Assembly (NCBI GenBank): GCA_017550625.1
Contig: JAFZOL010000004.1
Span: 1-43,418 of the forward strand
Direction: 5' to 3'
Origin: Clostridia bacterium
GTDB lineage: Bacteria; Bacillota; Clostridia; Oscillospirales; Acutalibacteraceae
DNA length: 43,418 bases
Shown: in pieces, positions 1 through 43,418 of the stretch
Layout: the number at the start of each line of letters is the position of its first letter
Numbering within the stretch: position 1 is the first letter of the stretch
The notes under the pieces: model-generated
Seen by the model: only the letters and a program-made list of their open reading frames with translations
What the model was told of the DNA's origin: nothing
The model's database searches: none
Translations under genes and position numbers: made by a program

Positions 1-3000
1 CGTACAGGTAAGCGTTCTGACGCCTTCGTTAATACAGGTCGGTTCTGTCGTCACCGTACCTTCATCCCAGACATGAGCAACCGGGACCTGATCCTTCAAT
101 TTGTACCGATACACGGTTCTTGTTTCAACCTGTCTCGTATCGCTTGCAGTTACAGCGGTATCCTGCCAATCGGAAAAGTCCGTCCAACGCGTATATTGAT
201 ACTTCATGCGATAATCTGTATATGAAGCCCTCCGGATTTCAACACGATAATCACTCCAATAATAGGAATCCATACATACGGTTGGTTGTGCACTTACATA
301 GGCACTGGAGTATCCGCTGAAATGACGCAGCTCTATCTCGTCCGCTGCCGCTTTCGTGCAGTAAAACGCGTGGAATGTATCATATCCCTCTTCCCATTCA
401 CAGCCGACAACTCGGTTCTTCGGTCCGCCGTCTTGTGCTTCATTCCGGCACCAATGATAATACACATATCCGATTGTTTCATCGGAGTCGATGGTGCGTT
501 TCCACTGATCGGTTTCCTCGGAGTCGATAGCCTTATTGTACAAAGTATAGAAACTGTTGGATGTGTCGAAAGAATAACCGCCGCCGTTCGGCCAGGAAAC
601 AGCGTGATCCTGACTTCCGGTTCCGGTTTGTTCCCAATCGACCGGCGTCACGGTCCAACCGGAGCGGGAGGAGTCATATCCGTATTCCGTTTCTTTATCC
701 TTATAACGGTACTGGGTCTTGCTTTCAACGATGTAGTTATCACCTGTCGGCGGCTGCATGGTGGACCACTCGGTCCAATCCACGGGATCATATATCTTCA
801 CATCACCGCAGCGGGAACAGGTGTACTTGACTTGTTCCGGCGTGATGCAGGTCCCAGACAGGATTTCTGTGACCTGATAATCATGACCAAGTTTCTCGAT
901 GGTTTCTGTCTTCGTTGCACCACAAACCGTGCATGTATAAAGAGATACGCCATCTTCCGTGCAGGTCGCAGGGGTCGAAGAAGTCAGCTCGTAGGTATGC
1001 GTCAAATGCTCGTATTCACATATAATCCCAAAAGATTTTTCCGACACCTCAGAATCGACCATGCGATCGTTCCATTTGCCGGTATGCGGATATATGCAGC
1101 CGTAATCTTCGTTGCCGTCGTTATTCGGTTCACCACTGTCCCAATTTGAATAAGCAAAGGTTTCGCCCGTGACCCATTCCCACGTTCCTTCATTTGCCGT
1201 ATCCGAAGCGCCGATCCAGACGCCGTTCATATTTGCGCCGGAGATCAGGCCTTCCACAAAGCTCTGTTCCTGTGCGCTTGTGATCGTGACAAGATGACCG
1301 CCTTTTGCTTCACACCATGCTTTCGCCTCGGTCCAAGTCATGGGCGCTTCATAAAACTCATACCGATTTGTTTCTGAGGTCGCTGTCTTCATCAAGACCG
1401 GTTCCCCTATCATGAATACCACAGTGCTTTGCGTGTATAAGTAATCGCTGTGATCTGAATTCCACGCGTTCGTATTATAACTCTGCAGTAAAATCTGATA
1501 TCTGCCGTCCGGCAGATTCCTTGTCAGTCCACTGGTTGCTTTTGTGATCCATTCAATTGCAACATATTGCTGCTGATCGTTATCATATTGTTTGATCCAG
1601 ATGTTGTATTGAGTTGTATTCACAGTCGGATCCCACTGCAACGTGATCGTGGAGCCGGAAGGATAGTAATACTTAAAGTTTTTGAGGGAAGGTTTGCCGG
1701 GGGTATTATTCGTATGAACGATACTGTCAGAATGATAAAACCTATGAACCTGAGAAACAGAGTATGGATGATCCCAACGTATTAAACAGTTACCCGACCC
1801 GTCACTTGTTTGAATATTGCACTCTGCAACGCCGAGTGTGTTTCCACTTCTTGAAACAACTACTGCATAATGGGGCACCCATTCGCCGTTGGAATTATAT
1901 GCTCCAACATCAATATAATCTCCGATTGCTATATTTGAAGTATCTGTACGCTCTTCTAAAGAAGTTTGTCTAACACCATGGATATCATAGAATATTTTTC
2001 TCGCAAAACCGCAGCACTGGCTTCCGCCGTCAAAATAGTTGCAGTCATATTTCCCAACGTAATAAGAAATATCGGTTTCTGAGTGAGAAGCACATGGATA
2101 TGAGCTTGTAGAGTTCGCAAAGGATTCATCATTATTTGCAATTAAACTGTCCCCTGCCTCTGATACGTTAGATACGTAATGGTTCCAGTATTTCCCATGC
2201 GGGAACTTGGATCTCAGATCATTAATAATACTTGAAATATCGCCGTCGGAAGAATTCGTAGAATAATTCAACAAAACGTCCACATTGTCGTTCCCGATCG
2301 TTCCGCTGTAAGAGGATTCTCCGACATAGGTCTTCCCGTTTGACGCTTTGATATCGTTTACCAAATACGTCGTTCCGGAAGGATGCTGTTCACAATAGTC
2401 TGTGACATCGTCACCGACTTTGGTACCGTTGATATAGATATCAAACGTGCCCATTCCGGATACGTTGCCTACGTAATTGCCGTCAAGCGTTCCGTTGACA
2501 TCAAGATAATACGAATTGGAAGAACCACTGAAATTAGGTCTTACAACACCCCAATAAGAGGGAGAAGTGATCCCGGTATACGCCCAAGAGGTAATTTTGA
2601 CGACAGGAGATCCATCCGGATAGGATGATATTATCAGATTCTGATGATAGTGTGCACCGTCTTTTCCCATGATCCCCACATGACCATAGGTGTTTCCCGT
2701 ATAAACCAAAATATCGCCCGCTTGGGGTGTTGCTCCCTGAATACGGCTCCAACCGCTTGGTAAGGTATTCCAGCTGTAGCCTTCTCCGTTCTCATACTGA
2801 GGTGATACGCCTAAGAATGCATAATATGCCATAATCAAATCAACACATTGTGCTCCATAGGCCCCATCATAGTCCAAATACTGACCCAGTTTGGATTCAA
2901 TCCACTGAATCGCTTCGTCAACCGTTTTTGACGTTGCATTTACCTCAACAGGTACAACAGCAAGCAGCATAACAACTGCAAGCAAAACCGCTAAGATTTG

Positions 3001-3015
3001 TTTGATTCGTTTCAT
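1..3015 (-). CDS. Large secreted protein with two CHAP-like domains and a C-type lectin domain (3' end outside window)
   Basis: The frame is open for 1005 codons from an ATG at 3015 to the window edge, with an AGGAGG ribosome site at 3024-3029. Residues 1-27 form a signal peptide. A CHAP domain follows at about residues 30-150 with catalytic-type C57 (AQCVDL) and H112 (GHVGIM). A second CHAP or NlpC-like domain lies at about 315-430 (SQCCGFAR, C334/C335; HYAVVV). An FN3-like segment spans about 440-540. A C-type lectin-like domain spans about 547-670, with an EPN sugar-binding triplet at 629-631, WND at 648-650 and cysteines at 566, 640 and 666. After this come Cys-rich segments (CTVCG, CSRCG) and two WTxW...YRYK repeats. 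The family pattern suggests a peptidoglycan-active or adhesive extracellular protein that binds sugars; the combined role is inference. The C-terminus and any anchor are not visible. Codon use is AT-richer than in the genes after 8.8 kb. Confidence 0.9.
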   Translation of the reverse strand, partial: MKRIKQILAVLLAVVMLLAVVPVEVNATSKTVDEAIQWIESKLGQYLDYDGAYGAQCVDLIMAYYAFLGVSPQYENGEGYSWNTLPSGWSRIQGATPQAGDILVYTGNTYGHVGIMGKDGAHYHQNLIISSYPDGSPVVKITSWAYTGITSPSYWGVVRPNFSGSSNSYYLDVNGTLDGNYVGNVSGMGTFDIYINGTKVGDDVTDYCEQHPSGTTYLVNDIKASNGKTYVGESSYSGTIGNDNVDVLLNYSTNSSDGDISSIINDLRSKFPHGKYWNHYVSNVSEAGDSLIANNDESFANSTSSYPCASHSETDISYYVGKYDCNYFDGGSQCCGFARKIFYDIHGVRQTSLEERTDTSNIAIGDYIDVGAYNSNGEWVPHYAVVVSRSGNTLGVAECNIQTSDGSGNCLIRWDHPYSVSQVHRFYHSDSIVHTNNTPGKPSLKNFKYYYPSGSTITLQWDPTVNTTQYNIWIKQYDNDQQQYVAIEWITKATSGLTRNLPDGRYQILLQSYNTNAWNSDHSDYLYTQSTVVFMIGEPVLMKTATSETNRYEFYEAPMTWTEAKAWCEAKGGHLVTITSAQEQSFVEGLISGANMNGVWIGASDTANEGTWEWVTGETFAYSNWDSGEPNNDGNEDYGCIYPHTGKWNDRMVDSEVSEKSFGIICEYEHLTHTYELTSSTPATCTEDGVSLYTCTVCGATKTETIEKLGHDYQVTEILSGTCITPEQVKYTCSRCGDVKIYDPVDWTEWSTMQPPTGDNYIVESKTQYRYKDKETEYGYDSSRSGWTVTPVDWEQTGTGSQDHAVSWPNGGGYSFDTSNSFYTLYNKAIDSEETDQWKRTIDSDETIGYVYYHWCRNEAQDGGPKNRVVGCEWEEGYDTFHAFYCTKAAADEIELRHFSGYSSAYVSAQPTVCMDSYYWSDYRVEIRRASYTDYRMKYQYTRWTDFSDWQDTAVTASDTRQVETRTVYRYKLKDQVPVAHVWDEGTVTTEPTCINEGVRTLTCT

Positions 3016-3051
3016 TCGTTCAGCCTCCTGATTTGATTCATATTTGAACAA

Positions 3052-3066
3052 ACCGCCTGCGGCGGT
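3052..3066 (-). terminator. Weak hairpin between two minus-strand secreted-protein genes
   Basis: A 6-bp GC stem (ACCGCC/GGCGGT) closes on a GCA triloop on the minus strand and is followed by TTTG. It lies between the frameshifted gene upstream and the large surface protein. It could be a weak terminator or processing site; the T-tract is short. Confidence 0.3.
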
Positions 3067-3122
3067 GAGTTACCGTGTTAAAAACGCGCGGGTGTGGCGG
3101 AAGCGGTCCTTTCCGGCCGGGT

Positions 3123-3591
3123 TCAATCCATCCGCGTGAACTCCTTTTCACCGAGCCTTGTGATCAGCGTGCTGGATTCGGGACCGGATACCGTGACGTA
3201 GATTTTGCCGAGCAGGAAACGGAAATCCATCTCGATATCATTTCCCCATCCGTCTGTCACGGAGCAGGAACCGTATCCGTTTTCAAGGATTACAACCGCG
3301 CGTTCCACCGCGTTGATATGGTTGCGGGAATAAAGACCATAGGTAAACGTGACAAGGGAGCCGTTCGTTTCGTAAATCGTCAGTTCATAGGACGAAAGGG
3401 TAGAGATGTTCGTACCGATATCTCGTCTGTTTAGGGTCTGCTGCAGGGAAGAATACGTGAGAGGGCACGCTGTTCCGTTCCCAATCGACTGAAACAAAGG
3501 AGTAGGGTGTGCAAGTACTTGCACAGAGAAAAAAAGAAAAGTTAAGTACGACGAGCAAGACGCTTGCAACGTTCCTTATTGCTTTTTTCAT
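3123..3591 (-). pseudogene. Small secreted protein gene with a frameshift in an A7/T7 run
   Basis: One frame begins with ATG at 3591 and encodes a clear signal-peptide core (MKKAIRNVASVLLVVLNFSF), then runs into unrelated sequence and stops at 3385. The frame that continues to a TGA at 3123 has only a TTG start at 3569 in a poor context, but encodes a plausible soluble domain of about 115 residues (DGWGNDIEMDF, KIYVTVSG). The frames join smoothly if one T is removed from the seven-T run (plus-strand A at 3529-3535). That would give a signal peptide ending in VLA|H and a mature protein of about 125 residues. The product is not recognised. The break could be a real mutation, phase variation or a sequencing error. 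The gene precedes the large surface protein on the same strand and has no convincing ribosome site. Confidence 0.6.
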
Positions 3592-3871
3592 ACCCGTTCT
3601 TCAAATTATACAGTTTTTGCTTATTTTTGAATGCTGCGAAATACTTGGCAACGGCTTCTATTTCAAGATTAAATGTTATTCCAAATTATTATTACAGAAA
3701 AAAAGTATTAAATCAATAAACTCTGTCATAACTGTGCGTTAATAATGATCATTTGAGCATGTTAAGACGGCGAGTCTCTGCACTTTTGCGCCGTTCAAAG
3801 AAGCATCCGGTCCATTTGATCATGATAAGACTGCATTTATGCGTGTTTTGAAGAAAAAAAGAGATTTATGT
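3592..3871. other. AT-rich divergent intergenic region
   Basis: About 280 bases lie between the divergent secreted-protein gene and the regulator gene. The stretch is strongly AT-rich with no supported ORF or RNA gene. A TATAAT on the minus strand (3606-3611) is too close to the ATG at 3591 for a normal leader. An A-rich run and scattered GATCAT motifs are the only other features noticed. Confidence 0.5.
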
Positions 3872-3900
3872 TTGATTTTTGTGTTTTTATATAGTATTAT
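3872..3900 (+). promoter_or_regulatory. Sigma-A-type promoter for the LytTR two-component operon
   Basis: TTGATT and TATTAT are separated by 17 bases. Transcription would begin near 3907, leaving a leader of about 35 bases that contains the GGAGG site at 3928-3932. A near-direct repeat, TATAGTATTA and TATAGTATAC, overlaps the -10 and may be an operator. Confidence 0.6.
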
Positions 3901-3941
3901 GTATAGTATACAATTTGGGTGAGTTTTGGAGGCTGAAAGCT

Positions 3942-4640
3942 GTGCGAATAAGCATAATTGAGGATAATGCCATGGAGGCGGATCAGTTAAAAGAACAGAC
4001 TTTGCGGTTGCTGCCAGAAACCCTCGGACGGACCGAGATCGATGTGTATGCGTCCGCGCGGCAGTTTTTGAATGCGGACCAGTATTACGATCTTATGCTG
4101 ATCGACTGCCTGCTTCCCGATTTGTCCGGCGTAGAGCTGGCAAAGACGATCCGACGGACAAACAGGACGACGGCGTTTATTTTTACGACGTTTTATATGG
4201 ATTACGCTGTTGAGGGGTATGAAACAAACGCGATGCGCTACCTTCTGAAACCCGTTGAGGATCGAAAACTTCAGGAGGCTCTTTCATATTTTGCAAAACA
4301 GCTCGAGTCGCAGACGATCGTCGAACTGACCGGGACCACACGCTACGCGACCTTCGTGAAAAAAAACGAAATCCTGTATGTGGAATATGTTGGGCGAAAG
4401 CTCATCGTCCGACTGGAAAACAAGTCGGTGGAATCCCATCGTACAATGAAAGAACTCACGTTTGTACTTGGGGACGAGTTTTTTTTCCGTACATCTCAAC
4501 GCTTCCTTGTCAATTTCAAGCATATCGCTGCAAAGAATGACAAAACGCTTGTCATAGATAACGGCGAGCACGTTACCATCAGCGGGCGAAGGCTGATGCC
4601 GTTCAATCAAGCGTACATCCAGTTCCTTAAGAGGAGTTAA
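3942..4640 (+). CDS. LytTR-family response regulator (AgrA-like)
   Basis: This 232-residue cytoplasmic DNA-binding response regulator has a receiver domain at residues 1-120. It carries the acidic pair E7/D8, phospho-acceptor D55 (LMLIDCLLPD), T82/T83 and K103 (LLKP). A LytTR DNA-binding domain covers about 130-230 (FVKKNEILYVE, FFRTSQRFLVN). I chose the GTG at 3942 because a GGAGG site sits 9 bases upstream; the longer frame from 3879 adds hydrophobic residues and would begin at or before the likely transcription start. Its stop is 3 bases before the kinase gene, so the two are co-translated. LytTR regulators usually bind paired 9-bp sites upstream of surface or peptide-signalling genes. The following LRR gene and the divergent surface-protein genes are natural candidate targets, which is inference. 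Confidence 0.9.
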   Translation: MRISIIEDNAMEADQLKEQTLRLLPETLGRTEIDVYASARQFLNADQYYDLMLIDCLLPDLSGVELAKTIRRTNRTTAFIFTTFYMDYAVEGYETNAMRYLLKPVEDRKLQEALSYFAKQLESQTIVELTGTTRYATFVKKNEILYVEYVGRKLIVRLENKSVESHRTMKELTFVLGDEFFFRTSQRFLVNFKHIAAKNDKTLVIDNGEHVTISGRRLMPFNQAYIQFLKRS

Positions 4641-4643
4641 GCC

Positions 4644-5909
4644 TTGATTTGTGCATTATACTGCCTGAAAGACGCTTTGGCGCTGTTCAGTTATTATCTG
4701 ATCCTGTATCTGGTGTTTAAGGAAGTCCTTCAAAAGGGCGTCTGGCGCACTGCTGCTTATGAATGTCTCAGCATCGCATGCAGTGCGACGGGATTTCTTT
4801 TGCTGTCTGAGAGCACAGAGGAAGCTTTTGCGATCCTTGATTTTATCGCTACCGTTATAGCGATGGCAGGATTGCCGTTTATCTTCAAAAAGCCCCGCTT
4901 CTGGCGCTGTTTGGCCATCTTTTTCATTTACTATGCTACGGTAGATACGCTATGGTCTTTTCTCGCGACTTTCTGCGGAGCTGAGATCCTTTGGGAGTGT
5001 ATCTTTGATATCGTGATCTCAGGTCTGGTATGTTTTGCGGTCGTCCGCGGGGCGAATCATAAGGATCTTAACATTTTAGCCGGTGCGTTTCAGGAAATCC
5101 CTGTTTGGCTGCTGATTTCTCTGTTTCTGTTTGAGCTTACAAACTATTACAAAGAATTCGGAACCAGCGAAACAGGATACAACCTGATGTACGTGATCTC
5201 ATCCTGTCTCGTTTTCGTTTCAATTCTCTACCTGGTCTTTCGGGTATTCCGGCTCGTTTATACGCAAAACAACATTCTGAAACAACTGAACGATCATCTT
5301 GAATATGAAAGCGGCAGAATAGAATCTGATGAAGCACTCCGTCGGTTCCGTCACGATTTTAAGAATCATGCGATCGTTTTGAACGCTATGCTGGAGCAGG
5401 GAGATTGTGACGGGGCAAAATGCTATTTCAAGAGCGTTTCCGAAGAGTTTTCCGAAAAACAAAACAGGTTTTCCACGGGGAACTCCGTCGTTGATTCACT
5501 ATTGGATATCAAAGTCGTTTCTGCTGCTGTGCAGAATACGGAGATCTTTTTCGAGGGCGCTATCCCCGAACATGGGATTGAACCGAAAGATATGTGCATA
5601 TGTTTCGGCAATCTGTTGGATAACGCGATAGAAGCCTGTGCCAAGCTGCCTGAAGGGACGGAGCGGACGATTCGCATCCGTGCTGTTCCGACGAATAATG
5701 TTTTGCTCTTGTCCTTTATGAATCCAACTGTGCAAATGAAAAAACTGACGTCCGGACAATTGCCTCAGACCACGAAAAAAGACGTCCGCGTGCATGGAAT
5801 CGGACTCAAAAACGTGCGTGACACCGCAAAAAAATACAACGGCACACTGCAACTCACCGCGGAAAAAGGAGTCTTTTTTGCCGAACTTTTGATGGAATGC
5901 CGTTTATAA
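4644..5909 (+). CDS. AgrC-like GHKL sensor histidine kinase
   Basis: This 421-residue membrane kinase has an N-terminal half (residues 1-205) with about six hydrophobic spans and no large extracellular domain, as in AgrC-type peptide receptors. It is followed by a short coiled linker (NNILKQLNDHLEYESG). The phospho-acceptor H237 lies in RRFRHDFKNH. The GHKL ATPase domain shows an N-box (NLLDNAIEAC, N323/N327) and a GIGLKNV glycine box near the C-terminus. The start is TTG at 4644, preceded by GAGGAG at 4631-4636; no better in-frame start fits. It lies directly after the LytTR regulator and is its likely partner. No agrB or agrD homologue is visible in the window, so the ligand is unknown. Confidence 0.88.
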   Translation: MICALYCLKDALALFSYYLILYLVFKEVLQKGVWRTAAYECLSIACSATGFLLLSESTEEAFAILDFIATVIAMAGLPFIFKKPRFWRCLAIFFIYYATVDTLWSFLATFCGAEILWECIFDIVISGLVCFAVVRGANHKDLNILAGAFQEIPVWLLISLFLFELTNYYKEFGTSETGYNLMYVISSCLVFVSILYLVFRVFRLVYTQNNILKQLNDHLEYESGRIESDEALRRFRHDFKNHAIVLNAMLEQGDCDGAKCYFKSVSEEFSEKQNRFSTGNSVVDSLLDIKVVSAAVQNTEIFFEGAIPEHGIEPKDMCICFGNLLDNAIEACAKLPEGTERTIRIRAVPTNNVLLLSFMNPTVQMKKLTSGQLPQTTKKDVRVHGIGLKNVRDTAKKYNGTLQLTAEKGVFFAELLMECRL

Positions 5910-5946
5910 AAGCGGATCCTCTTTGTATTCAGGAAGGAGATAGTTT

Positions 5947-8661
5947 ATGAAAAAAGCGATTTGCGTCTTGCTTTTCATGGTGTTTATGTTTTGCTGTTCG
6001 ATGATTACGGTTTCAGGGAGTGAAATCGTTGATTCCGGAACTTGTGGAACCGGTCTGACGTGGGAGCTGGTTGACGATGGCACGCTGACGATCAACGGAA
6101 ACGGGGCAATGGACGATTACCGCGTTCAGTATTATGTAACACAGTTGACTCCGGCGATTTATTATCCCTGGTATTCTCACCGTCAGGAAATTCAATCGGT
6201 TGTGATCTCTTCCGGCGTTACGCGTATCGGCAATTCAGCATTTACCGCATGCACAGCACTGGAAGACGTTTCCATCTCAGATACGGTGGAAGAAATCGGT
6301 ATTGCCGCATTTGCGGAATGTCAGGCGCTGCATGAGATCGTTTTGCCGGATAGCGTTACCACGATCGGAAGCGATGCGTTTTGTGAATGCCTCGCACTGC
6401 AAAACATGACGCTTTCCACCGGTCTGATCGAAATAGGTTCTTCCGCCTTTTTCGATTGCGGTCAACTTAAATCTGTCGGGGAGATCCCTGCTGGAGTTAC
6501 GGTGTTGGAAGAAAGACTGTTTGAGGAATGCGTTTCACTCTCTGACGTTACGTTGCCGACCTCGTTGATTTCCATTAAAAAGAGTGTTTTTTATAATTGT
6601 AAGGCGTTGGAAAGCATATCGTTCCCTGCTTCATTGACAGAAATCGGGAACGGTGCATTTATGAACTCCGGACTTAAAAGCGTAACCATCCCCGGAAATC
6701 TGACAATGCTTGGCGGAAAGGCATTCGCCAGCACCCCGTTGGAAAACGTTACGATGGAATATGGTCTGAAGTCCATTCCAAACGGATTGTTTTCCGGCTG
6801 CAACAGCTTGCAGGATCCGCTTATTCCGTCTTCTGTGAAAACCATCGAGGATGATGCTTTTTTTAATAGCGGCATCAAAAATGTTGTGATTCCGGAAGGT
6901 GTCGAATCCATTGGTAATCAAGCGTTTAATACCAGTGTTGAAACGATTTCCCTGCCGAATTCTTTAATAAGTATAGGCGATGATGCTTTTCGCGGGACCT
7001 TCCGAAGCGTTCATATCCCTTCCGGTGTTCAATCGATTGGGTGCCGAGCCTTCGGCGGCAGGTACATTGCAGAGTTTACGGTTTCAGTCGATAACGGGTA
7101 TTTTTGCAGTGACGACGGAATTCTGTACAATAAGGATATGACAACGCTTGTGCAGTATCCTCTCGAGAAAAGCTCCGGAGTCTCGTCTTTTTTTGTCCCG
7201 AACGGTGTGGAAATACTTGGAGAATATGCTCTCTCGGGTTGTTATTTCGGAACGGTGCTCCTTCCGGATTCACTTACTGAGATCGGGAACGCCGCATTCT
7301 ACAACTGTGACGGTATCCGATCCATCGATATCCCGGAGGGGGTTACTGTGATAGGAAATAACGCTTTTAACCTCTGTGACAATCTGAGCACAGTCGGCAT
7401 ACCTTCTTCTGTGACCGGGATCGGAAAACAGGCTTTTGCGAACTGTCCTGTGCTTTCATCGGTTGATTATAAAGGATCCAGATGTCAGTGGAATAGGATC
7501 GAAATCGGCTCCGGAAATACCAATTTGACAAACGCGGCGCTCACGGTTAATTCTGAGCATGTGCCCTCGCAGCAGGAAACGGTCCTTCATCCCGCGACCT
7601 GTACGGAAGAGGGTGAACGTGAAATTACGGTGCGTTGCTCCGTTTGCGATGAATTCATCAGCAGTTATACGGAAAGCATTCCAATGGCGCCGCATGTTCT
7701 CATTCATCATGAAGGCAAGTCTCCAACCGTGACGGAATCCGGCTGGGAGCCTTACGATACCTGTGAAAACTGCGATTACACCACATACAGGGAGATTCCC
7801 GCGATCACGCCTGATCTTTATGAGGGGTTAGAGTTTGCCTTTCTGGATGGCATCCTGACGGTATCCGGTTCCGGGACGGTTCCAACGGTTCAGAGTATCA
7901 GCGACACCCCGCTTGCCGATTACGCGGAAGAATGCAAAGTGATCATAATAGACGATGGAATTACTTCCGTTGCATCTAATGCTTTCAACGGATTCGGCCA
8001 GGTTCAGATCCTTATTTTGCGCAATCAGGTTGCGCTGGACTCTGATGCGTTTGAGACGAACGGAAGCCTGACGATGGTGATTTGCGCGGAATCCGTTCAG
8101 ATGGCGGCAGATACATTTTCCGGCGATACCAGTATTCTGTTCTTTGAATCGAAAACGAAGCCCCATACCGGGATATCGGCGAATAACATAAATGTAATCC
8201 CGTATTCATATGCCGATGATACTCTGACTTTTGATGGAAGAGTGGCGATGGATACTTACGGATTACTGGATCTGATGGCCGTGATGTGCGGTTTCTATGA
8301 GCCGATTCGGTTTATCAGTTTTACGTCCTATATGTCTCTTGACGTCCCGTTCTATGTTTATAACAAAACGCAGGATGCTTTTGTTCCCGCAGAAAACAAC
8401 ACCCTTGAAGGCGTCAGGTTTTCTGTGAAGATCTCAGACGGAAAAGAGTGGACAAACATCTCATTTAACGATTTCTGCGCGCTTGCTGAAACGCAGGAAC
8501 TCAACACGTTCAGATTGGTTGCCGATATGGAGACCGGTGAGGAGATCCAGGATAACGATTTTGAAATCACGGAGGAAGAACCGAAGGAAAGCATTATCAA
8601 AAGAGTGCTCAAATGGATTACAAGCCTTCTGAATAAATTGTTCAGTTTCTTCTCCAAATAA
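5947..8661 (+). CDS. Secreted BspA-like LRR_5 surface protein
   Basis: The 904-residue protein has a signal peptide (about residues 1-24). A short N-terminal module typical of clostridial BspA-like proteins follows (SGTCGTGLTWEL, GTLTINGNGAM). An LRR_5 array covers about residues 75-530, with recurring IGxxAFxxC and LxxVxIPxSV patterns. A Cys-rich segment from about 538 (PATCTEEGE, CSVCD, CENCD) resembles the one in the divergent surface protein. A partial LRR-like region (about 625-720) and an unrecognised C-terminal domain come next. The last 25 residues form a basic amphipathic hydrophobic tail (VLKWITSLLNKLFSFF) with no LPxTG motif. AGGAAGGAG lies at 5930-5938, 8 bases before the ATG. It starts 37 bases after the kinase gene and probably belongs to the same operon. 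Such proteins usually mediate adhesion; the ligand is unknown. Confidence 0.9.
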   Translation: MKKAICVLLFMVFMFCCSMITVSGSEIVDSGTCGTGLTWELVDDGTLTINGNGAMDDYRVQYYVTQLTPAIYYPWYSHRQEIQSVVISSGVTRIGNSAFTACTALEDVSISDTVEEIGIAAFAECQALHEIVLPDSVTTIGSDAFCECLALQNMTLSTGLIEIGSSAFFDCGQLKSVGEIPAGVTVLEERLFEECVSLSDVTLPTSLISIKKSVFYNCKALESISFPASLTEIGNGAFMNSGLKSVTIPGNLTMLGGKAFASTPLENVTMEYGLKSIPNGLFSGCNSLQDPLIPSSVKTIEDDAFFNSGIKNVVIPEGVESIGNQAFNTSVETISLPNSLISIGDDAFRGTFRSVHIPSGVQSIGCRAFGGRYIAEFTVSVDNGYFCSDDGILYNKDMTTLVQYPLEKSSGVSSFFVPNGVEILGEYALSGCYFGTVLLPDSLTEIGNAAFYNCDGIRSIDIPEGVTVIGNNAFNLCDNLSTVGIPSSVTGIGKQAFANCPVLSSVDYKGSRCQWNRIEIGSGNTNLTNAALTVNSEHVPSQQETVLHPATCTEEGEREITVRCSVCDEFISSYTESIPMAPHVLIHHEGKSPTVTESGWEPYDTCENCDYTTYREIPAITPDLYEGLEFAFLDGILTVSGSGTVPTVQSISDTPLADYAEECKVIIIDDGITSVASNAFNGFGQVQILILRNQVALDSDAFETNGSLTMVICAESVQMAADTFSGDTSILFFESKTKPHTGISANNINVIPYSYADDTLTFDGRVAMDTYGLLDLMAVMCGFYEPIRFISFTSYMSLDVPFYVYNKTQDAFVPAENNTLEGVRFSVKISDGKEWTNISFNDFCALAETQELNTFRLVADMETGEEIQDNDFEITEEEPKESIIKRVLKWITSLLNKLFSFFSK

Positions 8662-8716
8662 AAAAAGCATTTGCAAAAACGTCTCATAAACTTAATTCCT
8701 TATTCACACAAACGAG

Positions 8717-8745
8717 GAATAAACAGTCCTTAAATACAGATACTA
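8717..8745 (+). promoter_or_regulatory. Possible sigma-G-type promoter for spoVT
   Basis: GAATA and GATACTA are separated by 17 bases, which resembles the forespore sigma-G pattern (GHATR, CATNHTA) with one mismatch at the -10. In Bacillus subtilis spoVT belongs to the sigma-G regulon, which makes this reading plausible. The site is about 36 bases upstream of the start codon. No good sigma-A promoter was seen in the same gap. Confidence 0.35.
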
Positions 8746-8780
8746 CAGGTGTCATTATCGTGAAATGAAGGAGTTTTTAT

Positions 8781-9323
8781 ATGAAGGCAACTGGAATCGT
8801 GCGCCGGATCGACGATCTCGGGCGCGTGGTGATCCCGAAGGAGATCCGCCGCACCATGCGCATCCGCGAGGGCGACCCGCTCGAGATCTACACCGCGGCC
8901 GACGGCGAGGTCATATTCAAAAAGTATTCCCCGATGGGGGATTTTGCGGAATTCACCGCGCAGTACGCAGAAGTTCTCAACAAGGCCACCGGCATGCCGG
9001 TGTTCATCACGGACCGCGACCGCGTGGTCGCGTATTCCGGCGCGGGCAAACGCGATTTTACGGACCGCAGGATCTCGAAGGAACTCGAGGGGCTCATGGA
9101 AGAGCGCCTGTCGTTCGTGGCGTCGCCGCGCTCCGGCGTGACGCTCACGCCCGCGGACGGCAGGGAAGAGAAGGCCTGCCTCGCGTTTCCGGTCGTATCG
9201 GCGGGCGACGTGTCCGGCGCGGTGGTGGCGCTGTTCAACCAGAAAGGGGACTATCCCGCCCAGCCCGACGCCAAACTCTTGCAGGTGGCGGCGCAGTTTC
9301 TCGCGAAGCAGACCGAAGAATGA
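8781..9323 (+). CDS. spoVT: Stage V sporulation protein T, AbrB-type regulator
   Basis: The 180-residue protein has the size and layout of SpoVT. An N-terminal AbrB swapped-hairpin DNA-binding domain (residues 1-50: GIVRRIDDLGRVVIPKEIRR) is followed by a GAF-like C-terminal domain (about 55-178). SpoVT tunes forespore gene expression and spore coat and germination properties. The ATG follows AAGGAG at 8767-8772. It is the first GC-rich gene after the AT-rich surface region and appears monocistronic, with its own terminator. Its presence indicates an endospore former or a recent descendant of one. Confidence 0.93.
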   Translation: MKATGIVRRIDDLGRVVIPKEIRRTMRIREGDPLEIYTAADGEVIFKKYSPMGDFAEFTAQYAEVLNKATGMPVFITDRDRVVAYSGAGKRDFTDRRISKELEGLMEERLSFVASPRSGVTLTPADGREEKACLAFPVVSAGDVSGAVVALFNQKGDYPAQPDAKLLQVAAQFLAKQTEE

Positions 9324-9342
9324 ATATCCCCGGCACGTTTCA

Positions 9343-9368
9343 GGCGCCTCTCGTGAGGCGTCTTTTTT
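9343..9368 (+). terminator. Intrinsic terminator of spoVT
   Basis: A CGCCTC/GAGGCG stem with a TCGT loop (9345-9360) is followed by TCTTTTTT. Confidence 0.85.
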
Positions 9369-9415
9369 ATATTTCAAAAAAAATGAAAACGCGGACAAGT
9401 TTTTTTTATGAACTA

Positions 9416-9444
9416 TTGATTTATTTGTGTTTTGATAGTATAAT
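9416..9444 (+). promoter_or_regulatory. Sigma-A promoter for the GlpA-like operon
   Basis: TTGATT and TATAAT are separated by 17 bases in an AT-rich stretch. The start codon is 45 bases downstream and AAGGAG lies at 9474-9479. Confidence 0.8.
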
Positions 9445-9488
9445 GATTCTGTTAATTTTGCAAAAATGGAGCAAGGAGATGTTGGAAC

Positions 9489-10928
9489 ATGTGTTATGAT
9501 GTTGCAATTATCGGCGCCGGCGTGATCGGAGCCTTAACTGCAAGAGAGCTTTCAAGATTTGCCCTGAACACCGTTTTGCTCGAGGCGACGAACGACGTGG
9601 CCATGGGCGCCACGAAAGCGAACTCCGCGATCGTGCACGCCGGCTTCGACGCGAAACCCGGCACGCTCAAGGCTAAATTCAATGTTAAGGGCTGCGAAAT
9701 GATGCCTTCCGTCTGCAAGGAGCTCAGCGTTCCCTATAAGAACAACGGGTCTCTCGTCGTGGCGTTCTCTCCCGAAGAGATGGACCACGTGCGCGCCCTC
9801 TACGAAAGAGGCCTCGCGAACGGCGTCCCGCAGATGAGCATCCTGAACGAAGAAGAACTCAAGGCGATGGAGCCGAGTCTTGCTCCCGAGGCTTGCGGCG
9901 CCCTGCTTGCCGCCAGCGCCGGCATCGTGTGCCCCTACGAGCTCACGATCGCCGCCACCGAAAACGCCGTGACCAACGGCGTGGAGTTCCGCCGCAACAG
10001 CAAGGTCGAGGGCATCGACTTCGAAAACGGCGTGTTCACGCTGCACACCCCGCGCGGCGACCTTCAGGCGAAATACGTGATCAACTGCGCCGGCGTGCAT
10101 TCGGACGACGTTTCCCGCATGGTCGGCGACGACAGCTTCACCATCATCCCGCGCAGAGGCGAATATTTCATCCTCGACAAGGCCGTGGGCAACATGGTGA
10201 GCCACACGATCTTCCAGTGCCCCACCGCCATGGGCAAGGGCATCCTCGTTACCCCCACGGTCGACTGCAACCTGATGATCGGCCCCACCGCCGAAGATCT
10301 GCCCAAAGAGGACGAAGACAACACCGCCACCACCCCCAAGGGCCTCGCGCAGGTCAAAAAGTTCGCCTGCAAGAGCTGCCCGGCCGTTTCGACCAGAAAC
10401 GCCATCACCTCCTTCACCGGCGTGCGCGCGCATCCCGACGTGGACGACTTCATCCTCGGGCCGAGCAAGGTCAACGCGCAGTTCATCCAGGGCGCCGGCA
10501 TTGAGTCGCCGGGTCTGAGCTCCGCCCCCGCCATCGCCGTGTATCTCGCCCACGTGGTCGCCGAGGCGATCGGCGACGTGAAGGCCAACGAGAGCTTCAA
10601 CGGCGAAAGAAAGGACGTGTTCCGTTTCCGTCACGCCACCGACGAAGAGCGCGCCGCCGCCATCGCGAAGAACCCCGCCTACGGCAGGATCATCTGCCGC
10701 TGCGAGACCATCACCGAGGGCGAGATCATCGACGCGATCCGCGCCCCGGCGGGCGCCAGGGACGTTGACGGCGTCAAGCGCCGCACGCGCGCGGGCATGG
10801 GCCGCTGCCAAGGCGGTTTCTGCGGCTCGAAGGTCGTTGAGATCCTTGCGCGCGAGCTCGGCTGCGATATCAACGATATCACGAAATTCGGTTCCGGTTC
10901 CAACATCCTGTTCAACAAAACGAAATAA
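9489..10928 (+). CDS. GlpA-like FAD-dependent (glycerol-3-phosphate) dehydrogenase with Bfd [2Fe-2S] domain
   Basis: This 479-residue protein has an N-terminal FAD-binding Rossmann motif (GAGVIGALTAREL, residues 9-21), a DAO-type oxidoreductase domain to about residue 370, and a C-terminal Bfd-like [2Fe-2S] domain. The four cluster cysteines are visible as CRC near 400 and CQGGFC near 440. This layout matches anaerobic glycerol-3-phosphate dehydrogenase subunit A and its relatives, which oxidise glycerol-3-phosphate to dihydroxyacetone phosphate. Other substrates such as 2-hydroxy acids are possible within this superfamily. It starts an operon with a second FAD oxidoreductase and a DUF1667 protein, a triad known from Clostridia in place of GlpABC. 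No glycerol kinase or facilitator gene is nearby, but a glycerophosphodiesterase gene lies about 5 kb away. Confidence 0.87.
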   Translation: MCYDVAIIGAGVIGALTARELSRFALNTVLLEATNDVAMGATKANSAIVHAGFDAKPGTLKAKFNVKGCEMMPSVCKELSVPYKNNGSLVVAFSPEEMDHVRALYERGLANGVPQMSILNEEELKAMEPSLAPEACGALLAASAGIVCPYELTIAATENAVTNGVEFRRNSKVEGIDFENGVFTLHTPRGDLQAKYVINCAGVHSDDVSRMVGDDSFTIIPRRGEYFILDKAVGNMVSHTIFQCPTAMGKGILVTPTVDCNLMIGPTAEDLPKEDEDNTATTPKGLAQVKKFACKSCPAVSTRNAITSFTGVRAHPDVDDFILGPSKVNAQFIQGAGIESPGLSSAPAIAVYLAHVVAEAIGDVKANESFNGERKDVFRFRHATDEERAAAIAKNPAYGRIICRCETITEGEIIDAIRAPAGARDVDGVKRRTRAGMGRCQGGFCGSKVVEILARELGCDINDITKFGSGSNILFNKTK

Positions 10929-10944
10929 GAGGAGGGAAGCAGCT

Positions 10945-12201
10945 ATGTTGAATTATGATCTTGTTGTCGTCGGCGGCGGTCCCGCCGGTATGGCCGCTGC
11001 CCTGAAAGCCAAGGAATGCGGCGTTGAGCGCATCATCATTCTCGAAAGAGCCGAAACGCTGGGCGGCATCCTTGAGCAGTGCATCCATTCCGGCTTCGGC
11101 CTGACCTATTTCAAAGAAGAGCTTTCCGGCCCCGAATACGCCGCGCGCTTTATCGATATGGTCGAAAAGACCGACATCGTTGTCAAGTGCGACACCATGG
11201 TGCTCGACATCGACGAGAATAACCTCGTCACCGCCGTCAACAAAAAGGACGGCCTGCTGAAGATCCAGGCGAAGGCCATCGTGCTCGCCATGGGCTGCCG
11301 CGAGCGGCCCCGCGGCGCGCTTGAGATCGCCGGCACGCGCTGCTCCGGCATCATGACCGCCGGCACCGCGCAGAAATACGTCAACCTCGACGGCTACATG
11401 CCCGGCAAAAAGGTCGTCATCCTCGGCTCCGGCGACATCGGCCTCATCATGGCGAGAAGAATGACGCTCGAGGGCGCAGAGGTCAAGGTCGTGTGCGAGC
11501 TCATGCCGTATTCCGGCGGCCTGAACAGAAACATCGTGCAGTGCCTCAACGACTATAACATCCCGCTGCGCCTTTCCACCACCGTGGTCGAGACCCACGG
11601 CAAAGACAGGCTCGAGGGCGTCACGATCGCCCAGGTGGACGATCACCTGCAGCCCATCGAATCCACCAAGGAATACATCGAGTGCGACACGCTGATGCTC
11701 TCGGTCGGCCTCATCCCCGAAAACGAGCTGACCAAGAACGTGGGCATCGCGATCGACCGCGTCACCAACGGCGCCGTGGTGGACGAGATGCGCCAGACCG
11801 ACCACAAGGGCGTGTTCGCCTGCGGCAACGTGCTGCACGTGCACGACCTCGTGGACTTCGTGACCATGGAGAGCCAGCTGGCCGGCCAGGGCGCCGCGGA
11901 CTACATCCTCGGCAACGCCCCCGCCGAAGCTGTTTACGTCAACACCACGACCGGCAACGGCGTGCGCTATCTCGTGCCGCAGCGCGTCAACGTCAAGAAC
12001 CCCAACGACGTGAAGCTCTATTTCCGCGTCGGCAAGATCTATAAGGGCGCCAAGGTCGTACTCGAGATCGACGGCAGAATCATTTCGTCCAAAAAGCGTC
12101 CGAAGCTGGCGCCCGGCGAAATGGAGAACGTCATCATCTCGGCCGCGGAGCTTGCGAAGATGGACGAAAACAGCACGATCACCGTCAGAGTGGAGGAATA
12201 A
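10945..12201 (+). CDS. NAD(P)/FAD-dependent oxidoreductase partnering the GlpA-like enzyme
   Basis: The 418-residue flavoprotein has an FAD motif at its N-terminus (VVGGGPAGMAAALKA) and a second Rossmann motif for NAD(P) (VILGSGDIGLIMARR) near residue 155. It therefore belongs to the pyridine nucleotide-disulfide oxidoreductase class, but lacks an obvious redox CxxxxC at the usual place. GEMENV and related C-terminal residues belong to a small domain typical of its relatives. The ATG at 10945 follows GAGGAGGGAAG; the open frame reaches further upstream only by reading through the previous gene. It starts 16 bases after the dehydrogenase gene and ends 3 bases before the DUF1667 gene. It probably passes electrons between the dehydrogenase and NAD or another acceptor, which is inference. 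Confidence 0.88.
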   Translation: MLNYDLVVVGGGPAGMAAALKAKECGVERIIILERAETLGGILEQCIHSGFGLTYFKEELSGPEYAARFIDMVEKTDIVVKCDTMVLDIDENNLVTAVNKKDGLLKIQAKAIVLAMGCRERPRGALEIAGTRCSGIMTAGTAQKYVNLDGYMPGKKVVILGSGDIGLIMARRMTLEGAEVKVVCELMPYSGGLNRNIVQCLNDYNIPLRLSTTVVETHGKDRLEGVTIAQVDDHLQPIESTKEYIECDTLMLSVGLIPENELTKNVGIAIDRVTNGAVVDEMRQTDHKGVFACGNVLHVHDLVDFVTMESQLAGQGAADYILGNAPAEAVYVNTTTGNGVRYLVPQRVNVKNPNDVKLYFRVGKIYKGAKVVLEIDGRIISSKKRPKLAPGEMENVIISAAELAKMDENSTITVRVEE

Positions 12202-12204
12202 GAC

Positions 12205-12558
12205 ATGAAAAGAGAACTTACCTGCGTCGCCTGCCCGCTCGGCTGCAGCATCACCGTGGAATATGAGGGGACCGAGGTCCTCTCCGTGACCGGCAACACC
12301 TGCAAGCGCGGCGACGAATACGCCAGAACCGAGATCGTCAATCCCACCCGCAACATCGCCTCCACCGTCAAGGTGGTCGGCGGCGTGCACCCGGTCGTGC
12401 CCGTGAAGACCTCCGCGCCCATCCCGAAGACGATGATCTTCGACTGCATGAAAGAGATCAACAACGTCTGCGTCAACGCGCCCGTTTCGATCGGCCAGGT
12501 CGTGATCCCGAACGTGCTCGGCACCGGCGTCGACATCGTGGCGACGAATATCGACTGA
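12205..12558 (+). CDS. DUF1667 family protein
   Basis: The 117-residue protein has a Cys pattern at its N-terminus (LTCVACPLGC, residues 4-13) and another Cys at GNTCKRG. This resembles a metal or iron-sulfur binding module and is typical of DUF1667. In Clostridia this family almost always follows the GlpA-like and FAD oxidoreductase pair seen here, so it is probably the third subunit of the same electron-transfer complex. It takes the place that GlpC occupies in enteric bacteria, but is unrelated in sequence as far as I can tell. The ATG follows GTGGAGGAA, the end of the previous gene. Confidence 0.88.
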   Translation: MKRELTCVACPLGCSITVEYEGTEVLSVTGNTCKRGDEYARTEIVNPTRNIASTVKVVGGVHPVVPVKTSAPIPKTMIFDCMKEINNVCVNAPVSIGQVVIPNVLGTGVDIVATNID

Positions 12559-12572
12559 GAGGATCGATCTTT

Positions 12573-13973
12573 ATGAATACGGCATATAAAAACGCCAATC
12601 TCGCCAGGCCGTCCGCACGGCAGCTCAAATGGCAGGAAACGGAGTTTTACGCGCAGATCAGCTACGGTATGCCGGTTTTCACTTCAACGCAATACGGCAG
12701 CGGGCTGACGCCTGCTGCCGTGTTTTGCCCCGAAGCGATGGATACCGACGTCTGGTGCGAGGTGGTGAAGTCCGCCGGCATGCGCGGCATCGTGCTCACG
12801 GTCAAGCATTACGACGGCTTCTGCCTCTGGCCCACCGAACAGACCGATTACAGCGTAAAGGCCTCCAACTGGCTCGACGGCGAGGGGGATCTGGTGCGTA
12901 TGGCAGCCGATTCCTGCAAGCGCGCGGGCCTCAAGTTCGGCGTGCACCTCAGCCTTTGGGACCGTCACGAAAAGACCTACGGCACGGGCAAGGCGTACGA
13001 CGACTTTTTCTGCGGCGTGCTCGAAGAGCTCTTAACGAACTATGGGCCGCTGTTCACCGTGTGGCTTGACGGCATGATCGGCTCCGATGAGCGCAGAACG
13101 CAGGAGTTCGACTTCGGCAGGTATTACGCGCTGATCCGTTCGCTCCAGCCCGACGCCGCGATCGCCTTCATGGGGCCCGACGTGCGCTGGTGCGGCAACG
13201 ACAGGGGCTTTACGCGCGCTGACGAATGGAGTCCCGTGCCGCGCCGCCTCGGCGTGGACGAGAACGGCGCTTCCGCGCCCTCCGGCGGCAAAAAGGCCAC
13301 AACGCTCATGTCGCCCGATATCGGCAGCCGCAAGGCGATCAAGGACGATACCGAGTTCATCTGGTACCCCTGCGAGGTCGCGGTGCCCATGCGCAAGCAC
13401 TGGTTCTTCGACAAGGAGGATAAATACAGCATCCGCACGAAGGATAAGCTGCTCACACTCTATTACAACACGGTGGGCAACAACAGCTGCCTGATGCTCG
13501 GCCTCTCGCCCGACAAGCGCGGCGAGATCCCCGAAACGGACCGCCAGGTCCTCGAATCCCTCGGCAAGGACCTCAAAACCTTCTTCGGCGCGAATATCGT
13601 GCCCGGTGCCGAAACGATCGAGGCCTCGTCCTCGACCGGCGGGCACGGCGCGAAGAACGTGGCGGAGAAGGACTTTGACGCGTTCTGGAAGCCCTCGCCG
13701 TCCGACAAAAAGCCGACGCTCGAGATCCGCTTCGAAAAGGACGAATACTTCGACAAGCTCGTTTTGCGCGAGCATATCGCCAACGGCCAGCACATTGAGG
13801 CGTTCGAGGTGTTCGTGCTCAACGAAAAAGGGAAGTGGACCGAGGTTTACAGCGGCGGCACGGTCGGCTACAAGCGGATCTGCCCGCTCAAGCCCGTGAA
13901 AACGAAGGCTGTGAAGATCACGTTCCCGGCGTTCCGCGACGAAATGGAGCTCTCGGGCGTGCAGATCAACTGA
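12573..13973 (+). CDS. GH29 alpha-L-fucosidase, cytoplasmic
   Basis: This 466-residue glycoside hydrolase cleaves alpha-linked L-fucose. Family motifs are LTVKHYDGFCLWPT near residue 74 and the nucleophile region TVWLDG with D166. A discoidin-like or beta-sandwich segment covers about 350-466. There is no signal peptide, so it should act inside the cell on imported fucosylated oligosaccharides. The ATG has a GAGAGGA site upstream. It starts 14 bases after the DUF1667 gene with no promoter or terminator between, so it is probably cotranscribed with the redox genes. The pairing of fucose release with glycerol-phosphate type oxidation is odd and may be accidental. No terminator is visible before the next tRNA promoter. 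Confidence 0.9.
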   Translation: MNTAYKNANLARPSARQLKWQETEFYAQISYGMPVFTSTQYGSGLTPAAVFCPEAMDTDVWCEVVKSAGMRGIVLTVKHYDGFCLWPTEQTDYSVKASNWLDGEGDLVRMAADSCKRAGLKFGVHLSLWDRHEKTYGTGKAYDDFFCGVLEELLTNYGPLFTVWLDGMIGSDERRTQEFDFGRYYALIRSLQPDAAIAFMGPDVRWCGNDRGFTRADEWSPVPRRLGVDENGASAPSGGKKATTLMSPDIGSRKAIKDDTEFIWYPCEVAVPMRKHWFFDKEDKYSIRTKDKLLTLYYNTVGNNSCLMLGLSPDKRGEIPETDRQVLESLGKDLKTFFGANIVPGAETIEASSSTGGHGAKNVAEKDFDAFWKPSPSDKKPTLEIRFEKDEYFDKLVLREHIANGQHIEAFEVFVLNEKGKWTEVYSGGTVGYKRICPLKPVKTKAVKITFPAFRDEMELSGVQIN

Positions 13974-13997
13974 AGCCCGGCTGCCCGCCGAAATCCC

Positions 13998-14026
13998 TTG
14001 ACAAAACCGCCGAACCGTTATATAAT
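13998..14026 (+). promoter_or_regulatory. Consensus sigma-A promoter of the CAT-anticodon tRNA gene
   Basis: Perfect TTGACA and TATAAT hexamers are separated by 17 bases. The tRNA starts 17 bases after the -10. Confidence 0.9.
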
Positions 14027-14043
14027 GGCAAGGCAGTTTTTAA

Positions 14044-14120
14044 GGACCATTAGCTCAGTTGGTCAGAGCAACCGGCTCATAACCGGTCGGTCCCGGGTTC
14101 AAGTCCCTGATGGTCCACCA
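14044..14120 (+). tRNA. tRNA with anticodon CAT (Met or lysidine-modified Ile2)
   Basis: The 77-nt cloverleaf includes CCA. The acceptor pairs GGACCAT with ATGGTCC, the D arm is GCTCAGTTGGTCAGAGC, and the anticodon loop is CTCATAA in a CCGG stem. The body resembles Gram-positive tRNA-Ile2 (GGACC... acceptor) more than elongator Met, so tRNA-Ile2 read by TilS is quite possible. The T stem (CCGGG/CCCTG) contains one C-T mismatch. It is flanked by its own promoter and terminator. Confidence 0.93.
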
Positions 14121-14153
14121 AAAAAATCAGCAACCGCGGTTGCTGATTTTTTT
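14121..14153 (+). terminator. Intrinsic terminator of the CAT tRNA gene
   Basis: An AATCAGCAACC/GGTTGCTGATT stem with a short CG loop is followed by a run of T, directly after the CCA end. Confidence 0.92.
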
Positions 14154-14155
14154 AT

Positions 14156-14358
14156 CCAAGCCGCCGAAGAAGGCTTGGCATGTAATCAGCGCGAAGCGCT
14201 GTATGGTATCACGGCGAAGCCGTGCATGGCGTCAAGCGCTTACGCTTGCATGTTTCTCGGCGGCTTGATAACATGCAGCCCATTCGGGCTGATTGCATGC
14301 AATGCTTTGCATTGATTACATACCGCTCTTTGAGCGGATCGCATACGCGACTTCGTCG
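14156..14358. repeat. Dyad-symmetric array of short hairpins (array A)
   Basis: Hairpins lie at 14156-14178, 14187-14201, 14210-14224, 14233-14248, 14276-14291, 14300-14314, 14323-14337 and 14348-14358. Most have 6-bp stems; loops are GAA, CTTA, ATTC, TTT and TTC. They are joined by 10-bp linkers. The four linkers at 14178, 14201, 14224 and 14248 read GYATGNNATC or close to it. The four at 14267, 14291, 14314 and 14337 read the reverse complement. The linker start-to-end sums are constant, so the array is symmetric about 14262. An arm AAGCCGCCGA (14158-14167) also pairs with TCGGCGGCTT (14257-14266). No ORF is supported here. See array B at 19083-19282. Confidence 0.85.
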
Positions 14359-14470
14359 AAATTCTCTGCACGCCGACGGCGCGATTTGACTATTGAAAGC
14401 CGTCGGCAAATGTGATATTCTTAAAATGGAAAAACACCGTCTTTCCCGTTTTTCCGAAGGAGGCAGATCC

Positions 14471-15142
14471 ATGACCGCAAAGCTGTTTGTTCAGGCGATC
14501 GTCAAGTTCCTGCTGGGGCTCGTCATCGTCGGATTACTGGTATTCCTGCCCGCGGGCACGCTCGCGTATCCGCAGGGGTGGCTGTTCATCGGCATTCTGT
14601 TCGTGCCGATGTTTTTCGCCGGGATCGTTCTGATGTTCAAAAACCCCGAGCTTCTCAAAAAACGGCTCGACGCCAGAGAAGAAGAAAACGAGCAGAAGCT
14701 CGTGCTGCTTCTGAGCGGGCTCATGTTCATCGCGGCGTTCGTGCTGGCTGGGCTCAATTTCCGTTTCGCGTGGCTGGTTCTGCCGATGTGGGTGAGCATT
14801 GTCGCCGCCGTCGTGTTCCTCTCTGCTTACGTCCTCTATGCTGAAGTCCTGCGTGAAAACGTCTATCTCTCGCGCACGATCGAGGTGCAGGAGGACCAGA
14901 AGGTGATCGACACCGGGCTTTACGGCGTGGTGCGCCACCCGATGTATATGAGCACGCTGCTGCTGTTTCTGGCGATCCCGATCGTGTTGGGCTCGCTCAT
15001 CTCGTTCGCCGTGATGCTGTGTTACATCCCGATCATCGCGCTTCGCATCAAAAATGAGGAGAAGGTCCTTGAAGAAGGTCTGAAAGGCTATACCGAGTAT
15101 AAAAAGCGCGTCAAACACAAGGTCATCCCGTTCATCTGGTAA
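14471..15142 (+). CDS. Membrane methyltransferase of the isoprenylcysteine carboxyl methyltransferase (ICMT/PEMT-like) family
   Basis: The 223-residue membrane protein has about five hydrophobic spans and the SAM-binding signature of the ICMT/PEMT family in its C-terminal half: GVVRHPMYMS (near 155-165), then NEEKVLEEGLKGYTEYKKRV. Bacterial members methylate small molecules or lipids; the substrate cannot be told from sequence. The ATG at 14471 follows GAAGGAGG; the open frame extends upstream to 14393 without a ribosome site. It stands alone between the hairpin array and a bidirectional terminator. A TTGACT at 14386 could be a -35, but no good -10 is present at the right distance. Confidence 0.85.
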   Translation: MTAKLFVQAIVKFLLGLVIVGLLVFLPAGTLAYPQGWLFIGILFVPMFFAGIVLMFKNPELLKKRLDAREEENEQKLVLLLSGLMFIAAFVLAGLNFRFAWLVLPMWVSIVAAVVFLSAYVLYAEVLRENVYLSRTIEVQEDQKVIDTGLYGVVRHPMYMSTLLLFLAIPIVLGSLISFAVMLCYIPIIALRIKNEEKVLEEGLKGYTEYKKRVKHKVIPFIW

Positions 15143-15159
15143 GGAATCGTACAAAAAGA

Positions 15160-15184
15160 AAAAGCGCCCGTCGGGCGCTTTTTT
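15160..15184. terminator. Bidirectional terminator between convergent genes
   Basis: AAGCGCCC and GGGCGCTT form an 8-bp stem with a GTC loop (15162-15180). T runs follow on the plus strand, and the A-rich flank gives T runs on the minus strand, so it serves both the methyltransferase gene and the convergent CFI-box gene. Confidence 0.88.
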
Positions 15185-15209
15185 GATCTGTTTCAGGGGC
15201 ATGGGTCGC

Positions 15210-15785
15210 TTATTCAGGCAGATCTGCCAGCGTAAGCGTATACTCTTTATAGAGCCGGTAAGCCTGTTCGTATTTGCCCTCCCGGATGAACGCAAGACAG
15301 GGCAGGATCATTTCCGTATAGACCCGCTCCCAAACCTCTTTGGAATCGGCGCGTGCGTTGATCTTTTCCACGACCGCCGGGGCAAGACGGTAATACGTAT
15401 CCACGTCTTCTTTTCCGTCCTGTGTCCGAAGAACGTATTCGTCGCGGAACCGCCGCAGCTGCGTAAGCTCTTCGCAGTCATCCGGAAGGCCTCTCGCACG
15501 GATGCAGGCTGTCGTGACGAAGCAGGAATCGTCGGACGGCGAAGCGGAAAACAAACTGTCAAGAATACTTGAGGACGAGCTTGAGGACGAGCCTGAAAAC
15601 GAGCTCGAAAACGAGCTTCCGCTATTCTTCGCCGCCCCGGAGCGGCTCGAGTAATCACCTGGGTTGAGCCCCATCCCTTTCAGATAAGAATCCCTTTTAT
15701 CCGCGTGATTGTAATCGAGAAAATCGGGGTCGCCGCCGTTGTCAAGGATATCCCTTTTCGCGTTTTCATAATCAAAGTTCGGCAT
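15210..15785 (-). CDS. CFI-box-CTERM domain protein with serine-rich linker
   Basis: The 191-residue protein has a hydrophilic N-terminal part (NFDYENAKRDILDNGG), a serine tract at about residues 52-74 and a C-terminal domain starting CFVTTAC. A helical motif LTQLRRFRDEYVL follows, the pattern called CFI-box-CTERM. The function of that domain is not established; the paired cysteines suggest metal binding or lipidation-like processing, which is inference. I place the start at ATG 15785, 9 bases after AAGGAG (15795-15800), rather than the GTG at 15791 that lies almost on top of that site. No signal peptide is present. It follows the glycerophosphodiesterase gene by 43 bases on the same strand and probably shares its promoter. 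Confidence 0.8.
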   Translation of the reverse strand: MPNFDYENAKRDILDNGGDPDFLDYNHADKRDSYLKGMGLNPGDYSSRSGAAKNSGSSFSSSFSGSSSSSSSSILDSLFSASPSDDSCFVTTACIRARGLPDDCEELTQLRRFRDEYVLRTQDGKEDVDTYYRLAPAVVEKINARADSKEVWERVYTEMILPCLAFIREGKYEQAYRLYKEYTLTLADLPE

Positions 15786-15828
15786 CTGCACATTCTCCTT
15801 ATATTAAGATAGGGGAGCGCGGGCTTTT

Positions 15829-16548
15829 TTATTCCAGAATGTTGCTCGTGATGAAGTCGATGCCCCAGGCCGTGAGGTTCTCGGCAAAGGCGGGGTCGTC
15901 GCAGGTCCAGCAGTTGACTTTCACGCCGTGCTCGTGGAACGTCCGGATGCGCTCTTCATTGAGCTGGGTGTATTCAATGTCGATGTCGAGCCCGTGCGTG
16001 CCGAGGATCTGCGGCAGGTCGTCCTGATACCTGCTGGTCAAAAACTGCGCCTCCTGCCCGGGATGAAGCTCCCTCAGGCGCGTCATATTCACAAAGCTGA
16101 ACGAGATGAAGATCACGCTCGGCAGATAGTCAAGCTCTTTGATCTCGTTGCAGATCGCGGCGATCTCATCCTTCGTGAACTCGTTCTTGAGCTCGAGCAC
16201 GGCGATCTTGTCATACCGTTTGCACGTGGCGATATACTCCTTGAGCGTCGGGATCAGCGTGTCGGCGCGCTCTTTGTCGCCGTATTTGTCGTTGAGGTGC
16301 AAATTGCGCAGCGTATCGAAGGGGGTCTCTTCCACGACCACGTCGGTGGGGCAGAGCCTGCCGGTGTTGTCGTCGTGGAACACCACGAACCGCCCGTCGG
16401 AGGTCTTGTGCACGTCGGTCTCGATGCCGTAATACGAGCGGTTGCCAGCCGCAATGAACGAGGCGTTGGTGTTTTCGAGCTCGATGCCCGAAAGCCCGCG
16501 GTGCGCCACCATCAGCGTGTCTCTCTTGTTGATCTTCACGGAATCCAT
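15829..16548 (-). CDS. ugpQ: Glycerophosphodiester phosphodiesterase
   Basis: The 239-residue GDPD-family enzyme hydrolyses glycerophosphodiesters to glycerol-3-phosphate and an alcohol. Active-site motifs are HRG (H16, R17), ETD (E43, D45), HDD (H58) and the LELK strand near residue 117. There is no signal peptide or membrane span, so it acts in the cytoplasm, as UgpQ does. AAAGGAGC precedes the ATG. The gene has its own promoter, divergent from that of the O-antigen-ligase-like gene, and is followed by the CFI-box gene. The glycerol-3-phosphate produced could feed the GlpA-like enzyme encoded at 9489-10928. Confidence 0.92.
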   Translation of the reverse strand: MDSVKINKRDTLMVAHRGLSGIELENTNASFIAAGNRSYYGIETDVHKTSDGRFVVFHDDNTGRLCPTDVVVEETPFDTLRNLHLNDKYGDKERADTLIPTLKEYIATCKRYDKIAVLELKNEFTKDEIAAICNEIKELDYLPSVIFISFSFVNMTRLRELHPGQEAQFLTSRYQDDLPQILGTHGLDIDIEYTQLNEERIRTFHEHGVKVNCWTCDDPAFAENLTAWGIDFITSNILE

Positions 16549-16581
16549 AACTATGCTCCTTTTTAATCAGTTTCCGATTTC

Positions 16582-16610
16582 AGTATAACCCCTCGGCGGG
16601 CGTTTTTCAA
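16582..16610 (-). promoter_or_regulatory. Sigma-A promoter of the glycerophosphodiesterase gene
   Basis: On the minus strand TTGAAA and TATACT are separated by 17 bases. The start codon is about 34 bases downstream. Confidence 0.78.
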
Positions 16611-16620
16611 GAACTTTTCA

Positions 16621-16649
16621 TTGCTTTTTTCGGTAGGGCGTGTTATAAT
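16621..16649 (+). promoter_or_regulatory. Sigma-A promoter of the O-antigen-ligase-like gene
   Basis: TTGCTT and TATAAT are separated by 17 bases. The site is back to back with the divergent promoter, with only 10 bases between the two -35 elements. Confidence 0.78.
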
Positions 16650-16676
16650 GCATATCATATAAGGGAGGCGATCGGA

Positions 16677-17954
16677 TTGACGGAAAAACGCGTAAGAAAG
16701 AATCTCGATCTCGTTTATTATATGCTGTGGGTCGTTTTGATGGGCTGCAGCATTTTCGAGGTCCCCTCGATCGTCCTTTGGGCGCCGATCATCCTGTTCG
16801 CCGTGTTCCTCGTCTACCGGCTCACCACGGGCCAGCCGTTCGAGCTGCCGCTCGTGGGCACGCTGTCGCTTCTCGCGTTCGTGGTCGTTTACGTGCTCGC
16901 GTATAAGGACCCGAATTACTCGGTGTTCTCGTGGTCGTATATGCATTTCCACGCGGTCCTGATGTTTTTGATGGGATATAATTTCTTCCGTTCGGACGAG
17001 CCGCTGCAGGAGAAGTTCAAAAAGCTCGAGTCGCTTTTCCTGGTCGTGGCGCTGATGTATATGGTCTACGTCACGATCACCTACGGCAATTACCTGCTGC
17101 ACCCCGAAAACGCGCCGGCGCTCGAGCGCCACTACTGGTCGGTCTGGTATGCCCCCGGAACCGTGATCAAGGCCTCCACGGGCTTTTCGGCGTCGTTGTT
17201 GTTCGCGGTCGTGTGGGGCGCGTTCACGCTGTTCTTCTCTGAAAAGTGGTATAAAAAGTGCTTCGCGGTGCTTTTGATCGCCTATGCCATCGGCTTTAAC
17301 ATCGCCACCGGCACGCGTCTGCTCGTGTATCTCACGCCCGTGATCCTCGTGGCGGAATTCTTTGTGTGGATCATCTTCCAGAAAAAGAAATACGCTGTCG
17401 GCATCGGCGTCACGGTCGCGCTCGTGGCGCTCCTCGGCGCGGCGGTCGCTTACGTTATTCTGAACAAAGACAGGCTCACGACGCAGTTCAACGGCTCGAT
17501 CATCAACCGCTTCTTCACGATGGGCTTCGGCAGCCCCACGCGCTGGAGCTATCTCAAACACGTGTGGGAAAACTTCAGCGTCACCTACGAGGGCGGCGGC
17601 GTCAATTCTCTCACCTTCGGCACGCCTCACAATATGTGGTTCTATATCTACGACTGGGGCGGCTTTAAGAGCTTCGTGCTGTTCTGCGTGTTCACGCTCG
17701 TCACGGCCGTGTATTTCATCCGCTTTCTCGCGAACAGACATGTGCCCACGAACATCAAGTTCTTTATCGCCACGCTGTTCGGCACGGTATTCGTGGAATT
17801 CATGGTCGAGGACCTGATCCTCCCGCTCCCGTCCTATTATATGCTCTCGTTCTTCACCATCGGGCTCTTCGCCGGGCTCTCCGCCTATCGCCCGGAGGGC
17901 GTCGAAAAACGCGCCCGCCGCAAAAAAGAACCCGAAAAAACCGAAGCCGCGTAA
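16677..17954 (+). CDS. O-antigen ligase/polymerase-like membrane protein
   Basis: The 425-residue polytopic membrane protein has about ten to twelve hydrophobic spans. A larger loop at about residues 262-325 carries RLTTQFNGSIINR, a conserved-looking SPTRWSYLKHVW and TPHNMWFYIYDWGG. The R...W and HN pattern in a late loop is what WaaL/Wzy-type O-antigen ligases and polymerases show, so a glycan polymerase or ligase role is likely, though overall identity is not certain. The basic C-terminus (KRARRKKEPEK) is cytoplasmic. The start is TTG at 16677 with GGGAGG at 16663-16668; no ATG fits. No glycosyltransferase genes are adjacent, so it is an orphan of any polysaccharide cluster. Confidence 0.65.
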   Translation: MTEKRVRKNLDLVYYMLWVVLMGCSIFEVPSIVLWAPIILFAVFLVYRLTTGQPFELPLVGTLSLLAFVVVYVLAYKDPNYSVFSWSYMHFHAVLMFLMGYNFFRSDEPLQEKFKKLESLFLVVALMYMVYVTITYGNYLLHPENAPALERHYWSVWYAPGTVIKASTGFSASLLFAVVWGAFTLFFSEKWYKKCFAVLLIAYAIGFNIATGTRLLVYLTPVILVAEFFVWIIFQKKKYAVGIGVTVALVALLGAAVAYVILNKDRLTTQFNGSIINRFFTMGFGSPTRWSYLKHVWENFSVTYEGGGVNSLTFGTPHNMWFYIYDWGGFKSFVLFCVFTLVTAVYFIRFLANRHVPTNIKFFIATLFGTVFVEFMVEDLILPLPSYYMLSFFTIGLFAGLSAYRPEGVEKRARRKKEPEKTEAA

Positions 17955-17959
17955 AGAAT

Positions 17960-17986
17960 CAGGACCTCGAGGGTCCTGTTTTTTTC
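17960..17986. terminator. Intrinsic terminator between convergent genes
   Basis: CAGGACC and GGTCCTG (17960-17978) form a 7-bp stem with a TCGAG loop, followed by seven T on the plus strand. The minus-strand T run is weaker. Confidence 0.88.
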
Positions 17987-17987
17987 G

Positions 17988-18989
17988 TTATTTGTAAACG
18001 CTGAAATGATGGCTCTCGTCCTGCATGTCGTACAGCGTCCCGCCGTTGTCGGCGATGTATTCCTGCTGCCACCGGAGCAGCAGATCCCTGAAGCGGAAAA
18101 GCTGTTGGTTATCGGGGCGGCCGTAGCGTGCGGCAAGCTCGGCAACGCCCGGCATCCGCGCGCGGCAGCTGTCGTCCAGCGCCTCAAGCTCGGCAAGGAT
18201 CTCTTCGGCGGGCATGTCGGCGTACCGCGGCAGGTTTTCGGGTGTGAGCACGAGGTTCAGGTTTCTCGTCTCCGGGTCTTTGACCTCGCCGGAAGCGAGC
18301 CACTGGGCCTCGGTTTTGTGCGGCGTCTTCGAGAAGCCCGCGCGGATCTTCTTCGGCAGGCTGTCGAATTCCTGCTTTGTGAGCCGTTGTTCCTGCAGAG
18401 CGCGTCCTCGCCCCTTGTTATGAGGCAGATAATAAAAGGGCTGTTTGATCTTTCTGTCTTTCAGCGCCTCGGATAGCGCGTCCATCCCGTCCAGATTCTC
18501 GCGGAACAGCGGAACGGTGACGATCGCCGGGAGCTTTGCGCGGTTTGCGGCGTCGAGCATGCGAAGCAGAATGTCGAAATCACCCTTGCACCCCGCGAAG
18601 CGGTCGTGATAGTTTTTATCACCGTAAAAAGTCAGGTCGATCTGTTCCACGCCGTTGTCGCGCACGCCTTTCATCAGCTCGTCGAACGCTTCGTCGGTGC
18701 GTGACCGGAACCCGTTCATCTGCAGGAACCGCGCGCCGGGGGAGTGGTGGTCTTTGCTGAAACGGATATAGTCGAAAAGGCGCGGCGTGTCCATGCAGTA
18801 GCCGATATAGAAAAACGCGTTGAGATCGGGGCGTTTTTCGTCCAGCTCCCGAATCACGCGGTCGGCGAACGCCGTGCTCTCGTCGTAGCCCGCGCCGGTC
18901 GCTTTGCCGCACGACGACAAAAGACAATAGCGGCAGTGCGCGCTGCAGGGCACGCAGTAGCTCGCGATGCCGAACGAAACGGTTTTCAT
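17988..18989 (-). CDS. Radical SAM protein of unknown function
   Basis: The 333-residue protein binds a 4Fe-4S cluster through CSAHCRYC (C15, C19, C22), the CxxxCxxC of the radical SAM superfamily. The rest fits a partial TIM barrel (FYIGYCMDTP, DLTFYGDK, PAIVTVPLF) and ends in a charged helical region. It has no recognisable SPASM or B12 domain. A close description would be a small stand-alone radical SAM enzyme; the substrate is unknown. I chose ATG 18989, which sits about 8 bases after GAGGTGG, over the GTG at 18998 that is inside the ribosome site. It is monocistronic, with its own promoter and a convergent terminator. Confidence 0.85.
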   Translation of the reverse strand: MKTVSFGIASYCVPCSAHCRYCLLSSCGKATGAGYDESTAFADRVIRELDEKRPDLNAFFYIGYCMDTPRLFDYIRFSKDHHSPGARFLQMNGFRSRTDEAFDELMKGVRDNGVEQIDLTFYGDKNYHDRFAGCKGDFDILLRMLDAANRAKLPAIVTVPLFRENLDGMDALSEALKDRKIKQPFYYLPHNKGRGRALQEQRLTKQEFDSLPKKIRAGFSKTPHKTEAQWLASGEVKDPETRNLNLVLTPENLPRYADMPAEEILAELEALDDSCRARMPGVAELAARYGRPDNQQLFRFRDLLLRWQQEYIADNGGTLYDMQDESHHFSVYK

Positions 18990-19024
18990 TTCAGCCACCT
19001 CTTTCTAAACGAAGTTTCGTAAAC

Positions 19025-19053
19025 AGCGTAGCATAAAAGCCGTGGGAATGCAA
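19025..19053 (-). promoter_or_regulatory. Promoter of the radical SAM gene
   Basis: On the minus strand TTGCAT and TACGCT are separated by 17 bases. The leader contains a small palindrome (ACGAA...TTCGT at about 19009-19020). Confidence 0.6.
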
Positions 19054-19082
19054 GTATGGATCGCGGCGTTTTTTTGATAATA

Positions 19083-19282
19083 AATGATATACGCGGCTTT
19101 TGCCGCGAATGATATACGTTGCGCCGTATGATATATTGCGTCTTCGCCGCAATATGATAGGATATCCGTTCATACGCCGCAGGCGTATATCATCCTTTTG
19201 GGTATCTCGCCTTCGGCGAGGAATCCAAAAGGATATCATACCGAAGGTATATCACCCGTTCCGGTACGGAACGGATATCATT
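19083..19282. repeat. Array of short hairpins with inverted linker halves (array B)
   Basis: Hairpins lie at 19092-19107 (CGCGGC, TTTT loop), 19114-19129, 19133-19155 (8-bp stem), 19172-19188 (ATACGCC, GCA loop), 19206-19220 (CTCGCC, TTC loop), 19238-19250 (ATACC, GAA loop) and 19256-19274 (CCGTTCCG, GTA loop). Linkers ATGATATA or ATGATAG occur in the first half (19084, 19109, 19128, 19154). ATATCAT-type linkers, the reverse complement, occur in the second half (19186, 19232, 19248, 19274). Two long-range 10-bp pairings are exact: 19161-19170 with 19270-19279, and 19192-19201 with 19225-19234. No ORF is supported. The array directly abuts the tRNA-Ser terminator. Confidence 0.85.
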
Positions 19283-19283
19283 G

Positions 19284-19320
19284 AAAAAAGCGTCTTTTGA
19301 TTGCCAAAAGACGCTTTTTT
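19284..19320. terminator. Strong terminator of tRNA-Ser
   Basis: A perfect 16-bp stem (AAAAAAGCGTCTTTTG and its complement) with a 5-base loop carries T runs on both strands. It lies 2 bases past the CCA end of tRNA-Ser on the minus strand. Confidence 0.92.
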
Positions 19321-19322
19321 CA

Positions 19323-19414
19323 TGGCGGAGAGCATGGGATTCGAACCCACGAACCGCTTTTGACGGTTACACGATTTCCAATCGTGCTCCTTCGACCAGC
19401 TCGGACAACTCTCC
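19323..19414 (-). tRNA. tRNA-Ser (anticodon GGA)
   Basis: The 92-nt class II tRNA includes CCA. The acceptor is GGAGAGT/GCTCTCC with the usual slack, the anticodon loop is TTGGAAA in a CACGA stem, and a long variable arm (AACCG...CGGTT) marks serine. It decodes UCC and UCU. Confidence 0.96.
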
Positions 19415-19428
19415 AGACGACGGAAGCT

Positions 19429-19457
19429 ATTATATCCGAAGCGGTTGTAAAAATCAA
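19429..19457 (-). promoter_or_regulatory. Sigma-A promoter of tRNA-Ser
   Basis: On the minus strand TTGATT and TATAAT are separated by 17 bases, 14 bases before the tRNA 5' end. Confidence 0.85.
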
Positions 19458-19529
19458 GTGTTTTTTTTATTTTCGTGAACTTTTTTTGCGCCGCGGCGCG
19501 CCGGCGCCGAAAATATTTTCAAGAATGAC

Positions 19530-19558
19530 TTGTTTTTTTCGTCCTCTCCATTTATAAT
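19530..19558 (+). promoter_or_regulatory. Sigma-A promoter of the metallophosphoesterase gene
   Basis: TTGTTT and TATAAT are separated by 17 bases; AAAGGAGG lies downstream at 19569-19576. Confidence 0.78.
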
Positions 19559-19584
19559 GATAGCGAAACAAAGGAGGCACCCGT

Positions 19585-20574
19585 ATGTCGCAGTTTTTTG
19601 TCGTGATCCAAAGAATTGCCGCGTTTTTCGCGGCGATCCTCGCCACGTTCATGAACCTGAGCGTGGGCAACAACATCATCATTTCCAAAGACGCCGACGT
19701 GCAGCTCTCGGTCGCGCTCGTCTCCGATACCCACGTGGGGCAGGAGTTCTACCGGCAGCTCACGTTCCCCTCTGGCGTGAAGGATATCTCGCGCCACGTC
19801 AAGCCCGACGTCTTTCTCTGCGCGGGCGACTGCACCGATAACGGCAACGACGCCAACTGGCAGGCGTTCAAAGAGCCGATCGACAAATATCTCACCGTGA
19901 AAGAGCGCATCATCGCCCTCGGCAACCACGACACGTGGACCTCTTACGACGGCGAGCGGGAATACGACGACGCGAAACGCAACTTCCTGACCTATGCCAA
20001 CGAGATCATGGGCACCGACTTCGACACGGTCTGGTTCACGCGCGAGATCGGCGGCTACAGCTTCATCGTGATGGGGTCGGAGGATGATTCCGTCGGCGCC
20101 ACGATCTCGAATGCCCAGCTCAACTGGGTGGAGCGCGAACTCGCCGAAGCCGCCGCGAAGGCTGACGGCAAGCCGATTTTCGTTATTAACCATCAGCCGC
20201 TCAATTTCACCCACACGATCGGTGAAAACGAAGACGGCAACGGCTTCTCAAGCAGCGCCGCCAGCGACCGCCTGCTGCAGATCATGGACCGGTATGAAAA
20301 CGTGTTCTATATCAGCGGCCACGTGCACTACGGTCTGAAAACCGATCCCGAAGGCGAGCCCGAGTGCTACACCACCATCGAAAAGGTCGGCGAACACGTC
20401 ACCAGCGTCAACCTGCCGTGCTATGCCTACGGCACCTTCTTCACGGGCGGCGAAGACGTGGTCGGGCAGGGCCTCGTGATGTACGTCTATAAGGACCGCG
20501 TTGAGTTCAAGGGCAGGAACTTCTTCCTCTCGAACTGGATCACCGCCTTTGACGTCACGGTCCCCCTGACCTGA
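19585..20574 (+). CDS. Membrane-anchored calcineurin-like metallophosphoesterase
   Basis: The 329-residue protein has an uncleaved-looking N-terminal hydrophobic helix (residues 6-27), which suggests attachment to the outer face of the membrane. The catalytic domain shows all metallophosphoesterase motifs in order: SDTH (D48, H50), GDCTD (D82), GNHD (N114, H115), NHQP near 206 and GHVH near 249. Two metal ions should be bound. Substrates of such enzymes range from nucleotides and UDP-sugars to phosphodiesters, and cannot be told here. The ATG at 19585 follows AAAGGAGG. It is monocistronic with its own promoter and terminator. Confidence 0.9.
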   Translation: MSQFFVVIQRIAAFFAAILATFMNLSVGNNIIISKDADVQLSVALVSDTHVGQEFYRQLTFPSGVKDISRHVKPDVFLCAGDCTDNGNDANWQAFKEPIDKYLTVKERIIALGNHDTWTSYDGEREYDDAKRNFLTYANEIMGTDFDTVWFTREIGGYSFIVMGSEDDSVGATISNAQLNWVERELAEAAAKADGKPIFVINHQPLNFTHTIGENEDGNGFSSSAASDRLLQIMDRYENVFYISGHVHYGLKTDPEGEPECYTTIEKVGEHVTSVNLPCYAYGTFFTGGEDVVGQGLVMYVYKDRVEFKGRNFFLSNWITAFDVTVPLT

Positions 20575-20586
20575 GAAACGACGATC

Positions 20587-20619
20587 CCGGAGGCCGCGGC
20601 GGCCTCCGGTTTTCTTTTT
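20587..20619 (+). terminator. Intrinsic terminator of the metallophosphoesterase gene
   Basis: CCGGAGGCC and GGCCTCCGG form a 9-bp stem, followed by TTTTCTTTTT. Confidence 0.9.
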
Positions 20620-20651
20620 GCGAATTAAATGTAAAATAACTTGTCTTTTCC

Positions 20652-20681
20652 TTGAAAAACGGACTTTGGGTATGCTATAAT
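20652..20681 (+). promoter_or_regulatory. Promoter of mreB
   Basis: TTGAAA and TATAAT are separated by 18 bases, with a TGC extension just before the -10. Confidence 0.8.
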
Positions 20682-20710
20682 AACACAACAAATCCAAATG
20701 GAGCGCACAC

Positions 20711-21742
20711 ATGCTTGAAACGAAGCTCGGGATCGATTTCGGTTCCGCCAACATTGCCATCTACGTCGAAAACAGGGGGATCGTGATCAGCGAGCCCTCC
20801 GTTGTGGTGTGCGACCGCTATTCCGGCAAGATCATGGCGCAGGGCGAAGAGGCCGACCGCATGAAAGAAAAACTGCCGGCTTCGATGCAGGTGATCTACC
20901 CGATCAAGGACGGCGTGGTGCAGGACCATAAAACGGCCCTCTATCTGCTGAAAAACTATATCGACGCGGCGTGCAGGGGCAGGCTTCTGCGCCCGAGCGT
21001 GCTGATGAGCGTATCAGGCAACGTGACGGAGATCGAAAAGAAAGCGCTTTTTGACCTCGTGACGGCCGCGGGCGCGGGCAGGGCGTGCTTTATCGAGGAA
21101 TCCCTGGCGGCTGCCGCCGGCGCGGGCTTTGATCTCAAAATGCCGCGCGGCTCCATGATCTGTGATATCGGCGGCGGCACCACCGAATGCGCCGTCCTGT
21201 CTATGGGCAAGATCGTCACGTCCGCCAGCGCGCGCATCGGCGGCAACGACCTCTCGAAGGCGATCACTGACTACATCCTGCATGAACATTCGATCCTGAT
21301 CGGGCGCGCCACGGCCGAAGAGATCAAGAAAAAAGTCGGCACCGCGGTCTACCGCAACGAAGAGGTCGCCATGATCGCCGCCGGCCAGCACCGCGACACG
21401 AGCTTTCCGGTCCTGTTCGAGATCTCGTCCACCGAGATCTACTGGGTGCTGAAATCCTATATCGAAGAGATCCTCGCCTGCATCAAAAGCGTGCTGCAGC
21501 AGACCCCGCCCGAGCTCATTGCCGACATCGCGGAGGACGGCCTTGTGATCTGCGGCGGCTCGGCGTATCTCTACGGCATGGAGAAGCACCTTGAGTGGAA
21601 CCTCGGCATCCGCACGTTCGTGGCGGACGACGCCGCCGAATGCGCCGCCTACGGCCTCGGCAGGCTGCTCAAAAACATGAAAGAACTTGAAAACAACGGC
21701 TTTATCTTTGAAACGGCCGACGACGGTGAAGACGATGCGTGA
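20711..21742 (+). CDS. mreB: MreB/Mbl-type rod-shape actin homologue
   Basis: The 343-residue actin-like ATPase directs cell-wall synthesis along the cell cylinder. The phosphate 1 motif is GIDFGSANIAIYV (residues 7-19). Other motifs are PSVLMSV near 97, a phosphate 2 motif DIGGGTTECAV near 157 and an adenosine motif LVICGGSAYLYG near 277. The length fits MreB, Mbl and MreBH. The N-terminal motif differs a little from the usual DLGTANTLVY, so Mbl or another paralogue is possible. No mreC or mreD follows, as expected for a secondary copy. The TGA overlaps the start of the recD2 gene by 8 bases, implying translational coupling. Confidence 0.87.
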   Translation: MLETKLGIDFGSANIAIYVENRGIVISEPSVVVCDRYSGKIMAQGEEADRMKEKLPASMQVIYPIKDGVVQDHKTALYLLKNYIDAACRGRLLRPSVLMSVSGNVTEIEKKALFDLVTAAGAGRACFIEESLAAAAGAGFDLKMPRGSMICDIGGGTTECAVLSMGKIVTSASARIGGNDLSKAITDYILHEHSILIGRATAEEIKKKVGTAVYRNEEVAMIAAGQHRDTSFPVLFEISSTEIYWVLKSYIEEILACIKSVLQQTPPELIADIAEDGLVICGGSAYLYGMEKHLEWNLGIRTFVADDAAECAAYGLGRLLKNMKELENNGFIFETADDGEDDA

Positions 21743-23942
21743 TATGAACGATACCATAGAAACGATCAGCGGTTACGTGTCCGACGTCGTGTTCCAGAAC
21801 TCGACGAACGCGTTTACCGTGCTCGAGATCAACGTGAACGGCGAGCTGCACACGGCCGTCGGCGAGGTTTCCGACATCGCAGCGGGCGAAGAGATCGAGC
21901 TCGAGGGCGTCTGGGCGTCGCATCCGACGTTCGGGCGTCAATTCAAATTCACCGTCTGCCGCCGCAGCATGCCCGACACCACGGCAAAGCTGTTCCGCTA
22001 TCTCTCGTCCGGCGCGGTCAAGGGCATCGGCCCGAAGACCGCCGCGAAGATCATCCGGCTGTTCGGCGACGAGAGCTTCGACGTGCTCGAACGCGACCCG
22101 GACCGCCTTGCCGCGATCCCGGGCATCTCGAAAAAGAAGGCGGCCGAGATCAGCAGCGAATTCAATCTCCGCAACGCTCTCAGGCGCATCATGCTGGAGC
22201 TCGAATCCTACGGTGTGACGCCCTCCGAGAGCGCGGCGATTTATAAGACGCTCGGCGTCAACGCCGTGGCGATCATCCGCGAGAATCCCTACATCCTGTG
22301 CGACGCCGTGAACGGCTTTTCGTTCGAGCGCGTCGAAAAGCTGGTTTCCGACATGGGCGTGGAGCCGGCCCCCGACTACCGCGACCAGGCCGGCATCCTG
22401 TATATTCTCACGCACAACCTTTACGCCAACGGCCATACCTGCATCCCGCGCAAGAAGATGTACGCCCCGTGCGAAGATCTGCTGGGTATCGATCAAGCAC
22501 GTACGGACCTGATGATCACGGCGCTGCTGGCCATGAACAGGCTCGTCTCGTGTGAGATCGACGGGCGCGAGATGCTGTTCCTGCCGAATATCTACGAGGC
22601 CGAAAAGAACATCGCCGTCCTGCTCAAACGCGTCGTGCGGCACGTTTCCGCCACAGCGGACGTCACACCCTCCGACATCGAGCGCATCGAGAGTCAGGAG
22701 GGCATCGAATACGCCGAAAAGCAGCGCGAGGCGATCCGCATCGCCGCCGAAAAGGGGCTTCTGATCCTCACGGGCGGCCCCGGCACCGGCAAGACCACGG
22801 CCGTGCGCGGCATCATCTCGATCCTCGAGCGCAAGAACATCCGCGTGGCGCTGTGCGCGCCCACCGGCATGGCGGCGAAGCGCATGAGCGAGGTCACCGA
22901 CCGCGAGGCGAAAACGATCCACCGCCTGCTCGAGGTGGAGTGGTCCGAAGACGACAAGCCCGTCTTCCGCCGCAACGCGGGCAACCAGCTCGCCTGCGGG
23001 GCGCTGATCGTGGATGAGGTGTCGATGGTCGACGTGGAACTGATGGCGTCGCTGCTCGACGCCCTGCCGCTGGGCTGCCGCGTCATCCTCGTGGGCGACG
23101 CCGACCAGCTGCCGAGCGTGGGCCCCGGCAACGTGCTCGGCGACCTGATCGCCTCGGGCGAGATGCCGGTCGTGTGCCTCACCGAGATCTTCCGGCAGGC
23201 GCAGAAGAGCCTGATCGTGATGAACGCGCACCGCGTCATCCACGGCGAGCATCCGGTCTTGAACCGCACTGACAGCGACTTCTTCTTCATGCCGCGTGAA
23301 ACGAGCGAAGCCGTGTCCGACACCCTCGTATCCCTCGTGTCGAAGCGCCTGCCGGACGCTTACGGCTTTTCGCCGATCCTCGACATCCAGGTGCTTTGCC
23401 CGTCCAAGCGCGGCGAATGCGGCACGCAGAGCCTCAACCGCCGCCTGCAGGCCGTGCTCAACCCGCCCGCACGCACGAAAAACGAGCTGCGCACCGCCGG
23501 CGGCAGGGTCTTCCGCGAGGGCGACCGCGTGATGCAGGTCAAAAACAATTATGATATCCCGTGGAAAAAGGGGGAGGAGACCGGCGACGGCGTTTTCAAC
23601 GGCGATATCGGCCTCATCCGGCGCATCAACTATCTCACCTCGCTCATGGAGATCGATTTCGACGGGCGCATCGCCGAATACCCGAACGAAAACCTCTCCG
23701 AGCTCGAGCTCGCTTACGCGATCACCGTGCACAAGAGCCAGGGCAGCGAATACCCGGTCGCCGTGCTCCCGCTCATCGACAGCCCGCGCCCGCTTATGTA
23801 CCGCAACCTCCTTTACACCGCCGTGACCCGCGCCAAAAAGATCCTCGTGGTGATCGGCAGGCAGGACGCGGTGTACGCCATGACCGACAACAACAAAACC
23901 CACCTCAGATATTCCGCGCTGAAAGCATTTTTACGGGAATAG
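21735..23942 (+). CDS. recD2: RecD2-type ATP-dependent DNA helicase
   Basis: About 735 residues. This is the SF1B helicase found in bacteria without RecBC partners, acting in replication-fork and mismatch-linked repair. An N-terminal OB-like region is followed by tandem helix-hairpin-helix motifs ([11 protein letters not shown] near 97, [13 protein letters not shown] near 130). The ATPase core has Walker [10 protein letters not shown], motif II VDEVSM, motif [15 protein letters not shown] and a C-terminal motif [10 protein letters not shown] and TAVTRAKK. The start is uncertain: ATG 21735 overlaps mreB by 8 bases, and ATG 21744 lies just after its stop. Neither has a strong ribosome site, so coupling to mreB is likely. 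No terminator follows. Confidence 0.9.
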
Positions 23943-23947
23943 GGACT

Positions 23948-23975
23948 TTACAAATTAAAAAAAAGATGATATAAT
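23948..23975 (+). promoter_or_regulatory. Promoter of valS
   Basis: TTTACA and TATAAT are separated by 16 bases. The leader of about 35 bases is too short for a T-box, and none is seen. Confidence 0.65.
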
Positions 23976-24016
23976 TTATTAAATATTGTCATTTGCGAAT
24001 CAAAGGAGTGCTTTTT

Positions 24017-26719
24017 ATGCCTCAGGAACTCGAAAAAGTCTACGACCCCGGCAGGGTGGAAGACCGGATCTATAAATTCTGGCTGAACGGCCGCTACTTC
24101 CACGCGAAGCGCGAGGCCGGCAAAAAGACCTACACCATCGTGATCCCGCCGCCCAACATCACCGGGCAGCTTCACATGGGCCACGCGCTCGATAATACGC
24201 TGCAGGATATCCTGATCCGCTATAAGCGGATGCAGGGTTTTGACGCGTTATGGCTCCCCGGCACCGACCACGCCTCCATCGCCACCGAGGCGAAGATCGT
24301 TGAAACGATGCGCAAAGAGGGTCTCAAAAAAGAAGACCTCGGCAGAGAGGGCTTTCTCGTGCGCGCGTGGGACTGGAAAAAGCAATACGGCGGCCGCATC
24401 ATCGAACAGCTCAAGAAAATGGGCTCTTCCTGCGACTGGGACCGCGAGCGCTTCACGCTCGACGAGGGCTGCTCCAACGCCGTGAAAGAGGTGTTCGTGC
24501 AGCTCTATAACGAGGGGCTCATCTACCGCGGCAACCGCATGGTCAACTGGTGCCCCTGCTGCAACACGTCCATTTCCGACGCCGAGGTGGAGTATGAAGA
24601 GAAGGACTCCCATTTCTGGCATCTTCTCTATCCCGTGAAAGAGACGGGCGAAAAGCTCGAGCTCGCCACCACCCGACCCGAGACTATGCTCGGCGATACC
24701 GCCGTGGCGATCAACCCCGAAGACGAGCGCTATAAGCACCTGCACGGCTGCCACGTGATTTTGCCGCTGCTCAACAAAGAGATCCCGATCGTGCTCGACG
24801 AGCACGCCGACCTCGAAAAAGGCACCGGCGTGGTCAAGATCACCCCCGCCCACGACCCGAACGACTTCGAGGTCGGCAAACGGCATGACCTGCCGATCGT
24901 GCGCACCTTCACCTACGACGGGCGCATGACCGGCGCCGCCGAAAAGAAAGCGGCGGACGAATACATCGCCAGCGGCCGCGCCGCGCAGGGCGAGCCCGAG
25001 GTGCTCGACTGCGGCAAATACGCCGGCATGACCACGAGAGAAGCGCGCAAGGCCATCCTTGCCGATCTCGAGGCCGGCGGTTACCTGAAAGAGACCGAGC
25101 CGCTCAAGCACCAGGTCGGCACCTGCTACCGCTGCCATTCCGACATCGAGCCCATGGTGTCGAAGCAGTGGTTCGTGAAGATGGATCCGCTCGCCGGGCC
25201 CGCGATCAAGGCGGTGGAAGACGGCGAGATCCGCTTCGTGCCCGAGCGCTTTACAAAAAATTACATCAACTGGATGCGGGGCACCCGCGACTGGTGCATC
25301 TCGCGTCAGCTCTGGTGGGGTCACCGCATCCCCGCGTGGTACTGCGACGACTGCGGCCATACCGTGGTGTCGAAGGACGAGCCGAAGGTCTGCCCGAAGT
25401 GCGGCGGCGCCCTGCAGCAGGATCCCGACACGCTCGACACGTGGTTCTCGTCCGCGCTGTGGCCGTTCTCCACGCTCGGCTGGCCCGAGGACACCGAAGA
25501 CCTCAAGCATTACTATCCCACGAACACCCTCGTGACCGGTTACGATATCATCGGTTTCTGGGTCAGCAGAATGATCTTCTCTGGCCTCAAATATACCGGC
25601 AAAGCGCCGTTCGACACGGTGCTCATCCACGGCCTCGTGCGCGACGCCCTGGGCAGAAAGATGTCCAAATCTCTCGGCAACGGCATCGACCCGCTTGAGA
25701 TCATCGACAAATACGGCGCCGACGCCCTGCGCTTCACGCTTGCCACGGGCAACTCCCCGGGCAACGACATGCGCTTCTCCGACGAAAAGGTCGAGGCTTC
25801 GCGCAACTTCGCCAACAAGCTCTGGAACGCCGCGCGCTTCATCCAGATGAACCTCGACGGCCTTGAAAAGCCCCTGCCCTTGCCGGACGAGCTGAACCTT
25901 GAGGACCGCTGGATCCTCACGCGTTATAACGAGCTCGTTCGCGACGTCACCGACAACCTCGATAAATTCGAGCTCGGCATGGCTGTCTCGAAGCTCTACG
26001 ATTTCATCTGGGACGTGTTCTGCGACTGGCATATCGAGCTTTGCAAGATCCGCCTCAATTCCGACGACGAAAAACTCAAAAACGACGCGCGCGCCATGCT
26101 GGTTTACGTGCTGTCGAACACCTTAAAGCTTTTGCATCCATTCATGCCGTTCATCACCGAAGAGATCTGGCAGACCCTGCCGCACGAAGGCGAGTCGATC
26201 ATGGTCTCGCCGTGGCCGGCGTTCGACCCCGCGCTTTCGTATCCGGACGCCGCCGCGCAGATGGAGGCCGTGATGGCCTGCGTCAAGGCGGTGCGCAACC
26301 GCCGCGCCGAAATGAACGTGCCGCCGTCCAAAAAAGCGCACCTGAACATCTCCGCGCAGGATGCGTCCCTCTTTGAGCAGTCCGCGCCCTATTTCATCCG
26401 GCTTGCCTCCGCCTCGGCGGTCACGGTCGGGCAGGAAGCGGATTTCGACACCGAACGCTCGGTGTGCGTCATCACCGACAAGGCGAAGATCTTCATCCCG
26501 ATGAACGAGCTCGTCGATTTCGAGGCCGAGCGCAAGCGCCTGACCAAAGAGCTCGAGGACGTGGAGCGCAAGCTCGCGTCGATCAACGCCAAGCTCTCGA
26601 ATGAGGGCTTCCTCGCCAAGGCGCCGCAGAAGGTGATCGACGAGCAGAAAGAAAGCCTCGCCCGTTTCTCCGAAAAGGCCGCGCTGCTGCGTGAAAGCAT
26701 CGCCAAACTCGGCGCGTGA
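24017..26719 (+). CDS. valS: Valyl-tRNA synthetase
   Basis: The 900-residue class I aminoacyl-tRNA synthetase attaches valine to tRNA-Val. The HIGH signature is PPPNITGQLHMGHAL near residue 42 and the KMSKS signature is GRKMSKSLGNG near 548. The CP1 editing domain lies between them (TTRPETMLGDTAVA, KITPAHDPNDFE). The zinc-knuckle-like CDDCGH...CPKCGG (near 444-468) and a C-terminal coiled-coil arm (about 835-900) match the long bacterial form. ATG 24017 follows AAAGGAG; the open frame extends 24 bases upstream without a site. It ends one base before folC. Confidence 0.97.
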   Translation: MPQELEKVYDPGRVEDRIYKFWLNGRYFHAKREAGKKTYTIVIPPPNITGQLHMGHALDNTLQDILIRYKRMQGFDALWLPGTDHASIATEAKIVETMRKEGLKKEDLGREGFLVRAWDWKKQYGGRIIEQLKKMGSSCDWDRERFTLDEGCSNAVKEVFVQLYNEGLIYRGNRMVNWCPCCNTSISDAEVEYEEKDSHFWHLLYPVKETGEKLELATTRPETMLGDTAVAINPEDERYKHLHGCHVILPLLNKEIPIVLDEHADLEKGTGVVKITPAHDPNDFEVGKRHDLPIVRTFTYDGRMTGAAEKKAADEYIASGRAAQGEPEVLDCGKYAGMTTREARKAILADLEAGGYLKETEPLKHQVGTCYRCHSDIEPMVSKQWFVKMDPLAGPAIKAVEDGEIRFVPERFTKNYINWMRGTRDWCISRQLWWGHRIPAWYCDDCGHTVVSKDEPKVCPKCGGALQQDPDTLDTWFSSALWPFSTLGWPEDTEDLKHYYPTNTLVTGYDIIGFWVSRMIFSGLKYTGKAPFDTVLIHGLVRDALGRKMSKSLGNGIDPLEIIDKYGADALRFTLATGNSPGNDMRFSDEKVEASRNFANKLWNAARFIQMNLDGLEKPLPLPDELNLEDRWILTRYNELVRDVTDNLDKFELGMAVSKLYDFIWDVFCDWHIELCKIRLNSDDEKLKNDARAMLVYVLSNTLKLLHPFMPFITEEIWQTLPHEGESIMVSPWPAFDPALSYPDAAAQMEAVMACVKAVRNRRAEMNVPPSKKAHLNISAQDASLFEQSAPYFIRLASASAVTVGQEADFDTERSVCVITDKAKIFIPMNELVDFEAERKRLTKELEDVERKLASINAKLSNEGFLAKAPQKVIDEQKESLARFSEKAALLRESIAKLGA

Positions 26720-26720
26720 T

Positions 26721-28034
26721 ATGGAACCGGACGCCGTAACCTATTACCATTCGCTCGGGCGCTTCGGCGTGCAGCCGGGGCTTGAGAGGATCCGTGCGCT
26801 GTGCGCCCTGCTCGGGGACCCGCAGAATGCATTCCGGTGCGTCCACGTGGCGGGCACCAACGGCAAGGGCAGCACCTCGACCATGCTCGCGTCCATACTG
26901 CGGTCGGCAGGGTACCGTACCGGGCTCTATACGTCCCCCTACGTCCTCGATTTCCGCGAGCGCATCCGCCTGAACGGCGACATGATCTCCGAAGCCGCCC
27001 TCGCCGATGTCACCGACCAAGTGCGAAAAGCGGTCGAAACGCTGAACGGGCAGGGGATCTGGCCCACCGAATTCGAGGCCGTGACCGCCGCCGCGTTCCT
27101 GTATTACGCGCGGCAGGGCTGCGAGATTGCGGTGCTCGAGGCCGGTCTCGGCGGCAGGTTCGACGCCACGAACCTGATCGTAAAGCCGCTCGTCAGCGTC
27201 ATCACGTCGATCTCGTTCGACCACACCGCCGTGCTCGGCGACACCCTCGCAAAGATCGCTTGGGAAAAAAGCGGCATCATCAAGCAAGCTGCACCCGTCG
27301 TCACCACCGACCGGCAGCCGCACGAGGCGTTCGGGGTTATCGCCTCAACGGCCGCCTCGCTGAACGCGCCGCTGCTCATCAGCTGCCCGTCGGAACAGTT
27401 TGTGATTGGCGAAGGCTCGCTTCACGGCACGAAGATCACGTATCACGGCATCGAAACGCGCTGTCCGTTTCCGGGCGCGCACCAGCTCGAGAACCTCGGG
27501 CTCGTGCTCAAAGCCGTCGACGCCCTGCGTGAGAAGGGGATCATGATCCCCGACGCCGCGGTCAAAACGGGGCTCGACAATTCGTTCATCCCCGCGCGCT
27601 GCGAAGTGCTGTCAACCGACCCCCTCGTACTGCTCGACGGGTCGCACAACCCCGGTGGGGTCGGATCGCTCAAAAAACTGATTAATACTTATTTGCCGAA
27701 TAAACGCCTGCTGGCCGTGACCGGCATGATGGAAGACAAGGATCTTCAAACCGTCGTGCCCGTGCTCGCGAGCCTGTTCGAGCGCGTGATCACCGTCACG
27801 CCGTCGAATCCCCGCGCCATTCCCGCAGACCGGTTCGCCGAAATATTCCGCGAACAAGGCGTGCTGGCCGACGCCGCGCCGGACGTTGAATCCGGCATCG
27901 TCTCAGCCTTTGAATCTTTGCCGTCTTACGACGGGCTCGTCGTCTGCGGGTCGCTGTATCTCGCCGCCGACGCGAGGCCGATTCTTATCGATACAATCAA
28001 TACACGCTTTCATAAGGGAGGAAAAATATCATGA
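26721..28034 (+). CDS. folC: Folylpolyglutamate synthase / dihydrofolate synthase
   Basis: This 437-residue Mur-ligase-family enzyme adds glutamate to folates. The ATP-binding loop is VAGTNGKGSTSTML near residue 38, the DHFS/FPGS signature is SFDHTAVLGDTLAKIA near 172, and the C-terminal part has LLDGSHNPGG near 300. The ATG lies one base after the valS stop without a clear ribosome site, so it is probably translated by coupling. ValS-FolC is a conserved gene pair in Firmicutes. The TGA overlaps the next start (ATGA). Confidence 0.95.
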   Translation: MEPDAVTYYHSLGRFGVQPGLERIRALCALLGDPQNAFRCVHVAGTNGKGSTSTMLASILRSAGYRTGLYTSPYVLDFRERIRLNGDMISEAALADVTDQVRKAVETLNGQGIWPTEFEAVTAAAFLYYARQGCEIAVLEAGLGGRFDATNLIVKPLVSVITSISFDHTAVLGDTLAKIAWEKSGIIKQAAPVVTTDRQPHEAFGVIASTAASLNAPLLISCPSEQFVIGEGSLHGTKITYHGIETRCPFPGAHQLENLGLVLKAVDALREKGIMIPDAAVKTGLDNSFIPARCEVLSTDPLVLLDGSHNPGGVGSLKKLINTYLPNKRLLAVTGMMEDKDLQTVVPVLASLFERVITVTPSNPRAIPADRFAEIFREQGVLADAAPDVESGIVSAFESLPSYDGLVVCGSLYLAADARPILIDTINTRFHKGGKIS

Positions 28035-29365
28035 CTATGACTGTCGACGCTGCGATCGTCAGCAGAAAATCCGCCGCTCTTGATTTCAATACGGACGGCA
28101 TCAACGCCTCGGGCAAGATCTGGCCGAGAGAGGTCGTCCATTCCGAAAAGGGCATCCGCGCCGCGGGCGTGAGCAAGGACCGCCCCTTCTACGTGCTCGC
28201 GAGCTCCGCCTCGAAGGGCACGGCGGAGAGCGCCGCCGACCTGTTCAAAAACTGCGTCGAGGGCTTCGCCGAGGACGGCTCGAACTTCGCCGACATGATC
28301 GCCGAGTTCTTCCGCGCCTTCGCGAAGGTGCTCGTGGATTCGGGCTTTGATTCGTCCGACTGCGATTTCTCGATCTTCGTCGGCGTGAACGACAAGGTCT
28401 ATCTCGCCAAAATGGGCACCTCGAAGCTCTATCGCATCCGCGACGACTTCTGCGAGGTCGTCGAGCCTGTCAAGCGCGGTTTCCCCGACGGCAAGTCCGA
28501 ATACGGCGTCGCCGTGATCGACGACGTGCTCGTGGACGATACGTTCGTGCTGCTGACCGAAAAGGTCGCCGAGGCCCTCAACGAGGACCTGATGGAGGCC
28601 ATCTATAAGAACGCCGCGGGCGACATCAAAAAGGTCGTGGCGCAGTTCGCCTCGCAGGCCGTGCGCTTCGGCTGCAAGGACGCGATCTCGGCGATCGTGA
28701 TCAAGATCACCGAGGTGGGCGAGTCCGCTTCGTCCTTCGTGCCGCCCATCGTGCCCGCGTTCGGCACGGACGATCCCTATCAAAGGGAATCCGAATACGA
28801 TGCAGACGCGTATGCCGTTCCCGAACCCGTTGAAGAGGAGCCCGCCGAAGACGACGGCACCGTGCCCGTGAGCAAGGGCAAGAAGATCGCGTTCCTCGCC
28901 GTGACCACGATCCTCGTCGTTCTGCTGCTCGGCATCATCTTCTTCGTCGTGAGCAAGATCGCCGAAACGCATAAGGCGGAACCCGGCACGACCGCGCCCG
29001 CCGGCACCGAGGCCGAAGCCACCGACGAGACCACCACCGAACCCGCTTCGACCGAGGAATCGACCTCCGAAGAGGAATCCTCGTCCGAGGAAGCGTCCTC
29101 TGAAGAAGCTTCGACCGAGGAACCCACCACGGAAGAGCCCACGACCGAAAGACCTGTTGAGAGAACGACGGAAGAGCCTGCTCCCGAAACGACCGAAGAG
29201 CCCGCCCCCGAAACGACGGAAGAGCCCGCCCCCGAAACAACGGAAGAGCCCGCTCCCGAAACGACCGAAGAGCCCGTTCCCGAAACGACCGAAGAGCCCG
29301 CTCCCGAAACGACCGAAGAGCCCGCTCCCGATGAACCCGGCGGCGACGAGACCCCTGAGGAATAA
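28031..29365 (+). CDS. PP2C-like pseudo-phosphatase with membrane anchor and Thr/Glu/Pro repeat tail
   Basis: The 444-residue protein has an N-terminal domain (about 1-240) laid out like a PP2C Ser/Thr phosphatase. It lacks key metal ligands: the usual DGMGG is replaced by SSASKG near residue 57, the SDG block is TEK (LLTEKVAEAL), and the late GxxDN is GCKDA. It is probably catalytically inactive, as seen in some paralogues. A single membrane span follows at about 284-308. The tail is acidic and Thr/Ser rich, ending in seven copies of an 8-residue unit TTEEPAPE. With a cytoplasmic phosphatase-like domain, the tail would be outside, possibly glycosylated or wall-spanning. AAGGGAGGA precedes the ATG, which overlaps the folC stop by 4 bases. 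The role is unknown; sensing or scaffolding is inference. Confidence 0.75.
   Translation: MTMTVDAAIVSRKSAALDFNTDGINASGKIWPREVVHSEKGIRAAGVSKDRPFYVLASSASKGTAESAADLFKNCVEGFAEDGSNFADMIAEFFRAFAKVLVDSGFDSSDCDFSIFVGVNDKVYLAKMGTSKLYRIRDDFCEVVEPVKRGFPDGKSEYGVAVIDDVLVDDTFVLLTEKVAEALNEDLMEAIYKNAAGDIKKVVAQFASQAVRFGCKDAISAIVIKITEVGESASSFVPPIVPAFGTDDPYQRESEYDADAYAVPEPVEEEPAEDDGTVPVSKGKKIAFLAVTTILVVLLLGIIFFVVSKIAETHKAEPGTTAPAGTEAEATDETTTEPASTEESTSEEESSSEEASSEEASTEEPTTEEPTTERPVERTTEEPAPETTEEPAPETTEEPAPETTEEPAPETTEEPVPETTEEPAPETTEEPAPDEPGGDETPEE
29165..29332 (+). repeat. Seven tandem 24-bp repeats
   Basis: The unit is close to ACGACCGAAGAGCCCGCTCC plus CGAA and is repeated seven times without spacers; copies differ at a few, mostly third-base, positions. 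It codes for TTEEPAPE-type octapeptides at the end of the membrane-anchored PP2C-like protein. Such arrays change copy number easily. Confidence 0.92.
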
Positions 29366-29378
29366 TTCATCCCGCCTA

Positions 29379-29407
29379 TTGATTTTCACTTGGATCTGTG
29401 GTATAGT
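29379..29407 (+). promoter_or_regulatory. Promoter of the 48-residue ORF
   Basis: TTGATT and TATAGT are separated by 17 bases; an overlapping TATAAT at 29407-29412 is an alternative -10 with a poor -35. No terminator was seen between the previous gene and this promoter. Confidence 0.6.
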
Positions 29408-29439
29408 ATAATCACCATCGGAAGAAAGGACGGTTTATT

Positions 29440-29586
29440 ATGGAAGGTATTCTTGATAAAATGAGCCCCGCGATCCAAACGATCGCCGTTTACGCCTCGT
29501 ATCTGATCTCTGCTGTCAAAAAGATGCTCTCACTGTTCAGATTCGCCACGGGCGTCGATATCGTTCCCGAAACGAGCGAAGGCTGA
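29440..29586 (+). CDS. Small 48-residue amphipathic protein
   Basis: ATG at 29440 is preceded by AAGAAAGGA (29422-29430), about 10 bases upstream. The frame codes for a 48-residue peptide with one hydrophobic/amphipathic helix (IQTIAVYASYLISAVKKMLS) and a short polar tail (VPETSEG). It has its own promoter and a terminator-like stretch downstream, which argues that it is expressed. I do not recognise the family. The helix could lie on or span the membrane; a holin-like, signalling or membrane-regulatory small protein are all possible. Confidence 0.6.
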   Translation: MEGILDKMSPAIQTIAVYASYLISAVKKMLSLFRFATGVDIVPETSEG

Positions 29587-29642
29587 ACCGACCGATGACA
29601 ATACGGCCTCGCGCCGTGATGAAAAAGGACCTTGCGCGTCTC

Positions 29643-29684
29643 CCGGAAACGTTGTTTCCGGCGGGACCCATGCGGGTCTTTTTT
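29643..29684 (+). terminator. Double hairpin ending in a terminator
   Basis: A first stem CCGGAAAC/GTTTCCGG (29643-29661) is followed by GACCC/GGGTC (29665-29678) and six T. A weaker ACGGC/GCCGT stem lies just upstream at about 29602-29616. The rest of the gene-free stretch 29587-29795 holds only the ruvC promoter. Confidence 0.8.
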
Positions 29685-29714
29685 CGTTATATGGATATTT
29701 TTTTTAAGAAACTA

Positions 29715-29743
29715 TTGTTTACTATAGATTTATATGCTATACT
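29715..29743 (+). promoter_or_regulatory. Promoter of the ruvC-to-clp operon
   Basis: TTGTTT and TATACT are separated by 17 bases with a TGC extension before the -10. It is the last clear promoter before 12.9 kb of closely spaced genes on the same strand. Confidence 0.75.
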
Positions 29744-29795
29744 AAAATGAAAACTTCTATGCTGTCACAAGCGACGGCGTGATTGGAGAAAACGA

Positions 29796-30299
29796 ATGGT
29801 CATTTTGGGGATCGATCCCGGCTACGCGATAGTAGGCTACGGGGTCCTGTCCTATGAGAACAACCGCTTCGGCATCCTCGATTTCGGCGCGATCACCACG
29901 CCGGCGGACATGGATTTCTTCCAGCGGCTCAAAAACATCTACGACGATATGTGCTTTCTGCTGGATAAATACCGTCCCGACGCGATGTCGATCGAAAAGC
30001 TGTTTTTCAACACGAACCAGAAAACCGCGATCGACGTGGCGCAGGCGCGCGGCGTGATTCTGCTAGCCGCGAAGCAGCACGGTGCCGGGATCTTCGAGTA
30101 TACGCCTTTGCAGGTCAAGCAGAGCGTCGTGGGGTACGGCCGCGCCGAAAAAAAGCAGGTCCAGGAGATGACGAAATCCATCCTCGGCCTCAACAAAGTG
30201 CCCAAACCCGACGACACGGCCGACGCCCTCGCGCTCGCGCTGTGCCACGCGCACTGCAGCGGGTCGCTGTTTTCGGCGATCCGGCAGCAGCCCAAATAA
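29796..30299 (+). CDS. ruvC: Crossover junction endodeoxyribonuclease RuvC
   Basis: The 167-residue Holliday junction resolvase cuts four-way junctions symmetrically. The catalytic acids are visible at family positions: D7 (GIDPG), E67 (SIEKLFF), D140 and D143 (KPDDTADAL). A preceding AGAAAACGA is a weak ribosome site. It heads the ruvCAB block and, by spacing, the long operon. Confidence 0.97.
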   Translation: MVILGIDPGYAIVGYGVLSYENNRFGILDFGAITTPADMDFFQRLKNIYDDMCFLLDKYRPDAMSIEKLFFNTNQKTAIDVAQARGVILLAAKQHGAGIFEYTPLQVKQSVVGYGRAEKKQVQEMTKSILGLNKVPKPDDTADALALALCHAHCSGSLFSAIRQQPK

Positions 30300-30326
30300 A
30301 AAACTCACAGACAGGCAGGGAACAGC

Positions 30327-30953
30327 ATGTTTTATTCATTGACGGGCAAGATCGTATGCACCGAGCCCACCTTCGTCGCGATCGACTGCGGAGGCGTCGC
30401 CTACCGCTGCACCGCGTCGCTGAACACTATAAGACAGCTTCCGCCGAACGGCGGCGTCGTCACGCTCTACACGCATCTGGTGTTCAACCAGAACGCGACC
30501 GCGAAGGACGACGCGTTTGAGCTCATCGGTTTTATCGACAAGGATGAGCTCGCGTTCTTCAAGATGCTCGTCTCGGTGTCGGGCGTCGGCGCGAAAGCCG
30601 CGATCTCGATCCTTTCCACGGCGTCTCCGTCCGCCCTGGCGCTTTCGATCGCCTCGGGCGACGTCAAGGCCATCACACGGGCGCAGGGCATCGGGCCCAA
30701 GATCGCGCAGCGCGTGGTGCTCGAGCTCAAGGGCAAGGTCGGCAAGCTCGCGCCCAATGAGATCACGTCGTCCGACGCCGCGGGCTACGAGCAGACCACG
30801 ATCCTCGGCAATGTGTCCGAGGCGGTCAGCGCACTCGTTTCACTCGGGTTCGGCGCCGCGGACGCGCAGAAGGCGCTCGCGGGGCTCGACCCCGCGCTGC
30901 CCGTACAGGTGCTGATCAAAGAAGGCCTGCGCAAGCTTTCATGGGGAGGTTAA
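30327..30953 (+). CDS. ruvA: Holliday junction branch migration protein RuvA
   Basis: The 208-residue protein binds the junction as a tetramer and loads RuvB. An N-terminal OB fold (VCTEPTFVAIDCGGVAYRC), central helix-hairpin-helix motifs (SVSGVGAKAAISIL and AQGIGPKIAQRVVLEL) and a C-terminal RuvB-contacting domain (ALVSLGFGAADAQKAL) are all present. It lies 27 bases after ruvC and 6 bases before ruvB. Confidence 0.97.
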   Translation: MFYSLTGKIVCTEPTFVAIDCGGVAYRCTASLNTIRQLPPNGGVVTLYTHLVFNQNATAKDDAFELIGFIDKDELAFFKMLVSVSGVGAKAAISILSTASPSALALSIASGDVKAITRAQGIGPKIAQRVVLELKGKVGKLAPNEITSSDAAGYEQTTILGNVSEAVSALVSLGFGAADAQKALAGLDPALPVQVLIKEGLRKLSWGG

Positions 30954-30959
30954 CGGTTT

Positions 30960-31985
30960 ATGGCGATCAGTTCTTATGAAGACGACGATTTCCGCATGGC
31001 GTCGCCCTCGTTCTCCGCGCCCGACGTGGAGATCGAAAACAGCCTGCGGCCCAAAACGCTCGACGAATACATCGGGCAGGCAAAAGTCAAAGAGAATCTG
31101 AATATCTATATGCAGGCGGCTCTGGCGCGCGGCGAACCGCTCGACCACGTGCTGCTCTACGGCCCGCCCGGTCTCGGCAAGACCACGCTCGCGGGCATCA
31201 TCGCGAACACCATGGGCGCGCAGCTCAGGGTGACCTCGGGCCCCGCGATCGAAAAGCCCGGCGATCTGGCCGCCCTGCTCACGAACCTCGGCCCCGGCGA
31301 CATATTGTTCATCGACGAGATCCACCGCCTGTCGCGCAGCGTTGAAGAAGTGCTCTATCCCGCGATGGAAGAGCACGCGATCGACATCATCATCGGCAAG
31401 GGCCCGTCGGCGCGCAGTATCCGCCTCGATCTGCCGCCCTTTACGCTTGTGGCGGCCACCACAAAGGCAGGATCTCTTTCCGCACCCCTCAGAGACCGCT
31501 TCGGCACCGTGGAGCGTCTCGAGCTTTACAGCCCCGAGGATCTCAGCAAGATCGTGACCCGCAGTGCCGGGATCCTCGGCATCGACATCGAGCCCGACGG
31601 CGCGATCGAGATCGCCTCGCGCTCGCGCGGCACGCCGAGACTCGCGAACCGCTACTTAAAGCGCGTGCGCGATTTCTCGCAGGTGATCGGCAGCGGGCGT
31701 ATTACGCTTGAGGATGCGCAGCTCGCTTTGCGCAGGATGGATATCGACGAGCTGGGTCTCGACAATATCGACCGGCGCATGCTCTCCACCATGATCCACA
31801 ACTACAAAGGCGGCCCCGTGGGCCTCGAGACCATCGCCGCCGCGATCGGCGAGGAATCGGTCACGATCGAGGACGTTTACGAGCCGTATCTGATGCAGAT
31901 CGGTTTTTTGGCCAGAACGCCCCGCGGGCGCGAGGTCACGAACGCCGCCTATATTCATCTGGGGATCCCGGTCCCCGAAAAATAA
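30960..31985 (+). CDS. ruvB: Holliday junction branch migration helicase RuvB
   Basis: The 341-residue AAA+ motor drives branch migration with RuvA. An N-terminal variable segment is followed by [12 protein letters not shown] (near 29), Walker [12 protein letters not shown] (near 63), Walker [11 protein letters not shown] (near 118), sensor 1 VAATTKAG and the arginine-finger segment PLRDRFG. A winged-helix domain ends the protein. GGGGAGG lies 8 bases before the ATG. Confidence 0.98.
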
Positions 31986-32009
31986 ACGCCCTGAAAGGAT
32001 TTTGCTGCT

Positions 32010-33362
32010 ATGGGAAGATTATTCGGAACCGACGGTGCGAGAGGCATCGCGAACACCGAGATCAGCTGCGAGCTCGCGATGAAGATCGGCCGCGCCGCCG
32101 CCATGGTGCTCGGTGAAAACAAGGGGGACCGCAAGCTCAAGGTGCTCGTCGGCACCGACACGCGCATCTCCGCCGACATGCTCTCGAGCGCCATTGCCGC
32201 GGGCTTCTGCTCTGTGGGCTGCGACGTGCTGCAGCTCGGCGTGGTGCCCACCCCCGCGGTCGCGTTCCTCGTCAAGGAGTATTCCTACGACGCGGGCGTT
32301 ATGATCTCGGCGTCGCACAACCCCTGCGAATACAACGGCATCAAGATCTTCCGCTCGAACGGCTACAAGCTGCCCGACGAGATGGAAGAGAAGATCGAGG
32401 CGATCATTCTGGATGAGATCGTGCCCCCGCCCCTGAAAGTGGGCGAAGAGGTCGGCTCGATCACCTCGGGTAGAAACGCCGTGAAGGATTATATCCACCA
32501 CATCGAAAACACGGCCGTGGGTCATTTCTACGGCATGCGCATCGCCATCGACTGCGCCAACGGCTCCGCCAGCGAGACCGCGAACGAGCTGTTCCGCCGC
32601 CTCGGCGCCGAGTGCACGGTCATCAACTGCCGGCCCGACGGCACCAACATCAACAAAAACTGCGGCTCCACGCACATCGAGAACCTGCAGGCTTACGTGC
32701 GCGACAACGGCTTCGACATGGGCCTCGCGTTCGACGGCGACGCCGACCGGCTCCTGTGCACCGACGAAGAGGGCAACCTCGTGGACGGCGACAAGATCAT
32801 GGCGATCTGCGCCAAGCACATGAAAAAGCACGGCAGGCTCAACGCCAATACGCTCGTCGCCACCGTGATGAGCAACATGGGCCTGTTCAAGTTCTGCGAG
32901 GAAAACGGCATCAACTGCGAAAAGACCAAGGTCGGCGACCGCTACGTGCTCGAGCGGATGCTTGAAAAGGGCTTCCACATCGGCGGCGAGCAGTCCGGCC
33001 ACGTGATCTTCCTCGACTACGCCACCACAGGCGACGGCCAGCTCACCGCCGTGCAGCTTCTGAACGTGATCCGCGAATCCGGCAAAACGTTGGGCGAGCT
33101 TGCCTCCGAGATCGAGATCTTCCCGCAGGTGCTCAAGAACGTGCGCGTCAGCTCCCTCGGCAAGTTAAGACTGTTTGAAGATAAAGAGATTAAAATCGCG
33201 ATTGAGGCCGCCGAAAAAGAGCTCGGCGAAAACGGCCGCGTGCTCGTGCGCGCCTCCGGCACCGAGCCTCTGGTGCGCGTGATGCTCGAGGGCAAAGACA
33301 AAGATCAGATCGCGCGTCTCTCCGAGCAGATTGCCGAGGTCGTAAGGGAAAGGCTGATATAA
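32010..33362 (+). CDS. glmM: Phosphoglucosamine mutase
   Basis: The 450-residue enzyme interconverts glucosamine-6-phosphate and glucosamine-1-phosphate, an early step to UDP-GlcNAc for the cell wall. The N-terminal GRLFGTDGARGIAN, phosphoserine loop MISASHNP with S102, metal loop DGDADR near 243, sugar loop GGEQSGH near 328 and phosphate loop RASGTEPLVRV near 415 are all present and well placed. AAAGGA lies upstream of the ATG. Its stop overlaps the next start by one base. Confidence 0.97.
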   Translation: MGRLFGTDGARGIANTEISCELAMKIGRAAAMVLGENKGDRKLKVLVGTDTRISADMLSSAIAAGFCSVGCDVLQLGVVPTPAVAFLVKEYSYDAGVMISASHNPCEYNGIKIFRSNGYKLPDEMEEKIEAIILDEIVPPPLKVGEEVGSITSGRNAVKDYIHHIENTAVGHFYGMRIAIDCANGSASETANELFRRLGAECTVINCRPDGTNINKNCGSTHIENLQAYVRDNGFDMGLAFDGDADRLLCTDEEGNLVDGDKIMAICAKHMKKHGRLNANTLVATVMSNMGLFKFCEENGINCEKTKVGDRYVLERMLEKGFHIGGEQSGHVIFLDYATTGDGQLTAVQLLNVIRESGKTLGELASEIEIFPQVLKNVRVSSLGKLRLFEDKEIKIAIEAAEKELGENGRVLVRASGTEPLVRVMLEGKDKDQIARLSEQIAEVVRERLI

Positions 33363-34225
33363 TGAGGATCGCGTCTGACTGGAAGTCTTATCAGCTGCTC
33401 GACTGCTCCGACGGCGAGCGCCTCGAACGATGGGACCGCTATATCCTGATCCGCCCCGACCCGCAGGTGATCTGGCAAACGCCGCGCCTCGACCCGCTCT
33501 GGAAAAAAGCGGACGCGCGCTATTCCCGCTCGAACACCGGCGGCGGGCATTGGGACGTGTTTACGAAGCTGCCGGACGAGTGGACCGTGCCCTATAAGGA
33601 CCTGTCGTTCCACGTCAAGCCTATGGGCTTCAAGCACACCGGCATCTTCCCCGAGCAGGCCGTCAACTGGGATCTCGTGTCCGTGATCGCGAAAGCGGCG
33701 GGCCGCCCGCTCAAAATGCTCAACCTCTTCGCTTACACCGGCTGCGCCACCGTGAGCGCCCTGAACGCGGGCGTGAGCGTGACGCACGTGGACGCCTCAA
33801 AAGGCATGGTGCAGTGGGCGAAAGAAAACGCGGCCCTGTCCGGCGTCGCCGACAAGCCCGTGCGCTGGCTCGTGGACGACTGCATCAAGTTCGTCGAACG
33901 GGAGATAAGGCGCGGGAACCGCTACGATATCATCGTGATGGATCCGCCCTCTTACGGGCGCGGCCCGGGGGGCGAAGTATGGAAGCTCGAGAGCGAGGTC
34001 TACGCCCTGTGCGAAAAATGCGTGGGGCTCCTCGCCGACGACGCGAAACTGTTTCTTATAAACTCCTATACCACCGGGCTTTCGCCGTCGGTGATGGCAT
34101 ATATCCTCGGGTCGCTCGTGATTCCGAAGCTCGGCGGCAGCGTGTCCGCCGACGAGATCGGGCTGCCCGTCAAAAACACCGGGCTCACGCTGCCGTGCGG
34201 CGCCTCGGCGATCTGGACAAGATAA
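33362..34225 (+). CDS. RlmI/RlmK-like SAM-dependent methyltransferase
   Basis: The 287-residue protein has a class I methyltransferase fold: motif I NLFAYTGCATVSAL (near 120), the acidic second strand THVDAS, and the catalytic-type DPPSYGRG (near 198). This resembles the catalytic half of RlmI/RlmL (23S rRNA methylation). The N-terminal 100 residues are a distinct beta-rich segment (RYILIRPDPQVIW) and no PUA domain is apparent. An rRNA or tRNA base is the likely target but which one is unknown. ATG overlaps the glmM stop (TAATG). Confidence 0.85.
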   Translation: MRIASDWKSYQLLDCSDGERLERWDRYILIRPDPQVIWQTPRLDPLWKKADARYSRSNTGGGHWDVFTKLPDEWTVPYKDLSFHVKPMGFKHTGIFPEQAVNWDLVSVIAKAAGRPLKMLNLFAYTGCATVSALNAGVSVTHVDASKGMVQWAKENAALSGVADKPVRWLVDDCIKFVEREIRRGNRYDIIVMDPPSYGRGPGGEVWKLESEVYALCEKCVGLLADDAKLFLINSYTTGLSPSVMAYILGSLVIPKLGGSVSADEIGLPVKNTGLTLPCGASAIWTR

Positions 34226-34245
34226 ACGCTTTACAAGAGGAACGA

Positions 34246-35103
34246 ATGGAACGAAAAGATCTCCTGTCTTTTCAGCAGGTGCGGTTTACGTATGACGAAG
34301 AAGCCGGGACGCGTCCCGCTTTGCAAGGGATCTCCTTTACGGTGAAAGAAGGGGAGTTCCTCTGCATGCTCGGGCACAACGGCTCGGGCAAGTCTACTGT
34401 CGCGAAGCTCGCGAACGCCCTGCTCGTGCCCGACAGCGGCACGGTCCTCGTGGACGGCGCCGATACCAAAGACCCCGAAAAGCAGCTCGAGATCCGCAAA
34501 ACGGTCGGCATCGTGTTCCAGAACCCCGACAACCAGATCGTGGCGTCGATCGTGGAAGAGGACGTGGCCTTCGGGCCCGAAAACCTCTGCCTGCCGCCCG
34601 AAGAGATCCGCCGCCGCGTGGACGACGCCCTCAAAGCCGTGGATATGTACGATTACCGCCTGCAGGAGACCTACTGCCTGTCGGGCGGGCAGAAGCAGCG
34701 CGTCGCGATCGCCGGCATGATCGCCATGCGCCCGAAATGCGTCATATTCGACGAACCCACCGCCATGCTCGACCCCAAGGGCAGGCGCTCGATCCTCGGC
34801 ACGATCAAAGCCCTCAACCGCGACTTCGGCCTCACCGTGGTGCTGATCACGCACTTTATGGAAGAAGCCGCCGCGGCGGACCGCGTCATCGTGCTCGACG
34901 ACGGCAAGATCCTGCTCGAGGGCTCGCCCCGCGAGGTGTTCTCGCATACCGATACGCTTGTATCAAGCGGGCTTGAAGTCCCCGATACGGCGAAGCTGTG
35001 TTATGAACTCAATCGCCGCGGCGTGCCGATGCCCGCCGACGTGCTCACCGAGGATGAGTTCACGGGGGCCTTCCTCAAACTCTTGAAAGAAAACGGAGCG
35101 TAA
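34246..35103 (+). CDS. ecfA1: Energy-coupling factor transporter ATPase EcfA1
   Basis: The 285-residue ABC ATPase is one of the two motor subunits of a group II ECF importer for vitamins or metals. Walker A is GHNGSGKST near residue 43, the Q-loop lies in VFQNPDNQ, the signature is LSGGQKQR and Walker B is CVIFDEPTAMLD. The ATG at 34246 has AAGAGGAA upstream; the open frame begins far earlier only in the shadow of the methyltransferase gene. It is followed by ecfA2 after one base. Confidence 0.95.
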   Translation: MERKDLLSFQQVRFTYDEEAGTRPALQGISFTVKEGEFLCMLGHNGSGKSTVAKLANALLVPDSGTVLVDGADTKDPEKQLEIRKTVGIVFQNPDNQIVASIVEEDVAFGPENLCLPPEEIRRRVDDALKAVDMYDYRLQETYCLSGGQKQRVAIAGMIAMRPKCVIFDEPTAMLDPKGRRSILGTIKALNRDFGLTVVLITHFMEEAAAADRVIVLDDGKILLEGSPREVFSHTDTLVSSGLEVPDTAKLCYELNRRGVPMPADVLTEDEFTGAFLKLLKENGA

Positions 35104-35104
35104 T

Positions 35105-35965
35105 ATGCCCATACTCGAAGCCAAAGGGATATCTTTCGGATACGGGCATCACACGCCCTTCGAAAAACAAGCTGTAAGAAACGTCTCTTTTTCGGTCGAA
35201 AAAGGGGAGTGCCTCGCCGTGATCGGGCACACCGGTTCCGGCAAATCCACGCTCATGCAGATGCTCAACGGCCTTCTGAAGCCCGAAGAGGGGCAGGTAC
35301 TGCTGAACGGCGAGGATATCAACCGCAGCAAGAAAACCGCCGCCGCGGCGCGTTTCAGGGTCGGGCTGTGCTTCCAGTACCCCGAATACCAGCTTTTCGG
35401 CGAAACCTCGGCCGAGGATATCGCCTTCGGCCCGAAAAACATGGGCCTTGCGGCCGATGAGATCCGCCGCCGCGTGAAAGACGCCGCCTCGATCGTGGGC
35501 CTGCCCGAAGAGAAGCTCAGCGTCTCTCCCTTCGATCTCTCAGGCGGGCAGAAGCGCCGCTGCGCGATCGCCGGCGTGATCGCCATGGAGCCTGAAATCC
35601 TGATCCTCGACGAGCCCATCGCGGGCCTCGACCCCGCGGGCAGGGAAGAGATCCTCGATCTCATCCGCCGTTACCGCGCCGAAAACGGCGCCACCGTGAT
35701 CATCGTGACGCACAGTATGGAAACGGCCGCCGAGATCGCCGACCGCGTGCTCGTGCTCGACCGCGGCAGCGTCGCCCTCACCGGCACGCCGGCCGAGATC
35801 TTCTCCGACCCCGAAAAACTCAATTCCATCGGGCTTGACGTGCCCTCGTTCACCCGTATCATCGCCGCGATCAGAAAGGCGGGCGTTCCCGTTGAGGACG
35901 CCTACACCCTGTCCGCAGCTGCCGACGTCCTCTCGTCGCTCTGGAAGGGGGGACGCGCCACGTGA
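35105..35965 (+). CDS. ecfA2: Energy-coupling factor transporter ATPase EcfA2
   Basis: The 286-residue second ATPase has Walker A GHTGSGKST near residue 41, Q-loop CFQYPEYQLF, signature DLSGGQKRR and Walker B ILILDEPIAGLD. FQYPEYQLF is characteristic of EcfA2 rather than EcfA1. Its stop overlaps the ecfT start (GTGA). The substrate-binding S components are encoded elsewhere. Confidence 0.95.
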   Translation: MPILEAKGISFGYGHHTPFEKQAVRNVSFSVEKGECLAVIGHTGSGKSTLMQMLNGLLKPEEGQVLLNGEDINRSKKTAAAARFRVGLCFQYPEYQLFGETSAEDIAFGPKNMGLAADEIRRRVKDAASIVGLPEEKLSVSPFDLSGGQKRRCAIAGVIAMEPEILILDEPIAGLDPAGREEILDLIRRYRAENGATVIIVTHSMETAAEIADRVLVLDRGSVALTGTPAEIFSDPEKLNSIGLDVPSFTRIIAAIRKAGVPVEDAYTLSAAADVLSSLWKGGRAT

Positions 35966-36810
35966 TCAAGGATATCACCATCGGCCAGTTCTTCCCTGGG
36001 CAGTCTTTTATCCATAAGCTCGACCCGCGCGCGAAGATCGTGCTGCTCATCGTTTATATCGTCACCCTGTTCCTGTGCAAAAGCTTCTTTTCGCTCGCGC
36101 TGATGCTGGCGTTCGCGATCACAGCAGTGCTGCTGTCACGCGTGTCGCCGAAGATGATCTGGAAAAGCATGAAGGCGATCGTTATTTTGCTCGTGTTCAC
36201 CGCTGTTTTGCAGATCGTGTACAATGACAAGGGCGACGTACTCTGGAAGCCGTTTGAGAACAGTTCCTTCGCCGTCACCACGGGCGGCGTGTACGCTGCG
36301 GTGTTCCTGATCGTGCGCATCTGCGCGCTGATCCTGCTTACGTCGCTGCTGACCTACACCACCTCGGCAACGCTTCTCACCGACGCGATCGAAAAACTGT
36401 TGTCGCCGTTGAAGCTGCTGCGCATCCCCGTGCACTCGCTCGCGATGATGATGACGATCGCCCTCAGGTTCATCCCGACGCTTTTGCGCGAGATCGACAT
36501 CATCATGAGCGCGCAGAAGGCCCGCGGCGCCATGCTCGATTCCGGCGGCCTCGGGCAGCGCCTCAAGGCGCTCACTTCGGTGTTCGTGCCGCTGCTCGTC
36601 TCATCGTTCCGCCGCGCCGCGGAGCTCGCCACGGCCATGGAATGCCGCTGCTATACCGACGGCGCGAACCGCACCCGCATGCGCAGGATGCGCTTTACGT
36701 GGCGCGATCTCGTCGCCGCCCTCACGCTCGCGGCGTTCGCCGCCGCGGTGATCTTCACGAGCTTTTATCCGATCGCTCAAACTTTGATCTTTCAACCGGT
36801 GATCACATGA
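35962..36810 (+). CDS. ecfT: Energy-coupling factor transporter transmembrane protein EcfT
   Basis: The 282-residue protein has a short N-terminal GQFFPGQSFIHKLDPRAKI block, about five to six membrane spans and the two coupling-helix motifs with conserved ARG (SAQKARGAMLD near 183 and ATAMECRCYTDG near 222). It links the EcfA1/EcfA2 motors to exchangeable S components. The start is GTG at 35962, preceded by GGGGGGA inside ecfA2. The TGA overlaps the truA ATG. Confidence 0.94.
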   Translation: MIKDITIGQFFPGQSFIHKLDPRAKIVLLIVYIVTLFLCKSFFSLALMLAFAITAVLLSRVSPKMIWKSMKAIVILLVFTAVLQIVYNDKGDVLWKPFENSSFAVTTGGVYAAVFLIVRICALILLTSLLTYTTSATLLTDAIEKLLSPLKLLRIPVHSLAMMMTIALRFIPTLLREIDIIMSAQKARGAMLDSGGLGQRLKALTSVFVPLLVSSFRRAAELATAMECRCYTDGANRTRMRRMRFTWRDLVAALTLAAFAAAVIFTSFYPIAQTLIFQPVIT

Positions 36811-37553
36811 ACTATTTGCTGACCCTGATGTTCGACGGCTCGTATTTCCACGGCTGGCAGACGCAGAAAAACGCGTATTCGGTGCAGGAAAACCTTGAAG
36901 ACGCCATCGAAAAGCTGTTCGGCGAGCGCGTGCGCGTGCAGGGCTGCAGCCGGACCGACGCGGGCGTGCACGCCCGTTCGTTCAAGGCCAATTTCTCGAC
37001 GCAGAAGGAAATGCCGTGCGAGACCGTCATCAGCGGACTCAATTTCTTCCTGCACGAGGCCGTGTCCGTCCAGACCTGCGTGACCGTGCCCGATGCGTTC
37101 AACGCGCGGTTCGACTGCGCCTCGAAGGAATACGAATACGTCTTTTACGTCGGCAGGGAGCGCAACCCGTTTTATAAGAACAGGGCATCACACGTCAAGC
37201 ACGCCCTCGACGTGCCGCTCATGGACCGCGAGGCGAAATGTTTTCTCGGCACGCACGATTTTTCGGCGTTCTGCGCCGCCGGTTCCTCCGTTTTATCGAA
37301 CGTGAGAACGGTGACCGAGGCGGAAGTGACCGCCCGCGGCGACCTCGTGGTGTTCCGCGTGCGGGCGGACGGCTTCCTTTACAACATGGTGCGCATCATG
37401 GCCGGCACGCTTTTGTATATCTCAGAGGGCAAGATCCCGCCCGGCGAGATCCCGGCGATCCTGTCGTCAAAGGACAGGACGCTCGCGGGCAAGACCGCCC
37501 CGCCCGAGGGGCTGTATCTGAATCAGGTGTTTTATAAGGAGGGGAGTCTGTGA
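36807..37553 (+). CDS. truA: tRNA pseudouridine(38-40) synthase TruA
   Basis: The 248-residue enzyme converts uridine 38, 39 or 40 of tRNA anticodon arms to pseudouridine. The catalytic aspartate is D51 in GCSRTDAGVHAR; the C-terminal FLYNMVRIMAG lies near residue 190. ATG overlaps the ecfT stop by 4 bases (ATGA). The ecfA1-ecfA2-ecfT-truA order is the classical Firmicutes arrangement, although the usual ribosomal protein genes upstream are absent. Confidence 0.96.
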   Translation: MNYLLTLMFDGSYFHGWQTQKNAYSVQENLEDAIEKLFGERVRVQGCSRTDAGVHARSFKANFSTQKEMPCETVISGLNFFLHEAVSVQTCVTVPDAFNARFDCASKEYEYVFYVGRERNPFYKNRASHVKHALDVPLMDREAKCFLGTHDFSAFCAAGSSVLSNVRTVTEAEVTARGDLVVFRVRADGFLYNMVRIMAGTLLYISEGKIPPGEIPAILSSKDRTLAGKTAPPEGLYLNQVFYKEGSL

Positions 37554-38878
37554 AAAAAGATAAGGATTTTCAGTATCTTGAGGATCTGCTGCGCGATCCC
37601 GCGGAGATCATGAAAGAAGAGGAAGAGAAAAGGCGCGAAGAGCCCGAGGCGGATGACGAAGCCCCGGACGTGCCCGAAGACTACGCCGAAGAAACCGAAG
37701 AACCGCTCCCCGGCAAAAAGAAAAAGAGCCCCGCGCAGAAAAAAAGACCCGAGATCGCGCCGAAGCTCAAGGTTTTGGCCGTGCTCCTTCTTATCGTCGC
37801 GATCATCGTCGGCGCCGTATACGGGGTGTCGGCGCTCATCAAAAAGGCAAACTCCTCGTTCATCAACGGCGCGTCGGTGTTTTACCCGATCGCGTCGGAC
37901 AGCGTCCTCTCGCTCTACCCCTATCCCGAAGGCGTCATCGTGCTCACGGGCAACTCGGTCGAATACGTCGACGCCACGGGCAAGCTGATCGAAAAGAACA
38001 CGCATCTCTACGCGTCGCCCGTTCTAAAATCCTCCGGCAAGCACGTCCTGCTCTATGATAAGGGCGGGCGCGACCTCAGGCTCGAGAAGAACGCGCGCGT
38101 CGTTACCACGGTATCCGCCGACGCCGAGATCAGCAACGGCGCGATCGCGCCGAACGGCACATTCGCCTACGTGCTCAACGCCGACGGCGTTTACCAGACG
38201 CACATCTACGTGTATACCGCGGGCGAGAAAAAGCTGTTCGAGTGGGGCGGCCCCGATTATCTGATCGACATCGCCCTGTCCGACAACGGCAAAAAGGTCG
38301 CGTTCAGCATGCTCCAGGTGAAGGACGCCTCTTATATCACGAACGTCTACGTCTACGATATCGCGTCCGAGAAAAAGACGCTGCTCGGCTCGTGTTCGTT
38401 CGACGCCGAGGCCGCTTACTGCGTGCGCTTTTTGTCGAACAAAGAGGTCGCGATCCTCACGGGCAACGGCGTTTACCGCATGAACGCCGACGGCGAGACG
38501 GAGACGCTCAGCACCTTCTCGTCCAACGAGCTCAAGCACACCGTCGTGAGCCCCGGCAAGCTGACCGCCGTCGCCTTGAACCTCTTCGGCAACGAAAAGA
38601 ACACCGAGGTCCGGTTCTTCGATAAAAAACTGAACGAAGCGTTTACGCTGAACTACGGCGAAACGGTCCTGTCGATGAGCGCCTCCGGCTCCGACACGGC
38701 AATGCAGTTTGCCGACCGCATCCTCGTCGTTGACCACGAAGGCGAAGAGACCGGCAACATCCCGCTCACGGAGTCGTGCTACAAGATCCTCCTCAACGAC
38801 GACCGCGTGTATATCCTGACCGCGAACGGCCTCAAGTGTTACGATTCGGATTACACGGCGCCGGACGAGGCAGAATAA
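37550..38878 (+). CDS. DUF5711 family membrane-anchored protein
   Basis: The 442-residue protein has a charged, probably disordered cytoplasmic N-terminus (1-70, rich in E and K), one membrane span (VLAVLLLIVAIIVGAVYGV, about 75-95) and a long extracellular region. That region has repeated beta strands (KHVLLYDKGG, GTFAYVLNADG, KKVAFSMLQV, RVYILTANGL) that look like a beta-propeller. This matches DUF5711, common in clostridial genomes and of unknown function. Start GTG 37550 overlaps the truA stop (GTGA), with GGAGGGGAG upstream. The position before cvpA and pgsA suggests an envelope-related role. Confidence 0.85.
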   Translation: MKKDKDFQYLEDLLRDPAEIMKEEEEKRREEPEADDEAPDVPEDYAEETEEPLPGKKKKSPAQKKRPEIAPKLKVLAVLLLIVAIIVGAVYGVSALIKKANSSFINGASVFYPIASDSVLSLYPYPEGVIVLTGNSVEYVDATGKLIEKNTHLYASPVLKSSGKHVLLYDKGGRDLRLEKNARVVTTVSADAEISNGAIAPNGTFAYVLNADGVYQTHIYVYTAGEKKLFEWGGPDYLIDIALSDNGKKVAFSMLQVKDASYITNVYVYDIASEKKTLLGSCSFDAEAAYCVRFLSNKEVAILTGNGVYRMNADGETETLSTFSSNELKHTVVSPGKLTAVALNLFGNEKNTEVRFFDKKLNEAFTLNYGETVLSMSASGSDTAMQFADRILVVDHEGEETGNIPLTESCYKILLNDDRVYILTANGLKCYDSDYTAPDEAE

Positions 38879-38891
38879 GAGAGGTGGGTTT

Positions 38892-39572
38892 ATGGTCATT
38901 GATCTGTTGTGTCTTGCCCTGATCGCCCTGGTCGTGTGGACCTGCGCGCGCAAAGGCATCTTCATCGTGATCCTGCACGTGCTGTCATACGTCATCGCGG
39001 GCGTGCTCGCGAAAATCTCGGCGCCGGAGCTCGCGAAGTATATCTACGACGCGTTCCTGCACCAGCGGATGCTCAATAAGCTCGCTACCGTCCTGCCGAG
39101 CGGCTCGGTCGGCGGCGGCGTGAACGAGGTGATCGACGCCGTCGTGCAGGGGCTGCCCGAAAAGGTGCGTCCCATCGCGGATTTTCTGAAGCTGATCCCC
39201 ACCGAAAGTGCGAAAAACGAGCTCTCCGGGGTGCTCACCGTCTCCCAGATCGAGGGGCAGTACGTGGCTCCAATTGTAACAAAAGTGGCAACTTTTATTA
39301 CAATGGTCCTGCTCTTCATCGTGATCTCTGTTATACTCAGACTGGTATCAGCTTGGATCAACGCGGCGCTTTTTGAAAAACGCGAAGGCGGGGCCCTTTA
39401 CACCGCCAACAAAGTGGGCGGCGGGCTTCTGGGCCTTGTCAAGGGGGCGATCCCCGTCGCGTTCATCGGCGTTATCCTGATCCTTGCTGCGCCCGTGATC
39501 AACAACGAGTTTTTGCTGAGCCAGGTGAACGGCTCGTATCTTTGCAGGTTCCTTGCGAATCTGTTAGTGTGA
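38892..39572 (+). CDS. CvpA family membrane protein
   Basis: The 226-residue protein has four hydrophobic spans (about 1-40, 132-160 and 180-205), with a charged loop between the second and third. This matches the CvpA (colicin V production) family, whose members affect envelope integrity. AGAGAGG precedes the ATG. Within the coding sequence lies an AT-rich inverted repeat (39273-39304) unlike its surroundings. Confidence 0.85.
   Translation: MVIDLLCLALIALVVWTCARKGIFIVILHVLSYVIAGVLAKISAPELAKYIYDAFLHQRMLNKLATVLPSGSVGGGVNEVIDAVVQGLPEKVRPIADFLKLIPTESAKNELSGVLTVSQIEGQYVAPIVTKVATFITMVLLFIVISVILRLVSAWINAALFEKREGGALYTANKVGGGLLGLVKGAIPVAFIGVILILAAPVINNEFLLSQVNGSYLCRFLANLLV
39273..39304. repeat. 14-bp near-perfect inverted repeat inside cvpA
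   Basis: ATTGTAACAAAAGT and ACTTTTATTACAAT are inverted copies with 13 of 14 positions pairing around a GGCA loop. It is an AT-rich island in a GC-rich gene. It could be a repressor operator, an RNA stem or a chance consequence of the coded membrane helix. Confidence 0.75.
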
Positions 39573-39588
39573 AAAGGAGAAAGAGGAA

Positions 39589-40338
39589 ATGGAACATACG
39601 CCTGAAACCACCAAGAAACAGGAAACCGAAGGCCTGTTCGACAACGTCTGGACGGTGCCGAATCTGCTGTCCTTCATCCGCATCCTACTGATCCCCGTGT
39701 TCGCCGTCCTGTTTTATAAGGGCCAGCACGAAGACAAAGGGATCTATCTGCTCTGGGCCGTCGTGGTGCTCGCCCTTTCGGGCCTCAGCGACTTTTTCGA
39801 CGGCAAGATCGCCCGCCGCTTCAATCAGGTAAGCGCTTTGGGCAAGCTGCTCGACCCCATCGCCGATAAGCTCACGCAGGCCACGATCGCCGTCATGCTG
39901 TTCTTCACGTTCCTGCACGCCGAAAACCAGACACTGCACCTGTTCGCGTGGGTGTTCCTGCTGTTCATCGTAAAAGAGCTCGTCATGCTGATCGGCGGCC
40001 TTCTGATGCTGATGTACGATATCCGTCCCGGCGCGGCCGAGATCTTCGGCAAAGCCGCCACGATGGTGTTTTATCTCGTGATGATCGCGATCATGGCGTT
40101 CGGGCCCGAGATCGGCGCGTTCAGCGTGCGTGACGGCGCGATCGTACAGATCTTCACGCTGCCAAACGCCGTGATGATGGTGCTCGTCGTCGTTGCCGTG
40201 ATCATGACCTTCACCGCGTTCTTCAGCTACATGCCCGAAACGCACCGTCAGGTCAAAGAGCGTTTTTCGCCCGAGGGCAAGGCCCGCGTGCAGGCGGAAA
40301 AAGAAAAGAAAGCCGCGTTGAAAAACGCCGGCAAATAA
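39589..40338 (+). CDS. pgsA: CDP-diacylglycerol-glycerol-3-phosphate 3-phosphatidyltransferase
   Basis: The 249-residue membrane enzyme makes phosphatidylglycerol phosphate from CDP-diacylglycerol and glycerol-3-phosphate. The CDP-alcohol phosphotransferase motif is visible from residue 64 as DFFDGKIARR, then ALGKLLDPIADK. About five membrane spans are seen. A long basic C-terminal tail (about 225-249, rich in K and R) is cytoplasmic. AAAGGAGA lies 10 bases before the ATG. Confidence 0.94.
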   Translation: MEHTPETTKKQETEGLFDNVWTVPNLLSFIRILLIPVFAVLFYKGQHEDKGIYLLWAVVVLALSGLSDFFDGKIARRFNQVSALGKLLDPIADKLTQATIAVMLFFTFLHAENQTLHLFAWVFLLFIVKELVMLIGGLLMLMYDIRPGAAEIFGKAATMVFYLVMIAIMAFGPEIGAFSVRDGAIVQIFTLPNAVMMVLVVVAVIMTFTAFFSYMPETHRQVKERFSPEGKARVQAEKEKKAALKNAGK

Positions 40339-40350
40339 GGAAGGATCCAT

Positions 40351-42666
40351 ATGAAGCTTTGTTCGAGATGCAAAAAGAATCCCGCCGTCATCTTCATCTC
40401 CAAGATCGAAGGGGATAAGACCACGCAGGAGGGCCTCTGCATCAAATGCGCCATGGAACTCAATATCGGTCCGATCAAAGACATCCTCTCGAAGATGGGC
40501 GTCACCGAGGACGATATCGACAGCCTGAACGAACAGTTCGGGCAGGCGTTCGGCACGGATGAAAGCGGTTTTGAAAGCGGCGGCGCGCCCTCGTTCCCGT
40601 TTCTGCAGGGGCTGTTCGGCAACGCCGGCGCGATGATGAATAAAGACGACGGCGATGACGACGTCGATCTCCCGGCCGAGAGCGTCGAAGAGAAGACCGG
40701 CGCGAAGAAAGAGCGCGCGGGTTCCAAAAAGAAAAAAGACAAAGACAAGGGGAACAGAAAGTTCCTCGAGCAATACTGCAACAACCTCACCCGCAGGGCC
40801 AAAGAGGGCAAGATCGACCGCATCGTCGGTCGGCAGGAAGAGATCTCGCGCGCCATCCAGATTTTGTGCAGGCGCACGAAAAACAATCCCTGCCTGATCG
40901 GCGAGCCCGGCGTCGGCAAGACCGCCATCGCCGAAGGCCTCGCGCTACGCATCGCCCGGGGCGAAGTGCCCGCGAAGCTGCTCGAAAAAGAGATCCATCT
41001 GCTCGATCTCACGGCGCTCGTTGCGGGCACGCAGTTCCGCGGCCAGTTCGAGAGCCGCATCAAGGGCCTCATCGACGAGGTCAAGGCCGACGGCAACGTC
41101 ATCCTGTTCATCGACGAGGTGCACAATCTCGTCGGCGCGGGCGACGCCGAGGGCTCGATGAACGCCGCAAACATCCTCAAGCCCGCCCTTTCGAGAGGCG
41201 AGATCCAGGTGATCGGCGCCACCACATTCACCGAATACCGCAAGCACATCGAAAAAGACGCCGCGCTCGAGCGCCGCTTCCAGCCCATCAAGGTCGAAGA
41301 GCCCTCGATCGACGACGCCTATCAGATGCTGCTCGGCATCAAGGATTATTATGAAAAATACCACCGCGTGCGCATCTCCGACACGCTGTGCTACAGGATC
41401 GTCACGCTGTCCGAGCGCTATATCACCGAGCGGTTTTTGCCCGACAAGGCGATCGACCTTTTGGACGAGGCCTGCACCTGCGCGAACCTGCGCAACAAGG
41501 CCATCGCCGAATATGAGCTCGCGCTCAAGGAGCTCGACGAGCTGCGCGAGAACGAGGCCGAGCTGACCGCGAACGAGAACCCCGATTACGAGAACATCGC
41601 GAAGGTCCGTTCCGAGATCCTGCAAAAAGAGCAGGCCGTCGCCGTGCTCGAAGAGAAGGCGAGCGATAACTACGTGACCGAAGAGGATGTCGCGCGCGTG
41701 ATCAGCCTGTCCACCGGCATCCCTGTGAACAAGATCGTCGACAGCGACATGAGCAAGCTCATGCACATGGCCGAGCACCTCAAATCCCGCATCATCGGCC
41801 AGGACGAGGCCGTGGACGCCGTGTGCGCCGCCATCCGCCGCGCCCGCGTGCAGCTGAGCCCCGTCAAGCGCCCCGCGTCGTTCATCTTCGTCGGGCCCAC
41901 GGGCGTCGGCAAGACCGAGCTTGTCAAGCAGCTCTCGAAAGAGCTGTTCGATACCCCCGAAACGCTCATCCGGCTCGATATGTCCGAGTTCATGGAAAAG
42001 CACAGCGTCTCGCGCCTGATCGGTTCGCCGCCCGGCTACGTCGGCTACGACGAGGCAGGCCAGCTGACCGAAAAGGTCCGCAGAAAGCCCTATTCCGTGA
42101 TCCTCTTCGACGAGATCGAAAAGGCGCATCCGGACGTAATGAACATCCTGCTGCAGATCCTCGACGAGGGCAAGACCAACGACGCGCAGGGCAGAACGAT
42201 CAGCTTCGCGAACGCCGTGATCATCATGACCTCCAACGCCGGCAGCGAGCGCAGCGAGACCCTTCTCGGCTTCGGCGCGGACAAGAACACGGCGAACAAA
42301 GAAAAAACGCTCAAGGCGCTGCGCGATTTCCTGCGCCCCGAGTTCATCGGCAGGGTGGACGAGGTGATCGCCTTCAACTCCCTCACGCCCGAGGATTACG
42401 AGAAGATCGCCGATATCCTCATCCGCGAGTTCGAGCCCTCGCTGCGCGACAAGGGCGTGAAGCTCACGATCGGCGAAAACGTCGCCGCCACGGTCGCGAA
42501 GAAGAGCGCCGACGGCACGCGCGGCGCGAGAGACCTGAGGCACTTTATCCGCCGCGCGATCGAAGACCCGATCGCCAATATCCTTGTGGAACGCTACGAC
42601 CGCGATGTCAACGAGATCGTGATCGAAGCCGAAAACGACGAGATCAAGGTGCGCTGCCTGCCGTAA
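40351..42666 (+). CDS. ClpE-like AAA+ unfoldase (Clp ATPase) with N-terminal zinc finger
   Basis: The 771-residue Hsp100 protein feeds substrates to ClpP. The N-terminus has a zinc finger C4-C7/C30-C33 (CSRCKKNP, CIKCA), as in ClpE and in UvrB/McsA-type proteins. It lacks the double Clp_N repeat of ClpC. An acidic and basic low-complexity linker at about 90-140 follows. D1 has Walker A GEPGVGKTAIAEG near 188 and VHNLVGAG near 255. D2 has GPTGVGKTEL near 512 and FDEIEKAHP near 588. A middle domain (about 395-440) is shorter than in ClpB. AAGGA precedes the ATG, 12 bases after pgsA. A terminator begins inside the gene and includes its stop. Confidence 0.88.
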   Translation: MKLCSRCKKNPAVIFISKIEGDKTTQEGLCIKCAMELNIGPIKDILSKMGVTEDDIDSLNEQFGQAFGTDESGFESGGAPSFPFLQGLFGNAGAMMNKDDGDDDVDLPAESVEEKTGAKKERAGSKKKKDKDKGNRKFLEQYCNNLTRRAKEGKIDRIVGRQEEISRAIQILCRRTKNNPCLIGEPGVGKTAIAEGLALRIARGEVPAKLLEKEIHLLDLTALVAGTQFRGQFESRIKGLIDEVKADGNVILFIDEVHNLVGAGDAEGSMNAANILKPALSRGEIQVIGATTFTEYRKHIEKDAALERRFQPIKVEEPSIDDAYQMLLGIKDYYEKYHRVRISDTLCYRIVTLSERYITERFLPDKAIDLLDEACTCANLRNKAIAEYELALKELDELRENEAELTANENPDYENIAKVRSEILQKEQAVAVLEEKASDNYVTEEDVARVISLSTGIPVNKIVDSDMSKLMHMAEHLKSRIIGQDEAVDAVCAAIRRARVQLSPVKRPASFIFVGPTGVGKTELVKQLSKELFDTPETLIRLDMSEFMEKHSVSRLIGSPPGYVGYDEAGQLTEKVRRKPYSVILFDEIEKAHPDVMNILLQILDEGKTNDAQGRTISFANAVIIMTSNAGSERSETLLGFGADKNTANKEKTLKALRDFLRPEFIGRVDEVIAFNSLTPEDYEKIADILIREFEPSLRDKGVKLTIGENVAATVAKKSADGTRGARDLRHFIRRAIEDPIANILVERYDRDVNEIVIEAENDEIKVRCLP

Positions 42667-42683
42667 GGCGGCGCACCTTTTTT
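42646..42683 (+). terminator. Terminator overlapping the end of the clp gene
   Basis: AAGGTGCGC (42646-42654, still coding) pairs with GCGCACCTT (42671-42679), with an inner GCC/GGC stem, followed by T residues. The stop codon TAA lies in the loop region, so the end of translation and termination overlap. Confidence 0.85.
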
Positions 42684-42718
42684 GCACGAACGTTTCGCCG
42701 ATTTCTTTCAAAAAGTTA

Positions 42719-42747
42719 TTGACAAGCGGGGCGTTTAGTGTTAGAAT
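42719..42747 (+). promoter_or_regulatory. Promoter of the tRNA-Gly/tRNA-Arg unit
   Basis: TTGACA and TAGAAT are separated by 17 bases, 12 bases before the tRNA-Gly 5' end. Confidence 0.85.
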
Positions 42748-42759
42748 ACTAACCGTTCC

Positions 42760-42833
42760 GCGGGTGTAGTTCAGCGGTAGAATCCCAGCCTTCCAAGCTG
42801 GTTGTGTGGGTTCGACTCCCATCACCCGCTCCA
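42760..42833 (+). tRNA. tRNA-Gly (anticodon TCC)
   Basis: The 74-nt cloverleaf with CCA has acceptor GCGGGTG/CACCCGC and anticodon loop CTTCCAA in a CCAGC/GCTGG stem. It reads GGA and GGG. Confidence 0.96.
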
Positions 42834-42841
42834 CGAAACAC

Positions 42842-42918
<77 letters not shown>

Positions 42919-42925
42919 TGAAAGT

Positions 42926-42965
42926 AGCCGCTTTTGTCTACCAGGACAAAGGCGGCTTCTTTGTT
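42926..42965 (+). terminator. Terminator of the tRNA-Gly/tRNA-Arg unit
   Basis: A 13-bp stem with one G-T pair (42926-42938 with 42945-42957) and a TACCAG loop is followed by TCTTTGTT. It directly abuts the next promoter. Confidence 0.8.
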
Positions 42966-42992
42966 GAAAGGCACAGTCAATCATGGTATAAT
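42964..42992 (+). promoter_or_regulatory. Promoter of the CHAP-domain gene at the right edge
   Basis: TTGAAA and TATAAT are separated by 17 bases with a TG one base before the -10. The start codon follows 33 bases later. Confidence 0.82.
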
Positions 42993-43025
42993 CACTACGA
43001 CAAATCAGAATATCGCGAGGAGCTT

Positions 43026-43418
43026 ATGAAAAAGGCGACGAGAGAACACTTGGCAGAGCTTGCGAGGGAGTTTGCACTGCTTCCGTTTCACGGAGCGGTT
43101 GACGGGATGGCAACCAATCTTTTGCCGATCGTGCGATTGTTCCCGACATGGAACGTCACGGAAGCAGATGGCCTGTGGTGTGCGGCATTTGTCTATTATT
43201 GCTGCACGGAAGCGGGCTTCGATTTCCCGTACAGACCCAGGGAGTGTAAAACCTGTCATCTGGCGGCATGCCTCGGCTGGGAGGAGTTTGCCGCAGGAAA
43301 TCAACTGATCGAATACCATAAGGGCGCAGACGGCTTTGTTCCGGAGGCGGGAGACATTGTCATCTATGACAGAGTGTTCGAAAACAGAGAGCACGACCAT
43401 ATAGGGATCGTTCTTGAG
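43026..43418 (+). CDS. CHAP-domain protein without signal peptide (3' end outside window)
   Basis: The first 131 codons are visible and the frame is still open at the window edge. The ATG follows GAGGAG. The sequence has the CHAP cysteine peptidase/amidase pattern: C52 in LWCAAFVYYCCTEAGF, then GDIVIYDRV and H125 in DHIGIVLE. Several further cysteines (CKTCHLAAC) could bind metal. The N-terminus is charged (MKKATREHLAELARE) with no signal peptide. It is either cytoplasmic or exported by another route such as a holin-type system. Its use of AT-rich codons differs from the operon upstream. The function is unclear from this fragment. Confidence 0.82.
   Translation, partial: MKKATREHLAELAREFALLPFHGAVDGMATNLLPIVRLFPTWNVTEADGLWCAAFVYYCCTEAGFDFPYRPRECKTCHLAACLGWEEFAAGNQLIEYHKGADGFVPEAGDIVIYDRVFENREHDHIGIVLE

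Follow-up and report, generated by a model that had tools for sequence, protein, structure and literature searches.

A probable family of small mobile hairpin arrays behind intrinsic terminators of Clostridia

A hairpin array downstream of a tRNA-Met gene in the window (the whole stretch of 43,418 nucleotides that we analysed) is in our judgement likely to be a gene-less copy of a small mobile element, one of a family inserting 3' of intrinsic terminators. Sequence comparisons suggest that this is probably a new family in which PF05635 proteins act as linker-recognising partners. To our knowledge, the terminator-linked hairpin arrays of gut Clostridia have not been described, and the open-access literature (PMC, as distinct from subscription journals and preprints) held no description of tRNA-terminator hairpin arrays or of a link between them and PF05635.

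Results

The array in the window

The array is real and an origin by chance is excluded. It is 205 bases long and starts behind the tRNA-Met terminator. The features, with a second array of the same plan in the window, are as follows.

14044..14120, + strand: host tRNA-Met(cat) gene, upstream of the array (ARAGORN, Rfam)
14120..14153, + strand: intrinsic terminator, a perfect palindrome (A7-stem-T7); the array starts right after its T-run
14154..14178, + strand: left end ATCC and hairpin H1 (CCAAGCC / GGCTTGG); the match to head model R1 begins at 14154
14178..14255, + strand: remaining head, with linkers at 14178, 14201 and 14224 and a degenerate one at 14248
14188-14200, 14211-14223, 14234-14247, + strand: inner head hairpins
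14256..14267, + strand: centre C, reverse complement of the H1 arm at 11 of 11 positions; the rule recurs in other arrays
14267..14358, - strand: tail, with inverted linkers at 14267, 14291, 14314 and 14337
14277-14290, 14301-14313, 14324-14336 and, weak, 14347-14358, - strand: tail hairpins
14393..14421, + strand: putative promoter of the next gene, TTGAAA-17-TATTCT, by match to consensus
14471..15142, + strand: next gene, a neighbour outside the element
19075..19280, - strand: second array, linker ATGATATA/TATATCAT, behind a tRNA-Ser terminator; H1 arm and centre complementary over 11 nt

The first-pass annotation of this DNA had described a structured array behind a tRNA terminator, with eight linkers placed symmetrically about a centre. 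The tRNA-Met(cat) gene and its palindromic terminator do lie directly 5', the linker positions from 14178 to 14337 hold, and start plus mirror end is 28524 in all four linker pairs, which places the centre at 14262. For the first four linkers it gave GYATGNNATC or close to it; the fourth (14248, GCATGTTTCT) retains GCATG alone. Eight hairpins can be drawn as claimed (H1, three in the head, four in the tail), the last being weak. The dyad centre itself is not a hairpin and pairs instead with the H1 5' arm: the 11 nt at 14257-14267 match 14157-14167 (H1 5' arm and loop) exactly as reverse complement. This pairing had been missed, as had the linker dialects, the copying between sites and the PF05635 link described below.

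GYATGNNATC occurs nine times in the window, six of them inside the array; 100 shuffles gave 2.54 on average and 7 at most. Perfect hairpins (stem of at least 5, loop of 3-4) number seven in 14156-14366, two of them overlapping, whereas 2000 dinucleotide shuffles counted identically gave 0.69 on average and never more than 6. Folding of both strands, which the first-pass annotation had proposed, gave z-scores over 14155-14366 of -6.4 (RNA, + strand) and -4.7 (RNA, - strand), and of -7.6 for DNA. A large cruciform or RNA fold of the array is possible. The head model R1 scores the array at 77.6 bits (E 2.8e-13), the array being itself one of the 52 R1 training rows. Across its own genome R1 found a single array, that of the window, matched on both strands.

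The next gene, which we take from reading by eye to be isoprenylcysteine methyltransferase-like, has matches in 4 of the 26 genomes of the genus, its own counted. Two full homologues elsewhere in the genus have neither array nor tRNA upstream, which speaks against an obligatory tie between array and gene.

A constant head and a variable inverted tail

The same linker-hairpin grammar, annotated from the window copy, occurs in many genomes. A strict two-linker pattern matched 9 of 98 genomes, the own genome included, although one of the nine (G093) looks like chance; the reversed control pattern matched none. In a scan of named species genomes, at least 116 stretches carried the array pattern. 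Among the 80 loci listed, the titles of 74 read Clostridia, Clostridiales, Oscillospiraceae, Ruminococcaceae or Bacillota, and the remaining six are chance-like; many are ruminant gut MAGs, and several come from one same MAG. That the named genomes are nearly all MAGs we count against our preferred explanation. A role as DNA uptake signal is thought unlikely, as the strict two-linker pattern occurs in the own genome only at the window array. We rejected a phage origin, since the dialect-A pattern (dialects are described below) is virtually absent from 2.9 million viral contigs, which gave two stretches, one of them apparently no array.

An array table drawn from 92 loci has 57 rows representing 56 arrays (L130 was read from both ends), some of them near-copies; alignment A1 has 52 rows, five having been dropped first. 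The plan of the head is constant. H1 is followed by three forward linkers with three inner hairpins, and the H1 5' arm recurs at the centre as its reverse complement. Exactly three forward linkers are present in 54 of the 57 rows, against 2-13 inverted units in the tail, so that head and tail differ in behaviour; linkers were, however, chosen by a threshold score, 7 or more of 8 fixed positions. Because array starts were found by a pattern needing both a CAA..TTG hairpin and a T-run, this pattern and the score threshold partly build in the conservation of linkers, their number of three and the T-run. The third head linker frequently deviates (GTATG[TG]CATC). The dyad symmetry of eight linkers is correct for the window copy but does not extend to the family, in which a three-unit head is followed by a variable inverted tail; equal numbers of linkers on either side of the centre belong to the window copy. 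In the tail of a tRNA-Asn array (L265, G019), one hairpin loop carries an unrelated insert of ~30 nt and its stem is enlarged to 12 bp.

Arrays lie directly behind terminators

R1 contains no upstream sequence. Run over the 80 loci, it gave 126 matches, of which 64 were tabulated (best strand per place, weakest omitted); the first 52, with at least 72 bits, form the strong set, and 50 of these have at least 40 nt upstream. A T-run stands immediately 5' of the head in 49 of the 50, most strong hits being arrays already picked by the pattern that requires a T-run. By a strict test 37 of the 50 have a perfect terminator hairpin upstream, and in 28 a tRNA of one of ten kinds lies within 130 bp. 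At L150, which was dropped from the 52 strong hits, the T-run is 5 nt from ATCC. Among the arrays that we read, the terminator in front belongs to a tRNA, tmRNA, 5S or protein gene; most tRNA genes of the own genome have no array. In 11 of 57 rows the right end shows TTGATT-17-(TATAAT-like) exactly 11 nt past the last linker.

Two observations concern the terminators themselves. A near-identical terminator stem (ATCAGCAACC..GGTTGCTGAT) precedes the arrays at the tRNA-Met gene of the window and at the tRNA-Asn genes of G009 and G024; the terminator may travel along with the array or be converted. At L203, in the own genome, the tmRNA terminator palindrome (arms of ~22 bp) reaches into the mature RNA at its 3' end, and the sequence past the T-run consequently mirrors the tmRNA 3' end.

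Arrays have been copied between sites

A 206-bp array is 100% identical on two contigs of one genome (G198:C8 and G198:C17), with unrelated flanks. The left flanks have six T in common and nothing else, and the right flanks diverge immediately after ...GCCGTGATT (bounded by ...GTGATT). One copy lies behind a tRNA and before a gene that we take, by eye, to be mgtE-like; the other follows a different terminator and precedes a PF05635 gene. The identical array amid unrelated flanks indicates that arrays are copied between sites with sharp ends, although the identity (L305/L306) could be from gene conversion. No empty site for the duplicated array was found in the two genomes available. This genome has 17 head loci, and others have up to 10. 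Behind the duplicated array at L305 stand a second, degenerate terminator and a ATCCAAGCCG head with a GTATATCAT linker, which we read as nested or successive insertions at one site.

Gene-bearing units can also be compared. L123 and L306, from different genomes and with different upstream terminators, are alike from the T-run through the array, the promoter region and the PF05635 gene, and the likeness ends 8 nt past the stop codon. L301 and L306 are alike for ~80 nt beyond it, so that the right end of gene-bearing units can be placed only tentatively. At an orthologous 5S-tRNA-Asn site, G009, G019 and G024 have an array and a PF05635 gene (with an internal stop codon in G024), and G004, G012 and G023 have neither. 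The empty tRNA-Asn sites carry different terminators, and hence none is a clean empty site.

Linker dialects and their association with PF05635 genes

The own genome contains at least four further linker dialects on the same plan. Their linkers are ATGATATA (the array at 19075-19280 of the window, behind tRNA-Ser), AATGAAG (behind tRNA-Tyr and tRNA-Pro), AATGATGT (behind tRNA-Cys and tmRNA), GTGAAATC (at tRNA-Leu) and GTGATGT, which follows a protein gene. Arrays of two dialects may adjoin: at L012 of G069, a genome of another family, a dialect-A array precedes a gene resembling 14471..15142 of the window, and a GTGATGCA-linker array lies directly behind that dialect-A array. A scan with ATGATATA alone was uninformative (119 matches, 46 in the reversed control). 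In regions downstream of tRNA and tmRNA genes of the own and related genomes, start and centre were complementary over at least 9 nt in 15 of 18 distinct arrays (18 of 21 rows, three array regions having been entered twice) compared with 2 of 13 array-free regions; mismatched pairings averaged 6.2 nt, and 50 of 420 reached 9 nt or more. In four of the 15 (L040, L206, L218, L258) the linker itself makes up the match; in the other eleven it runs into the H1 arm, with 3 to 12 nt outside the linker.

Passages of PMC4990558 describe S23p/PF05635, the family known from 23S rRNA intervening sequences, as homopentameric in structure and of unknown function. In the genus, 24 of 26 genomes have PF05635, in up to eight copies, compared with none of 14 control genomes; in the order, 71 of 147 have it. 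The model search of Clostridia genomes that the first-pass annotation had suggested found R1 heads in 22 of the 147 genomes of the order, and all 22 also have PF05635 (nominal P = 1.5e-8, uncorrected for relatedness). A PF05635 gene comes directly after the array in 6 of 57 rows; five of these arrays are behind tRNA-Asn (two), Gln, Lys and Cys, and the sixth is 224 bp from tRNA-Arg. At least 11 of 89 heads adjoin a PF05635 gene, and a dialect-A head lies at most 450 bp upstream of at least 11 among the 64 PF05635 genes listed. Most arrays, the window one included, have no adjoining PF05635 gene.

Seen from the genes, 57 of 59 PF05635 loci had enough upstream sequence for analysis. A same-strand tRNA or tmRNA lies within 750 bp upstream in 18 of the 57 (3 of 530 for control ORFs), and the 450 bp upstream contain a 7-mer repeated at least five times in 23 (13 of 400 for control regions). 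In 21 of the 57, the same 450 bp hold neither such a 7-mer nor at least four hairpins. At L198, L199, L200, L202, L204, L224 and others, hairpin-free direct repeats of 7-9 nt (AGTGATTAGTGATTAG, AAGTCGTAAGTCG) precede the PF05635 gene; perhaps they are a simpler form of the arrays.

In a tree of 65 PF05635 proteins the dialect requires four changes, which is the minimum, compared with an average of 14.5 in shuffles, none of 200 being as low; 28 of the 65 rows have a clear upstream dialect and were counted, and dialect D combines linkers TGATGT and TGATGC, which were pooled after an initial round of labels. The tree has few columns, with branch support of 74 (A) and 80 (D), and B needs two changes. 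Dialect-D rows span host families f1, f3, f4, f17, f20 and f21. As judged from this tree, linker dialect follows the PF05635 protein across host families. Such agreement would be expected if the protein recognises the linker, but co-inheritance of a linked pair would also produce it. In all 12 PF05635 loci that have a promoter-like site and at least four linkers (dialects A, B, C, D and G), the -35 box of the gene lies at most 13 nt from the last linker, which suggests autoregulation. In the own genome one PF05635 gene was found, on contig C18 behind the tmRNA with a dialect-D array; it stands alongside arrays of dialects A, B, C and E. The window array is probably an orphan or relic, since the only PF05635 gene found in its genome belongs to dialect D.

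Part of this evidence would also suit arrays that benefit the host as insulators or buffers between a strong RNA gene and the next promoter (a supercoil sink, or a bidirectional trap for read-through), spread by gene conversion. The left end at the T-run (49 of 50), the right end often at a -35 box (in 11 of 57 rows, at 11 nt past the last linker) and the same proximity in the 12 of 12 qualifying PF05635 loci are what such a role would predict. It would not predict the patchy occupation of orthologous sites, the exact copying amid unrelated flanks, the tie to PF05635 with its tracking of dialects, or the lack of an array at most tRNA genes of the own genome, and we consider it unlikely.

Covarying stems and the strand of the loops

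In the aligned sequences the stems covary strongly, pairing being held by compensating changes; the first-pass remark that stem sequences vary while pairing is kept is supported in head and tail alike. Of 78 distinct inner head segments, 54 pair at all four stem positions, against 6.2% of 6006 mismatched combinations; for the tail the figures are 84 of 97 and 3.2% of 9312. RNAalifold finds changes on both sides in 8 of 15 pairs, in up to 26 of 52 sequences. Within the 52 heads, H1 arm and centre are complementary over 9.3 nt on average, compared with 6.9 nt across heads.

GNA/GNNA loops abound on the sense strand of the head and TNC/TNNC loops in the tail, a pattern that puts a GNA loop and GTATGTAATC on one same strand in both halves. 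Watson-Crick pairs make up 403 of 418 in the head and 542 of 554 in the tail, leaving 15 and 12 mismatches of all kinds. G.T and A.C mismatches stand at 9:1 in the head and 3:6 in the tail, a small test that points both ways: the dominance of Watson-Crick pairs leans towards folding at the DNA level, and the 9:1 bias in the head leans in the opposite direction.

That bias is one reason to consider the head as a structured read-through RNA of the tRNA, with PF05635 as its RNA-binding partner in the manner of IVS or DGR and spread through RNA/cDNA by a reverse transcriptase acting in trans. The likeness of PF05635 to Avd, drawn in passages of PMC10053308, and two reverse transcriptase genes in the own genome are in keeping with it. 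But G.U pairs are rare (9 of 418 in the head, 3 of 554 in the tail) and the tail is unbiased (3:6). The GNA loops are sense in the head and antisense in the tail, so that one transcript cannot display both sets, and no hairpin chain was detected at the two reverse transcriptase loci. We regard this reading as improbable.

It is very doubtful that the structure is unselected and that quasi-palindrome correction, which perfects imperfect palindromes at replication, keeps improving the stems: the few mismatches (15 of 418 and 12 of 554) are as it predicts, and the fixed head count, the linkers, the H1-centre complementarity, the strand-specific GNA loops, the site preference and the copying are left unexplained.

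Comparison with known systems

The arrays lack at least one of the tested defining features of each of the following: 23S rRNA intervening sequences (IVS), diversity-generating retroelements (DGR), REP/RAYT, CRISPR and Rfam families. The 23S rRNA IVS come with a PF05635 protein and, like the arrays, are small, sporadic and structured and sit at a stable-RNA gene; passages of PMC4990558 suggest that they are selfish or mobile. An IVS is one long stem-loop inside 23S rRNA helices and is excised by RNase III; the arrays lie behind terminators, have many short hairpins and dialect linkers, and occur as array-only copies. For DGR, the likeness lies in Avd, which resembles PF05635 and is essential for retrohoming according to passages of PMC10053308. 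No reverse transcriptase, template repeat or variable repeat was noticed by eye in the 900 bp behind six arrays, and the own genome has its PF05635 gene on C18 and its reverse transcriptase genes on C62 and C20. On these two observations we rejected a DGR, which has a reverse transcriptase with template and variable repeat beside the Avd-like gene.

REP/BIME palindromes and the REPINs of RAYT share with the arrays short palindromes, inverted arrangement and a place at gene 3' flanks. The arrays differ in that the linker is conserved and the stem variable, the head is fixed, H1 pairs with the centre and the dialects are tied to PF05635. The only Y1_Tnp match of the own genome has short heptamer-like direct repeats nearby, but such hairpin arrays do not flank it, and none lies in the 3.3 kb around it. 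The array linkers are unlike the GTAG-type motif, and the association of the arrays is with PF05635. Mobilisation of REP/BIME-type palindromes by a RAYT (Y1) transposase therefore seems to us highly improbable.

A CRISPR has near-identical repeats, unrelated spacers and a single orientation; the arrays show two opposite orientations and self-complementary "spacers". A known structured RNA is not indicated either, as Rfam 15 reports only four tRNAs above gathering score in the window, which agrees, together with the silence of the open-access literature, with the first-pass view that no named element has this layout. MITEs, BOX and efar elements are likewise non-coding, structured and dispersed, and the repeat number of BOX is modular; we know of no MITE, BOX or efar architecture that matches the arrays. 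Group IIC introns insert directly behind intrinsic terminators, as the arrays do. Unlike such introns, the arrays show no Rfam ribozyme in the window, and no reverse transcriptase was noticed in the stretches read. Nothing resembling the arrays appears in the passages seen of two stem-loop surveys (PMC1590033, PMC2267715).

Discussion

Under the mobile-element reading that we prefer, insertion would occur directly downstream of an intrinsic terminator, in many cases that of a tRNA, tmRNA or 5S rRNA gene. The PF05635 protein, an Avd-like four-helix bundle that is pentameric in a solved relative, would recognise the dialect-specific linker, probably on a strand folded into GNA-loop hairpins. An array beside the PF05635 promoter would double as its operator, and array-only copies such as that of the window would have been moved in trans by a copying reaction. 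One solved relative is 2rld. PF05635 is not known to have a catalytic function.

A broader proposal is more tentative. PF05635 proteins might provide sequence-specific recognition for a new class of mobile elements: each clade would read its own linker on a folded single strand, control its own gene through the array and drive the copying of arrays into terminator T-tracts. The 23S IVS with their S23 proteins would be one specialised branch; we think this possible, and the odds somewhat against it. If true, it would give this orphan protein family a function. Protein-matched nucleic-acid partners would make the function of S23p/PF05635 directly testable, and the dialect system invites a search for a specificity code. 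The family would add a type of mobile element that lands at the terminators of stable-RNA genes, its hairpin geometry held by covariation.

Other repeats in the window

Just right of the array, at 14367-14410, an inverted repeat (GCCGACGGC / GCCGTCGGC) surrounds the -35 box of the next gene and is operator-like. Farther away, at 29140-29355, a 24-bp tandem repeat of at least seven units (ACGACCGAAGAGCCCGCC...) apparently encodes a Thr/Glu/Pro-rich stretch.
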